From assembly GCA_003225075.1 (NCBI GenBank), contig QIAP01000079.1, positions 1-48,875 on the forward strand: a stretch of DNA of 48,875 nt, in the 5' to 3' direction. Numbering within the stretch: position 1 is the stretch's first letter; each line of letters starts with the position of its first letter. The notes beneath the pieces were generated by a model. That model was not told the origin of the DNA and made no database searches. It saw only the letters and a program-made list of their open reading frames with translations. A program made the translations under genes and the position numbers. Positions 1 through 48,875 of the stretch are shown in pieces. Origin of the DNA: Acidobacteriota bacterium (lineage in GTDB: Bacteria > Acidobacteriota > Terriglobia > Terriglobales > Acidobacteriaceae).

Positions 1-197
1 GTTGCCGACAAGTTCACCGACACCGGCGCGTGCAGCCCGTCGGTGTTTTCCAGACGAATGTCCCCATGCAGCACCCAGAAGTCCGCCCCCGAGGTTGACT
101 TGTGAAATGGCCACTCCAGGCGAAAACTTAGCGGCAACCCTCTGAGAGTCACATAAATATTTCGCGGAGAACTATTTCCATTACTCTGATCGCTCAT
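1..197 (-). CDS. Hypothetical protein, N-terminal part, runs off the left edge
   Basis: An open frame starts with ATG at 197 and stays open to base 1 (65 codons), so only the N-terminus is visible. It begins MSDQSNGNSSPRNIYVTLRG and continues with a hydrophilic, beta-like stretch containing LEWPFHK and WVLHGDIRLEN. There is no signal peptide or membrane segment in the visible part, and I do not recognise the family. It follows the zinc-ribbon gene on the same strand after about 45 bp, so the two are probably co-transcribed. The Shine-Dalgarno region is weak (GGAACACGGT). Confidence 0.55.
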   Translation of the reverse strand, partial: MSDQSNGNSSPRNIYVTLRGLPLSFRLEWPFHKSTSGADFWVLHGDIRLENTDGLHAPVSVNLSA

Positions 198-242
198 ACC
201 GTGTTCCGTAGCTGCAAATAAAAAAGCATTCTGCTATCGCCC

Positions 243-398
243 CTAAGGCGCGACCTTCCCGTCCTCCGTGCCGTACTCGTGTGTCTTGCCACACTTCGGA
301 CACGTAATGTGGGAGTTGTTCTCCGCCATTTGTTCCAAAAAGGCAGCAAACTCCTCGCTGCAGCTCTTGCACTCCAGTTTGACTTGTTGGTCATCCAT
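243..398 (-). CDS. Small zinc-ribbon protein (51 aa)
   Basis: A 51-codon frame starts with ATG at 398 and ends with TAG at 243. It encodes MDDQQVKLECKSCSEEF at the start and ITCPKCGKTHEYGTEDGKV near the end. Two CxxC knuckles (Cys10/Cys13 and Cys33/Cys36) separated by 19 residues form a typical rubredoxin-like zinc ribbon. The residues between them are acidic and Glu-rich. An AGGTAGG-like ribosome binding site precedes the ATG. Such stand-alone ribbons usually bind Zn and act as structural or nucleic-acid-binding modules; the role here is unknown. Same strand as the partial gene at the left edge. Confidence 0.65.
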   Translation of the reverse strand: MDDQQVKLECKSCSEEFAAFLEQMAENNSHITCPKCGKTHEYGTEDGKVAP

Positions 399-543
399 AC
401 CGTGCCTACCTTTGATCTTGATGTCCCACTTCGCAGCTCATCCCGACGGCTTCTTGCCGCCGATGCGAGCATTATCGCACTCTGCTCTGCATTGATTCCC
501 ACTATTACTCTTCGGATTCTTGACTTCTCCGGCACCCGCCGGC

Positions 544-1338
544 TTACCGCTTCAAACTCTGCCGCAGCAGCCACGGCACAAACTCCGGCTCGGCATACGC
601 CCTAACCCACGAGTTGTGTCCCACACCTAGATACTCGCTATACCGCACGTTGGCGTTTACCGCCCGCAACGCCGCGACCATCTTGCGCGACTCTGCCACC
701 GGCACCGTATCGTCATCTCCGCCATGGAACACCCATACCGGAGTCTTCCCCACTCGCCGCGCCGTCTCCGCGTACGGATCTGCAACTTTGGGATCATCCA
801 CCAAACTCACATGCAGCGCCGGGAAATCTTCCGGCCCATGAATGCCGCCACAGATCGGCGCCAACGCCGCCCAGCGTTCGGGATACTTCGCCGCCAGGTC
901 CCACGTCGCATATCCCCCCATCGAAAGGCCGCTCAAGTACACGCGATCCCGGTCACCGTGAAACTCCTTGATCGTCTGCTCGAGCGCTGCCAATACCTGT
1001 GCTTCCATGTCCGCGTCAATCCACAGTTTCTCTTTCCGCAACTGCGGCATTACCACCAGCATTTCATACTCTGCGGCGCGGTTCCGGATCGCGTGCCCAA
1101 TCCCCACGTCAGTTTGCAGCAGGCCATCCTCCCCACGTTCGCCCTTGCCGTGAAGAAACAAGAGCACCGGCCAGTGCTTCCCCTTTTCCCAATCCGCGGG
1201 GACGTACATCTGGTAGCGGTACACGACTCCGCCGCTTTTCACCGTGCGGTTCAGGAATCCGGTTTCCGTCTTCCGTGCCCACAGCGGCACGACGGCGAAA
1301 AGTATGCAAAGCATGATCAGCAGCCCATGGCGTGTCAT
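544..1338 (-). CDS. Exported alpha/beta hydrolase (prolyl-oligopeptidase-like esterase)
   Basis: 264 residues from the ATG at 1338; an ATG four codons upstream (1350) lacks a ribosome binding site, whereas GGTGAG sits just before 1338. Residues 1-21 are a signal peptide (hydrophobic core LLIMLCILFAVVPLW, then AR). The mature part is a compact alpha/beta hydrolase: oxyanion motif HGKGERG near 63-69, nucleophile elbow GLSMGG with Ser139, acid Asp at 208-210 (GGDDDTVP), and His241 (GVGHNSW). This is the layout of the predicted-peptidase/phospholipase-carboxylesterase group. It should act outside the cytoplasm on an ester or short peptide; the substrate cannot be read from sequence. It is divergent from the next hydrolase. 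Confidence 0.85.
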   Translation of the reverse strand: MTRHGLLIMLCILFAVVPLWARKTETGFLNRTVKSGGVVYRYQMYVPADWEKGKHWPVLLFLHGKGERGEDGLLQTDVGIGHAIRNRAAEYEMLVVMPQLRKEKLWIDADMEAQVLAALEQTIKEFHGDRDRVYLSGLSMGGYATWDLAAKYPERWAALAPICGGIHGPEDFPALHVSLVDDPKVADPYAETARRVGKTPVWVFHGGDDDTVPVAESRKMVAALRAVNANVRYSEYLGVGHNSWVRAYAEPEFVPWLLRQSLKR

Positions 1339-1520
1339 TGGCTCACCCATAACGTTGTGATTTTATAAGCACAAGTCTCAGGCCTGTCAAAATTCGACAC
1401 CAAACGGGAGCGACCGCAGCGCGCCTCGCAAAAATTAAGTTGAGTATTGTGCGCCATCCCAGTGTTCTTGTATCTAGAGACCTTAGGAATGCCGTGCAGA
1501 ATAGATGGAGTGACACAAAA

Positions 1521-2516
1521 ATGAGACTAGTTGCCATCGTTGCAGCGTATGTGATTCTCATGGCCTGTCCGGTTTCCGCACTTACTAAACAGTACCGGAC
1601 TTATGTGGCTCCAGGTCCCACTGAGACTATGCAGGGTCCTTGTGAATATGAACTAACTCTGCGCGATGCCAGCAAGCCTGTGACGGCCGTCTTCATTATC
1701 GTGGAGCGTGGGTGGCAAGTTGGAAATCTGTATTTCGACCCGGAAGTCACGGCTTTTGCAGAGCGCCACGACGTGGCATTGGTATTGGCGCGGCACTGCC
1801 GTTCCAAGACTGAAAACGATATGGACATCATCCCGGAGCACGGAATTGGGCGTGCTCTACTAGCAGCCCTCAATCAATTTGCCAGGCAATCACAGCACCC
1901 TGAACTGGCCGGAAGTAAGCTCATACTATTCAGCTTTTCCGGAGGCGGCTCTTTCGTAGCACGGATGCTAGCTTATGCTCCTGAACGCATCTTCGCTGCA
2001 ATTGAATATGCGCCCGGTCACTACGAACCAATTGGCATTAATACTGTGGAGTTACCGGACAAGGCGCTTTCAGTTCCTCAATTCGTCATCGCCAACGGTG
2101 CGGACGACAGATGTGGCACCCAGCGTCCATACGCATACTTTGAGAAGTATCACAATCGCGCACCACTAACCTTCATGGTGCAGAACAGAATGCCGCATTG
2201 TTGCGTAATGAATGTGATGCCTATGGTACTTCTCTGGCTGGACGATCTGTTCAACGAGAGGCGGCCTGCCGCTGACCAGCCACTCGCAGCAATTGAGAAG
2301 AAACATTCATGGGAAGGATTCATCAAGACAGAGGACAGCGGTGTTAAGGCTTGGAAAGAGCCCGTTTGGAGTGTCAGCGATGCGTGGATAGAGCCCTTCG
2401 GCAGTGCACCTCCCGCAGGTTCACAGAATGCAGGATGGTTGCCTTCAAAGCGGTTTGCGCAAGCTTGGCTTGCGTTCGAGAAGGCGCGGGAACACCCTAT
2501 AACTCAGCTGGAATAG
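1521..2516 (+). CDS. Exported alpha/beta-hydrolase-fold protein
   Basis: 331 residues from the ATG at 1521. The frame is open from 1440, but only 1521 has a Shine-Dalgarno (GGAG about 10 nt upstream) and starts a signal peptide (MRLVAIVAAYVILMACPVSA). Cys16 in LMAC could be a weak lipobox. The fold is suggested by the strand-nucleophile segment LFSFSGGGS (Ser140), NGADDRCG (Asp195/196) and RMPHCC (His226), in the order expected for a catalytic triad. The nucleophile elbow is S-F-S-G-G rather than the usual G-x-S-x-G. After about residue 245 there is a Pro- and Trp-rich tail of roughly 85 residues that I do not recognise. Divergent from the hydrolase at 544-1338. Confidence 0.7.
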   Translation: MRLVAIVAAYVILMACPVSALTKQYRTYVAPGPTETMQGPCEYELTLRDASKPVTAVFIIVERGWQVGNLYFDPEVTAFAERHDVALVLARHCRSKTENDMDIIPEHGIGRALLAALNQFARQSQHPELAGSKLILFSFSGGGSFVARMLAYAPERIFAAIEYAPGHYEPIGINTVELPDKALSVPQFVIANGADDRCGTQRPYAYFEKYHNRAPLTFMVQNRMPHCCVMNVMPMVLLWLDDLFNERRPAADQPLAAIEKKHSWEGFIKTEDSGVKAWKEPVWSVSDAWIEPFGSAPPAGSQNAGWLPSKRFAQAWLAFEKAREHPITQLE

Positions 2517-2534
2517 CTTCCAAGATAGGCAGGA

Positions 2535-2870
2535 CTATGTCAGGGCTTGCAACTCGTTTTCCAGTCTCCGCCGTTCTTCTGCATCCAGTTCGTCAAAACT
2601 AAAAGGCTGCAGGCAGCCCTGGGTCGCCCACATGGGAAAGAGCATCTTGGACGCCACCCGCATCGAGCTCGATCCGATATGAAAGACCAGCTTCACGCGA
2701 ATGCCTTCGTCCAGCGGCTTCGCCGGATTCAGCACCCCGCCGCTCACCGACAACTGATGCAGCTTGGCTCGAATCTGCCGGCCGTTCTCCAGCACGACTA
2801 CCGCCACGAACGACCCGGCCAGCTTCTTCCGTGCGGCGCGATTTACTGTTTCCAGACGGGATTTGGGCAT
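2535..2870 (-). CDS. PilZ-like domain protein (111 aa)
   Basis: A single small beta-rich domain. The N-terminal RAARKK, the central QLSVSGGVL and the following GIRVKLVF match the strand pattern of PilZ proteins (c-di-GMP receptors). The canonical D/N-x-S-x-x-G motif reads L-S-V-S-G-G, so the acidic residue and first serine are missing and c-di-GMP binding is doubtful. The C-terminus is a charged helix (DELDAEERRRLENEL). It converges with the hydrolase at 1521-2516 with 18 bp between stops, and no partner gene is adjacent. Confidence 0.55.
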   Translation of the reverse strand: MPKSRLETVNRAARKKLAGSFVAVVVLENGRQIRAKLHQLSVSGGVLNPAKPLDEGIRVKLVFHIGSSSMRVASKMLFPMWATQGCLQPFSFDELDAEERRRLENELQALT

Positions 2871-3180
2871 GTTGATCCTTCGACTATCCCACGCTCGCTT
2901 TGTCCGTGGGAGATTACGAAAGAACGCTGCTCAAGTGGGATGTGCCCGCTACCGCCTTACATTCTCAACACTAGGCTTCCCCGCGACAACCTCAGATTCG
3001 CCATTTGTTCGCCAAGTTTCTTCGTTTAACCCTTGCGCGGCGAGACCTCAGTTAAAGCCATCGCTATATAAGGTTATTATGTCAGTTATCGTACAGAATT
3101 CTCTGTATTGCCCATCTCCCGGGGCGCAAAGGATAATGAGTTGATTTTGCGGAGTTAGTCCAGGAAGTCATGTAAATACA
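2871..3180. other. Intergenic region between PilZ-like and response-regulator genes
   Basis: 310 bp with no supported gene. The right half is AT-richer (TATATAAGG near 3065-3073) and may hold the promoter of the response regulator, but no -35 box sits at a good distance. It presumably also holds the divergent promoter of the PilZ-like gene. No repeat or strong hairpin was seen. Confidence 0.4.
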
Positions 3181-3558
3181 GTGCCTCCCCCGCCACGCCA
3201 ACGCCTGATGCCTATCATCCTCTGCGTAGAGGACAACGAGAAATATCTGCGTCTACGCAAAGCTGTCTTGGAGAAAGAAGGATACGCGGTTCTGAGCGCG
3301 ACCGACTCTCAGCAAGCCATTGAAATGCTTCTAGAAGCCCCGGTCTCGCTAGTCCTTTCTGATCACATGCTGCGCGGAACCACCGGCGTCGAACTGGCTC
3401 AACAAATGAAAGCCTTGAAGCCCGACGTCCCGATTGTCCTATACTCCGGTACTGTCCCAAAAACCCTGGGTGCCGTGGATTGTTACATCAACAAGAGCGA
3501 GCCCATCTCAACCTTCACCTACATCATCCGCGACCTGGTGAACCGCCGCTGGCGATAG
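3181..3558 (+). CDS. Single-domain response regulator (CheY-like receiver)
   Basis: 125 residues from a GTG at 3181; a later ATG at 3208 would give 116 residues starting directly at the receiver domain, and no ribosome binding site decides between them (AGGAAG lies 13 nt before the GTG). The receiver has the acidic pocket (VEDNE), phospho-acceptor Asp61 (VLSDHML), Ser89 (LYSG) and Lys105 (INKSEP). No output domain follows, so it should work through a partner protein or phosphorelay. No kinase gene is adjacent. The short C-terminal helix ends DLVNRRWR. Confidence 0.85.
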   Translation: MPPPPRQRLMPIILCVEDNEKYLRLRKAVLEKEGYAVLSATDSQQAIEMLLEAPVSLVLSDHMLRGTTGVELAQQMKALKPDVPIVLYSGTVPKTLGAVDCYINKSEPISTFTYIIRDLVNRRWR

Positions 3559-3639
3559 CGGTCCATTCCTCTGATTCAAGCGACATCATGCGCGTGGAGA
3601 GTTCCCCCTTCAGCAATGGTGCGGCTGCATCTCGTCCCC

Positions 3640-5673
3640 TTATCGAGAAGGCCTCAGAACAACGTTGTTGCGCTCATCGCTGGCGATGATCCGATAAAAC
3701 TTCTTAAGCTCTTCGGCCTTGCTTGCCGGGACGCTCAGTTCTTTCACTTCAAATGTGCGCGTGTAGCCAATCACATTCCCTTTTACTTCCGTCTTGGAGT
3801 GATAACTTGCGAAGCTGTATTCCGCGTCGACCGGCGGCGGCAAGTCATCCACCTCGTAGCCGGCGGGCACTGTGATTTCAAACGTATCCGTGTCCCGCGC
3901 CGGTCCATCGAACTCGATGGAAAAATATCGCGGTTCTTTCGTCTCCAGCAGTCCCCTCGATTTGGTTCCAATCACCCTCGGCCGCACCAGAAGCAAATTG
4001 CCGGCGCTCTTTGCGTAATTCTCGGATTCAAATGAATAATTAAAACCGAACGGCTGGTCCGTGTGCTGCAGGTTGACCACGCTCGCCTTTGTAATACGGA
4101 AAGTGGATAGCGAATCGGCTAACAGTCTCTCAATGGGCTTGATGCGATCGCTGTCTTTTGCCACCGCCCGCAATTGCCATCGTTCCGACCGGGCCCGATC
4201 TCCCATCCTTACTTCGTTGACCTCGCCCTGCAATTTGCCCGTGTTCTCCAAGGTGAGCTTGGCTGTGCGCTGGATGCTGTTCATGGTTGACGGCTGCTTC
4301 GGCAGTTCAACCAATTCGCCGCCATCAGGCATTACCAATAAGCCGTAATTGGACTGCAGATAGCCTCCAATCTGCCCAAGTGGCGTGAATTCATTGGTCG
4401 GGTCGAAGAATAAAAGTCTTCCGTAGTGAGCAGACTGGATGGTTGCGATCAACGAGGGATCTGCCATGCCCTCCGGCAGCTTAATCGCAAGAATCATATG
4501 GTCAAACGCCCCAACGTGCGGCGGCACTTCCGGTCCCACCGATCCACGCTCGTGATTGATGACAACATAGTAAGAGTCCACGCCAATCTCGCGTAGCATA
4601 GAGCTCATCAGAGTAGCTTTATCTTTGCAGTCTCCATAATGGTGCAGGAATACATCCGAAGCCGGATGTGGTTGCCAGCCCCCGATCCCGAGCTCGATGG
4701 CTACGTAGCGGATGTCCTGTTGAACGAACTGCGCGACTGCTCTTATTTTGTCGAGTTGTGTCGGCGCCGAGGAGGTCAGCGTCGTTACTCGCTGCTTCAT
4801 ACCTGCGGAGGCGTCAAGTCGACCGTTGGTAAGGTTGCGGTACCAATTTCCCATCTGTTGCCAGTTTGCGAATCCATTTAAAGCGGCCCCGCCCTGGGGA
4901 AAGAACGACACGATCATCTGTCCTGCTACTCCCGCCATCGGCGGCATTGCGTCCTCTTTGCGGATCGCTTTCAGATCACTGACCACCCAATGCCACTCGC
5001 GACTTCCCGCTTGCGAGGGTTTCACCTCTGGGTAGTTGAGCCACATGGCCTTGTATTCCCAGTTGGGAGGAAGCTGCAAGGAATAATGACTTTCGCGTCC
5101 AGGGTTCTCCTCCTGGAAGTCCCAGATGTCCTGCAAAACCATCGGCTGCTCTTCTACTTCGTACTCATAGCCGATGATGTTCCCGGGATCAGATGATGGT
5201 ATGCGGAGGACCTTGTCCTTCACATCGGTGATCAGCTCGCTGCCCTCGATTTTCGGCAGAGAGACTTCCATCGCATCCTTATCCTTCACCTCATAATCTT
5301 TGCCCTGGGCGGGAATGCACCAGCCATGCAGGCTCGTAATCTTTCTGTGGGAATTAAAATAAACAAAGACCGTTCCGCGCTCGCGTCCGCCAGGCCGTAA
5401 AATCTTGTACGCTACCCGGATCACTTTCTTAATTTTGTCGGCGGATTGAAGCATCACGTTCTCTTCCGAATACAGCAGTACGGCATCGGTCTTCTCATCG
5501 TGCGCTGGCAACGTGACGTTAACCAGAGCGTGCATCCATTGAGGCGCGTCCCCGCCCGCTGACGCTTTCGGCGCATGCGCCAACATGCAGCCGAGCCCAA
5601 AAAGAATCAGAGCAATATTGCGATTAATTGCTCGCGGTTGCCGCGGCCGGTTGCAGAACAATCTGTTCCTCAT
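3640..5673 (-). CDS. Exported DUF3857/transglutaminase-like protein, catalytic triad intact
   Basis: 677 residues. A signal segment at about 18-39 (IALILFGLGCMLAHAPKASAG) is followed by a DUF3857 beta domain (about 50-260), a transglutaminase-like core (about 300-430) and a beta-rich C-terminal half. Triad candidates are Cys349 (YGDCKDK), His392 (FDHMIL) and Asp424 (FFDPT), so the papain-like fold could be active as a peptidase, amidase or acyl-transfer enzyme in the envelope; no substrate is known for this family. The start overlaps the end of the upstream paralogue by 50 bp, indicating translational coupling. The two genes are related over their full length. Confidence 0.85.
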   Translation of the reverse strand: MRNRLFCNRPRQPRAINRNIALILFGLGCMLAHAPKASAGGDAPQWMHALVNVTLPAHDEKTDAVLLYSEENVMLQSADKIKKVIRVAYKILRPGGRERGTVFVYFNSHRKITSLHGWCIPAQGKDYEVKDKDAMEVSLPKIEGSELITDVKDKVLRIPSSDPGNIIGYEYEVEEQPMVLQDIWDFQEENPGRESHYSLQLPPNWEYKAMWLNYPEVKPSQAGSREWHWVVSDLKAIRKEDAMPPMAGVAGQMIVSFFPQGGAALNGFANWQQMGNWYRNLTNGRLDASAGMKQRVTTLTSSAPTQLDKIRAVAQFVQQDIRYVAIELGIGGWQPHPASDVFLHHYGDCKDKATLMSSMLREIGVDSYYVVINHERGSVGPEVPPHVGAFDHMILAIKLPEGMADPSLIATIQSAHYGRLLFFDPTNEFTPLGQIGGYLQSNYGLLVMPDGGELVELPKQPSTMNSIQRTAKLTLENTGKLQGEVNEVRMGDRARSERWQLRAVAKDSDRIKPIERLLADSLSTFRITKASVVNLQHTDQPFGFNYSFESENYAKSAGNLLLVRPRVIGTKSRGLLETKEPRYFSIEFDGPARDTDTFEITVPAGYEVDDLPPPVDAEYSFASYHSKTEVKGNVIGYTRTFEVKELSVPASKAEELKKFYRIIASDERNNVVLRPSR

Positions 5674-7615
5674 CGCCCGTCCTCACTACTTGAAAGAAGT
5701 TTCGCAGCGCGTTGTAGTACTTCGTATCCAGGAGAAGAATATCGACCGTTAACTTACGGGTCAGATGCAGGGTGCCTTTCCCGCTTTCCACTTTTAAACT
5801 GTATGTGATGACACGCCCATTCTGGTCTTGTGCCGCGGGAAGGCTGGTCGCTTGCCAACCGGGAGGGAGTTCGACATTCACTTCGTCCACTTTCTCGAAC
5901 GGAAAGTCAAAATAGACAGGGTGCACTCGATTAGTATGATCAAACAGGTGCTTCTCCGTCGCACTAAAGAGTCCGACAGGCACTAGCGCCCGGCGCCCCG
6001 CCCCTGACGCCCAGCCTGGCACTTTGACGCTGAACTCCGCCACCAACGGTGTTGCCGAATTACTCCAATCAGGTTTATTCGCCAGCTCGACTTCACTCGC
6101 CGCTGGGATGTACTCCTTCACCTGGTCTTCGAGGAATTTCTTACGCTCCGCCTCATCTTCGTTTCGCTCCTCCATCCGCCTCAGGATTGCTTCCAGTCCG
6201 GTGAAGGTGATGGTAAGTTTTCCTTCGATATCACCGCCTTCGGAAAGCTTTATGTTCGCCCTTCGTTCGATCCGGGAAGCCGAGCTCTCCGGAAGTACGG
6301 TTCGCACCCAGGTTCCCCCATCTTTATCAAGCCGCAATCCCTGCACTCCGGTTTCCGGCCAGGTTAGCAATCCGAATGGCGTGAAGGCTGCCCCGGGATC
6401 ACAATAGATCTCCTTGCCGTTCACCTTGACCAGCACTACGTTCGCGTCCAGTCGTGTGCGATCCATCATTTTGGACATGAAAAAATAATTGCGCCGGTCT
6501 GAGGCCCAAACCCCGTAAGCTTCGAATCCCGCGGCCCGGACAAGAGCCAGATAGAGCCAGGTAAGCTGCACCCCATTTCCGTAGCCCCTTTTCCAGACAT
6601 CCTCAACGTTGTTGGCGTCTTTTTCTTTCTCGCGCTTCTTTTCCTGCTCCGTCTTCTGCACTTCATAGGAGGTGTTGCGCAATTGCTGCACGCGTGCGTA
6701 GATTTTTTGAAGTTTCGTTTCCGGCGGATCGTCTGCCGAAACAATCTGTGCGACAGCCTGCTCCATTGCCGTACGCTTGCCCACGAAACCTTCCAGTTGG
6801 TCGTTTAATTTCTTCCCCGTTTTCTTCCAGAATTTGTCCGGGTCGTTTTCGAAGAGTTCGTCGCTGTAGATAAAGTCCACGCGCGACTTCAACTCGTTTT
6901 CCGGAGGCATAAAGTCTTCCGTCTGGAAGGCCGGAATATTTTTAGCCTCCAGACGAACCACATGATCGCCACCCTGTTTTGGTTCGACTGTGCCGGGCGG
7001 CAAACCCTGCCATGTCCACCGCACACCTACGTTGGAGTAGTTGCTGCGGTAGGGCTTCAGTGAAAATTTGGCGGCCTTCGTAAACAGCTCGTCGCTTAGA
7101 ATCCAGTGTGAATCGTAAATGTAATGCTCACTCAGATCGTAAGTGTAGGAGTACTCGATAATGCTGCCCACCTGCACGTCGGGTAGCGTGAAGGTCTTGG
7201 CCAGATATTTCAGCCCTTTGGCCTTGGCGATGGATTTTTCGAAAACCTTCCCGTCGAAATTGGCGATTGAGCCGTCAGCCCTGATGGTGCGCGCCTTAAT
7301 ACCGACAACGTTCCCGTTACCTTTGAAGAATGGGATTTCTATGTCCGCATACTTCCGCCCCTCCTCCGCCAGGATCTTGATCCTTAAATAATTGTCCTCA
7401 TGGGATGTGAGCCCATTGTCGTCCCGATCTACCTGGCGGTAGAGAATGATCGCAGGAGCGCCCGGCGCCTGTGGCTCGCTCGCCATCTTCAGTTCTTCGG
7501 GCGAGATTGGCTGGAAACCTTCGCCGGCGCTGACCGTACCCGGGCGACATGCGGCAAAGGCCAGAAGAGTTACTAGTGCAAACCAGGAAGCACCAAAGCG
7601 AGGACGCAGAGACAC
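5624..7615 (-). CDS. Exported DUF3857/transglutaminase-fold protein, catalytic residues lost
   Basis: 663 residues from a GTG at 7615 preceded by GAGGTGA. Residues 1-30 are a signal peptide; FAAC (Cys23) is a possible but imperfect lipobox. Domains follow the downstream paralogue: DUF3857 (about 55-245), a transglutaminase-like core (about 300-415), a beta-rich C-terminus. A charged segment (EQEKKREKEK, 323-332) is inserted before the core. The catalytic positions are degenerate: YGDC has become YGNG (Gly348 for Cys) and FDHM has become LDAN (Ala391 for His); only Asp406 (YCDPG) remains. It is probably a non-enzymatic partner of the adjacent intact paralogue. A clear promoter lies upstream at 7682-7710. 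Confidence 0.82.
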   Translation of the reverse strand: MSLRPRFGASWFALVTLLAFAACRPGTVSAGEGFQPISPEELKMASEPQAPGAPAIILYRQVDRDDNGLTSHEDNYLRIKILAEEGRKYADIEIPFFKGNGNVVGIKARTIRADGSIANFDGKVFEKSIAKAKGLKYLAKTFTLPDVQVGSIIEYSYTYDLSEHYIYDSHWILSDELFTKAAKFSLKPYRSNYSNVGVRWTWQGLPPGTVEPKQGGDHVVRLEAKNIPAFQTEDFMPPENELKSRVDFIYSDELFENDPDKFWKKTGKKLNDQLEGFVGKRTAMEQAVAQIVSADDPPETKLQKIYARVQQLRNTSYEVQKTEQEKKREKEKDANNVEDVWKRGYGNGVQLTWLYLALVRAAGFEAYGVWASDRRNYFFMSKMMDRTRLDANVVLVKVNGKEIYCDPGAAFTPFGLLTWPETGVQGLRLDKDGGTWVRTVLPESSASRIERRANIKLSEGGDIEGKLTITFTGLEAILRRMEERNEDEAERKKFLEDQVKEYIPAASEVELANKPDWSNSATPLVAEFSVKVPGWASGAGRRALVPVGLFSATEKHLFDHTNRVHPVYFDFPFEKVDEVNVELPPGWQATSLPAAQDQNGRVITYSLKVESGKGTLHLTRKLTVDILLLDTKYYNALRNFFQVVRTGDEEQIVLQPAAATASN

Positions 7616-7681
7616 GGCAGCTCACCTCAACAATCTGTATGCGACCGACCGAGGGGCCCCTTGACCTTATTACGGCAGGCG

Positions 7682-7710
7682 ACAATACAGCGGAGCAGCC
7701 GGTAGGTCAA
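7682..7710 (-). promoter_or_regulatory. Sigma-70-type promoter of the DUF3857 pair
   Basis: Read on the minus strand: TTGACC (7710-7705), a 17-nt spacer, TATTGT (7687-7682). Transcription would start near 7675, giving a leader of about 60 nt before the GTG at 7615. The -35 box lies within one arm of an 8-bp inverted repeat (CTTGACCT 7660-7667, AGGTCAAG 7704-7711). A mirrored plus-strand TTGACC (7661-7666) has only a poor -10 (AATACA). Confidence 0.55.
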
Positions 7711-7805
7711 GAGAACTTCAGCCTCCGGGTATAACGCCAGATACCCGCTCTTCAGCCTCGCAACCGTTTTGGCGACCCGTCTTCTCCAATTACAATCGAG
7801 AACCC

Positions 7806-8509
7806 GTGGACCCTGCCCGCATCGCCGAACTGTTACGCCCCTTCCTAAGTCCCAGTCCTACTTTGGCGGGCGCCCAGGTCGAATCGCCCGCGTCCTTTGG
7901 GCAATCAGCCTTTCCTTCCACTGCGCAGTTGCGGGATATATCGACGTACATCGATATGCTGCTCCGCTGGAACTCCCGCATAAACCTGACCGCAGTCCGC
8001 TCACCGGAGGAGATCGTCAGCCGGCACTTTGGCGAATCCTTCTTCGCAGCCCGGCATCTCTTCCCGCCTTCTCGCCCGATCATTCCCCATACTCATGCGG
8101 ATCAGGAACTCGTCCCTTCGTCGCAAGAACAGCGCCAGACGCCGGGTACAGCCATAACGCCTTCCTCCGCGAAGTTATCCGCGGCATTACATTGACGGAC
8201 GTCAATGTATTCTGCGGTCGCGCCGAAGACTTCGTCGCCGCCAATAGTCCCAACCCCTCGACCGACAACGTCGTGACCCTCCGAGCAGTCGAACGCTTCC
8301 AGTCGGTGCTACCCACTGCCGCCCACCTGGTAAATCCCGGAGGTCGACTCGCCCTCTTGATCGGCCACGCCCAGGTCTCGCAAGCCATAAAACTGATCCC
8401 ACATTTTGACTGGCAGCCCCCCATCGCCATTCCCGGATCCAAAGAACGCGTCCTGGTAGTTGGCCGCAATAGATCTCTCCCGCAAAGCTCTGTTACCGGA
8501 CCAAGGTAG
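7806..8509 (+). pseudogene. rsmG: Broken rsmG (16S rRNA m7G527 methyltransferase)
   Basis: The N-terminal part starts at GTG 7806 ([13 protein letters not shown]) and contains the RsmG segments [19 protein letters not shown] and [15 protein letters not shown]. The C-terminal part continues in another frame from about 8130 to 8509 ([20 protein letters not shown], then VVTLRAVERF and PGGRLALLIG). Between HFGES and FLREV there are only 122 nt against about 138 in E. coli RsmG, and the S-adenosylmethionine motif (GSGAGFPG-type) is not present in any frame. The gene therefore has a frameshift and has lost the cofactor loop. Its position next to parAB is the usual rsmG-parA-parB arrangement. A near-leaderless TACAAT (7791-7796) lies upstream. 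Confidence 0.8.
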
Positions 8510-8843
8510 TTAACCGCTAAACGGGCGACGAATACAAAGTGGGATAATCATCTCTCCCAGCATGCACTTGTGGAATAAGTCGAGGGTTCGAGCTGGAATT
8601 GCCACGTCGGCGCGGAACCATCCTAGGTGCCGTGGGAACCAGAAGTGGCAGCATCAGGATGATAAGAAGTGGGACGAAAGCTTGCTCTGCAACCCCATAT
8701 TCGCCATTAGCACGACGACAGTGCGCGGCGTGACGACCGAAAAGTGGGAATGTATTGCTAGAGCGAACCAACATGGTAAACATTCCACGCGGTTAAGAAG
8801 TGTGCCTACCACATTTGCCGGTGAAGGATTGCAATCGTGGTAA

Positions 8844-8859
8844 TGTTCCACGTGGAACA
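8844..8859. promoter_or_regulatory. parS site 1
   Basis: Perfect 16-bp palindrome TGTTCCACGTGGAACA, extended to 18 bp by flanking A and T. It matches the universal chromosomal parS consensus with C/G at the fifth and twelfth positions. Confidence 0.9.
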
Positions 8860-8953
8860 TTGTGCTGAAAAGTCGCCAATCTCTTCGCTCAAGTGATCAC
8901 CAAGCCTTGGGATGATGCTGCACGCCCAGGGTGTTAAGGTCGATACGATTAAA

Positions 8954-8969
8954 TGTTCCACGTGGAACC
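8954..8969. promoter_or_regulatory. parS site 2
   Basis: TGTTCCACGTGGAACC, one mismatch to the local consensus at the last base. Confidence 0.85.
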
Positions 8970-8992
8970 CTCTGCGAGAACTGTCTCTCCAA

Positions 8993-9008
8993 TGTTCCAC
9001 GTGGAACA
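8993..9008. promoter_or_regulatory. parS site 3
   Basis: Perfect TGTTCCACGTGGAACA, 24 bp after site 2. Confidence 0.9.
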
Positions 9009-9027
9009 TTCGTACAAGTCATCCCAA

Positions 9028-9043
9028 TGTTCCACAAGGAACA
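9028..9043. promoter_or_regulatory. parS-like site 4, degenerate centre
   Basis: TGTTCCACAAGGAACA. Both outer half-sites are intact, but the central CACGTG is changed to CACAAG, which should weaken ParB binding. Confidence 0.6.
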
Positions 9044-9116
9044 TTCGCTCAAATGATCGCCAAGTCTGAGATGCTGCACTGCCGAGGGACGTCATGTTCC
9101 TTAATATACGATCCAA

Positions 9117-9132
9117 TGTTCCACGTGGAACA
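9117..9132. promoter_or_regulatory. parS site 5
   Basis: Perfect TGTTCCACGTGGAACA. An isolated half-site (TGTTCC) lies at 9095-9100. Confidence 0.9.
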
Positions 9133-9238
9133 CTCTCCCCTCCGGTTCACGAGACCCCCAACCGGTTGGGCGTTGACGCCCGTCAAATGGTCCATCGACG
9201 AACCGCTCTAAGAAGTTGTCAGGGAGTCATGGGGGCAA

Positions 9239-9254
9239 TGTTCCACGTGGAACG
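9239..9254. promoter_or_regulatory. parS site 6
   Basis: TGTTCCACGTGGAACG, one mismatch at the last base. It lies 125 bp before the parA start, so ParB bound here could also affect parA transcription. Confidence 0.85.
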
Positions 9255-9378
9255 TTGTCTATATGTAGAACTCTGCTTCGTTTTGCACACTTCTTTTTGT
9301 TTTGCACACAATTTCTGATTGCAGTCGCGTGACGATTCGCATTATGCTGCGACCATCTCTCGATTCTCCAAAAACTAA

Positions 9379-10281
9379 ATGGGACGCGTTATCGCGGTAG
9401 CCAACCAGAAGGGCGGCGTAGGTAAGACTACGACTGCCATCAATCTGGCCTCGTCATTCGCCGCAGCAGAGGTGAATACTCTGCTCATTGACTGCGATCC
9501 GCAGTCGAACGCCACCAGCGGCCTCGGCTTGGTCAAAGACCCTGAACGAATCAGCACCTATCATCTGCTCATGGGCGAAGGCTCGGCTGAGGAAGCTCTG
9601 TTGCCGACGCAGCTTGAGCAGCTCTGGATTATTCCTGGGCACAAGAATCTTATTGGTGCCAACCTCGAGCTGGTGGATGCGGACCGCCGCGAGTTCCGCT
9701 TGCGGGATGCGCTGGCACCGATTTACCAGCGCTTCGAGTTCATCGTGCTGGACTGTCCTCCGGCGCTCGATCTGCTTACCTTGAATGCACTGGTGGCCGC
9801 AGACACCGTGCTGATCCCGATGCAGGCGGAATACTTTGCGCTGGAAGGAATCTCGGAGCTGCTGGACAGCGTGGAAAGAATTCGCGCGAGCTTCAACACT
9901 GAGCTGGCGATCGAGGGCGTGGTGCTCACTATGTTTGATGAGCGCACCAACCTGGCGCAACAGGTGACCGCGGAGCTTAAGAAATTTTTTGGGGAGAAGT
10001 TGTGTGTGACGACCATCCCGCGGAACATTCGCCTGGCTGAAGCGCCCAGCCATGGCAAGGCGGCGCTGGTGTATGACCCGAAGTCGAAGGGAGCCGAGAG
10101 TTACATCCGGCTAGCGAAGGAGATCATTGGCCACTACGTCGCTGCGCGGGAGGCGGCAGCCGCCGCGGGCGCAGGCGAGGGGGCGACGTCGATGCCGGTG
10201 GAATCGGTCGAGCCGGCGGCAGGGACGGGAGAGACGGCAGCAGAGGAGCATCCCGCGGAGGAGATGGATAAGAGTGCGTGA
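9379..10281 (+). CDS. parA: Chromosome partition ATPase ParA/Soj
   Basis: 300 residues from ATG 9379; no strong ribosome binding site is visible. The deviant Walker A box KGGVGKTT starts at residue 11, followed by LLIDCDPQSNATSGLG and VLDCPPALD (Walker B). This is the small ParA/Soj type without an N-terminal DNA-binding domain. It binds ATP and non-specific DNA and is stimulated by ParB to segregate origins. The last 45 or so residues form an unusual Ala/Glu-rich tail (about 255-300) absent from most Soj proteins. parB follows after a 275-bp gap and the parS cluster precedes it. Confidence 0.95.
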   Translation: MGRVIAVANQKGGVGKTTTAINLASSFAAAEVNTLLIDCDPQSNATSGLGLVKDPERISTYHLLMGEGSAEEALLPTQLEQLWIIPGHKNLIGANLELVDADRREFRLRDALAPIYQRFEFIVLDCPPALDLLTLNALVAADTVLIPMQAEYFALEGISELLDSVERIRASFNTELAIEGVVLTMFDERTNLAQQVTAELKKFFGEKLCVTTIPRNIRLAEAPSHGKAALVYDPKSKGAESYIRLAKEIIGHYVAAREAAAAAGAGEGATSMPVESVEPAAGTGETAAEEHPAEEMDKSA

Positions 10282-10556
10282 TATATCGCGATGGACCTAT
10301 ATTTATGGTTATCAATGTATAGATTGATGTGTGTCGATGTTGCCTCGGGGAAGGAGCTTTTAAGCTGGCGAGGAAAGCTGGCCGAGCATGGCTCGGCATG
10401 GACGGGCAAGAGTGCCACGTCCCCACACGTGCACACATCGTTTGCCACATGAATATTGTTGGTGAAATGGACATCGTTGCCCAGTGAACATTGTTGGCCA
10501 CATGAACAGCGTCTCGCTCATACGCATCGGTAGATGACAGTTAGGGAGAAAAAATC
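10282..10556. other. parA-parB intergenic region with hairpin and imperfect repeats
   Basis: 275 bp between parA and parB, long for genes that usually abut. A perfect 7-bp hairpin (GCCGAGC ATG GCTCGGC, 10381-10397) lies in the middle without a T-run. From about 10440 to 10510 there are imperfect repeats of the types TTGCCACATGAA / GGCCACATGAA and GAATATTGTTGG / GAACATTGTTGG. They share CCACATGAA but not the full parS palindrome. The first 50 bp are AT-rich (ATATATCGCG then TATATTTATGG). Confidence 0.5.
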
Positions 10557-11675
10557 TTGGATAAAACAGCGACAGTAGAAAAGACGGCGGCGGAAAATTC
10601 TGGGAAAGAAAATGCCGGTGCAGGAAAAGAAGCTCCGGCGGCGCCGGACAAGAGACGGGCGTTGGGACGCGGGCTGGCGTCGTTGCTGCCGGGAGTGTCT
10701 CGCATGGTGTCGGACAATACTGCGGGAGCGAATCACGCGGCTGCGACTGGCGCAGCAGCCAGCGCTGCCGGTGTAGGCAGTGTCGCAGCTGAGCGGATCG
10801 CGGTTTTGACCGGGGCGACGGCGCAGTTCTCCACCACCCTGGCTGAAATTCATGCGATGGCCAAGCCTCCGGACGGAACGTCGGTGCTGCAACTGGCGCT
10901 CGATCACATTGATCACAATCCATACCAGACGCGCAGCAGGTTTCCTGAGGAGGAGTTGGAGGAACTGGCAGAGTCGATCAAAGCGCATGGTGTGATTCAG
11001 CCGATTGTGGTTCGTCCGGGCCCGGAAGGGCGGTATGTGCTGATCACGGGCGAACGGCGCATGCGGGCGTCGAAACTGGCGGGCAAGGAAAAGATTCCGG
11101 CGATCGTTCGGCATGTCTCCGACCAGCAGGCGGCGGAGATGACCGTCATCGAGAATTTGCAGCGGCAGGACCTGAATTGCATGGAGCAGGCCTCCGCCTT
11201 TGCCAAGCTGAGCCAGGATTTCAAAATGACGCAGGAGCAAATTGGGGAGCGAGTGGGCCTGTCGCGCGAGTCAGTGTCGAATTACATGCGGCTGCTGAGG
11301 CTGCCGCCGAACGTCAAACAGTACCTGAGCGTGGGCCAGTTGGGATTTAGCGAAGCGCGAGTCTTATTGCAATTTCAGGATGCGGAGTTGATTGCCAAGC
11401 TGGCCGATGAAGCGGTGCGCAAGCATATGTCGGTGGAGCAAATCGAAGATTTGTGCATCCACGCGTATCTCCCGAAAAAAAAGCAGGCCCAGCAGGGAGG
11501 CGGCGCACGTTGGGTCGATCCGAATGTCCGGTCGGTGCAAAGAGAGCTGGAGGCGATTCTGGGCATGCGTGTGCGCATCCGCGACCGCAAGGGCAAAGGC
11601 AAGATCGTGCTGGAGTACGCGACGCTCGAGGATTTTGATCGGGTGATTGAGATGCTGAAGGGGAAGAAGAAATAG
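10557..11675 (+). CDS. parB: Chromosome partition protein ParB/Spo0J
   Basis: 372 residues from a TTG at 10557; AGGGAG about 10 nt upstream fixes this start. Order of parts: acidic/Ala-rich leader, ParA-stimulating Arg box RRALGRGLASLLPG (33-46), a low-complexity Ala/Ser linker of about 60 residues, the ParB/Srx CTPase domain (about 110-205) with NPYQTR and the CTP motif GERRMRA (165-171), the conserved ENLQRQDLN, an HTH (about 225-250) for parS recognition, and a C-terminal dimerisation region. It should load as a CTP-dependent clamp at the upstream parS sites and stimulate ParA. The long insert between Arg box and CTPase domain is the main oddity. Confidence 0.95.
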   Translation: MDKTATVEKTAAENSGKENAGAGKEAPAAPDKRRALGRGLASLLPGVSRMVSDNTAGANHAAATGAAASAAGVGSVAAERIAVLTGATAQFSTTLAEIHAMAKPPDGTSVLQLALDHIDHNPYQTRSRFPEEELEELAESIKAHGVIQPIVVRPGPEGRYVLITGERRMRASKLAGKEKIPAIVRHVSDQQAAEMTVIENLQRQDLNCMEQASAFAKLSQDFKMTQEQIGERVGLSRESVSNYMRLLRLPPNVKQYLSVGQLGFSEARVLLQFQDAELIAKLADEAVRKHMSVEQIEDLCIHAYLPKKKQAQQGGGARWVDPNVRSVQRELEAILGMRVRIRDRKGKGKIVLEYATLEDFDRVIEMLKGKKK

Positions 11676-12456
11676 GTCACTCGTGGTCAGTTGTTGGGTG
11701 CGAGAAGCCGTTACTAATCCGGCTGGACGAGGCGCCTAGCCCGCGCTGTTATCACGTCAGCCCAAACGCATCTCCTTCTTTCAGCAACTCGTCAAAAGTT
11801 CCCGTGGAATCGCGTACATGCTGAAAGGAGGGGCGCGATTTGGCGGATAGGCTCTCCCTCCAATAAATACTCCGTGTGATAGTTTGTGACCGACGGGTCG
11901 CTTCTGCCATCTTTGGAAGGCGTGCTGATGATCAGCCGCTTAGAGCGTAATCGCGAGGCTCTCCTCACCGCGCAATCCCATCTGGATCGCTATCTGACAA
12001 AGAGGTTCGAGGCCGGAGGCAACGTTCCAGAACGGCACGTCTCGCCTCAGCGAGGTGAAAGGCCGTAGGAACCGCAGCTTCTGGGGATTCCGGTGAAGCT
12101 GAACGCTCGTTCCGGAGGGAAGCCGAACGGCATTCCGGGATGATCCCGAACACCATCGGAGCGTAGCGACGCTGGCTTCTCGATTGTGCTGGAAAGTGTT
12201 CGGCTTCCTCAAGAGAACTTGTCCGGAGCGCAGCGGAGGCAGAGCGTCGCTAGCGGAGAAAGGGGCGCGGGGAAAGGGGCGGCAGCCCTTGTCCCCGCCT
12301 CAACGCTGAAGCGGCCGGAGCGCGCAGCCCTCTGAATCGCACCCGCCAAAAACGCATCAGACGGTGCATCCCCGCACGCCTACTGAAACCGTTGCGTGGT
12401 CCCCCAGTCCTTTATATACCTTGACACGTATATGCTCTGTGGGGTATATCAGGAGG
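11676..12456. repeat. Non-coding region with long inverted and tandem repeats
   Basis: About 780 bp with no convincing gene. A perfect 11-bp inverted repeat, GGAAGCCGAAC (12118-12128) and GTTCGGCTTCC (12198-12208), encloses a short palindrome CGGGAT-G-ATCCCG. Two imperfect tandem copies of a roughly 23-bp unit (12095-12117 and 12119-12141, both GAAGCyGAACG followed by TTCCGG) overlap the left arm. GGAGCGyAGCG words occur near 12159 and 12226, and AGCTTC/GAAGCT near 12076-12100 is another inverted pair. This looks like a dispersed intergenic element or a structured RNA. Open frames here are Arg/Pro/Ser-rich and look spurious. Confidence 0.4.
12414..12456 (+). promoter_or_regulatory. Promoter, possible operator and Shine-Dalgarno of the ArsR gene
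   Basis: TTGACA (12421-12426) and TATATC (12445-12450) are separated by 18 nt. The pair is enclosed by a 7-bp inverted repeat, ATATACC (12414-12420) and GGTATAT (12443-12449), a possible autoregulatory operator. AGGAGG (12451-12456) follows directly. If the -10 is TATATC, transcription would start at the ATG and exclude the Shine-Dalgarno; TATGCT (12431-12436) as -10 would include it. Confidence 0.5.
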
Positions 12457-12465
12457 ATGGAATCT

Positions 12466-12801
12466 GTGTTCGAAATCATTGCGGAGCCGAACCGCCGCGC
12501 GATATTGAGCCTCCTGGTCTCGTCACAACAGTCGGTTGGAGAGATCGAGCGTCAACTTCGTATGCCGCAGCCGACCGTGTCAAAGCACCTGCGAGTGCTG
12601 CGAGAGGCCGGTTTCGTAGAATCCACGGTGGACGCGCAGCGCCGTCTCTACCGTCTGAAACCTGAACCGCTTCAGGAGGTGGATGCCTGGCTGGCTCCGT
12701 TCCGCCGGTTCTGGTCCGCTCATGTAGATGCTCTCGAACGCCACCTCGACCGCATGGATCAATTAACACAGACGAAAAGGAAGACAAGGAGAAGAAGATG
12801 A
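12466..12801 (+). CDS. ArsR-family winged-helix repressor (SRPBCC-linked type)
   Basis: About 111 residues if started at GTG 12466, which lies 9 nt after a perfect AGGAGG; an ATG at 12457 abuts that site and adds three residues. The segment FEIIAEPNRRAILSLL is the typical first helix of ArsR regulators paired with activator-of-Hsp90-like proteins. The recognition helix region is QPTVSKHLRVLREAGFV, followed by the wing (AQRRLYRL). No metal-binding Cys cluster is seen, so it is not an obvious arsenic sensor. The C-terminal helix is basic. Its stop overlaps the next gene by 4 bp (ATGA), so the two are co-expressed. Confidence 0.85.
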   Translation: MFEIIAEPNRRAILSLLVSSQQSVGEIERQLRMPQPTVSKHLRVLREAGFVESTVDAQRRLYRLKPEPLQEVDAWLAPFRRFWSAHVDALERHLDRMDQLTQTKRKTRRRR

Positions 12802-13322
12802 CCGATCGCGGGCAATACACACCGGGTCCGGCCAGCGGGGCGCAGGTACGAAAGGACGGAGAGAAGTGGACGCTCATTCTCGTCAGAGAACTGCGCCACC
12901 CGGCGGAAAAAGTCTGGCGGGCGCTCACCGACCCGGCGCATCTGCGCGAGTGGGCGCCCTTCGACGTCGATGGGAGCCTGGGTACGGTTGGAACGGTGAA
13001 TCTCACCTGGGTGGGAACGCCGCAGGTTTCCGAAACAAGAGTGACGCGAGCCGACGCTCCCAAGGTGCTTGAGTACAGCGATATCCGGTGGGAACTCGAA
13101 GCCTTTGGCAGCGGCACGCGCCTGACGCTGTGGCACAACATCGATCGCCGCTTCATCTCGTGGGGGGCCGCGGGCTGGCACATTTGCTTCGACGTCCTTG
13201 AGCGGCTCCTCGCGGCTGACCCGATTGGACGCATCGTCGGCGCCGAGGCCATGAAGTTCGGCGGCTGGCAGAGATTGAACGCCGAGTACGCAAAGCAGTT
13301 CGGTATTGAAACGCCCAACTAG
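12798..13322 (+). CDS. SRPBCC/AHSA1-like ligand-binding protein
   Basis: 174 residues, overlapping the ArsR gene by 4 bp. The helix-grip fold is shown by LVRELRHPAEKVWRALTDPAHLREW (family signature for the first helix and loop), then DVDGSLGTVGTVNLTW, VLEYSD, and a long C-terminal helix (WHICFDVLERLLAADP). ArsR-AHSA1 pairs are common in soil bacteria; the SRPBCC partner is thought to bind a hydrophobic ligand, but the ligand is not known. A perfect hairpin (AGCCGCC TCA GGCGGCT, 13321-13337) overlaps the stop codon without a T-run. Confidence 0.85.
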   Translation: MTDRGQYTPGPASGAQVRKDGEKWTLILVRELRHPAEKVWRALTDPAHLREWAPFDVDGSLGTVGTVNLTWVGTPQVSETRVTRADAPKVLEYSDIRWELEAFGSGTRLTLWHNIDRRFISWGAAGWHICFDVLERLLAADPIGRIVGAEAMKFGGWQRLNAEYAKQFGIETPN

Positions 13323-13398
13323 CCGCCTCAGGCGGCTCAAAAGTCGTGAATCGAGGGGATCGCAAAACAATGCACCGACCACGCTCGCGGAGGCGACC

Positions 13399-13632
13399 AT
13401 GAATAATGCCACCCAACGTTCGATTTTTCGCTGGATTCACATCGTCTTTGCCATTCCGATACTCGGTTATATTTATAGTCCGTTTGAAAAACTTCCAAAC
13501 TATGCCCCCGCAACTCGGTTTGTCTTCCTTCCTGTAATGGTCCTTTCGGGATTGTGGATGTGGAAAGGCCATGTCCTTCGACGACTTATTTCGAAAAGAT
13601 CGGCCCAACAAGATGCTGCAGATAACCCCTAG
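13399..13632 (+). CDS. Small two-helix membrane protein (77 aa)
   Basis: 77 residues from ATG 13399, chosen because GGAGG lies 6 nt upstream; the frame is open further left, but that part is Arg-rich and implausible. Two hydrophobic segments, WIHIVFAIPILGYIYS (about 12-27) and FVFLPVMVLSGLWMW (about 42-56), are joined by a short polar loop. The tail is basic and then polar. The family name is not recognised. It follows the ArsR/SRPBCC pair by 76 bp on the same strand and may be a third member of that operon. Confidence 0.7.
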   Translation: MNNATQRSIFRWIHIVFAIPILGYIYSPFEKLPNYAPATRFVFLPVMVLSGLWMWKGHVLRRLISKRSAQQDAADNP

Positions 13633-14090
13633 CCGCCCGTGGTGACGAGGCAATAGGGGAATTGAACAAGCTGATTGCATCCGATCCCGACTTTGCCACC
13701 GGCTACGGTTACCGAGCCTGGACGCGTTGGCGTCAAGGGAATCAGGAGGCATTCATAGCGGACTTAGCGACGAGTCAGTTGAAGGGCGGACGCGCCGACG
13801 CAGCCGAGACCCTCCGCGCTGGATATGGTAAAGGGGGACTAAAAGGCGCGTGCTCAGCGATGATTGAGTTTTTGATGAAGAAATCGCGGACGGAATACGT
13901 GTCGCCCTACGGGATAGCGGTTTTCTACGCTGTGATGGGTGACCTTGACCATACCTTCGAATATCTGGAAAAGGCTTACAGGGAGCACTCGGGACGCATG
14001 GAATATATCAAGGATGAAGACGCCTTTGAGGGGCTGCGCTCTGATCCACGGTATGTAGATTTGCTGCGGCGGATGGGGTTGCCGCAATAG
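13626..14090 (+). pseudogene. C-terminal fragment of a TPR-type protein
   Basis: The frame opens directly after a stop at 13623-13625 and reads into AARGDEAIGELNKLIASDPDF with no proper start (first candidate TTG 13662) and no ribosome binding site. The C-terminus (YGIAVFYAVMGDLDHTFEYL, then LRSDPRYVDLLRRMGLPQ) is the familiar end of acidobacterial winged-helix or adenylate-cyclase/TPR proteins of several hundred residues. The N-terminal DNA-binding or cyclase part and most TPR repeats are absent. The junction lies just at the end of the membrane protein gene, pointing to a deletion. It could still be made as a 142-residue TPR protein from TTG. Confidence 0.6.
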
Positions 14091-14157
14091 TTGTTAAGCG
14101 AGACATGACTGGTCCCGTGCCGCGTGATCAGTATCCTCACCTTCAGTTGTCCAGTTC

Positions 14158-14643
14158 CTAAAACAGATGAGAGACGAGTAGGAAGCCTCCGCCTACTGCC
14201 AGAGCGTCTTCGGCGAGGGCTACGGCGAAGTCGGGCCAGCGCTGAGTGGTTACCAGGCGATGGCGCGCTTGGTATCCGGCAAACGCGCCGGCAATACCGC
14301 CGAGGGCACCCAGGATCGCTCCCGGGGCGATGGGTTGATGCGCCGACGCAAAGATCACGGAAGCCGAGAGGCCTCCCGTTACAATGCGGGCTACGAGACC
14401 GACCGGAACGGTGCGATTTGGGGTGGAAGGCAGCTTGTCGGCGACCAGTTCGGCAAGGGCCAACAGCGAGATGAAAACGGCGGTGCCGGTGGAGCTGAAG
14501 AATGCGAGGCGGGAGTTGCTGAGGTCGAGCCATCCCCAGTGCGCCGCCCAGCAGGTGGCAGCCAGCGCGGTTAAGGAGCGCAGGCCTGCGATGACTCCGA
14601 TGCCAAATGCGCCGAGATAGAGAACAGCGGGGTTGAGGTTCAT
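14158..14643 (-). CDS. DUF4126 integral membrane protein
   Basis: 161 residues from ATG 14643 (MNLNPAVLYLGAFGIGVIAG). The frame is open much further upstream, but that extension is only the acidic mirror of the Ser-rich repeat of the divergent gene. DUF4126 features: Gly-rich first helix followed by RSLTALAATCWAAHWGW, a central AELVADKLPSTPNRT segment, a Gly/Ala-rich third segment (ILGALGGIAGAFAGYQAR) and the closing DFAVALAEDALAVGGG. About four hydrophobic segments. The function of the family is unknown. Confidence 0.82.
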   Translation of the reverse strand: MNLNPAVLYLGAFGIGVIAGLRSLTALAATCWAAHWGWLDLSNSRLAFFSSTGTAVFISLLALAELVADKLPSTPNRTVPVGLVARIVTGGLSASVIFASAHQPIAPGAILGALGGIAGAFAGYQARHRLVTTQRWPDFAVALAEDALAVGGGFLLVSHLF

Positions 14644-14881
14644 CTTCTGTTCACCTTCGTGTTGGCCTGCGGGACACTTTAGTCTTCTGCGAGTGTAAGT
14701 CAAGTCTTGGCGGCTATTTATCGAGACGCTGCAACGGCAGCCGTTGGCCGAAACAGAGCAACCGTTTAGCGCCCCTGCGCTTTGTCCCATTCGTGCCGGG
14801 TCTTCCGTTACATTCTCACGTCCATCGGGGATTGCTACCGTTAGCGCGCAGGTGAAGAAGGGGAAAGGCCTGGCCGCTAAT

Positions 14882-15385
14882 ATGTCAAACGCTGCGTCAT
14901 CGAAATCGTCGTCATCGAACTCGTCATCTTCGAAATCGTTATCCTCAAAATCGTCGTCCTCGCAGGCGTCGCCGGCAACAGCGGCAAAATCTGGATTATC
15001 GAAATCGAGTAGCACCAAATCCGGATTCAAGCTGAAGATCCTTTATGGCGAAGGCGATGAGGATGTCGTCGCCGCCCACGCAGTTACCATTCAAAGCGCC
15101 GGACATCATGTGGACACCGCTGTCGGGCGCAAAGGTGTGGAAGAGGCGCTGCGGCGGGACGCGTTCGACCTGGTAGTGCTTGGTCCGACGTTGAGCAAGA
15201 ACGACCGGCACCACCTGCCCTACATGGTCAAGAAATTCCATCAGGGGACACGCGTGCTGGTGATGCACACCGATGGGGAGCGGCATCCTTATGTGGATGC
15301 GAACCTCGAGACCGGGCGGAGCATCGATGCGCTGCTGGAGAAGATCAGTGGGATGCTGGCCGCGGGGCATGGGATTTCGCGGTAA
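14882..15385 (+). CDS. Degenerate receiver-like protein with Ser-rich repeat N-terminus
   Basis: 167 residues from ATG 14882; GTG 14852 is an alternative, and neither has a good ribosome binding site. Residues about 1-42 are Ser/Lys low complexity (SSKSSSSNSSSSK type). From about 48 a CheY-like fold follows: LKILYGEGDEDVVAAHAVTI, then FDLVVLGPTLSK, TRVLVMHTDG and a final helix (IDALLEKISGML). The phospho-acceptor position in VVLG is Gly rather than Asp, and no Lys of the KPF type is found, so it probably does not take part in phosphotransfer. A strong terminator follows at 15422-15443. Confidence 0.7.
   Translation: MSNAASSKSSSSNSSSSKSLSSKSSSSQASPATAAKSGLSKSSSTKSGFKLKILYGEGDEDVVAAHAVTIQSAGHHVDTAVGRKGVEEALRRDAFDLVVLGPTLSKNDRHHLPYMVKKFHQGTRVLVMHTDGERHPYVDANLETGRSIDALLEKISGMLAAGHGISR
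14898..14966 (+). repeat. 15-bp tandem repeat encoding Ser-rich tract
   Basis: About 4.5 imperfect copies of a 15-bp unit of the type TCrTCwTCGAAATCG. The plus strand reads Ser-Ser-Ser-Lys/Asn-Ser; the minus strand would read Asp/Glu/Phe. The unit length is a multiple of three, so copy-number change keeps the frame. Confidence 0.7.
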
Positions 15386-15421
15386 AATACGCGGTCATTG
15401 AAAAAAGAGATTGGGAAGTCG

Positions 15422-15443
15422 GGCGGCCTTTGGCCGCCTTTTT
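15422..15443 (+). terminator. Rho-independent terminator
   Basis: GGCGGCC (15422-15428), loop TTT, GGCCGCC (15432-15438), then TTTTT. A perfect 7-bp GC stem with a T-run, 37 bp after the stop of the receiver-like gene. Confidence 0.88.
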
Positions 15444-15671
15444 AATTTGTAGAAGGTGCCTTCATATTCGATGTTCTGGCCCATGAGATGAGTCGCGGCC
15501 AGCATCAGAGCTGATAAGAATCTGAACAGTTAACGGTGGACAAAGTGCCGCAGCCCGGGATGGGTTTCAAGGTGGCACAAGCGAGATTGTCCCAGAAAAA
15601 ACCTCTACAGTGGGAGATAGGGGCCGGTTTGTTGCTTGAGGGCACGGATACTCTCGCCCAATGTTCAGCAA

Positions 15672-16589
15672 TTAATTATTCACGACTTTTTCGATGGCGG
15701 AGCGGAGGTCGTCGTAGGGCATGGCTCCGGGGTGGTAGAGCGCGACGTGGCCCGAGCGATTGAGTAGTACGAGGGTGGGCGTTGTGCTGGCGCCATAGGT
15801 ATTGAAATTGGCTTTGCTCACTGGAACTGGCATGTCGAGCAGTCCGGAGTAATAGCGCTGGCGGACGGCGTCGATGTATGCCAGTTCTTTTTGAGGTGGC
15901 GCGTCATCACCTTGCGCGGCGTAGCCATAGAGTTGGGTTGGGCCGATCACTCGCAGTCCTTTTGATGCGAACTCATTCTTGAGGCGAGTAATGATGGGCG
16001 CCTCAAATTTGCAGTCACCGCACCAGTGGGCCCAGAAGAAAAGTAGTACCGGCGATCCTTGAAGCTGGGTTAGCGAGGGTGGCTTGGGTCCAATATATTT
16101 GGCGATGTGGAGCGGCGGAGCGGCTTTGCCCTCGAAGCTGAGCAGGTTGAAGTTTTTCTGCAGACGGGCGCGGATCGAAGTGCTTCCGTAATTGCGCAAA
16201 GCAGTTTCGAGGAGAGCGACGGCTTGGCTGCGATCACCCTGCGCGGCGAGCGCTTGAGATTCGACCTCAATGGCGGCACCGAGGGCGATGGGCAAGTGCG
16301 GTTCGGCATCCAGGGAGCGGTGCTTTAGCTGCTGGGCGATGAGAGTTTCAGTCTGGCGCGCATACGTGTCCGCCTGTTTGTACTGGCGCGCGGCAAGGGT
16401 GGCGCGTGCCATCCAGGACAGAGCTTCAAGATACTGGGGATCGGCACCGTGTTGAGAGCGGTAGGAGCGGAGAGTGGCTTCCGCGGCGCTGAAATTGTTA
16501 TGGTCGAGCGCATCGCGGACATCTTCGATGACACAGGCGGATACGACCGTGGAGAGAGTCAGGATGAGAGCGAGGAAACCGGAACGCAT
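15672..16589 (-). CDS. TlpA-like thioredoxin-fold lipoprotein with helical-repeat N-terminus
   Basis: 305 residues from ATG 16589; the frame is open further upstream without a signal sequence. Residues 1-18 are a signal peptide ending in the lipobox VSAC (Cys19), so it is probably lipid-anchored in the envelope. Residues about 25-175 are TPR-like helices (ALDHNNFSAAEATLRSYR, ALSWMARATLAARQYKQAD). A thioredoxin domain follows (about 185-305) with the redox motif WCGDC in FFWAHWCGDCKFEAP and the cis-Pro region ASTTPTLVLLN. It should be a periplasmic thiol-disulfide oxidoreductase or reductant. The long repeat domain suggests it docks onto a partner. Confidence 0.85.
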   Translation of the reverse strand: MRSGFLALILTLSTVVSACVIEDVRDALDHNNFSAAEATLRSYRSQHGADPQYLEALSWMARATLAARQYKQADTYARQTETLIAQQLKHRSLDAEPHLPIALGAAIEVESQALAAQGDRSQAVALLETALRNYGSTSIRARLQKNFNLLSFEGKAAPPLHIAKYIGPKPPSLTQLQGSPVLLFFWAHWCGDCKFEAPIITRLKNEFASKGLRVIGPTQLYGYAAQGDDAPPQKELAYIDAVRQRYYSGLLDMPVPVSKANFNTYGASTTPTLVLLNRSGHVALYHPGAMPYDDLRSAIEKVVNN

Positions 16590-16927
16590 GTGTTCATGAT
16601 GAAGGGAATTGGCGAAAGTTGCAAAGGCGGAATTGCAGATATGGCCATGTCGTCCGACGATCCGTCGATATGAACGGTTTAGGTAATTAACGAATCCCGT
16701 TGCACTGAAAGTAGTGCTACACCAGCTCCAGTGCAAAGCTCACCAAGCTATAGAAAATACGTTAGTTACTCTTGTACTCTGGAAATTAGTTGACGTGGAA
16801 GGTACAATGTAGCCGCGTTTGATCTTTGCGATTGTAAGCAGTTTCTCCGCTCCAAAGCGTGACCTGCCTTGCAGAAGTCTGCGAGTTCCAGCGCAAATAC
16901 TTCAAGAAAAAAGGACTAAGCAACACA
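16590..16927. other. Divergent intergenic region, long 5' leader of the cold-shock gene
   Basis: 338 bp with no gene. A plausible -10 (TACAAT, 16803-16808) would give a leader of about 110 nt for the cold-shock gene, in keeping with long structured 5' UTRs of csp mRNAs. TTGACG (16790-16795) is too close to serve as its -35, so the promoter assignment is weak. The TlpA-like gene would be driven from the left part. Confidence 0.35.
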
Positions 16928-17128
16928 ATGGAAACAGGAACAGTAAAGTGGTTTAACGATGCAAAGGGCTATGGGTTCATCAGCCGTCAGAACGGCGAGG
17001 ATGTGTTCGTTCATTTCTCGGCGATTCAGGCAGCCGGATTCCGCAGCCTGCAAGAAGGTCAGCAGGTGCAGTTTGACGTGGTAAAAGGCCCGAAAGGGTG
17101 GCAAGCCGAGAACGTAAAGCCTGTCTAA
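16928..17128 (+). CDS. csp: Cold-shock protein (CspA family)
   Basis: 66 residues from ATG 16928 ([18 protein letters not shown]). It is a single OB-fold cold-shock domain with RNP1 (KGYGFI) and RNP2 (DVFVHF), the standard length for the family. It binds single-stranded RNA or DNA and acts as an RNA chaperone. AAAGGA lies upstream. The gene is followed after 25 bp by a strong terminator, beyond which the selenoprotein peroxiredoxin starts only 30 bp later. Confidence 0.95.
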
Positions 17129-17153
17129 CTCCACGAGCGTTGAGAAACGCAAG

Positions 17154-17183
17154 GGGCGGCCGAAAGGTCGCCCTTAATTTTTT
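17154..17183 (+). terminator. Rho-independent terminator after the cold-shock gene
   Basis: GGGCGGCC (17154-17161), GAAA tetraloop, GGTCGCCC (17166-17173; one G-U pair), then TTAATTTTTT. It is a stable GNRA-capped stem. Since the next gene begins at 17214 with little room for a promoter, partial read-through may set its expression. Confidence 0.85.
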
Positions 17184-17213
17184 GATGTGGGATGACGAGG
17201 AAGGACGCGAGTG

Positions 17214-17702
17214 ATGCCGGTGAAAGTTGGAGACATGGCCCCGGACTTCGATCTGCCGGCGGTGACGGGCGATCAGAAGTTCAGAGTGAAGCTTAGTGAT
17301 TTTCGGGGAAAGAAACATGTTGTGGTGGCATTTCATCCTCTGGACTGGACTCCGACTTGAGCAGCGCAGGTGCCGGCGTTTGACTCCAACCGGGAGAAGA
17401 TGGCGGCACTCGATGCCCAGGTCGTGGACATCAGCGTAGATTCAATCCTCAGCCACCAAGCGTGGCAGAAAAAAGAAATTGGCGACGTCAAGCTGCCGCT
17501 GTGCTCGGATTTTTATCCACATGGCGAGGTGACACAGAAGTACGGCATCTTGCGCGAAGGGCCTCCGGTGCCGGGTATTTGTGAGCGGGCAGCGTTTATC
17601 GTGGATAAGAATGGGAAGATCGCGTTTGCCAAAGTCTATCCGCTGGATCAGTTGCCAAATATTGGGGAACTGCTGCGGGTTTTGGAACAGATAAATAGGT
17701 AG
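17214..17702 (+). CDS. Selenocysteine-containing peroxiredoxin (AhpC/TSA family, UGA-coded Sec49)
   Basis: 162 residues if the in-frame TGA at 17358-17360 is read as selenocysteine. ATG 17214 is preceded by GGAAGGA. The N-terminal [19 protein letters not shown] and [22 protein letters not shown] are classical peroxiredoxin; the next residue, the peroxidatic Cys of P-x-x-x-T-x-x-C, is the TGA. The frame continues without any other lesion through [23 protein letters not shown], the conserved Arg in [12 protein letters not shown] and a C-terminal helix. The enzyme would reduce hydrogen peroxide or organic peroxides. A potential SECIS hairpin follows the TGA, and selD is present at 44241-45338. 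A plain stop-codon reading leaves only 48 residues. Confidence 0.88.
17358..17393 (+). promoter_or_regulatory. UGA-Sec codon and potential bacterial SECIS of the peroxiredoxin
   Basis: TGA at 17358-17360. Downstream, CCGG (17373-17376) pairs with CCGG (17390-17393) and TT (17379-17380) with AA (17388-17389), leaving loop TGACTCC whose second base is G. The loop begins 20 nt after the TGA, within the spacing known for bacterial SECIS elements. The stem is short with a 2-nt bulge, so the structure is plausible rather than proven. Confidence 0.5.
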
Positions 17703-17765
17703 AACTGCGGTGGCTGGCGTAACGGCGATTTCTCGCCAACGATCGCTTGAGAGGAGGAGGGCACC

Positions 17766-18149
17766 ATGAATCGAGAACGGGCGCTGAAGGTTGTCCTGGT
17801 GTTGGTGGGATTGCTGTTTTCGGCTGGCATTTACCCCCTGGCGACGTCTTTATGGAAACTGAATAAGTCGGACTACGGCGATGACATGATGCTCAGCCTG
17901 TATTTCGCGCTTGGCATTTTCCTGCTGATGGCAGTACGTAATCCATCGGCGAATCGCAGCCTGATCGCCTTTGCAGCGTGGTCGAGCTTCGCTCACGGCG
18001 TGGTTATGGCCGTGCTGGCAGTTCATATTCCGAGCGAACGCGGAGGTCTGCTGGGCGCCGTGGCCGGGCTCGTTATCATCGGTGTAGCCCTGATCGCGCT
18101 GGCCCCGGCGAAGCAGCCAGGCGAGTGGCCATCCGCGGCCGGTGCGTAG
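17766..18149 (+). CDS. Four-helix membrane protein (DUF6632-like)
   Basis: 127 residues, ATG 17766 with a strong GAGGAGGAGGG upstream. Four hydrophobic segments: VVLVLVGLLFSAGIYPLA (about 9-26), MLSLYFALGIFLLMAV (42-57), SLIAFAAWSSFAHGVVMAVL (65-84) and LLGAVAGLVIIGVALIAL (94-111). The spacing and the motifs SLYFALGIFLL and AWSSFAHGVVM fit a family of small uncharacterised acidobacterial membrane proteins. It follows the peroxiredoxin by 63 bp on the same strand. Function unknown. Confidence 0.75.
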   Translation: MNRERALKVVLVLVGLLFSAGIYPLATSLWKLNKSDYGDDMMLSLYFALGIFLLMAVRNPSANRSLIAFAAWSSFAHGVVMAVLAVHIPSERGGLLGAVAGLVIIGVALIALAPAKQPGEWPSAAGA

Positions 18150-18312
18150 GTTCGCACTCTGAAAAAACGACGACTCCGGCATCGCGTCCTACAACAAGCC
18201 AGGGCCGATTATGCGAAGCTGGGGATAACTCCTCTCTTGTGCCGCCTAACCGTTTAAATCAGACGTTTACCAACTGAGAATTCCTGATGAAGTTTCGAGG
18301 GTTCTATAGAGT

Positions 18313-18334
18313 GCCGCGTCGGCCGAGACGCGGC
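18313..18334. terminator. GC hairpin downstream of the serine-hydrolase pseudogene
   Basis: GCCGCGTC (18313-18320), GGCCGA, GACGCGGC (18327-18334): a perfect 8-bp stem 13 bp beyond the hydrolase stop. No T-run follows on either strand, so it is terminator-like only. Confidence 0.4.
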
Positions 18335-18346
18335 TTGGTGATCCCC

Positions 18347-19542
18347 TCAGTGAATGCCAAGTGCACAACCGTGGGGGCGTAGACCCGGCAGAATGCGCTT
18401 AATAGGATCGCGCTCAATGGAGTTTGTGTTGCCCAGGATGTTCCAGCCGGTGAAGACCATGATTAGATTTTCTTCCGGTACAACTTGCACAGTCTGCCCG
18501 CCGAATCCTAGCCCTGCAAACATCAACCGCTGTGGATTGCCATGGGGCAAAAGCCCCCACTGAAAGCCATATTTCCAGCCGTCGCCGGCATCTATGGCAG
18601 GCGTCAGCGATTGCTTCACCCAGTCTGCCGATACGATCTGCTTGCCGCCCCACACTCCGTTGTGGAGATACAGATATCCAATTTTTGCCAGGTCTTCCGC
18701 CCGTAGGAAAAGCCCGCCCTCCGTATCTGGCAATCCTTTTGGAGTAGGTTTCCAGTAGTAATGTTCAATGCCAAGCGGTGTGAACAAGTATTTTTGGCGT
18801 ATTCCTCAATGTCCTGCCCGGTGTCTTTCTGGAAAATATACGCCAGCAACTCTGTGGCCCCGCTGCTGTAGGCAAACACTGTTCCCGGATCGTGCGCCAT
18901 TGGCAAGTCGATCACGAATTGCACCCAGTCGTCGGTGGCCTCCATCAGGCTGGCTGCGTTCTTCGGGTCGTTATACGCGACATCCTCATTCCAATCCAGT
19001 CCAGTTGACATTGTCAGCACATCGCGAATCGTCATGCGACGCTTGCGCTCGTCCAGGTTCTTCACCGTTGAGTTGTTGAAATATTTAAGGACCGGAGTTT
19101 CCAGGCTCCCTTTGAAGTCCTTCCGGGTAATGGCAATGCCCAATGTCGCGCTGGTCACACTCTTCGACACCGATTGCATGCTGTGTTCGTCAGTCCCGTG
19201 ATAGTACGGGGGCCAGGCCGGGTCGAAGTAATTGTAGGGGCCAGCGAGATGCGCGTTCAGCGGACCCTTCTCGTGGGCTTCCTTCGCAAAGACCTTGCCG
19301 TAGTCATGCGAATACTTTCGTTGATACACAACCTCGCCGCAGCGAATGACCGTCATGCTGTCTACCAGCGGATATTTGCCGCTGGCAAGATCGGCATCGA
19401 ACGCCGACAGCATTGCTTCATCAATCCCCATAGATTCCGGAGTCGCTTTCCGCCAACCCTTGGTCGGCCAATCGTCCGTACCCGACGCGGGTGAAAGTGC
19501 CCACGAAACCAAGAAAATTAGCGCGGAGAAAACGTATTTCAT
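18347..19542 (-). pseudogene. Frameshifted serine hydrolase (beta-lactamase/class C-like)
   Basis: The start is ATG 19542 (MKYVFSALIFLVSWALSP, a signal peptide; GAGG 8 nt upstream). The first frame carries the S-x-x-K motif at Ser124-Lys127 (MQSVSKSVTSA) and YSSGATELL and runs to IEEYAKN. The next frame resumes at LFTPLGIEHYYW and continues to the stop at 18347 with GGLFLRAEDLAKIGYL and GLGFGGQTVQV. Restoring one base in the A/T run at 18791-18795 (plus-strand TTTTT) joins both parts into one protein of about 400 residues. It is either a recent 1-bp inactivation or a homopolymer sequencing error. The intact form would be an exported beta-lactamase-fold esterase or peptidase. Confidence 0.8.
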
Positions 19543-19763
19543 GCAAAACCTCACGACGGACAGGCTGTCCGCTGAAGGAGCTCCTTTCTACTACAAACGG
19601 ACTCGAACGCAAAGAAGGGATCCTTTCGGGTCCCTGCCGGTGCAGACTGGAGAACAGATTGCAGCGGCGGAAATGCCGAAGACGATGTTCTCAGGCGGAG
19701 AATGTGGCAGGCTTTATGAAGGGGTTAGTACGAGCTCCGCCTTGCCCATGCGCTCAGCCCAAA

Positions 19764-20650
19764 TCACAGCCCATAAAACGCGGCCAGCAGCAGTCCCGAC
19801 GCGATACCAGCCAGAACGAGTGACCCGCTGACTTGCGGAGCACGATCAGAAGATCGCCTGCCATGCCGGGAGCCAGAAAAACCAGCGCGCCCAGCAGAAA
19901 CCTGCTGGCTACCTTGTGGAAGTGTTCGGTATCCTCGCCCCCCTCGGCGATGCGGTGGTATGGCGCTGGCGCGATCAGCAGGATGGTGCAGATCATGGTG
20001 GACAGCAGGCTGCCAAAATGAATCCATTGCGAGGATCGGGGAAGCTTCTCGAACCCCTGCGTAAATACGTTGGCCAACTGAAAGCCAAGCAGCGCCTGCG
20101 CTCCGGGAAGCGCCATCCGGCATTCGATCAGAACTATTTTGATTCTGTGTTCCAAGTCGGATGGCCTCTGTTCCCGTTGGCGCCGCCCTTCGTCCTGCAG
20201 TTCTCGTCTGACGTCCTCCTGCTTAACGCTTACGGAGAAAAACGAGAACGCGTACCACAAGGAGAGCGCAAGAGCGCTCCTATTGAGGCCATAATTGCGG
20301 GATGCGGCGCCCGCATGGCAACCGAGAGCGGATAGAGGGCAAGGCCAATTCCAAGCGCAAAGGGAAGCAATCCCCAGTCGAGAATTCGGTTGGTGAAATC
20401 ATGGACGCGGAGAGTTTCTTCCCCACGCTCAGCGATCTGGTGGAATGATGCCGGGGATATCAGCCATCCCAGACCTGCGGTGAGGACCACAAGTCCGAGT
20501 GTCTGGACGATCTGCGCCTCGCGCGGCAAGCGATCGAATCCCGGCTCGAAATAAACCCGTGTAAGTGAATCCCAGAAGGACTTGGCCTCCCAGGAGCAGG
20601 ATGCGGGTCTCGTTCAATACATTTTCGATTCTGTATTTCAGTTCTGCCAT
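19764..20650 (-). pseudogene. Decayed two-repeat membrane protein (DUF6328-like)
   Basis: Four frame segments read as one protein: MAELKYRIENVLNETRILLL from ATG 20650; FEPGFDRLPREAQIVQTLGL with ISPASFHQIAERGEE; then SLWYAFSFFSVSV with the second repeat ECRMALPGAQALLGFQLANVF and APAPYHRIAEGGED; and finally SGSLVLAGIASGLLLAAFYG ending at 19764. Frame changes fall near 20555, 20310 and 19840. Each half has the pattern E-x-R-x-L-L-x-G-x-Q-x-L-L-G-F, then a P-x-x-(F/Y)-H-x-I-A-E-x-G-E segment, so this was a tandem duplication of one membrane domain. It lies 9 bp downstream of the pyrophosphatase remnant, probably in the same operon. Confidence 0.7.
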
Positions 20651-20659
20651 GCAGGCGTT

Positions 20660-21145
20660 TTACCGCATTCCAGCCTTGATAAGTTTGCGCGCCTCCGCGG
20701 GCCCTTTGACGCCGAGAACGCGGTAGTCTTCTTTATCAAGATTGTGGTAATTCACGAAAAACTCTTTGAGTTCGTCCCAAAATGTCGGCCGAGGTCATGA
20801 ATTTGTTTTATATCCTCAAAACTATGATTGGCTTGCTCAATAGCTACAATCCGGTCGTTACGCGTCTTCTTCCCATCCTCGATTTCTTCGCCTTCAATAA
20901 CTCCGATTATCCTGCCTTTCAGTAAGCATCCCAGGAACGCGGGCTCATCCATCAGCACCAGGACATCGATAGGATCGCCGTCATCGGCTTCCGTGGATGG
21001 AATGAAGCCGAAGTCATAAGGAAATGCCTTTCGGAGTCTCAATCACTACCTGAAGCAGCTGCTTGTCCTCGGGATCGAGAGGTTTCAGGCGAAACGGGTT
21101 CGCCAGCCCTCCCTTTCCATTCTTGCCGTTCTTATCCTTGCCCAT
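20660..21145 (-). pseudogene. ppa: Inorganic pyrophosphatase gene with deletion and frameshifts
   Basis: From ATG 21145 the frame gives a Lys/Gly-rich leader and QLLQVVIETPKG, then stops. A second frame gives LRKAFPYDFGFIPSTEADDG, the active-site stretch DGDPIDVLVLMDEPAF and DIKQIHDLG. A third frame gives FWDELKEFFVNYHNLDKED through VKGPAEARKLIKAGM to the TAA at 20660. About 20-25 codons normally between ETPKG and FPYDFGF are missing near 21030, and a single base is lost near 20790. Family I soluble pyrophosphatase is normally essential unless another enzyme replaces it, so a second copy or a membrane H+-PPase probably exists elsewhere. Confidence 0.85.
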
Positions 21146-21286
21146 GTGTCCTCCATCTTGGAAAACAGCACAGTGGATGCGGGAAGGGAGGGATGGTTTG
21201 CTTGCCTAGGGAGGCTTCGCATCGAATATACGTTGTTACCCTGCAACGACTGTGCCGACGTGATCGCCGTGTGATACACCTACTGC

Positions 21287-22051
21287 TTGGACCTGAACTC
21301 CGCCATCATCATCTTCGTGGCTGGTGTGTTTGGGGGCGTGCTGAACGCCGTCGCCGGCGGCGGAAGCTTCGTCGCGTTTCCCGCATTGCTTTTCACCGGA
21401 GTGCCACCGATCGCGGCGAATGCCAGCAATACTGTGGCGCTGTGGGTCGGAACCACCGCCAGTGGCGGCGCATACCGCAGCCGTCTCAACATGTCGCGGC
21501 GCGTGATGGTGCCTCTCATTGTCACCAGCGTGGTCGGCGGGCTAATCGGCGCATATTTGCTGTTGAGGACACCGGCGCACACTTTCATGCGCCTCCTTCC
21601 CTGGCTCATGCTGGGGGCTACTCTGCTGTTTGCCTTCGGGAAACGGCTCAGTGGAAAACGTTCCTCAAGTCTGGCGAACGATGCTTCGACCGCCGCGCTT
21701 TGGGGAGCGTGTGTTTTCGAGCTAGTGGTGGCGATCTATGGCGGATACTTCGGGGGCGGCCTCGGCATTCTGAACCTGGCCATGCTGGCCGCGCTCGGCA
21801 TGACTGACATTCATGCCATGAACGCGCTAAAGGTCGTGCTGGGCGCGGTGATCAATGGCGTGGCGGCGGTGGCTTTCATGGTGGCAGGCGCGGTGGTGTG
21901 GCCGCAAGCCTTGGTTATGACCATTGGCGCCTTGCTAGGAGGATACTTCGGAGCACATTACGCTCAGAAGATGCCGCAGGCGTGGATTCGGTGGTCCGTC
22001 ATCCTGGTCGGCGCGGGGATGACGACGTATTTTTTTGTGAAGGCCTATTAG
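21287..22051 (+). CDS. TSUP/TauE-SafE family membrane transporter
   Basis: 254 residues from a TTG at 21287; an in-frame stop a few codons upstream leaves this as the first start. The N-terminal signature GVFGGVLNAVAGGGSFVAFP and the second-half repeat AIYGGYFGGGLGILNLAML are the two inverted repeats of the TSUP (sulfite exporter TauE/SafE) fold. About seven to eight hydrophobic segments. Members export sulfoacetate, sulfite or other anions or take up sulfur compounds; the substrate here is not evident. It stands alone between the pyrophosphatase remnant and a convergent gene. Confidence 0.88.
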   Translation: MDLNSAIIIFVAGVFGGVLNAVAGGGSFVAFPALLFTGVPPIAANASNTVALWVGTTASGGAYRSRLNMSRRVMVPLIVTSVVGGLIGAYLLLRTPAHTFMRLLPWLMLGATLLFAFGKRLSGKRSSSLANDASTAALWGACVFELVVAIYGGYFGGGLGILNLAMLAALGMTDIHAMNALKVVLGAVINGVAAVAFMVAGAVVWPQALVMTIGALLGGYFGAHYAQKMPQAWIRWSVILVGAGMTTYFFVKAY

Positions 22052-22062
22052 CGAATACATCG

Positions 22063-22551
22063 CTACTGCAGCGGCTCCGAGATGTGCTCGTGCACTATCA
22101 GCCAGTTCCCGTTCACCTTTTCCCAAATTACCGTCCAGCGGATGGTCGCCATCTCGTGTTTGTTGCCAGCCTTCATCGTCGCGTCTTCTTTGACCGTAGA
22201 CGTAGCCCAAACCAGGTCGCCGTGGGGATGAATCTGGACGTCATCATTAACGGTGAATTTCGCGCTCTTGAAGCCCGCCAGCACTTTTACGACGCCGGTC
22301 TGGTACTCTTCCCAACTGTTGTACTTGAGCGGTGCGATATCGAAAAAAGGGTGATCGCCCTTGGCGTAGTACTGCGCCACATTCGAGGGATCAAGGGTGG
22401 ACCAGCCATCCCATATTTTCTGCATCAGGGCTTTGTCGGGGAGGGGCCCACTGGCCGCGTTGGCTTTCCGTCCAGATTTTTTGTGCTGGGCAAAACTGGA
22501 CAGGCAAAGTGCGATTAGGCAAATCAGAACGGTGAAAAAGCGTTTGCGCAT
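22063..22551 (-). CDS. Exported NTF2-like (SnoaL/DUF4440-type) protein
   Basis: 162 residues from ATG 22551 with GGAGGAAG upstream; residues 1-22 form a signal peptide (RFFTVLICLIALCLSSFAQ). The mature part has the NTF2-like cone fold: LMQKIWDGWSTLDPSNVAQYY, FFDIAPLKYNSWEEYQ, IHPHGDLVWATSTV, and the closing strand NWLIVHEHISEPLQ. The family ranges from enzymes to ligand-binding or assembly proteins. A paralogue with the same architecture lies at 30570-31061. Confidence 0.8.
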   Translation of the reverse strand: MRKRFFTVLICLIALCLSSFAQHKKSGRKANAASGPLPDKALMQKIWDGWSTLDPSNVAQYYAKGDHPFFDIAPLKYNSWEEYQTGVVKVLAGFKSAKFTVNDDVQIHPHGDLVWATSTVKEDATMKAGNKHEMATIRWTVIWEKVNGNWLIVHEHISEPLQ

Positions 22552-22734
22552 TGGCTTCCTCCGGATTCGGGGGGAGATTGTCGCATAAAATTTGCCACGG
22601 AGCCACTGAGACACGGAGAAGAATACTTCATTAATTCATGGACCATGGCCAGGGATAGTGCTGGGCGCCCTGGGTGTGCCACTGTTTTCTTCAAGCAGTT
22701 CACTGTGATTCAAAGCCTCTGTGGCACGTGGTAC

Positions 22735-22760
22735 TGTCTTAACACAGTGTTAATAAGACA
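22735..22760. repeat. Palindrome upstream of rplU
   Basis: TTAACAC-A-GTGTTAA (22739-22753) is a perfect 7-bp inverted repeat with a 1-bp centre. The wider segment also reads TGTCTTA...TAAGACA. It lies about 30 bp upstream of the rplU -35 box, so it could be an operator or a hairpin. Confidence 0.55.
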
Positions 22761-22781
22761 CTACCGTGGCACGTCATCTGG

Positions 22782-22811
22782 TTGACCAGGTTTGGCGGCG
22801 CGCGATAGAAT
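22782..22811 (+). promoter_or_regulatory. Promoter of rplU-rpmA
   Basis: TTGACC (22782-22787), 18-nt spacer, TAGAAT (22806-22811). Transcription would start near 22818, giving a leader of about 150 nt before rplU. Confidence 0.55.
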
Positions 22812-22938
22812 GACGAGGTTTGCCTGTATCTGCGGATACCGTTCTGGTGCCGCCCGCATTCTCGGACCGCGTTTTTCGGAAGTGGAGCCGCTGCGGAAAG
22901 AGCAAGCACAGGAAACTTGCAATTTTTCTGGCCGCGCC

Positions 22939-22968
22939 ATGTACGCGGTAGAGTTGATGGAGGCATAG
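22939..22968 (+). CDS. Nine-codon leader ORF before rplU
   Basis: ATG 22939 to TAG 22966-22968 would encode MYAVELMEA. Its first four codons duplicate the start of rplU (ATGTACGCGGT occurs at 22939 and 22971), and the rplU Shine-Dalgarno GGAGG lies inside it. It may be a leader peptide or only a local duplication. Confidence 0.25.
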   Translation: MYAVELMEA

Positions 22969-22970
22969 GT

Positions 22971-23462
22971 ATGTACGCGGTCATCCGCGCCGGTGGCAAG
23001 CAGTACCGGGTGGCGCCCGGCGATGTGATTCGAGTAGAAAAAACGGGCACTGCTGCGAACGGTACCATCGAATTTGGCGACGTGTTGGCCGTAGCCGGCA
23101 GCGAGGGTGAGATCACCCGGCCGCAATCGGAAGCGCGCGTGGTCGGCCAGGTGGTGGAAGAAGGCCGACACGAGAAAATTCTGGTTTTCCATTACAAGCG
23201 CAAGAAGCAGTACAAGCGCCTGCGGGGACATCGTCAGCCGTTCACCGCGGTGCGTATCACCGAGATTGCGTTTGACGGCCAGTCCTTCACCGCCCCCGCG
23301 TTGGAAAAGAAAGTAGCGAAGCCCAAGAAGGCCGCGCCAGCGACAGAAGCGGGGGAAGAGAAGAAGGTCGAGGCGAAGACACACAAAGCGGCCGCCAAGC
23401 ATCACAAGCAAGCGGCAAAGAAATCGGCAGGCAAGAAATCAACACCGAAGAAAAAGAAGTAA
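22971..23462 (+). CDS. rplU: Ribosomal protein bL21 with Lys/Ala-rich C-terminal extension
   Basis: 163 residues from ATG 22971 with GGAGG upstream. The core (1-105) starts MYAVIRAGGKQYRVAPGDVI and contains EARVVGQVVEEGRHEKILVF and YKRKKQYKRLRGHRQPFTAV, the 23S rRNA-binding region. Usual bL21 is about 103 residues; here about 55 more form a low-complexity tail (KKAAPATEAGEEKK, then AAKKSAGKKSTPKKKK) that probably contacts rRNA. rpmA follows after 36 bp in the normal order. Confidence 0.95.
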   Translation: MYAVIRAGGKQYRVAPGDVIRVEKTGTAANGTIEFGDVLAVAGSEGEITRPQSEARVVGQVVEEGRHEKILVFHYKRKKQYKRLRGHRQPFTAVRITEIAFDGQSFTAPALEKKVAKPKKAAPATEAGEEKKVEAKTHKAAAKHHKQAAKKSAGKKSTPKKKK

Positions 23463-23498
23463 CTTTTCGACTCGGCGATCGAGAGTAGAGATTGAGTT

Positions 23499-23714
23499 AT
23501 GGCCCATAAAAAAGGATTAGGCAGTTCACGAAACGGACGTGATTCCAACGCACAACGATTGGGATTCAAGGCATTCGGCGGACAAGTTGTGCCGGGTGGA
23601 ACCATCATCGTCCGGCAGCGCGGTACCAGGGTGAAGCCCGGGCTGAATGTTGGCCGCGGCAAAGATGACACTCTCTTCGCGAAGGTCAGCGGCCGCATCA
23701 ACTCAGGCTGCTAG
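23499..23714 (+). CDS. rpmA: Ribosomal protein bL27, C-terminally truncated
   Basis: 71 residues. The start [20 protein letters not shown] and the core [35 protein letters not shown] are standard bL27; the N-terminus reaches the peptidyl-transferase centre. Known bL27 proteins have about 85 residues and end in a strand of the type VKFE..G....FVSI. Here the protein stops at GRINSGC, and none of the three frames downstream encodes the missing end. A C-terminal rearrangement is therefore likely; the part near the catalytic centre is intact. obg follows 224 bp later. Confidence 0.9.
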
Positions 23715-23808
23715 CGGTTCCTCGCCCGAAGATTGGGTGCTCTCGCATTTCTCTCCCGACAGCAGTGGCTGAGATGTTCTGAGTACATAGTCTAGCCAGG
23801 CTCCTGCC

Positions 23809-23934
23809 ATGGCTGATGTGAGCACAGCTACCAAAACCAGCGTGGTGGAGAAGCGCGCATTGATAATTGCCGCTTGGCTGATCGGTAGGGTTCGGGCCAA
23901 AATGACCGACGAAGGCATTGTTCCACACAAGTAA
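23809..23934 (+). CDS. Possible 41-aa ORF upstream of obg
   Basis: ATG 23809 to TAA 23932-23934, ending 4 bp before the obg start. It encodes [20 protein letters not shown] and [12 protein letters not shown], with a short hydrophobic patch. No Shine-Dalgarno stands out and no family is recognised. The close spacing to obg is the only support, and it may be chance. Confidence 0.2.
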
Positions 23935-23938
23935 GACT

Positions 23939-25009
23939 ATGTTCATTGACGAAGCGAGAATTCGGGTCAAAGCAGGCGACGGCGGCAATGGCTGCGTCGC
24001 TTTTCGGCGTGAAAAGTTTGTTCCCCGCGGCGGCCCCTCCGGTGGGGATGGCGGTAAAGGCGGGGATGTGATCATGGAATCCAGTGAGCGCCACAACACC
24101 CTGGTGCACTTCCGCTTCAATCCGGAATACAAAGCGGATCGGGGACGCCATGGCGAAGGCTCGAATCGCACTGGACGCGAAGGCGTTGACGTGGTGCTCA
24201 AGGTTCCGGTAGGAACAATTGTTTATGACGACGACACCGGAGAGAAGGTTTACGACTTCTCCCGTCCGGATGAGCGGATCGTAATCGCTCATGGCGGACG
24301 TGGTGGGCGCGGCAATGCGCGGTTTGCTACGTCGGTTCATCAGGCCCCGCGCGAGCACGAAGATGGTCAGCCGGGTGAGGAGCGGAGTTTCCGCTTGGAA
24401 CTGAAGCTGCTTGCCGATGTGGGATTGGTGGGATTTCCGAATGTGGGCAAGTCCACGCTGATCTCGCGAATTTCAGCGGCGCGGCCGAAAATTGCGGATT
24501 ATCCGTTTACGACGCTACAGCCAAACCTGGGAGTAGTCGTGGTCGGCCAGTTGCCGGACGAGCAGAGTTTTCTGGTGGCTGATATTCCGGGTCTCATTGA
24601 AGGGGCACACAGCGGCGCCGGGCTGGGGACGCAGTTCTTACGTCACATCGAACGCACACGGCTCCTGCTACATCTGATTGACGTTTCTGACGCCAGTGGG
24701 CGTCCGGATCCAAGTCAGGATGTTGAAGTGATCCGGAACGAGCTAAAGAGCTTCGGCGCAGGGTTGGAAGGCAAGCCCGTGATCATGGTCGCATCCAAGA
24801 TCGATGTGGCCAATAAAGACAAGCTGGACAAGCTGCAACGCTACTGCAAGAAGCACGCGCTTGAGCTGTATCCGATTTCGGCCGTCACCGGCAAAGGTCT
24901 GGAAGAATTAAAGTGGGCGATGGCAAAGAAAGTGAGAGAGCTACGCGAGCCTGAACTCGAGAGCGCTGCAGCGAGCCGTCCGGCAGAACAGTCTCAGCAA
25001 AAGCGCTAA
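23939..25009 (+). CDS. obgE: GTPase Obg/CgtA
   Basis: 356 residues from ATG 23939 ([20 protein letters not shown]); a TTG 7 codons earlier is open but not family-like. The Gly-rich Obg fold (1-158; [27 protein letters not shown]) is followed by the G domain with G1 GFPNVGKST (about 165-173), switch [19 protein letters not shown]4 as ASKID (instead of NKID) and G5 SAVTGKG. It ends without an OCT domain. Obg acts in 50S ribosome assembly and stress signalling, consistent with its place after rplU-rpmA. Confidence 0.95.
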
Positions 25010-25073
25010 ACTAGTCTTCCGCATCCGAGACGCCTGCCGCAGCGGGTTTGACGCTCTCGACAAACGTTCCCAG

Positions 25074-27341
25074 CTATGCCTGTGGCAGTTGTGAGCCGTG
25101 CTGGAAGTGATACTGCAAAATCTTCGCCGCTAAGGCTGGGCTTACTGACTCACCCGCTTCGACCGAGCGCACCACCTCGCCGCGGCAGACTACTTCGGTT
25201 GCGGCGAGCCCGGCAATCTCGACCGGCAGCACCAGGTTGATTTCCAATTTCGCATTGGGCTGAAGCATTTCTTCGGCGCGGAACAGCAAACCGGAGCGGC
25301 TTATATTTTCCGTCGTTCCCTTGCGCCAGTCTTCCTGGCCCAGCGGGCGATAACGGAGAGGGAGTTGAAGATTGAAGCGCTGAGCACGAAAAGTGGTTTT
25401 TGTCTTGCCTGGTTCAGCACTGCGAGCAGACATGGTGACCTCCGAGGGGAGCGATGCGGAATCGAGCACCTCGCGCGCTTTGTTCTTGAGCGCGGGGAGG
25501 GTAAAGGGTTTTTGGAGCAGGTTGATGCCTGCGTCTAGCGTGCCGTTGTGGCCAATCGCGTTCTCCGTGTAACCGGACATGAAAAGAATTTTTGTGGTAG
25601 GACGGAGGGAAGCAATTCGTTGCGCCAGTTCGCGTCCGTTCATGCCCGGCATGATGACGTCGGTCAGCAGCAGGTGGATGGGGCCCGCGTGGGCAACTGC
25701 TAGGCGAATCGCAGCGGCCCCGCCTGACGCCTCGAGGACTACGTACCCCTGATTTTCCAAATACTGGCGAACCAGGCGGCGCAGGTTGGATTCGTCTTCC
25801 ACGACGAGAATCGTTTCGAGGCCCCTCTCCGGTTGCGAAGCCGCGGCCGCTGCTTGCAGCGGCGCTTGTTCACCGGCTTCAGTGGCGAGCGGAAGATATA
25901 TTTTGAAAGTAGTGCCCTTGTCAGGCTCAGTCTCGACCCAGATGTAGCCTCCGCTCTGCTTGATGATTCCATAAACGGTGGAGAGCCCGAGTCCGGTACC
26001 CTTCGGGCCCTTGGTGGTGAAGAATGGCTCGAAAATGTGAGACTGGGTTTCGGCGTCCATGCCGGAGCCGGTGTCGTGGATCGCGAGCATGACGTACTCG
26101 CCGGGCTTCACCGGATCGTGGAAACGCGCGTAGTTTTCGTCGAGAGTGGCATTAGCGGTTTGTATTGTGAGTTTTCCGCCTTGAGGCATGGCGTCGCGTG
26201 CGTTCACGGCGAGGTTCATGATTACTTGCTCGATCTGCCCGGGATCGGCTTTTACAGCACCCAAATCCGCGCCGGGGACCATCTCAAGGTCAATGTCTTC
26301 GCCAATCACACGGTTCAACATCTTGAGGTTTTCTGTGACTATGGCGTTGAGGTCGATGATCTTGGGAGCCAGCATTTGCTTCCGGCTGAAGGCGAGGAGC
26401 TGACGAGTGAGCGAAGTGGCGCGCTGGGCAGCGTTGGCGATCTCCTGTGCCGGAGCGCGCAGCGGGGCATCGTGGGCGAGTCGCTCCAGCAGGAACTCGG
26501 AGTATCCGGAGATCACCATGAGCAGATTGTTGAAATCGTGTGCAATTCCGCCCGCGAGGCGCCCGATGGCTTCCATTTTTTGGGCCTGACGAAGCTGCTG
26601 TTCGAGGGCGCGACGCTCAGTGACGTCCTCGGTGAAGAGCTCGTATGAGGTTGTATTGTGTTCGCCAGAGATAGTGCGGCCGGAAATGCGAACTACGGTT
26701 GGGGAGCCGTCCTTGCGGAGCCATTCGGCAGCGAGCCCGTTAAACTCCTTCAGCGAACGAAAATAGTCTGCCAGCTGGAACCACTGCTGAGCGTCGGCAT
26801 AAAGCGTACCCAGATGGCGGCCGACGAGCTCACTGGCATCGCTATAGCCCAGGATTGAAATGAACGCCGGATTGACGTCGAGCATGGTGCCGGCGGCGTC
26901 GCAGCGGGCGATGCCATAGGGAGCATTGGTAACGAGGGAGCGGAAATTAATTTCCGAGCGGCGAAGACTTTCCTGAGCAGCGCGCAAAGCAGCGTTGAAC
27001 CAGCAGATGAGCAGGGCCACACACACGAAAAGCGTCAGTTGAAGGACCGCAGTACGATATTCGCCGGAGGTGTGATCGCCGGTGAGAGAGAAGTAGGCGG
27101 TGACGGTGAGGGCGAAGGAAGTGGCCACCAAGCCGGGTTTCCATCCGCCGTACCATGCGCTGACCATGACGGCCACTGCAAAGACCGCCAGGCGACCTTC
27201 GACGACGTTGGCGAAGAGCAGCGCTGGGATCAGCGCCAGGGTGGTGCTAAGTACCGCCACCCCGTAGCGCAAGATCGGCGCCCGGGCAGGAGGGACGTAG
27301 CGTGTGCGAAGAAGGGGGAGGTTCAATCGCATACGAGTCAA
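25074..27341 (-). CDS. Hybrid sensor histidine kinase with receiver and PilZ output
   Basis: 755 residues. Order: N-terminal membrane module with about four helices (24-118, DUF4118-like), PAS domain (about 130-245), HisKA with His268 (GGIAHDFNN), HATPase with N-box Asn380 (NLAVNARDAM), DTGSGM and GTGLGL, a receiver domain with Asp561 (LLTDVIMPG) and Lys611 (LLQKPF), then a C-terminal PilZ domain (about 650-750) with FRAQRFNLQL and the canonical c-di-GMP motif N-I-S-R-S-G (679-684). It would link a membrane or PAS signal and phosphorelay to c-di-GMP binding in one chain. No separate response regulator is adjacent. It converges with obg. Confidence 0.88.
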   Translation of the reverse strand: MTRMRLNLPLLRTRYVPPARAPILRYGVAVLSTTLALIPALLFANVVEGRLAVFAVAVMVSAWYGGWKPGLVATSFALTVTAYFSLTGDHTSGEYRTAVLQLTLFVCVALLICWFNAALRAAQESLRRSEINFRSLVTNAPYGIARCDAAGTMLDVNPAFISILGYSDASELVGRHLGTLYADAQQWFQLADYFRSLKEFNGLAAEWLRKDGSPTVVRISGRTISGEHNTTSYELFTEDVTERRALEQQLRQAQKMEAIGRLAGGIAHDFNNLLMVISGYSEFLLERLAHDAPLRAPAQEIANAAQRATSLTRQLLAFSRKQMLAPKIIDLNAIVTENLKMLNRVIGEDIDLEMVPGADLGAVKADPGQIEQVIMNLAVNARDAMPQGGKLTIQTANATLDENYARFHDPVKPGEYVMLAIHDTGSGMDAETQSHIFEPFFTTKGPKGTGLGLSTVYGIIKQSGGYIWVETEPDKGTTFKIYLPLATEAGEQAPLQAAAAASQPERGLETILVVEDESNLRRLVRQYLENQGYVVLEASGGAAAIRLAVAHAGPIHLLLTDVIMPGMNGRELAQRIASLRPTTKILFMSGYTENAIGHNGTLDAGINLLQKPFTLPALKNKAREVLDSASLPSEVTMSARSAEPGKTKTTFRAQRFNLQLPLRYRPLGQEDWRKGTTENISRSGLLFRAEEMLQPNAKLEINLVLPVEIAGLAATEVVCRGEVVRSVEAGESVSPALAAKILQYHFQHGSQLPQA

Positions 27342-27576
27342 TCCTATTGCTGCAATAAGAAATCAGCGAGTTACGGTAGTTCATTGGGTGAATGCCCAAT
27401 TGACCGACGTCATAGGGACGAAGGCTCTGGGCAAGGCTTTTGGGCGAAACGTCGGGGCGCAGCGACATCCATATCATGCCGGCCTGTGGAAGCTACGATC
27501 TTCGGCAGAGAAGGAACAAAGACTTGCAACAGCCGGAAGAAACCATGAAACTAACCAGCAGTCCGGAACAAAACAC

Positions 27577-28314
27577 ATGAACATCGGATTATTTGGGGGA
27601 ACATTTGATCCGATGCATCGCGGTCACCTGGCATTGGCGGAGGCTGCGCGAGCGCGGTACGAACTCAAGCTGATTTATTTCGTTCCGGCAAATATTTCTC
27701 CACACAAGCAGCAGCCAGTGGCGTCCTATATGCACCGTTACGCAATGGTGGTGCTGGCGACGGCGGCGGAGAAATCATTCATACCGTCGCTGCTCGAAGC
27801 GCCGGGTGAGGACGCAAGCAGTGCAGAGGCACTTAGTGAGCGGCTAAAGCGGAAGGCGCAGAAGGAAAGCAAATCGCCGGCCGGAGCCAGTTATTCAATC
27901 GACACAGTACACAAGTTTAAGAAGACGCTAAGGAAGAGTGACAAACTTTTTTTTCTGATAGGGATTGATGCATTCCGCGAAATTGCCAAGTGGCACGAAC
28001 CGCAAGCACTATTCCGAGAATGCGAGTTCATCGTGGCCAGCCGCCCAGGCTATTCGCTGGCGGACGTTGCCGATGCGCTTCCCGAAACTCTGCGTCCCGC
28101 GGACGCCGTGACCCATCCTTTCCGCAAACAGGCAGCCACTGGAGACCTTGTACTGCCTGGAGTGACGATTCACCTGCTGGAAGGAGTGCACCAAAACATC
28201 TCGGCAACCTCGATTCGCGAGGCTGCGTCCAAGGGCAAGCCGCTGGGGAAGTTTCTCGATCCAGCGGTGGCGGAGTACATCAGGAAAATGGGATTGTATC
28301 GGGATAGACATTGA
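27577..28314 (+). CDS. nadD: Nicotinate-nucleotide adenylyltransferase NadD
   Basis: 245 residues from ATG 27577 (MNIGLFGGTFDPMHRGHLAL); the long open frame upstream is not conserved sequence. Motifs: GGTFDPMHRGH for nucleotide binding, VPANISPHK, YSIDTVHKFKK, FLIGIDAFREIAKWHEP, and ISATSIREAASKGK (the ISxTxxR signature). It converts nicotinate mononucleotide and ATP to deamido-NAD. An insert of about 20 basic residues (SERLKRKAQKESKS) precedes the YSIDT segment. rsfS follows as in many bacteria. Confidence 0.94.
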   Translation: MNIGLFGGTFDPMHRGHLALAEAARARYELKLIYFVPANISPHKQQPVASYMHRYAMVVLATAAEKSFIPSLLEAPGEDASSAEALSERLKRKAQKESKSPAGASYSIDTVHKFKKTLRKSDKLFFLIGIDAFREIAKWHEPQALFRECEFIVASRPGYSLADVADALPETLRPADAVTHPFRKQAATGDLVLPGVTIHLLEGVHQNISATSIREAASKGKPLGKFLDPAVAEYIRKMGLYRDRH

Positions 28315-28399
28315 GGGAGTCACGAAGGCTTGAGATCCGCAGCCACGGCGCGTTCCGAAAGGCTACAATGGCAAGTGACTACCACTTACTAACCTCTGC

Positions 28400-28816
28400 A
28401 TGAAGAAGAACGATCTGAAGCGACAGGTATCTGAGGCAATTAACGCCTGCCAGGAAAAGAAAGCCGAAGAGATCAGCATTCTGGAACTGGAGAAGGCTTC
28501 CGGAGCATTTACCGATTATTTCGTGGTATGCAGCGGGACAAACCCGCGACAAATTCAGGCCATTGCGGATGAAGTGGAACAGCGACTGAAAAAGACAGGT
28601 TTATATCCCACACACGTCGAGGGCTACAAACAGGCCGACTGGGTGCTGCTCGATTACGTAGATTTCGTCGTGCACGTGTTTTCGGAAAAGGCGAGGAAGT
28701 ATTACGATTTGGAGCGGCTGTGGAAATCGGCCAAGCGGAGGGAGCCGGGTGAAATTACGGGGGCACCCAAGCGGAAACGAATCGCCCTGGCCAATGGCAG
28801 ACGGAAGCGGGCTTAA
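28400..28816 (+). CDS. rsfS: Ribosomal silencing factor RsfS
   Basis: 138 residues from ATG 28400. The family core is clear: EEISILELEKASGAFTDYFV, CSGTNPRQIQAIADEVEQRL, HVEGYKQADWVLLDYVDFVV and HVFSEKARKYYDLERLWK. RsfS binds uL14 and blocks subunit joining under starvation. The C-terminus has a basic tail (KRKRIALANGRRKRA). It follows nadD by 85 bp. Confidence 0.95.
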   Translation: MKKNDLKRQVSEAINACQEKKAEEISILELEKASGAFTDYFVVCSGTNPRQIQAIADEVEQRLKKTGLYPTHVEGYKQADWVLLDYVDFVVHVFSEKARKYYDLERLWKSAKRREPGEITGAPKRKRIALANGRRKRA

Positions 28817-28895
28817 ACCTCAAGAACTTTAACCCCGAAGGACGCAAAGTATCACAAAGGCAATTCGAGATTCCTAACAGGCCCTGCATTTCTGC

Positions 28896-29738
28896 ATGAT
28901 GCCAACCGAAGATTCCAAGCCGCAGTGGGGAGCCTCCTACCGGCTGATCGCGGCGGAAAAATGGAAGGCAAAATCTGCCGCCATGGGCCGAGCCGCCACC
29001 GAGGCACTAGTCGAATACGCTGGACCCCAGCCAGGAATGAATATTCTGGATTTAGCGACTGGCACCGGAGAACTGGGCATCAGCCTGGCCGGGATCGTGG
29101 GTCCCGAAGGACGCGTCACCGCAGTTGATCTAAGCGCAGAACTTCTGGAGATCGCGCTACAGAGAGCACGGCAGCGAGAGCTGAGTAATTTCATCGCTCG
29201 GCAAGCCGATGCCGAAGCCCTGCCATTTCCTGAAAATAGTTTTGATCTCGCGACCTGTCGCTTCGGCGTGATGTTTTTCGTGGACACCAACAAAGCGCTG
29301 AAAGAAGTTCGTCGCGTGCTCCGACCGGAGGCACGCGCCTGTTTTCTGGCGTGGGGACCGTTTGAGCAGCCGTACTGGTCCAGCAGCATGGGCGTAGTGG
29401 TGAAGCACGCAGGTGGTCCGGCAATCGCAGCGGCATCCGAGAGTCCTTTCAAGTTTGCCGCTGCCGGGACTCTTTCGACGGCATTGCGCGAAAGTGGATT
29501 CGTGGATGTAAAAGAGGAGACACGTACTGTTTGCTGGAGCTGGCCGGGATCCGTGGAAGAAGTTTGGGAGTATTTACAGTCGGTTTCGGTGCCTTTTCGG
29601 CCCCTATTAGGGCGGGTACCCTCGGACAAATGGGACGAGGTGAACGCTGACGTGTATGCGGCGATGCGCAAGTACTGTCGTGGGGAGGCGGTCGATTTCG
29701 GGGCGGTAGTTGTGTTGGCTTCAGGCAAGAAGCCTTAA
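28896..29738 (+). CDS. Class I SAM-dependent methyltransferase (UbiE/MenG-like)
   Basis: 280 residues from ATG 28896 (two adjacent ATGs). Motif I is ILDLATGTGELGISLA, followed by VTAVDLSAELLEIALQRARQ, then ADAEALPFPENSFDLATCRFG (motif II) and VRRVLRPEARACFLAWGP. This is the UbiE-type layout (Methyltransf_11/25). The C-terminal half binds the substrate and is not diagnostic, so the acceptor (a quinone precursor or another small molecule) is not known. It sits between rsfS and rlmH on the same strand. Confidence 0.85.
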   Translation: MMPTEDSKPQWGASYRLIAAEKWKAKSAAMGRAATEALVEYAGPQPGMNILDLATGTGELGISLAGIVGPEGRVTAVDLSAELLEIALQRARQRELSNFIARQADAEALPFPENSFDLATCRFGVMFFVDTNKALKEVRRVLRPEARACFLAWGPFEQPYWSSSMGVVVKHAGGPAIAAASESPFKFAAAGTLSTALRESGFVDVKEETRTVCWSWPGSVEEVWEYLQSVSVPFRPLLGRVPSDKWDEVNADVYAAMRKYCRGEAVDFGAVVVLASGKKP

Positions 29739-29801
29739 CCACAGAGGACACAAAGGTAAGTCGAAATCTCCCGTGGAAACAATCTGTGGTTAAATCGGCT
29801 G

Positions 29802-30245
29802 GTGAAGATCAAGGTTGCCTGGGTAGGGAGAACGAAAGACGCAGCCATCCAAGCGTTGACAAAGGACTATTTAAAGCGGATTTCGCGGTACGCGGAGGTC
29901 GAAGGCGTAGTCGTTGCTGACGAGGCGACGCTGCTGAGGTTGACGCAGAGGAGCGGGATGCGCCCGGCACACACTTTGATCCTGCTCGACGGAAGCGGCA
30001 AGCAGCTTTCATCTGAGGAATTCGCAAGTTTGCTAAGAAATCAGCAGGAACGCAACGGGCAACCGCTGTTGTTTGCAATCGGGCCGGCGGATGGTTTTAG
30101 TGAGGAAACGAGAAAGAGCGCGGCAGTCAAAATTTCACTTGGCAAAATGACCCTGGCACACGAGTTAGCCCGAGTCGTGCTCCTGGAACAACTGTATCGT
30201 GCATTTACGATTCTTAAAGGGCATCCCTATCATTGGGGACACTAG
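29802..30245 (+). CDS. rlmH: 23S rRNA pseudouridine-1915 N3-methyltransferase RlmH
   Basis: 147 residues from a GTG at 29802. SPOUT fold signature: LILLDGSGKQLSSEEFA, the knotted loop LFAIGPADGFSEE, and the C-terminal SLGKMTLAHELARVVLLEQL with HPYHWGH. It methylates pseudouridine 1915 in helix 69 on assembled ribosomes. No strong ribosome binding site is visible. The rsfS-rlmH association (here with one inserted methyltransferase gene) is common. Confidence 0.95.
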   Translation: MKIKVAWVGRTKDAAIQALTKDYLKRISRYAEVEGVVVADEATLLRLTQRSGMRPAHTLILLDGSGKQLSSEEFASLLRNQQERNGQPLLFAIGPADGFSEETRKSAAVKISLGKMTLAHELARVVLLEQLYRAFTILKGHPYHWGH

Positions 30246-30360
30246 ATCTGAGTCATTTAAGCCAAATTAAACTGCGCCTTCGTGATATGTTCGAAAGTAA
30301 TCTGGCCACTTAGAGCGAAGCAAAGGAATCGCCACTTCGAATTTCTCTATAGGACGGACC

Positions 30361-30525
30361 ATGAAAAATCCGTATGAAGTGCTCCGGGTCAAAGAACAGC
30401 AGATCCAGAAGGTAAAGAAAGAGATTGAAGCGTTGCGAATTGCAGCCCGCCTTTTGGGAGCAGAAGAGTCTGGGTCGGGCGCGGAAGAAAAGACAAATTT
30501 GCGGGAGCTGGTGGAAATGCCGTAG
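30361..30525 (+). CDS. Small coiled-coil protein (54 aa)
   Basis: ATG 30361 to TAG 30523-30525, with AGGACGG upstream. It encodes MKNPYEVLRVKEQQIQKVKK and EIEALRIAARLLGAEE, then an acidic tail ending LRELVEMP. The first 35 residues form one amphipathic helix with heptad spacing (L8, V10, I15, V18, I22, L25, I27), so a coiled-coil dimer is likely. The opening NPYEVLR-x-K-E-x-x-I looks conserved-protein-like. Function unknown; it stands alone downstream of rlmH. Confidence 0.6.
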   Translation: MKNPYEVLRVKEQQIQKVKKEIEALRIAARLLGAEESGSGAEEKTNLRELVEMP

Positions 30526-30569
30526 CAGCCATCGGTCGAATGGCTACAAGGACGAGAGCTTAAGAGTTC

Positions 30570-31061
30570 CTATCTTGTCACTGTTGCCTGATAGCTAATC
30601 GTCTGCCAGTGGCCTCCGCGGTGAATCCATACTCGAGTGAAGCGGTAAGGCCCATTAAACTCTTCGCCCAGATCCCTACCTTTTACGTCAGCCCGCGCCG
30701 TCACAATTGCGGTGTTGCCGAAGACGCGCACTACCATCTCGCTGACATCAATTGAGTCGTAGCGCAGCTGGCCGCTCCTGCGAGCTGCGATGGTTTCGGA
30801 TTTTGTGATTACCTGTCCCAGCGGCGTGATGGCGACGTAGTCATCTGCCAGTGTGCGCTCGGCGAAAGCAGCATCGCGGTGAACCGAGGCATCTTTCGCC
30901 TGGCGCTCCAATTCCAGTATCTGGCGGATGATTTCCTGATCATAAACGCCACTGGAGTTGGCCTGCGGCGAAGCCTTGCCTTGTTTTTGAATAGCGGTAG
31001 CCGATAAGGAAAGACAAAGCATTGGTATCAACATCAACACTGGGAGCCTGTTGCGTTCCAC
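30570..31061 (-). CDS. Exported NTF2-like (DUF4440) protein
   Basis: 163 residues from a GTG at 31061 with GAGG about 10 nt upstream. A signal peptide (about 1-25, LPVLMLIPMLCLSLSATAIQ) is followed by a DUF4440 domain: IRQILELERQAKDASVHRDA, FAERTLADDYVAITPLGQVI, VFGNTAIVTARADVKG, and the closing HRGGHWQTISYQATVTR. The pocket-lining pattern fits the ketosteroid-isomerase-like fold, but no catalytic set is evident. Architecture parallels the protein at 22063-22551. Confidence 0.85.
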   Translation of the reverse strand: MERNRLPVLMLIPMLCLSLSATAIQKQGKASPQANSSGVYDQEIIRQILELERQAKDASVHRDAAFAERTLADDYVAITPLGQVITKSETIAARRSGQLRYDSIDVSEMVVRVFGNTAIVTARADVKGRDLGEEFNGPYRFTRVWIHRGGHWQTISYQATVTR

Positions 31062-31269
31062 GACGGAGACCTCACACTGGCCAAGAGATCAGACACTCGT
31101 CCATTGGATGTTTACGGGGGACCGCCCGCACCGGTTCCACGAAAATTTAGTGACCACTTGCGTTAATCTCTGAAAAACGCATTTGGGGATTCGTTTTTAG
31201 CCCGCATTAGTGACACGAGAGTCAGTTTTCGCTGGAAACCGCTCGAACGCGTACAATCAAGACTCTTTT

Positions 31270-31806
31270 ATGCAGGACGTGCGTCGCGGTCTGATCATTG
31301 TCAACACTGGTCCGGGCAAGGGCAAAACAACTGCCGCTATGGGAACGGCGCTGCGGGCCGTGGGACAGGGCATGCGTGTGCTCATGCTGCAGTTTTTGAA
31401 AGGCTCGTGGCACTATGGCGAACTGGATGCGGTAAAAGCGTTCGGCGATAAATTCGTCATGAAGCAGATGGGTCGCGGCTTCGTGAAGGTGGGCGCGGAA
31501 AAGCCTGATCCGGAAGACGTGCGCATGGTGGAAGAGGCCTGGAACGAGAGCAAGAAAGCGATACAGTCGGGCGAATGGGACCTGGTGATCCTGGACGAAA
31601 TTAACTATGCCGTCAGCTACGGCATGCTTGATCCGGCGAAAGTGGTGGAGAGCTTGAAGAATAAGCCGGAGATGGTGCACGTTATATTGACGGGGCGGAA
31701 TGCGCATCCGACAATAGTCGAGTTTGCCGACACGGTGACGGAGATGCGCCAAGTGAAACATGCGTATGAGAAAGGCGTTATGGCCCAGCGAGGGATCGAA
31801 TATTGA
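31270..31806 (+). CDS. cobO: Cob(I)yrinic acid a,c-diamide adenosyltransferase (CobO/CobA type)
   Basis: 178 residues from ATG 31270 (MQDVRRGLIIVNTGPGKGKT); a GTG at 31210 would add 20 unconserved residues, and neither start has a clear ribosome binding site. The P-loop GPGKGKTT (14-21) is the CobA-type ATP site, followed by MLQFLKGSWHYGE, LVILDEINYAVSYGML and VILTGRNAHPTIVEFADTVT. It transfers the adenosyl group of ATP to the corrinoid cobalt in B12 synthesis or salvage. No other cobalamin gene is nearby, which suggests salvage or a scattered pathway. Confidence 0.92.
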   Translation: MQDVRRGLIIVNTGPGKGKTTAAMGTALRAVGQGMRVLMLQFLKGSWHYGELDAVKAFGDKFVMKQMGRGFVKVGAEKPDPEDVRMVEEAWNESKKAIQSGEWDLVILDEINYAVSYGMLDPAKVVESLKNKPEMVHVILTGRNAHPTIVEFADTVTEMRQVKHAYEKGVMAQRGIEY

Positions 31807-31809
31807 CGG

Positions 31810-31913
31810 AATTGGGTAATTTAGTAATTGAGTAATTTAGCAATTGAAGGGCAAATTCAGCGGGCTCCAAACCGACTTGATCTTAAATTACTCAATTACT
31901 CAATTACCCAATT
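31810..31913. repeat. 30-bp near-perfect AT-rich inverted repeat between cobO and accD
   Basis: Left arm 31810-31839 and right arm 31884-31913 are reverse complements with one mismatch in 30; the spacer is 44 bp. Each arm is built from an 8-bp unit (AATTACTC / AATTACCC and complement). In RNA this would be a long A-U-rich stem, 4 bp after the cobO stop and 11 bp before the accD start. It could end or attenuate transcription or be a dispersed repeat of the genome. Confidence 0.85.
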
Positions 31914-31923
31914 ACAAATTCTC

Positions 31924-32796
31924 GTGACTTGGTTTAAGCGACAGTCCGGCGAACTGGACACCTCAGGGGAGCGCAAGGTGCGCACCGAGGGGTTATGGGT
32001 AAAGTGTGACCAGTGCCGACAGATCATCTGGAAAAAGGATCTTGAGGACAATCTCAACGTTTGTCCGAAGTGCGACCGGCACTTCCGCATTGATGCGCGC
32101 ACCCGACTGTCGCAATTGCTGGATGAGAATGAATATGACGTCTTCGACTCGAATCTGTCTTCGACCGACCCGCTGAAGTTTGTAGACCTGAAAGCCTACA
32201 AGTCGCGTCTGCATCAGGCGCAGGAGGAAACGGGCCTACAAGATGCGATTATCAATGCCCAAGGCAAGCTGAACGGGCGCTCGATCATTGTTAGCGCCAT
32301 GGAGTACTCGTTCATCGGAGGGAGTATGGGCGCGGTGGTGGGAGAAGCGATCACGCGGGCGATTGAACGCGCTACGGAAACCCGCATGCCGATTGTGATC
32401 GTATCCGCGTCGGGCGGTGCCCGCATGATGGAGGGCGTGATCAGCCTGATGCAGTTGGCGAAAATATCAGCAGCGCTGGCGCGACTGGATGAAGCGCGGG
32501 TACCGTATATTTCTGTGCTCACCGATCCGACCACAGGTGGAGTGACGGCATCATTTGCGATGTTGGGCGATCTGAATATTGCGGAGCCAGGAGCGTTGAT
32601 CGGCTTCGCTGGGCCGCGCGTGATCGAGCAGACCATCCGCCAGAAGCTGCCACAAGGTTTTCAGCGGGCTGAGTTCTTACTGGAGCATGGCATGCTGGAT
32701 GCGGTGGTGCCCCGCAAACAGCTCAAGCCTTATATCGCGCGGGCGCTGGAATTTATGCAGCAGCCATCGGACGGGAGTCGCCGGTCCTCGGCCTGA
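31924..32796 (+). CDS. accD: Acetyl-CoA carboxylase carboxyltransferase subunit beta
   Basis: 290 residues from a GTG at 31924 (MTWFKRQSGELD), the usual AccD start; an earlier ATG (31828) would translate the inverted repeat. The N-terminal zinc ribbon has Cys28, Cys31 (CDQC) and Cys47, Cys50 (CPKC). The crotonase-like carboxyltransferase core follows with VVGEAITRAIERA, VIVSASGGARMMEG, TDPTTGGVTASFAMLGD and GFAGPRVIEQTIRQKLP. It forms the A2B2 carboxyltransferase with AccA in fatty-acid synthesis. folC lies downstream, as in many bacteria. Confidence 0.95.
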   Translation: MTWFKRQSGELDTSGERKVRTEGLWVKCDQCRQIIWKKDLEDNLNVCPKCDRHFRIDARTRLSQLLDENEYDVFDSNLSSTDPLKFVDLKAYKSRLHQAQEETGLQDAIINAQGKLNGRSIIVSAMEYSFIGGSMGAVVGEAITRAIERATETRMPIVIVSASGGARMMEGVISLMQLAKISAALARLDEARVPYISVLTDPTTGGVTASFAMLGDLNIAEPGALIGFAGPRVIEQTIRQKLPQGFQRAEFLLEHGMLDAVVPRKQLKPYIARALEFMQQPSDGSRRSSA

Positions 32797-32902
32797 CCTG
32801 TACGAACGTGCGTTTAAACCTCCTTATAATACTTTCCGATGGCCTGATCTCGAAAATGCAGCGTTGAAGCTGCTAACCTAGAACTTTGACTGATGACTAG
32901 CT

Positions 32903-34309
32903 ATGTCTTATGAAACTGCCATAGCGAATATGTATTCACTGGGGCACGAGTTGTCGCAGACGCCGTCGAACAAGTTCGATCTGGCGCACATGCGAGTGCT
33001 CCTGGGGGCTCTGGGGAACCCGCAAGAGCGTTTTCCAGGTGTGCTGATCGCCGGTACAAATGGGAAGGGTTCGACAGCCGCGACGCTAGCTTCGATTCTG
33101 GTTGCCTCGGGCTTAGAAACGGGGTTGTATACATCGCCGCATCTGGTGCGGATCAATGAGCGCATTCGCGTAAACCATGAGGAAATCAGTGACGACGATT
33201 TCTGCGCGCTGCATGACTTGGTGGAGCGCACGGCAGAGCGCTTAGGCAGTCAAGGGGAATTGCCTTGGCATCCCAGTTTTTTTGAGATGCTGACAGCGAT
33301 AGCCTTTGAGCATTTTACCCGCGCGAACGTGGATATTGCTGTGTTGGAAGTTGGCATGGGTGGGCGTTTGGATGCAACCAACGTGATCGAGCCGAAGGTT
33401 AGTGTCATCACCGATATTTCTCTGGATCATCAGAAATATCTGGGCAATACGGTGAGTGAGATTGCGCGCGAGAAGGCCGGGATTATACGGCGAGGGAGAT
33501 TGGTGGTGACGCTTCCGCAGCACCCTGCTGCGAACGATGTGATTGGGAATGTGATTCTGGAACTGGGAGCAACGGGGGTTAGCGCGGTGCTATATGTGCC
33601 GCCGGTGTCGCCAGCTAGTGAACAGTATTTCGGAGCGAACCAAGACTCGAAGGCGTCAGATGCCGCGGGTTATGTCTCGCGGTATCCGTTGCTGGTGATG
33701 GGTGAACAGATTGAAGTTGTGACGCCGCTGGTGGGACGACATCAGTTACGAAATGTTGCGCTGGCGATTGCTGCGGCAGAAGAATTGGGAAAGCAAGGGG
33801 TACGAGGGATCACGCCGAACTCCATCGAGCGCGGGATTCGTGAGACCCGCTGGCCGGGTCGCTTTCAGGCAGTTCCGGCGGCTGACGATGCACCAGAATT
33901 TGTATTCGACGTGGCGCATAATCCGGCGGGGGCGTGGGCGCTGCGGTCAACGCTTTCGGCAATTTACGAAGGCCGACCGTTTATTTTTATTTTCGGCGCC
34001 ATGCGCGACAAGGCGATTGCGGAGATGGCAGAAATTCTATTCCCTCTGGCGGAACGGGTGATTGCGACCCAGGCCGAGAACCCGCGATCGGCGACCCCAG
34101 AAGAGATCCGGCAAGCTGCCAGGCGACTGACGATTGACATCGAAGAGGCTCCGGACGTGGCTGCCGCGCTGGCTCGGGCGCGTGCCTTGGCACCGCCCAA
34201 GGGCGTGGTGGTGGTTACGGGTTCGATTTACATTGTTGGAGAAGCCATGCGCCTGCTAGGCGCGGGCATCTGGCAGAAAGTGCCGTTGCGAAAGACAACG
34301 CAGTTTTGA
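32903..34309 (+). CDS. folC: Bifunctional folylpolyglutamate/dihydrofolate synthase
   Basis: 468 residues. Mur-ligase fold: P-loop GTNGKGST (51-58), SPHLVRINERIRVN, the second signature FTRANVDIAVLEVGMGGRLD followed by ATNV, DISLDHQKYLGNT, REKAGIIRRGR, and C-terminal FVFDVAHNPAGAWALRSTL with FIFGAMRDKAI. It adds glutamate to dihydropteroate and folates. An insert around residues 215-245 (PPVSPASEQYFGANQDSKAS) is longer than in typical members. The stop overlaps the start of plsC (TTGA), so the two are coupled. Confidence 0.95.
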   Translation: MSYETAIANMYSLGHELSQTPSNKFDLAHMRVLLGALGNPQERFPGVLIAGTNGKGSTAATLASILVASGLETGLYTSPHLVRINERIRVNHEEISDDDFCALHDLVERTAERLGSQGELPWHPSFFEMLTAIAFEHFTRANVDIAVLEVGMGGRLDATNVIEPKVSVITDISLDHQKYLGNTVSEIAREKAGIIRRGRLVVTLPQHPAANDVIGNVILELGATGVSAVLYVPPVSPASEQYFGANQDSKASDAAGYVSRYPLLVMGEQIEVVTPLVGRHQLRNVALAIAAAEELGKQGVRGITPNSIERGIRETRWPGRFQAVPAADDAPEFVFDVAHNPAGAWALRSTLSAIYEGRPFIFIFGAMRDKAIAEMAEILFPLAERVIATQAENPRSATPEEIRQAARRLTIDIEEAPDVAAALARARALAPPKGVVVVTGSIYIVGEAMRLLGAGIWQKVPLRKTTQF

Positions 34310-35166
34310 AACACGCCGTTTTGAATACTTCAAGCGAACTTGATAGCAATCCGGATAGCCCACAACCGTCAAGGGAGCGAATCGAGCGGATCGCGGCGGC
34401 AGTACCGGCTGGCAAATACGGCTGGCCGAGTCGGCTGCGATCCTACTTTATTTTCGATCTGTTGATCTGGTTGTACACGATTGTTCTCGGCATCGTGTCT
34501 TTGCCGTCTTCATTATTTGACCCCAGCGGCAGAATTCAGCACGGGTTCGCACGTCTGTGGTCGTGGCTGATCATGAAAACGATTTTGTCGCCGGTAAAAG
34601 TCAGCGGATTGGAGAAGATCGCCACCTCGAAGGCGCAGGTTTACGCAGTGAGTCACGCTTCGGCTCTGGACATTCCAGTTCTCTATGTCTACCTGCCATT
34701 TCAATTCCGCATCGTGTTCAAGAAAGAATTGCTTTCCTACCCGATTGTTGGATGGCATCTGAAGCGGTCGGGGCAGGTGTGCATTAACCAGCAGAATCCA
34801 GCGGCATCGATTGGCAGCATTCGTTCGGCGCTAAAGACGCTGAAGGGCGGAATGCCGCTGGTGATTTTTCCCGAGGGTGGACGCACGCCCGATGGACAGG
34901 TCAAGCCATTTTTGCCGGGGGCGTTCTTTCTTGCTATCAAGGCACAGGTGGACGTCGTTCCAGTAGCGCTGGTCGGAACCTATGAGCTTCTGCCGATGAA
35001 CACCTACCACATCAAACCGCGTCCGCTGGAGATGCGGGTGGGAGCGCCCATCTCGACTGCGGGTCTGAAGGGGCATGACATCGAGGTATTGTCAGCGAAG
35101 GTGCAGAAGGCGGTGGAGGAGCTGTATTGGGGCTCCTCTGGGACATCATTTTCCGCGCAGGGCTGA
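34306..35166 (+). CDS. plsC: 1-acyl-sn-glycerol-3-phosphate acyltransferase
   Basis: 286 residues from a TTG at 34306 that overlaps the folC stop; TTG 34321 is an alternative. A membrane segment (about 48-69, FIFDLLIWLYTIVLGIV) is followed by the acyltransferase motifs H-x4-D (His117-Asp122 in SHASALD), GWHLKRSGQVCI and FPEGGRTPDG (188-197), then PFLPGAFFLAIKAQVDVVPV. It makes phosphatidic acid from lysophosphatidic acid at the inner membrane. The first 40 or so residues are a polar extension. Confidence 0.9.
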   Translation: MKHAVLNTSSELDSNPDSPQPSRERIERIAAAVPAGKYGWPSRLRSYFIFDLLIWLYTIVLGIVSLPSSLFDPSGRIQHGFARLWSWLIMKTILSPVKVSGLEKIATSKAQVYAVSHASALDIPVLYVYLPFQFRIVFKKELLSYPIVGWHLKRSGQVCINQQNPAASIGSIRSALKTLKGGMPLVIFPEGGRTPDGQVKPFLPGAFFLAIKAQVDVVPVALVGTYELLPMNTYHIKPRPLEMRVGAPISTAGLKGHDIEVLSAKVQKAVEELYWGSSGTSFSAQG

Positions 35167-35174
35167 TTCCCTCT

Positions 35175-35858
35175 CTATGCGATTGCCAGCTCAAGTCCTT
35201 CCGCAAGGAACTCGGAGGCCGTGTACTCGAGGTGGAGAACCCGTCTCGCGGCGTCTACTCGGGACTTCGAGGACGAGTGAACGATAAGGGGTCGCATCGC
35301 CAAAATCCCGCCGCGCCGAACAACACAGTCAAAGGGAGCTATGCAGTTTGCGAGATTGTGGATCTCGTCATCACTCAGTACGCCCAGCATGTGAGTCCCA
35401 GGCAACACGCGGAGGGGGCCATTGTGTGGCGTTGAATCGTCCAAATGAACGCGCAGAGCAACTATCTTTGAGAGCGCGCAAGCGGAAGCGTGGGCATACA
35501 CGACACCTTCCTTCACCGACCACGGTCCCCAACCAGGCACGTTCCGCCGCTTGCGAAGGGGCAAGGCCGTGTCCTGGTGCCATACTACCAGCCAGTTTGC
35601 CGTTGGTGATTTGTCGAAAACGGTTGCGCGAAAGGGCAAAGCCCTGTCATTCAATAACTTGCTCGCCACATGCAGCAATCGGGGGTCCTGAGCTAAAGCT
35701 GCGATCTCCGGATGCTTGAGACCGTGCCGCAATCCGGCTCTTGTGCGAACAAGGTTGAGTCTGTTGAGATTTTCGATCAGGTTCTTGACTTCTTCATCAG
35801 CAAAAACATTTGGAATGATCGCAAATCCGTGCTCTGCAACGGCGTTCCCGCAGACCAT
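35175..35858 (-). CDS. Phytanoyl-CoA dioxygenase-like Fe(II)/2-oxoglutarate oxygenase
   Basis: 227 residues. It opens with EHGFAIIPNVFADEEV, typical of PhyH proteins. The metal triad is His94-x-Asp96 (WHQD) and His194 (LIVHSSSKS), with Arg206 (RRVLHLEY) for 2-oxoglutarate. It also contains LRVHLDDSTPHNGPLRVLPG and THMLGVL, the family's central strands. The enzyme should be an active hydroxylase; the substrate is unknown. It is convergent with plsC (8 bp between stops) and divergent from thrS. Confidence 0.87.
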   Translation of the reverse strand: MVCGNAVAEHGFAIIPNVFADEEVKNLIENLNRLNLVRTRAGLRHGLKHPEIAALAQDPRLLHVASKLLNDRALPFRATVFDKSPTANWLVVWHQDTALPLRKRRNVPGWGPWSVKEGVVYAHASACALSKIVALRVHLDDSTPHNGPLRVLPGTHMLGVLSDDEIHNLANCIAPFDCVVRRGGILAMRPLIVHSSSKSRVDAARRVLHLEYTASEFLAEGLELAIA

Positions 35859-36014
35859 GGTACCCCTCTCGCGCCAATTCTATCGGGCGCAGACAATATG
35901 GACTAGGCAGCCCAGATTTAAACAGAATGGCCTAGCGTTTTGTTCGGGTCCGTTTGACCCTCTTCTTGGGCTTCACTAAACTGAAACGATTCAGCAGGGT
36001 ACAGGCTTCAGACT

Positions 36015-37961
36015 ATGCCAGACAGCATTCATGTGAAACTGCCCGACGGGAGCGAAAAGGAAGTCCCCACCGGGACCACCCCCCTCGAGGTAGCCGAGTC
36101 CATCAGCCCGCGATTGGCGGATGCTGCAATTGTTGCGAAGACCAATGGCGATCTGATCGATCTTACCCGGCCTCTGGAAAAAGATGCTGAGCTGCGCATT
36201 CTAACTGATCGCGATCCGGAAGCGCTTCAAGTCTACCGCCATTCGTCTGCCCACTTGCTCGCGGCCGCTGTGGTGGAACTGTTCCCCGAGACCAAGCTAG
36301 GGCACGGCCCCCCGACCGATAGTGGATTCTTTTACGACTTCTACCGTCCGACTCCGTTCACTCCCGAGGACCTGGAGAAGATCGAAAAGAAGATGCAGGA
36401 GTTGGTGCAGCAGAATATTCCTTACGCTCGTGAGTTTCTCCCGCGCGACAAGGGCCTGGAGGAGTTCAAAAAAGAAGGCGACTTCATGAAGTGCCACTTC
36501 ATTGAGCAATTCACCAAGCCCGATGAAAAGATTTCGATTTACCGCACTGGCAAATTCACCGACTTCTGTCGCGGACCGCACATTCCATCTACGGGCAAGA
36601 TCAAGGCGTTCAAGCTGCTGAATATCGCCGGCGCCTATTGGCTGGGCGATGAGAAGAATGCCCAACTGCAGCGCATTTACGGGACTTCCTTTTTTTCTAA
36701 GAAGCAGCTCGACGAGTACCTGCACAACATTGAAGAAGCCAAGAGGCGCGATCATCGCGTGCTAGGGCAGCAGCTCGATTTGTTCTCCATCCAAGAGTTG
36801 GCGGGGCCGGGGCTAATCTTCTGGCATCCCAAGGGCGGGATCATTCGCAAAGAAATGGAAGATTGGATGCGTGCGGAGTACATCAAGCGCGGCTACTCGC
36901 TGGTGTATACGCCGCATGTGGCGCGACGCCAATTGTGGCAGACTTCCGGGCATGAGGGCTACTACGCGCAGAACATGTTCGACGTCATGGAACTCGATGA
37001 TGCGGAATACCGCATGAAACCCATGAACTGCCCGTTTCACATCCTGATCTATAAGGACTCGCTGAAGTCGTATCGTGATCTGCCGGTTCGTTTGGGCGAG
37101 TTGGGTACCGTCTATCGCTACGAGCGCTCGGGTGTGATGCATGGCTTGCTGCGGGTGCGAGGTTTTACGCAGGACGATGCCCATATTTTCTGCACTCCAA
37201 GCCAGATCGAAGACGAAATCGTAGGGTGCCTAGACTTTGCGCTGGATGTGCTCAAGGATTTTGGCTTCGACAAATTCGAAGTCGAGCTTTCCACCTGGGA
37301 CCCGAAAGACCGCAAGAATTTTTTGGGGACTGAGCAGCAATGGCAGCTAGCCAATCGCTCCCTCGAGAACGCGTTGAAGCGGCGCAATATCGAGTATAAG
37401 GTGATGCCGGGCGAGGCTGCGTTCTACGGGGCGAAGATCGACGTAAAACTGGTGGATGCAATTGGACGCCCGTGGCAGCTATGCACCGTCCAGTTTGACT
37501 TCAATCTTCCGGAACGGTTTCAGTTGGAGTACGTGGCTGAAGATGGCTCACGCAAACAGCCGTTAATGGTGCATCGTGCGCTGTACGGGTCGGTGGAGCG
37601 TTTCTTTGGGGTGCTGATCGAGCACTATGCGGGAGCGTTTCCGGTTTGGTTATCGCCAGTGCAGGTGGCGATGATTCCTATCAGCGAACGGCACAAAGAA
37701 TACGCCGAGAAAATCGCCGCACAACTCAAAGAGGCCGGCGTACGCGTACACGTGGACGCTCGCAATGAGAAAATGAACGCCAAAATCCGCGAGCACGCCA
37801 TGCAGAAAGTGCCATTCCTCGTCGTAGTTGGGGATAAAGAAGCGGAAGCGGGCAGGGTGAATGTCCGTACGCGGGGGAAAGAAAAGACGGAGGATATGCT
37901 GGCGGCGGAGTTTGTGGAGAAGGTCAAAGGGTTGATCGCGGAGAAAAGCGCGGGGTTGTAG
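36015..37961 (+). CDS. thrS: Threonyl-tRNA synthetase
   Basis: 648 residues. Domains: TGS (1-62, IHVKLPDGSEKEVPTGTTPL), the editing domain with HSSAHLLAAAV and the zinc-site-like CRGPHIPSTGKIKAFKL, the class II catalytic core with MKPMNCPFHILIYKD, GLLRVRGFTQDDAHIFC and HRALYGSVERFFGVLIEHY, and a C-terminal anticodon-binding domain (VAMIPISERHKEYAEKIA, VPFLVVVGDKEAEAGRVNVR). Length and order are normal. It charges tRNA-Thr. The ATG at 36015 starts the conserved TGS domain. Confidence 0.96.
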   Translation: MPDSIHVKLPDGSEKEVPTGTTPLEVAESISPRLADAAIVAKTNGDLIDLTRPLEKDAELRILTDRDPEALQVYRHSSAHLLAAAVVELFPETKLGHGPPTDSGFFYDFYRPTPFTPEDLEKIEKKMQELVQQNIPYAREFLPRDKGLEEFKKEGDFMKCHFIEQFTKPDEKISIYRTGKFTDFCRGPHIPSTGKIKAFKLLNIAGAYWLGDEKNAQLQRIYGTSFFSKKQLDEYLHNIEEAKRRDHRVLGQQLDLFSIQELAGPGLIFWHPKGGIIRKEMEDWMRAEYIKRGYSLVYTPHVARRQLWQTSGHEGYYAQNMFDVMELDDAEYRMKPMNCPFHILIYKDSLKSYRDLPVRLGELGTVYRYERSGVMHGLLRVRGFTQDDAHIFCTPSQIEDEIVGCLDFALDVLKDFGFDKFEVELSTWDPKDRKNFLGTEQQWQLANRSLENALKRRNIEYKVMPGEAAFYGAKIDVKLVDAIGRPWQLCTVQFDFNLPERFQLEYVAEDGSRKQPLMVHRALYGSVERFFGVLIEHYAGAFPVWLSPVQVAMIPISERHKEYAEKIAAQLKEAGVRVHVDARNEKMNAKIREHAMQKVPFLVVVGDKEAEAGRVNVRTRGKEKTEDMLAAEFVEKVKGLIAEKSAGL

Positions 37962-38018
37962 GTTCGCAGGCACTTCGAGGCGACGTCTTCACATGCTGTG
38001 TGGTTGTAATATGTTCTC

Positions 38019-39617
38019 GTGCATGAGTTGACGCATAAAGTGCTGGATTACATCCAGCGGCACGAATTGCTCAAGCCTGGCGACCGCGTTGGAGTCGCGG
38101 TTTCCGGCGGGGCGGATTCAGTAGCGTTGTTGCGTTTGCTGCTTGAGTTGCGGAAGGCGCTCGGCGTTGTCATTTCTGTAGTTCACTTCAACCACAAATT
38201 GCGCGGGGCGGAGTCCGACGGAGAGAAAAGCTTCGTCGCCGAGCTGGCGCGCTGCCATAAGCTCCAGTTTTATTCGAGCAGCGGTAATGTGGCCGGACAT
38301 GCTGCCAAGAAGCACATGAGTGTGGAGACGGCAGCTCGCGAACTGCGCTATGAATTTTTCCGTAGCCTGGTCGGTGTGGGAGCTGTACGAAAGCCATCCA
38401 GCGAAGAACTAAACGGCCCGCAAATCATGTTGGATAAGATTGCCACCGGGCACACACTGGATGACCAGGCTGAAACTGTACTGATGCGACTGGTGCGCGG
38501 AGCGGGGACGCGGGGGCTGGCTGGAATTTATCCGAAGTTGGCAGTACGCGAGCGGAGCCCTCAGCATTCAGCACTCAGCACTCAGCCTGATCGTGAGTCG
38601 TCTGTTGTGAGCAGTCAGTCATGCTGGGTACACGCGCCATTTATCGTTCGGCCGCTGCTAAACATCTCGCGCACGGATCTGGAATGTTATCTCGCCGCCA
38701 TTGGCCAAGACTGGCGGGAAGATTCGAGCAATCGCGATCTCCGTTTCACGCGCAATCGAGTTCGTTATGCGATTCTGCCTCGTCTCGAACGATATTTGAA
38801 CCCGGCAGTTCGCCACGCGCTGTCGGAAACGGCCGAAATTGCGCGCGGAGAGGAAGAATACTGGCAAGACGAAGTCGCGCGTCTGATGGAATCGGCATGG
38901 AGTTCGTCGAGTCCCGGGAAGAGTTATGCTCGCGAAGCTTGCGACTCAAAGAAAGAGACCGTGACGTCCGGGGGCGCACTCAGAATCGATGTGCTACGGC
39001 GTTTGCCACTTGCTCTACAGCGTAGGCTGGTTCGGTCAGCTGCCGAGTTACTAGGACTACGCCTCGAATTTCAACATGTGCGAGAAATTTTGCGACTATC
39101 CGAAAGCGGGCCGAAGTCCGGTCCAAAGTCCGCGCCACTGCCACACGACTGGAAGGTTGTTCGCACCGGCGAGGAATTGCGTTTTCAGCCGCCCCTGGCC
39201 GGAGAGACAGAGGATGCCCCCACGGAGTACGAGTATTCACTCTGTGTTCCGGGCCGAGTCGAAGTGTCTGAAACTTCAAGCATGTTTGAAGCTGTAGCTG
39301 TCGGCATGGGGAACTCAATGGCAGGGTATAATCCCGACCATCTATTCGACCCCGCAGCCTTATCAAAGGAGTTACAAGTGCGAAACTGGCGTCCTGGGGA
39401 CCGGTTCTGGCCAGCGCACACGAAGTGTCCAAAAAAAATTAAGGAATTATTACAGACGCACCACATAACCCTCGAGGAGCGAAAGCTGTGGCCTGTAGTA
39501 GTAAGTGGCGAGGAAATCGTATGGGTGCGCGGCTTCCCCGCCGCGCGCCGGTTCCTGCCGAAAGGAAATGCAAGAGAGGCCATGTTGATTCGAGAAGTCC
39601 CACTGGCAAGCGTCTGA
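38019..39617 (+). CDS. tilS: tRNA(Ile)-lysidine synthase TilS
   Basis: 532 residues from a GTG at 38019. The PP-loop SGGADS (29-34) sits in GVAVSGGADSVALLRLL, followed by VVHFNHKLRG, IATGHTLDDQAETVLMRLVRGAGTRG cut here as ATGHTLDDQAETVLMRLVRG, RPLLNISRTDLECYL and WREDSSNRD. The C-terminal TilS domain is present (RNWRPGDRFWPAH, KKIKELLQ, VVVSGEEIVWVRGF). It converts C34 of the CAU-anticodon isoleucine tRNA to lysidine. A non-conserved insert of about 35 residues after GIYPKLAVRE contains a 7-bp DNA tandem repeat. hpt and ftsH follow. Confidence 0.93.
   Translation: MHELTHKVLDYIQRHELLKPGDRVGVAVSGGADSVALLRLLLELRKALGVVISVVHFNHKLRGAESDGEKSFVAELARCHKLQFYSSSGNVAGHAAKKHMSVETAARELRYEFFRSLVGVGAVRKPSSEELNGPQIMLDKIATGHTLDDQAETVLMRLVRGAGTRGLAGIYPKLAVRERSPQHSALSTQPDRESSVVSSQSCWVHAPFIVRPLLNISRTDLECYLAAIGQDWREDSSNRDLRFTRNRVRYAILPRLERYLNPAVRHALSETAEIARGEEEYWQDEVARLMESAWSSSSPGKSYAREACDSKKETVTSGGALRIDVLRRLPLALQRRLVRSAAELLGLRLEFQHVREILRLSESGPKSGPKSAPLPHDWKVVRTGEELRFQPPLAGETEDAPTEYEYSLCVPGRVEVSETSSMFEAVAVGMGNSMAGYNPDHLFDPAALSKELQVRNWRPGDRFWPAHTKCPKKIKELLQTHHITLEERKLWPVVVSGEEIVWVRGFPAARRFLPKGNAREAMLIREVPLASV
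38561..38588 (+). repeat. Heptanucleotide tandem repeat inside tilS
   Basis: Four copies of TCAGCAC-type units (TCAGCAT, TCAGCAC, TCAGCAC, TCAGCCT). They encode part of the linker HSALSTQ, which is absent from typical TilS. The insert as a whole keeps the frame. Confidence 0.75.
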
Positions 39618-39646
39618 GGCAGAATTAGGAGGACACGCCACGAGCC

Positions 39647-40207
39647 ATGCAGAATTTAAGCGGTAGAGTCGAACCTCTTCGTCAGATCATCAGCGTCGAG
39701 CAGATCCAGAAACGGGTTAAGGAGATAGCGCGCCAGATTTCCGATGACTACCGCGGGCAAACCATTCATGCACTGGCGCTACTGGAGAACGGATTCATGT
39801 TCATGGCTGACTTGGTGCGGGCTCTCGAGGTGCCGGTGATCTGCCAGTTCATTAAGCCACGCTACCGCAAGCAGCAGGGCGATGGGCCGTCGGAGGTGCT
39901 GGAAATCCTTTTCAGTCACGAAATGGACATTCGCGGGCAGCACGTTTTGGTGGTCGAGGGGCTGGTACATTCGGGAGTGACGGGTGAGTTCCTGATGAGT
40001 AATCTGCGCGGACGGGGCGCCGCCTCGGTTAAACTGGCTACTCTGCTGGACCGGCAATCAGCGCGGCGGGTGGCGTTGCAGCCCGACTACTTTGGTTTTC
40101 TGGTGGACGATGTGTTCGTGGTGGGTTACGGTTTGGGAAGCCCCGAGCAAACAGGACGCAATTTGCCATTTTTGGCGGCGGCGGCACCGCCTCCCGCAAT
40201 GACCTAA
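39647..40207 (+). CDS. hpt: Divergent hypoxanthine phosphoribosyltransferase-like protein
   Basis: 186 residues. Similarity to HPRT is clear in the C-terminal half (KLATLLDRQSARRV, DYFGFLVDDVFVVGYGLG, GRNLPFL) and in gene order (tilS-hpt-ftsH). The active-site motifs are altered. The PRPP motif, usually V-E-D-I-(I/V)-D-T/S-G, reads VEGLVHSG (103-110), with Gly105 and His108 in place of the two Asp. The pyrophosphate loop L-K-G is LENG, and the flexible S-Y-G-x-x-T loop is absent. Purine salvage activity is doubtful; a regulatory or structural role is possible. AGGAGG lies 14 nt before the ATG, which is longer than usual. Confidence 0.8.
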   Translation: MQNLSGRVEPLRQIISVEQIQKRVKEIARQISDDYRGQTIHALALLENGFMFMADLVRALEVPVICQFIKPRYRKQQGDGPSEVLEILFSHEMDIRGQHVLVVEGLVHSGVTGEFLMSNLRGRGAASVKLATLLDRQSARRVALQPDYFGFLVDDVFVVGYGLGSPEQTGRNLPFLAAAAPPPAMT

Positions 40208-40366
40208 GTTACACAAATAACGCCCGCCATTTCTCCGCAAGAACGGGTAAAATGACCAAAGGGGAATTTGATCTAACCAATTTCTCGCTTGGGCATCTAA
40301 TGCAGGTAGAAGAACCTTGCACCTTATCTTCTCCGCGATAAGCTGCTGGTGTTACAGGAGTTCTGA

Positions 40367-42274
40367 TTGAATTCGACAGTTAAAACCGTGGTGTTCTGGT
40401 TGGTAATCGTGCTTTCGGCCTTCCTGCTATGGCAGGTGGTCAAGTCCGGTACCGCGGGGCAAAAAGAGAAGGAAGTCAACTTCTCCCAGTTCATGTCCGA
40501 CGTGGATCAGGGGAATGTCAAGGAAGTCACCATCATCGGGATGGAACTACGCGGCAAGTACCGCGATAGTTCCGGCTTCCATACGACGGTCCCGGCGAAT
40601 TATCCGGAGATGATCAAGACCCTTCGCGACAAGGGCGTGAACATAAGCATTCGCGACGTGAGCAACGGCAGCTGGCCTACCTGGCTTTTGAACCTGGCTC
40701 CGCTCATCTTGCTGGCAGCCCTGTGGTTTTTCATGATCCGGCAGATGCAGACGGGTGGCAATAAGGCCTTGTCGTTTGGTAAGAGCCGGGCTCGACTGCT
40801 TTCCATGCAGCAGAAGAAGGTCACGTTCAAGGACGTGGCGGGCGTAGACGAAGCCAAAGAGGAGCTGCGGGAGATTATCGAGTTTCTACGCGAGGCGCAG
40901 AAGTTTCAGAAACTTGGCGGACGTATTCCGAAAGGTGTGCTGCTGGTAGGGCCTCCTGGAACAGGTAAGACTCTGCTGGCACGGGCGGTAGCTGGAGAAG
41001 CCAATGTTCCATTCTTCTCGATTTCAGGCTCAGACTTTGTTGAGATGTTTGTGGGCGTCGGCGCTAGCCGTGTGCGTGACTTGTTCGAGCAGGGCAAAAA
41101 GAATGCGCCCTGCATAATCTTTATTGACGAAATTGATGCTGTGGGACGTCACCGAGGAGCGGGATTAGGCGGTGGTCACGATGAGCGCGAGCAGACGCTG
41201 AACCAGCTTCTGGTTGAGATGGATGGTTTTGAATCGAACGAAGGCGTCATTTTAATGGCTGCGACCAATCGCCCGGACGTACTTGATCCGGCGTTGCTGC
41301 GGCCCGGGCGCTTCGATCGGCGGGTGGTGGTGAGCCGTCCGGACGTGCGCGGGCGTGAAGAGATTCTGCGAGTGCATACTCGCAAGATCCCGCTTGCTGA
41401 GGATGTCGATCTCTCGGTCTTGGCGCGTGGAACCCCGGGATTTTCTGGGGCCGACCTGGCGAACATGGTCAACGAGGCAGCTCTTAGCGCCGCACGGCAG
41501 AACCGAAAAGCGGTGCTGCAATATGATTTCGAGCTAGCCAAGGACAAGGTCCTGATGGGCGTGGAGCGCAAGTCCCTCATCCTCTCCGACGAGGAGAAGA
41601 AAGTAACGGCGTACCACGAAGGCGGCCATGCGCTGGTTGCGGCCAAGCTGCCGAACTCAGATCCAGTCCACAAGGTCACAATCATTCCCCGCGGCATGGC
41701 GCTCGGCGTCACCATGCAGTTGCCGATTGATGACCGGCACAATTACACCAAGGAATATCTCGAAACCAACATTGCTATTTTGATGGGCGGACGTCTGGCC
41801 GAGGAATTGTTCCTGAGCCAGATGAGCACGGGGGCAGGCAATGACATTGAACGCGCCACCGAAATGGCACGCAAGATGGTTTGCGAGTGGGGTATGAGCG
41901 AACTGGGTCCGCTGACCTATGGCAAGAAGGAAGAGCAAATCTTCCTGGGTCGCGAGATCGCACAACACCGCGATTACAGCGAGGCGACAGCGGTTCAAAT
42001 CGACGAAGAAGTTCGCAAAGCCATTAACCGGGGCTATACGACGGCCAAGGGCATTCTTTTGGAAAACAAGGAAGTGTTGCACAAGATTGCCGCCGCGTTG
42101 CTGGAGCGCGAGGTGCTTGATGCCAATGAAATCAAAGCGCTCATCGAAGGCAGCGATCTGCCTCCGGTGAAGGTGGCACCTGCCAAAGGGGATGACGGTG
42201 TGCAGCAGGTACTGAAGCCTGAGCCGGGGCGTCCTGGATTGGCCAAGGGCGGGGAGCGTCCGGCTCCAGCGTAG
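40367..42274 (+). CDS. ftsH: ATP-dependent zinc metalloprotease FtsH
   Basis: 635 residues from a TTG at 40367, with AGGAG 7 nt upstream. Two membrane helices (about 7-24 and 107-124) flank a periplasmic domain. The AAA module has Walker A GPPGTGKT (195-202), Walker B IIFIDEID, and the second region of homology [20 protein letters not shown]. The zinc protease motif is HEGGH (417-421). It degrades membrane and regulatory proteins as a hexamer. The C-terminal tail is Pro/Gly-rich. A terminator follows the stop. Confidence 0.97.
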
Positions 42275-42300
42275 AAAGCGTTTCAATTCTTAAATAGTAG

Positions 42301-42324
42301 AGGCGGCCTGATGACCGCCTTTTT
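42301..42324 (+). terminator. Rho-independent terminator after ftsH
   Basis: AGGCGG (42301-42306), loop CCTGATGA, CCGCCT (42315-42320), then TTTT. It lies 26 bp after the ftsH stop and before the convergent membrane-protein gene. Confidence 0.8.
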
Positions 42325-42338
42325 CATGCTATCCACTC

Positions 42339-42842
42339 TTACCGAGGGTTAATGGGTGCGTCTGTGGCCAGGTTCGGCACCGCACTCGAGAACTGATCAC
42401 AAGCCTGCAAGCCACGATAGATAGCGTACAAAGCGTAGGCGTGGAATGCCACGCTGAGAACATCCCTGGTCACCAGCAGCAAGAGCCCATCCAGAACATA
42501 AACAGCCATGCCAACCATGAACGCCCACTTTTGTGCCTTGCTGGCGAAGTTGCCGACAAGAAAGAACAACCCGGCAACAAACCCGTTGATGATGAGATCG
42601 AGGACGGTGCCAGCGCTCCCGGCTTGCTTGGCCAGGCCGTCCACGACTGCAGTGATGCCGAGTCCAATGACAAAGTGGAAATTGCCTCCGAAGATCACGA
42701 CGCCGGAATTGACCAGCGAGAGTCCCGCAATCCAATAAAACCATTTCGCAGCGGCACGAACGCGAGCTGCGGCGATCAATCGCGCGGGTGAGATGCTGGG
42801 ACGATCGCTGACCGGTGCTGGGGCAGTACCTGCGCTTGCCAT
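42339..42842 (-). CDS. Four-helix membrane protein
   Basis: 167 residues from ATG 42842 with GAGGAGC upstream; the longer frame upstream is unconvincing. A polar, Pro/Ala-rich N-terminus (MASAGTAPAPVSDRPSISPA) is followed by about four hydrophobic segments: FYWIAGLSLVNSGVVIFG, FVIGLGITAVVDGLA, LIINGFVAGLFFLVGNFA and MVGMAVYVLDGLLLLV, ending HAYALYAIYRGLQA. I recognise it only as a conserved uncharacterised membrane protein. It is convergent with ftsH. Confidence 0.75.
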   Translation of the reverse strand: MASAGTAPAPVSDRPSISPARLIAAARVRAAAKWFYWIAGLSLVNSGVVIFGGNFHFVIGLGITAVVDGLAKQAGSAGTVLDLIINGFVAGLFFLVGNFASKAQKWAFMVGMAVYVLDGLLLLVTRDVLSVAFHAYALYAIYRGLQACDQFSSAVPNLATDAPINPR

Positions 42843-43041
42843 AGATGTGCTCCTCTGTGAGCGAGGGGGCCGTCTTTTGGGACGGATCGCTGTGGGGGAT
42901 TGCCGAGAGTACAACGATAGCCGCAGGGAGCCTAGATATCCATCGGGCATGGCCGCTGGCGTGCTATGGGCAAACCATGGCATCGGCAGGATGCACAAAT
43001 GGGCCCTGCGACCGGATTACTCGAGAGACGATGAACCGTGA

Positions 43042-44031
43042 TTACTGATTTACCAGTTGCATCATGTGCTCTGGGTAACGCGATCCTGCTGCCGCGTCAT
43101 GCGGGATTACTTCATCGATGCGGCGTAAGTCATCCTCGGTAAGCTTTACATCGAGTGCGGCAACGTTCTCTTCGAGATACTTGCGATGCTTAGTGCCGGG
43201 AATTGGGCCTACATCCTCGCCCTGGGCCAGCACCCAAGCAAGCGCAAGCTGCGAGGGCTTGCATTTCTTTTCGGCGGCGATCTCTTCCACGCGGCGCACC
43301 AGGTCGAGGTTCTTCTGGAAGTTCTCTCCCTGGAAACGCGGGGAGAATCGCCGGTAGTCGTCCGCCGCCAGGTCTTCGAATCTTTTAATCTGACCAGTGA
43401 GAAAGCCGCGTCCAAGCGGACTATAAGCCACGAACCCAAGGCCCAACTCACGGCAGGTGGGCAGGATTTCCTGTTCGGGGTCGCGAGTCCAGAGTGAATA
43501 TTCGCTCTGGAGCGCAGCGATGGGATGAACTTTGGTCGCGCGGCGCAGAGTTTGCGGGCTGGCTTCAGAGAGACCCAGATGGCGTACCTTGCCTTCTTTC
43601 ACTAGTTGCGCCATAGCGCCGACGGTTTCCTCGATCGGGGTATTTGGATCCACACGGTGCTGGTAATAGAGGTCAATGGTCTCGACTCCCAAGCGGCGCA
43701 AGCTGCCTTCGCAAGAAGAGCGCACGTAATCGGGCTTGCCGTTGACTCCGCGAACATTGGGATTCTTGGGATCGCGGACAATCCCGAACTTCGTCGCCAA
43801 TACGACCTGTTCGCGGCGGCCACGAATAGCTTTTCCAACAAGTTCTTCGTTGGTATACGGTCCATAAACGTCGGCCGTGTCGAGGAAAGTTACCCCGAGT
43901 TCCAGCGCCCGGTGGATGGTGGCGATGGATTCGCTATCGTCGCGCGAACCATAAAATTCGGACATTCCCATGCAGCTGAGCCCGATGGCAGAAACCTTAA
44001 GGCCGCTGCGGCCTAGTTGGCGAGTTTTCAT
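43042..44031 (-). CDS. Aldo/keto reductase
   Basis: 329 residues. The (beta/alpha)8 AKR signature is complete: catalytic Asp51 and Tyr56 ([10 protein letters not shown]), Lys81 (LATKFG) and His125 (LYYQHRVDP). The cofactor region [13 protein letters not shown] and [16 protein letters not shown] binds NADP(H). The closest type is the AKR13-like plant/bacterial group of about 330 residues. It reduces aldehydes or ketones; the physiological substrate is unknown. The gene stands alone. Confidence 0.92.
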
Positions 44032-44182
44032 GATTCCTCCCGGAGAAAAGATGGGGATTGCAGGTTAAGAGTCCTTCGCATTGGCTGCGGGAGCGGCTGA
44101 GATTCGACTCGAGCTACTTAGCAGGCACGACGGCAAGTTCAATATGAATAGATGCCTACGCATCAGGACACGATGCAGTGGA

Positions 44183-44225
44183 ACTCAGGTTTCCCGGACG
44201 CTGTGGGGGCACGCTCTCCCTGAGT
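44183..44225. terminator. Hairpin downstream of selD
   Basis: ACTCAGG (44183-44189) and CCTGAGT (44219-44225) are perfect 7-bp arms with a 29-nt loop, 16 bp beyond the selD stop. There is no T-run, so termination is only possible. Confidence 0.3.
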
Positions 44226-44240
44226 AGGGATTGTCCAGCT

Positions 44241-45338
44241 TTAAGGTGTCACCACGATGAGTGGCTTCTGAGTGGGCAAGACTTCCCCAATTTCGACCGC
44301 GGATACTCCGCGGCCCTTCAGAGCGCGGATTAGTTCCGCGCTATCTTCCGCGGCGACCGAGATCAGCAACCCGCCTACTGTCTGAGGGTCGAAGAACATA
44401 GTCTTCACGTCATCGGGGATTTTCGATTCGTAGGCTACGACACATTCGGCAAAATCGCGATTTGCCTTCAGACCGCCGGGAATGTATCCCGCGCGAACAC
44501 AATCCAGGGCACCCTCGAGCAGCGGCACAGAGCTGGCATGAAGGCGGAGACTCACATTCGATGCAAGTGCCATTTCGCGCGCATGGCCGATCAGCCCGAA
44601 GCCAGTGATATCTGTCATGGCGTGGACAGAGAACGGCTTGTCAGTCGGTCGCCGGTCGTGGCTGTTGCTGGCGGTTTGGGCGTCGCCGGTGATCACTTCT
44701 GCCGCGGTCTTGTTCAGGGTCGTCATTGACGCTACCGCACCGTGGATCCAGGATTGCTTAGCTGTGCCTTTTTTTATCGCTGTGGAAATTACCCCCGTAC
44801 CAAGAGCCTTTGTAAGTAGCAACACATCGCTTGGCTTGGCGCCGGAGTTTGCGAGTACGCGGCGGGGATCAATAAGACCTGTGACCGAATATCCAAACTT
44901 GGTTTCCTCGTCGCGAATGCTGTGCCCGCCGACTATCGTGCAACCGGCTTCCATCATCTTGGAAAGTCCACCGGCGAGGATACGTTCGAGAATATCCAGA
45001 TCGCCTTTCTCCGGGAAACAAACCAGCGCGAGAGACGTGAGCGGACGTCCTCCCATGGCGTAAACATCGCTTAGCGCGTTGGTGGCGGCTATCTGGCCGA
45101 AGGTGAAGGGATCATCCACGATCGGGGTAAAGAAATCGACGGTCTGGACGAGCGCAGTATCGGCTGAAATTTGATACACCCCGGCGTCGTCGGCGTGATC
45201 GAAGCCGACTAGGACATTGGGGTCATGTTGCCGGGCTAATTTCCCAAGCACCGCGTCCAGCGCCGCCGGACTCAGCTTGGAAGCTCAACCCGCAGCTTTG
45301 ACCGACTCCGTCAGCCGGAATGGCTTTACTTCAGGCAT
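44241..45338 (-). CDS. selD: Selenophosphate synthase SelD with UGA-coded selenocysteine (Sec18)
   Basis: 365 residues if the TGA at 45287-45285 is read as selenocysteine. ATG 45338 gives MPEVKPFRLTESVKAAG, then TGA, then ASKLSPAALDAVLGKL. In E. coli SelD the equivalent is Cys17 with Lys20; here Sec18 and Lys21 keep this U-x-x-K spacing. The rest is standard SelD: VQTVDFFTPIVDDPFTFGQI, ATNALSDVYAMGG, TIVGGHSIRDEETKFGYSVT, DITGFGLIGHAREM and FDPQTVGG. It makes selenophosphate from selenide and ATP. A strong hairpin follows the TGA. A conventional call would start at 45251 and lose the catalytic residue. Confidence 0.93.
45255..45287 (-). promoter_or_regulatory. UGA-Sec codon and potential bacterial SECIS of selD
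   Basis: On the minus strand: TGA (45287-45285), 13 nt, GTCCGGC (45271-45265), loop GGC (45264-45262), GCTGGAC (45261-45255). This is a 7-bp stem with one G-U pair and a G-starting loop that begins 20 nt after the TGA, which matches bacterial SECIS rules. Confidence 0.7.
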
Positions 45339-45438
45339 GCGGTCATTGTAATGGAGAGTCCAACGACAGATCGCGGTAACGGCGTCGCGACCCGTTAACA
45401 GACATATCTCTCGAGATGAGAGGAGTTAAGGACCCGGG

Positions 45439-45942
45439 CTATTTCGTCGTCAAGTCGGTGATTTGCAGCTCGGGAAATTCATGGTTCCACTGGGCGGAAA
45501 CACTTTCGAATGTCAGGCGGAATTGTTTGCTCTGACCGGGAGCCAGAGGAGACACACTCAGATCGACCGCATCAGGATATGGGCCACTGGTCTGGAGCAC
45601 ATGCAGCGGGACATCTTCAGTCTGCGCGACCTGGCCCATCGAGTCCTTAAAGATGACGTGAATCACGGCATGAGTGACTGTTCTGTCTCCAGTATTCGTG
45701 ATGGTTCCGTCAAGGTAGGTGACACTCGCTCCGACGAAGTTTTCTGCCGCGCTCATCTTCGGGTCCGATAGCTTGATTTTGGAAACGTAGGGATGAGGTG
45801 CCTTCGGCGTCTTGGGCTCGCCGCGCGAAAGCAAGGCAATGATGCCGACGACCACAATGACTGCGGCGAGCCCTACGCCAATGGTTGTCCAGTTGGTTTC
45901 ACGCTTGTCGGTTTCCGAAGACGGTTGAAGAGGGGTACCCAT
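45439..45942 (-). CDS. Membrane-anchored protein with Ig-like domain (DUF2393/FxLYD-like)
   Basis: 167 residues. A short cytoplasmic N-terminus precedes one membrane helix (WTTIGVGLAAVIVVVGIIALL, about 18-38, cut here to 21 positions described only by its ends W18 and L38). An exported beta domain follows: ASVTYLDGTITNTGDRTVTH, AVIHVIFKDSMGQVAQTEDV, and LSPLAPGQSKQFRLTF-like strands, ending QWNHEFPELQITDL. The pattern of transport- or stress-linked FxLYD/DUF2393 domains fits, but no function is known. It lies between tldE and selD on the same strand. Confidence 0.65.
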   Translation of the reverse strand: MGTPLQPSSETDKRETNWTTIGVGLAAVIVVVGIIALLSRGEPKTPKAPHPYVSKIKLSDPKMSAAENFVGASVTYLDGTITNTGDRTVTHAVIHVIFKDSMGQVAQTEDVPLHVLQTSGPYPDAVDLSVSPLAPGQSKQFRLTFESVSAQWNHEFPELQITDLTTK

Positions 45943-45985
45943 GCGCCGACGATTGTACTATCCGACGGGATTTCCCCAGCCCTTG

Positions 45986-47374
45986 CTATTCCCCACCGAT
46001 GGTCAGCCCGTCGATCCGAATGGTAGGACATGCGACGGCACCACGGAACTCTAGGTCGTTGCCGATCTCGGAGATATTGAAGAACATGTCTTTGAGATTG
46101 CCGGCCACAGTAATTTCCTCGACAGGAAACGCCAGTTCTCCGCCGGAGATCCACAGCCCGGAAGCGCCACGTGAATAATCACCAGTCACGAGATTCACGC
46201 CGTGTCCCAGGAATTCGGTCACGTAGAGGCCATCTTGAATTCCCGCGATGATCTGTTGCGGCGTCTTTGTTCCTGGCTGCAGGAAATAATTGCCGGGACC
46301 AATGCCAGGGGTTCCGGCCAGTCCACGGGAGGCGTTGGCTGTGGTCTGAAGGCCCAACTTCTTTGCAGTATAAGTATTCAGCAGGTAGGACTTGAGCGTG
46401 CCGTTTTCAATTACCAGCGTACGCCGGGTGGGAACGCCTTCTCCATCAAACGGGCTGGTTCCGAAACCCCCGGGGATCGTGCCATCGTCGATCACGGTGA
46501 CGTTATCTCCGGCAATTTTATGGCCGAGCTTGCCTGCGAGGAAGGAAGCGCCACGGTACACAGAATCGCCATTCACACCTTCGAAGATATGTTCGAGGAT
46601 CGAGTTCGCCACCATGGGGTCGAATACGATCGGAACATGCGCAGTTTTTACTTTGCGGGCTCCCAAACGCCGAATGGTGCGTTGAGCGGCGATTCTTCCC
46701 ACCTGCTCGGCAGGCTCCAGACGGCTCATGCTACGGGCAACGGAAAACCAGTAGTCACGTTGCATGGCGCCATTTTCGGATTGAGCAATCGGCACCGCGG
46801 CGACTGAGCAATAGGAGCGGCGGTATTCGCCGACGAATCCATGAGAGTTGGCGAGGACTTTATGTCCCGTGGCAGCATCGAACGACCCACCTTCGGAATT
46901 CTTGATGCGGGGATCGAAATCGAGCGCGGCCTTTTCTGTGCGGCGAGCATAGTCGATGCGCGCTGGGCCGGGAAGCGAGTAGACATCTTCGTGGTAAAGA
47001 TCGAGATCGCCAGCAAGCGATCCGAGCTCTGAGGCGTCCGGAATTCCGCCGAGCGGATCTTCGGAAGTTACCTTCGCCAGCTCGAGTGCAGACCTCACCA
47101 TGCGTTCGATTGCAGCAACCGAAAAGTCACTGGAATAGGTGCTGGCGGCGCGCTTACCAAAAAATACGCGTACCCCGACGGATTTCGAGCCGGACTCTTT
47201 GAGAGTTTCGACTTGGCCAAGTCGCACTAGGGTAGAGAACTCATCGCGCTCGCGTACGACCGCCTCAACCGCTGTAGCGCCACCAGAAATGGCGCGACCC
47301 ACCACGTCTGCCGCGATTTCTTTGAGATCGGTTTCGACCTTGGTGTTACAAGTTTCTAGAGTTGTGTGAGACAT
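45986..47374 (-). CDS. pmbA: TldE/PmbA metalloprotease-like subunit
   Basis: 462 residues. Features of the TldE half of the TldD/TldE protease: TLVRLGQVETLKESGSKSVG, VRVFFGKRAASTYSSDFS, GKLGHKIAGDNVTVIDDGTI, GVPTRRTLVIENGTLKSYLL and NYFLQPGTKTPQQIIAGIQD, with LGHGVNLVTGDYSRGASG near the end. It lacks the HExxxH motif, as TldE should. It starts 32 bp after the tldD stop. With TldD it forms a heterodimer that degrades unfolded or modified peptides (microcin B17 and CcdA in E. coli). Confidence 0.93.
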   Translation of the reverse strand: MSHTTLETCNTKVETDLKEIAADVVGRAISGGATAVEAVVRERDEFSTLVRLGQVETLKESGSKSVGVRVFFGKRAASTYSSDFSVAAIERMVRSALELAKVTSEDPLGGIPDASELGSLAGDLDLYHEDVYSLPGPARIDYARRTEKAALDFDPRIKNSEGGSFDAATGHKVLANSHGFVGEYRRSYCSVAAVPIAQSENGAMQRDYWFSVARSMSRLEPAEQVGRIAAQRTIRRLGARKVKTAHVPIVFDPMVANSILEHIFEGVNGDSVYRGASFLAGKLGHKIAGDNVTVIDDGTIPGGFGTSPFDGEGVPTRRTLVIENGTLKSYLLNTYTAKKLGLQTTANASRGLAGTPGIGPGNYFLQPGTKTPQQIIAGIQDGLYVTEFLGHGVNLVTGDYSRGASGLWISGGELAFPVEEITVAGNLKDMFFNISEIGNDLEFRGAVACPTIRIDGLTIGGE

Positions 47375-47406
47375 GGAAAATTGATTCGTCGAATCTTCGT
47401 CGCGAG

Positions 47407-48861
47407 CTACTGCATGAAGCTGCCGGCATCCCTCTTCGCTGTGCCACCTACGGTAAGGCGGTCTATCTTGATGGTCGGAATCCCGACGCCCACCGGCACG
47501 GCCTGTCCATCTTTGCCGCAGGTGCCCACTCCTTCATCGAGCTGGAGGTCGTTTCCGACCATGGAGACCCGAGTGAGCACGTCAGGTCCGTTTCCGATGA
47601 GAGTAGCGCTTTTAATTGGTGCGGTGATATGGCCATCTTCGATCAAATAAGCTTCTGATGCGGAGAAGACAAACTTGCCGTTGGTGATATCTACCTGGCC
47701 GCCACCGAAGTTCACGGCATAAACCCCATGCTTTACGGAACGGATTATGTCTTGGGGATCGTCATCGCCAGGCAGCATGTAGGTGTTCGTCATGCGAGGC
47801 ATGGGGATGTGCTCGTAGCTTTCACGGCGCCCATTTCCCGTGTCAGCGATTCCCATTAGGCGGGCGGACAGTTTGTCGCTCAAATAACCTTTGAGAATCC
47901 CATTCTCTATCAGAGTGGTGGATTGTGTAGGACGACCTTCGTCGTCCATGTTGAGTGAGCCGCGGCGCCACGGCATGGTTCCGTTATCCACTACCGTACA
48001 TTTTTCGCTGGCTACTCGCCTGCCGACTAATCCCGCAAATGCCGATGTTTTCTTGCGATTGAAATCCGCCTCCAACCCATGACCTACGGCTTCATGCAAG
48101 AGCACGCCGGGCCAGCCTGGGCCGAGCACGACTTCCATTTCTCCAGCCGGAGCTTCGCGGGCATCGAGCTGCAGAATTGCCTGACGCGCAGCTTCTCTCG
48201 CGAAGTGTTCGGGATTCTTATCACCAAAAAAGAAATCCAGGGCGACTCGGCCGCCTCCGCCACCACTACCGCGGCCAGAGATGCCGTCAGCATTTTTCGC
48301 GATACAGGAAACATTCAAGCGGGCCAGCGGCTGCGCGTCCTCGGCAAACGTCCCGTCAGATGCGACGACCAAAATATTGCGTAATTCGTCGCCGTAACTG
48401 GCACGTACTTCTTTAATTCGGGGATCGTACGCCCGGGCAGCCTTATCCGCACGCATGACGAGCTCGACCTTGGCGGTTATTTCGGAATCCACGGAGGGCA
48501 ACGTCACTGGATAAAGACCGCGTGCCTGCTTCTCTTGATAACCGACTACCGGAGTCTTGGCAGGACCGCTGGCGATCAGGGCGGCTGTCCGCGCGGCATG
48601 CAGAATACGTTGCGGGGATAGATCGTCCGTGTAGGCGTATCCAGTGCGCTCGCCGGCCACAACGCGTACTCCGCACCCAGCAGAGATGCCCTGCGAGGCA
48701 GACTTAACCATCGACTCGTCAACCATGAGGGAGGTTGATGTAAGGTATTCGAAATAAAGATCCGCGTAGTCGCCGCCTGCCGAGAGGGCGGCCGCAAGAT
48801 AGCGTTCCAGATCTGGTTGGGTTAGTCCGTAATGCTCGAAGAAAAATTGTTCTTTATTCAC
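47407..48861 (-). CDS. tldD: TldD metalloprotease subunit
   Basis: 484 residues from a GTG at 48861 near the window edge; upstream sequence is too short to judge its promoter or ribosome binding site. The zinc motif HEAVGH (256-261) lies in GVLLHEAVGHGLEADFNRK, followed by CTVVDNGTMPWRRGSLNMDD, STTLIENGILKGYLSDKLSA and MPRMTNTYMLPGDDDP. A Gly-rich insert (GRGSGGGGGR, 196-205) precedes the strand that carries RVALDFFFGD. It forms the proteolytic half of TldD/TldE, whose partner gene follows directly. Confidence 0.95.
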   Translation of the reverse strand: MNKEQFFFEHYGLTQPDLERYLAAALSAGGDYADLYFEYLTSTSLMVDESMVKSASQGISAGCGVRVVAGERTGYAYTDDLSPQRILHAARTAALIASGPAKTPVVGYQEKQARGLYPVTLPSVDSEITAKVELVMRADKAARAYDPRIKEVRASYGDELRNILVVASDGTFAEDAQPLARLNVSCIAKNADGISGRGSGGGGGRVALDFFFGDKNPEHFAREAARQAILQLDAREAPAGEMEVVLGPGWPGVLLHEAVGHGLEADFNRKKTSAFAGLVGRRVASEKCTVVDNGTMPWRRGSLNMDDEGRPTQSTTLIENGILKGYLSDKLSARLMGIADTGNGRRESYEHIPMPRMTNTYMLPGDDDPQDIIRSVKHGVYAVNFGGGQVDITNGKFVFSASEAYLIEDGHITAPIKSATLIGNGPDVLTRVSMVGNDLQLDEGVGTCGKDGQAVPVGVGIPTIKIDRLTVGGTAKRDAGSFMQ

Positions 48862-48875
48862 ATTAATTAGATGCT

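Follow-up and report, generated by a model that had tools for sequence, protein, structure and literature searches.

The window analysed here is a stretch of 48,875 nucleotides, one entire contig of an Acidobacteriota genome of 4,789,841 bases in 259 contigs (97.6% complete). The features discussed below are as follows.

17197-17205, + strand: GAGGAAGGA, a purine-rich, Shine-Dalgarno-like stretch 5' of the start codon (assigned by eye; its role is inferred).
17214-17702, + strand: peroxiredoxin gene with one in-frame TGA, 162 codons plus TAG (frame translation, Pfam).
17358-17360, + strand: TGA, predicted to encode selenocysteine as codon 49, in PLDWTPTU at the peroxidatic position (translation, homologue column).
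17369-17410, + strand: P1, proposed spacer hairpin, outer helix 17369-17375/17404-17410 (minimum-energy fold; its register varies among relatives).
17412-17432, + strand: P2, proposed distal SECIS hairpin, GAUG(C)CCA-GGUCG-UGG(A)CAUC, loop 17420-17424 (folds, permutations, covariation).
44241-45338, - strand: selD (selenophosphate synthetase) with an in-frame TGA (profile match; start codon by eye).
45285-45287, - strand: TGA (selenocysteine) of selD; the proximal hairpin after it agrees with the published model.

Read from the ATG at 17214-17216 to the TAG at 17700-17702, the frame contains a single internal stop, the TGA at 17358-17360, just as a first-pass annotation made from the letters alone had reported. 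With this TGA read as selenocysteine (Sec), the product is a 162-residue peroxiredoxin that includes HPLDWTPTU, i.e., P-x-x-x-T-x-x-U, and both the motif and the homologue column place the TGA where that annotation had put it, at the peroxidatic position of P-x-x-x-T-x-x-C. The Pfam AhpC-TSA match runs across the TGA (residues 5-138, 6.5e-32, 110.5 bits). Standard ORF calling recovers only 17370-17702, a 110 aa product from a GTG start, and the active site is lost, as had been foreseen. Ahead of the peroxiredoxin lies a cold-shock-type gene (16928-17184, + strand, identified by eye) with an inverted repeat and T run resembling a terminator on its 3' side, so the peroxiredoxin is probably transcribed separately.

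The source genome has selA (545 bits), selB (369 bits), selD (350 bits, located in the window) and a tRNA-Sec (70 bits; anticodon TCA by ARAGORN), each over its cut-off. The first-pass annotation had held that the absence of selB or selC would count against Sec; both genes are present. The selD of the window (44241-45338, - strand) is itself likely to encode a selenoprotein, via the TGA at 45287-45285, and its proximal hairpin reads GUCCGGC-GGC-GCUGGAC. TGA-bearing peroxiredoxin matches at E 1e-20 or better occur in 22 of 44 genomes having selB over the cut-off, compared with 1 of 17 genomes without it (Fisher p 0.0012); weaker TGA-bearing peroxiredoxin matches are also present beyond this threshold. 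The one exception, G029 (locus L046), has a TGA peroxiredoxin, a tRNA-Sec and a TGA-bearing selD, with selB not over the cut-off, perhaps through assembly loss. Two further peroxiredoxins of the source genome, L003 and L006, carry a TGA in this position as well. An Rfam group I intron match (959-1168, - strand; 52.5 bits against a threshold of 50) lies some 0.3 kb downstream of the L003 gene, the second TGA-bearing peroxiredoxin, and ARAGORN found no tRNA in that locus.

Homologues were gathered from three sources. Among 61 genomes (the source genome included), 29 gave a match at 1e-20 or better, yielding 46 rows in which the peroxidatic column holds TGA in 30, Cys in 10 and Ser in 6; all 46 were read, and each of the 30 TGA-bearing rows has exactly one TGA, always in this column. 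A phylum-wide search of 396 genomes, 43 of them with a match, added 27 genes; loci were read for 30 of its 44 matches, the remaining 14 being without a stop, and two of those 14 (G000:C108 and G007) were read from the 61-genome set. Named genomes supplied another 80 genes, the best 80 of 466 stretches confirmed in them and so nearest relatives only, and three further paralogues from the source genome complete a set of 156. Cultured bacteria with a homologous TGA gene include Schinkia azotoformans, Evansella vedderi and Neobacillus niacini, and P2 is perfect in the Neobacillus gene. In this set, which includes the best 80 of 466 named-genome stretches, the column holds 78 TGA, 71 Cys and 7 Ser, so the alignment that the first-pass annotation had proposed does place Cys or Sec homologues at the same column. 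Removal of one duplicate 90-mer took the set from 156 to 155 genes and the Sec genes from 78 to 77; the BCP-type gene L006, together with L129, L131 and L141, was retained among these 77 though it and they lack P2. Eight extra Sec genes stand outside the counts for the 77 and are included in the tree, in the residue-matched comparison and in the hairpin totals for 85 genes. The Cys genes that serve as controls tend to be more remotely related than the Sec genes.

In a tree of 163 rows, 15 changes are needed to account for Sec, and well-supported branches force no fewer than 7 of these; the Ser genes, 7 in all, fall into one group (98/63) within a Sec-containing clade. These Ser-type paralogues (L002, L060-L064 and L148) mostly have an altered Thr motif and are perhaps no longer peroxidases. 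The basal Ser gene, L060, has a TCA codon, one step from TGA, and 6 of 7 P2 pairs with AGGT; codon and relic hairpin suggest a change from Sec to Ser. The TGA-bearing peroxiredoxins L129 and L131 come from records labelled Bordetella parapertussis MAG, which look like misassigned bins.

With the T of TGA numbered 0, P2 spans +54 to +74 in this gene. In most Sec relatives +54 to +60 is paired with +68 to +74, and the hairpin presents an AGGUYNU end about 59 nt after the UGA. Its typical form is GAUGCCC-AGGUYNU-GGGCAUC in Acidobacteriota, GAUACCC-AGGUYNU-GGGUAUU in Bacilli and GACACCC-AGGUYCU-GGGUGUG in L003-type genes. At least 6 of the 7 P2 pairs can form in 68/77 distinct Sec genes vs 6/71 Cys genes of the nearest-relative set, and pairing over the 77-row Sec alignment reaches 89.1% of cells. 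Carriers with at least 6 pairs come from records of six phyla: Acidobacteriota, Bacillota, Chloroflexota (L091), Myxococcota (L113), Vulcanimicrobiota (L119) and Thermodesulfobacteriota (L133, by genus name). At indices 62-64 the Sec genes have G in 67/77, G in 73/77 and T in 77/77, a conservation that is in part that of a Val codon, which the GU of the loop opens. The P2 of this gene has one C-A mismatch and taken alone folds at -7.4 kcal/mol, compared with the published limit of -7.5, with 27/200 shuffles as good. Four Cys genes nested among Sec genes (L031, L039, L059 and L169) have 4, 3, 5 and 4 P2 pairs, and their Sec neighbours (L001, L040, L058 and L165) have 6, 6, 7 and 7; the fork that separates L039 from L040 has support of 92/90 and is not among the best supported in the tree.

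P1 occupies +11 to +52 in this gene and is less regular. In L003 it lies in the register +20 to +27 with +41 to +48, and in L204, which is L003-type, the distance from UGA to P2 is one codon shorter and both hairpins are kept. When 81 nt are folded at minimum energy, P2 is seen in 65 of the 77 Sec genes, a P1-like arm in 67 and the two together in 62; the figures for the 71 Cys genes are 4, 26 and 1. The full 81 nt of this gene fold at -35.4 kcal/mol (z -2.74, 0/200 shuffles as good). Five genes folded singly all form P2; L033 lacks the outer helix of P1 and L076 forms it only in part, and for L033 (-1.36) and L163 (-1.55) the whole-fold z is modest. A third helix in the fold of this gene, GCGC/GCGU closing around P1 and P2, was dropped since covariation there is absent. 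We also built a covariance model (R1) as a selenoprotein finder and rejected it: it also matches Cys and Ser homologues (44 matches in 76 loci that comprise 75 Cys/Ser homologues and one unrelated gene), and 12 extra matches that were read are peroxiredoxin or related thioredoxin-fold genes, some of them Cys. R1 matches are left out of the evidence.

The first-pass annotation had proposed 17358-17400 as the interval for a SECIS prediction. That interval folds no better than chance (z 0.76, 156/200 shuffles as good), and the structure proposed here extends to 17432. A scan of this gene found no proximal hairpin that fits the published model with an uninterrupted stem of at least 4, and Rfam yielded no SECIS family hit, either across the window with the gathering threshold applied or within 17300-17480 when E values up to 5 were allowed. 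A Sec peroxiredoxin with an ordinary, weak or unrecognised SECIS near the UGA, and with P2 serving another purpose such as ribosome pausing or efficiency, would account for some of the data. Positions +3 to +45 are slightly structured in the Sec genes (mean z -0.63 vs -0.11 in Cys genes), and an ungapped RNAalifold of 22 near Sec genes (z -1.97) places a weak hairpin by the UGA (-1.46 kcal/mol) besides P2 (-4.09), with nothing at P1. When hairpins, counted with stems of 4 and of 5, are required to have an uninterrupted stem and -7.5 kcal/mol or lower, 67 of 85 Sec peroxiredoxin genes have the distal hairpin, 4 a proximal one and 16 neither (this gene included). Two genes, L037 and L044, carry P2 plus a qualifying proximal hairpin, as that explanation would have it. 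The rarity of proximal hairpins (4/85 against 67/85), the loss of P2 in Cys genes and the genes in which a proximal hairpin stands in place of P2 all argue the other way, and we regard a near-UGA SECIS as improbable.

The genes with that replacement are L003-type sisters. L195 and L196 have 4 and 3 P2 pairs, respectively, and a proximal 8-bp hairpin, GGCUAUCA-GGC/GUC-UGAUAGCC, at the ordinary distance and at -9.8 kcal/mol. A third sister, L209, forms this proximal stem at only -6.5 kcal/mol and has a distal hairpin that is unrelated, and a fourth, L194, has neither hairpin at strength. The BCP-type genes L006 (TGA 1630-1632), L205 and L208 have a peroxidatic TGA and a proximal hairpin with a GUU loop, a second SECIS style in that group; the upper stem is at about -4.6 kcal/mol in L205 and L208.

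Genes with proximal elements give the reverse energy profile. The selD control, drawn from this set of genomes and run through the identical test, comprises 31 genes, namely 30 loci of 45 matches and the selD of the window. In its 24 Sec genes the mean z is -2.80 at +3 to +45, -0.99 at +12 to +52 and 0.08 at +52 to +77; in its 7 Cys genes it is -0.75 at +3 to +45 and -1.46 at +12 to +52. In a PrxU search the 12 TGA-bearing rows among 25 were read, and L259 was excluded from the mean because its TGA precedes the motif. Eleven genes, namely six PrxU genes that pass the cut-off and five further Sec peroxiredoxin genes below it, form 2-5 of the 7 P2 pairs, and 9/11 have a proximal hairpin with a 4-nt [AG]GU[CU] loop; their mean z is -1.11 at +3 to +45 and 0.20 at +52 to +77. 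A 7-pair P2 gene and a proximal-loop gene occur together in each of three genomes: G447 (L076, L254), G451 (L080, L261) and G453 (L088, L251). L251 has an extra in-frame TAA within the matched stretch.

The hairpins lie within coding sequence, and P1 and P2 might reflect no more than protein conservation and codon bias: the residues encoded across the P2 site, D-A/T-Q-V-x-G-I/V, are well conserved and the loop is partly a Val codon. Synonymous permutations, which preserve the protein and the codons of each gene, never reached the observed pairing. P2 with an AGGT loop is present in 61/77 Sec genes vs 14.6 expected (sd 2.9, maximum 24 in 400 permutations) and in 1/71 Cys genes vs 2.6 expected; synonymous codons are locked to preserve P2 at z 13-16. 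Taken by itself, the AGGT loop stands out less (65/77 Sec genes vs 51.2, z 4.1). A Bacilli subset, ten hand-picked rows of 12 Bacillota Sec rows, has 9/10 genes with at least 6 pairs vs 2.0 expected, and the two omitted rows, L095 and L101, have 7/7 pairs. When stem, loop and offset were scanned for helices at least 60% paired, P2 ranked first (z 12.4; the best in Cys genes was z 2.6), and P1 was the next separate helix, +15 to +20 with +44 to +49 (z 5.7), a fixed register in which 65.6% of the cells of the 77-row alignment are paired. Fold energy relative to synonymous permutations is lowered at both sites in Sec genes (z -2.03 at +12 to +52 and -1.98 at +52 to +77) vs Cys genes (0.04 and 0.02), with windows elsewhere in the Sec genes at -0.43 to -0.04.

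Covariation points the same way in part. Over the 77 Sec rows, changes on both sides of a pair were found in 123 cells vs 58.7 after shuffling (0/500; slid controls 17-84), with a covariation score of 0.264 vs 0.143. The number of pairs changed on both sides, 9 vs 7.5 (83/500; slid controls up to 10), and the number of further pair types, 25 vs 22.5 (41/500), are not clearly above shuffles. Where Gln is replaced by Glu (L163 and L092), the hairpin becomes GAUGCCG-AGGUCUU-CGGCAUU, so that a C-G pair turns into G-C and pairing is kept. Among residue-matched genes, at least 6 P2 pairs are found in 61/63 Sec and 0/3 Cys genes, the Cys genes being few. Given the permutations, the matched genes and the compensated pair, an origin of the hairpins as by-products of coding is very unlikely.

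The one same-genus genome searched, G001, has a peroxiredoxin 85% identical to this one, with the TGA kept. For this one genome pair (G000 vs G001) dN is 0.065 and dS 1.19 over the peroxiredoxin codons 3' of the TGA, and 0.115 and 0.81 over those 5' of it; the codons past the TGA are under purifying selection. A chance event or sequencing slip at the TGA is unlikely because G001 has the same TGA and 30/30 TGA matches are single and in the same column. That the gene is a decaying peroxiredoxin whose active-site codon has mutated to a stop, as the truncation by standard ORF calling might suggest, has virtually no likelihood in view of purifying selection on either side of the TGA, the same-column TGA in 77 further records among the 156 genes (including one duplicate), a frame without further stop and a complete Sec machinery, and the first-pass annotation had rightly thought random decay unlikely.

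That the TGA encodes Sec at the peroxidatic position is strongly supported at the sequence level because the machinery genes (selA, selB, selD and tRNA-Sec with anticodon TCA), the aligned TGA/Cys column and the Sec-specific RNA structure agree, which bears out the UGA-encoded Sec of the first-pass annotation. Our main reading, to which we give a probability of roughly 0.86, is that this gene encodes a Sec peroxiredoxin distinct from PrxU, in which the UGA is recoded via an in-gene SECIS made of two hairpins, P1 and P2. Computation shows that the TGA is conserved, that the machinery genes are present and that the two hairpins occur and are restricted to Sec genes; SelB would bind P2, P1 would serve as the spacer and the protein would act as a peroxidase. 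We consider it probable, with somewhat less assurance than the main reading, that the two hairpins constitute a second bacterial SECIS geometry, a spacer P1 at the ribosome entry followed by a distal GGU-loop P2 about 59 nt from the UGA. Judged from the sequences compared, the distal geometry appears so far only in this peroxiredoxin lineage, in records of six phyla.

In the proposed mechanism, SelB and Sec-tRNA would recode the UGA. P1, which starts at +11 in this gene and as late as +20 in L003, would form at the mRNA entry of the ribosome and remove about 30-40 nt from the path, so bringing P2 within reach of SelB despite the roughly 59 nt that separate it from the UGA, and P2 would then present its fdhF-like GGU loop to SelB. 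With P1 folded, the path from UGA to P2 loop would be 59 - 42 = 17 nt here and about 59 - 29 = 30 nt in L003, both inside 16-37. Because distal and proximal elements share genomes, a single SelB presumably recognises the two, measuring folded distance rather than the number of nucleotides. In the protein, Sec49 would attack the peroxide. T46, C/U49 and R125 are invariant in 17 aligned rows and P42 nearly so, and no second invariant Cys was found in these 17 rows; since a second Cys is not invariant, a one-Sec mechanism with regeneration by an outside thiol is likely.

If the element works, a search rule of 16-37 nt overlooks a selenoprotein family across several phyla, one whose active site standard ORF calling also removes, and it is folded geometry, not length in nucleotides, that limits the reach of SelB. 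Since related genes naturally differ in having the proximal or the distal hairpin, the distal SECIS reading is directly testable, and the question bears on Sec engineering, where the SECIS imposes changes near the Sec codon.

Among known proteins, profile matches were obtained to M. tuberculosis AhpE (Rv2238c, PDB 1xxu; 100.8 bits) and to the plant 2-Cys peroxiredoxin 5zte (115.7 bits). M. tuberculosis AhpE is a Cys peroxiredoxin, not a Sec one, and so has Cys at the peroxidatic position where this protein would have Sec. Relatives of this peroxiredoxin contain an SDFWPHG-type region, as does AhpE. The titles and abstract openings among the matches listed describe neither a Sec AhpE-like peroxiredoxin of Acidobacteriota nor a distal or two-hairpin bacterial SECIS, and any newness claimed here is confined to those listings. 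Sec peroxiredoxins were already recognised as a family, as the first-pass annotation had said, and those with TxxU are described in PMC1088965, PMC1794560 and PMC13188914. Its assignment of this protein to the PrxU type did not hold: the match to PrxU (NCBIfam NF040737), the type of the Eubacterium acidaminophilum enzyme cited in PMC13188914, is 86.7 bits against a curated cut-off of 270. PrxU-type enzymes share with this protein a peroxiredoxin fold with Sec in TxxU and, presumably, SelB-dependent recoding; they differ in that the six genes over the cut-off lack P2, the distal hairpin, and have a proximal one. What appears to be new on the sequences compared is thus the insertion signal, Sec peroxiredoxins themselves being already known.

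The E. coli fdhF SECIS, which has a bulged U17, carries the apical loop AGGUCU, which the AGGUYNU of P2 in Sec peroxiredoxins resembles. In PMC8659212, G23 and U24 of that SECIS are said to be fixed and its upper stem-loop is placed 11 nt from the UGA; the ribosome tunnel covers about 11 nt of mRNA according to PMC4513850. The bSECIS model, as given in PMC13188914, has a loop of 3-9 nt with an early G, 16-37 nt from the UGA, and -7.5 kcal/mol or lower; the same text notes that some bacterial SECIS elements misfit the model and that distinct classes exist. P2 shares with bSECIS a hairpin within the coding sequence 3' of the UGA and a GGU loop, and the loop of this gene, GGUCG, agrees with the rule of a G in the first two positions and 3-9 nt, whereas the P2 loop starts 59 nt after the UGA, not 16-37, and a second conserved hairpin lies ahead of it.
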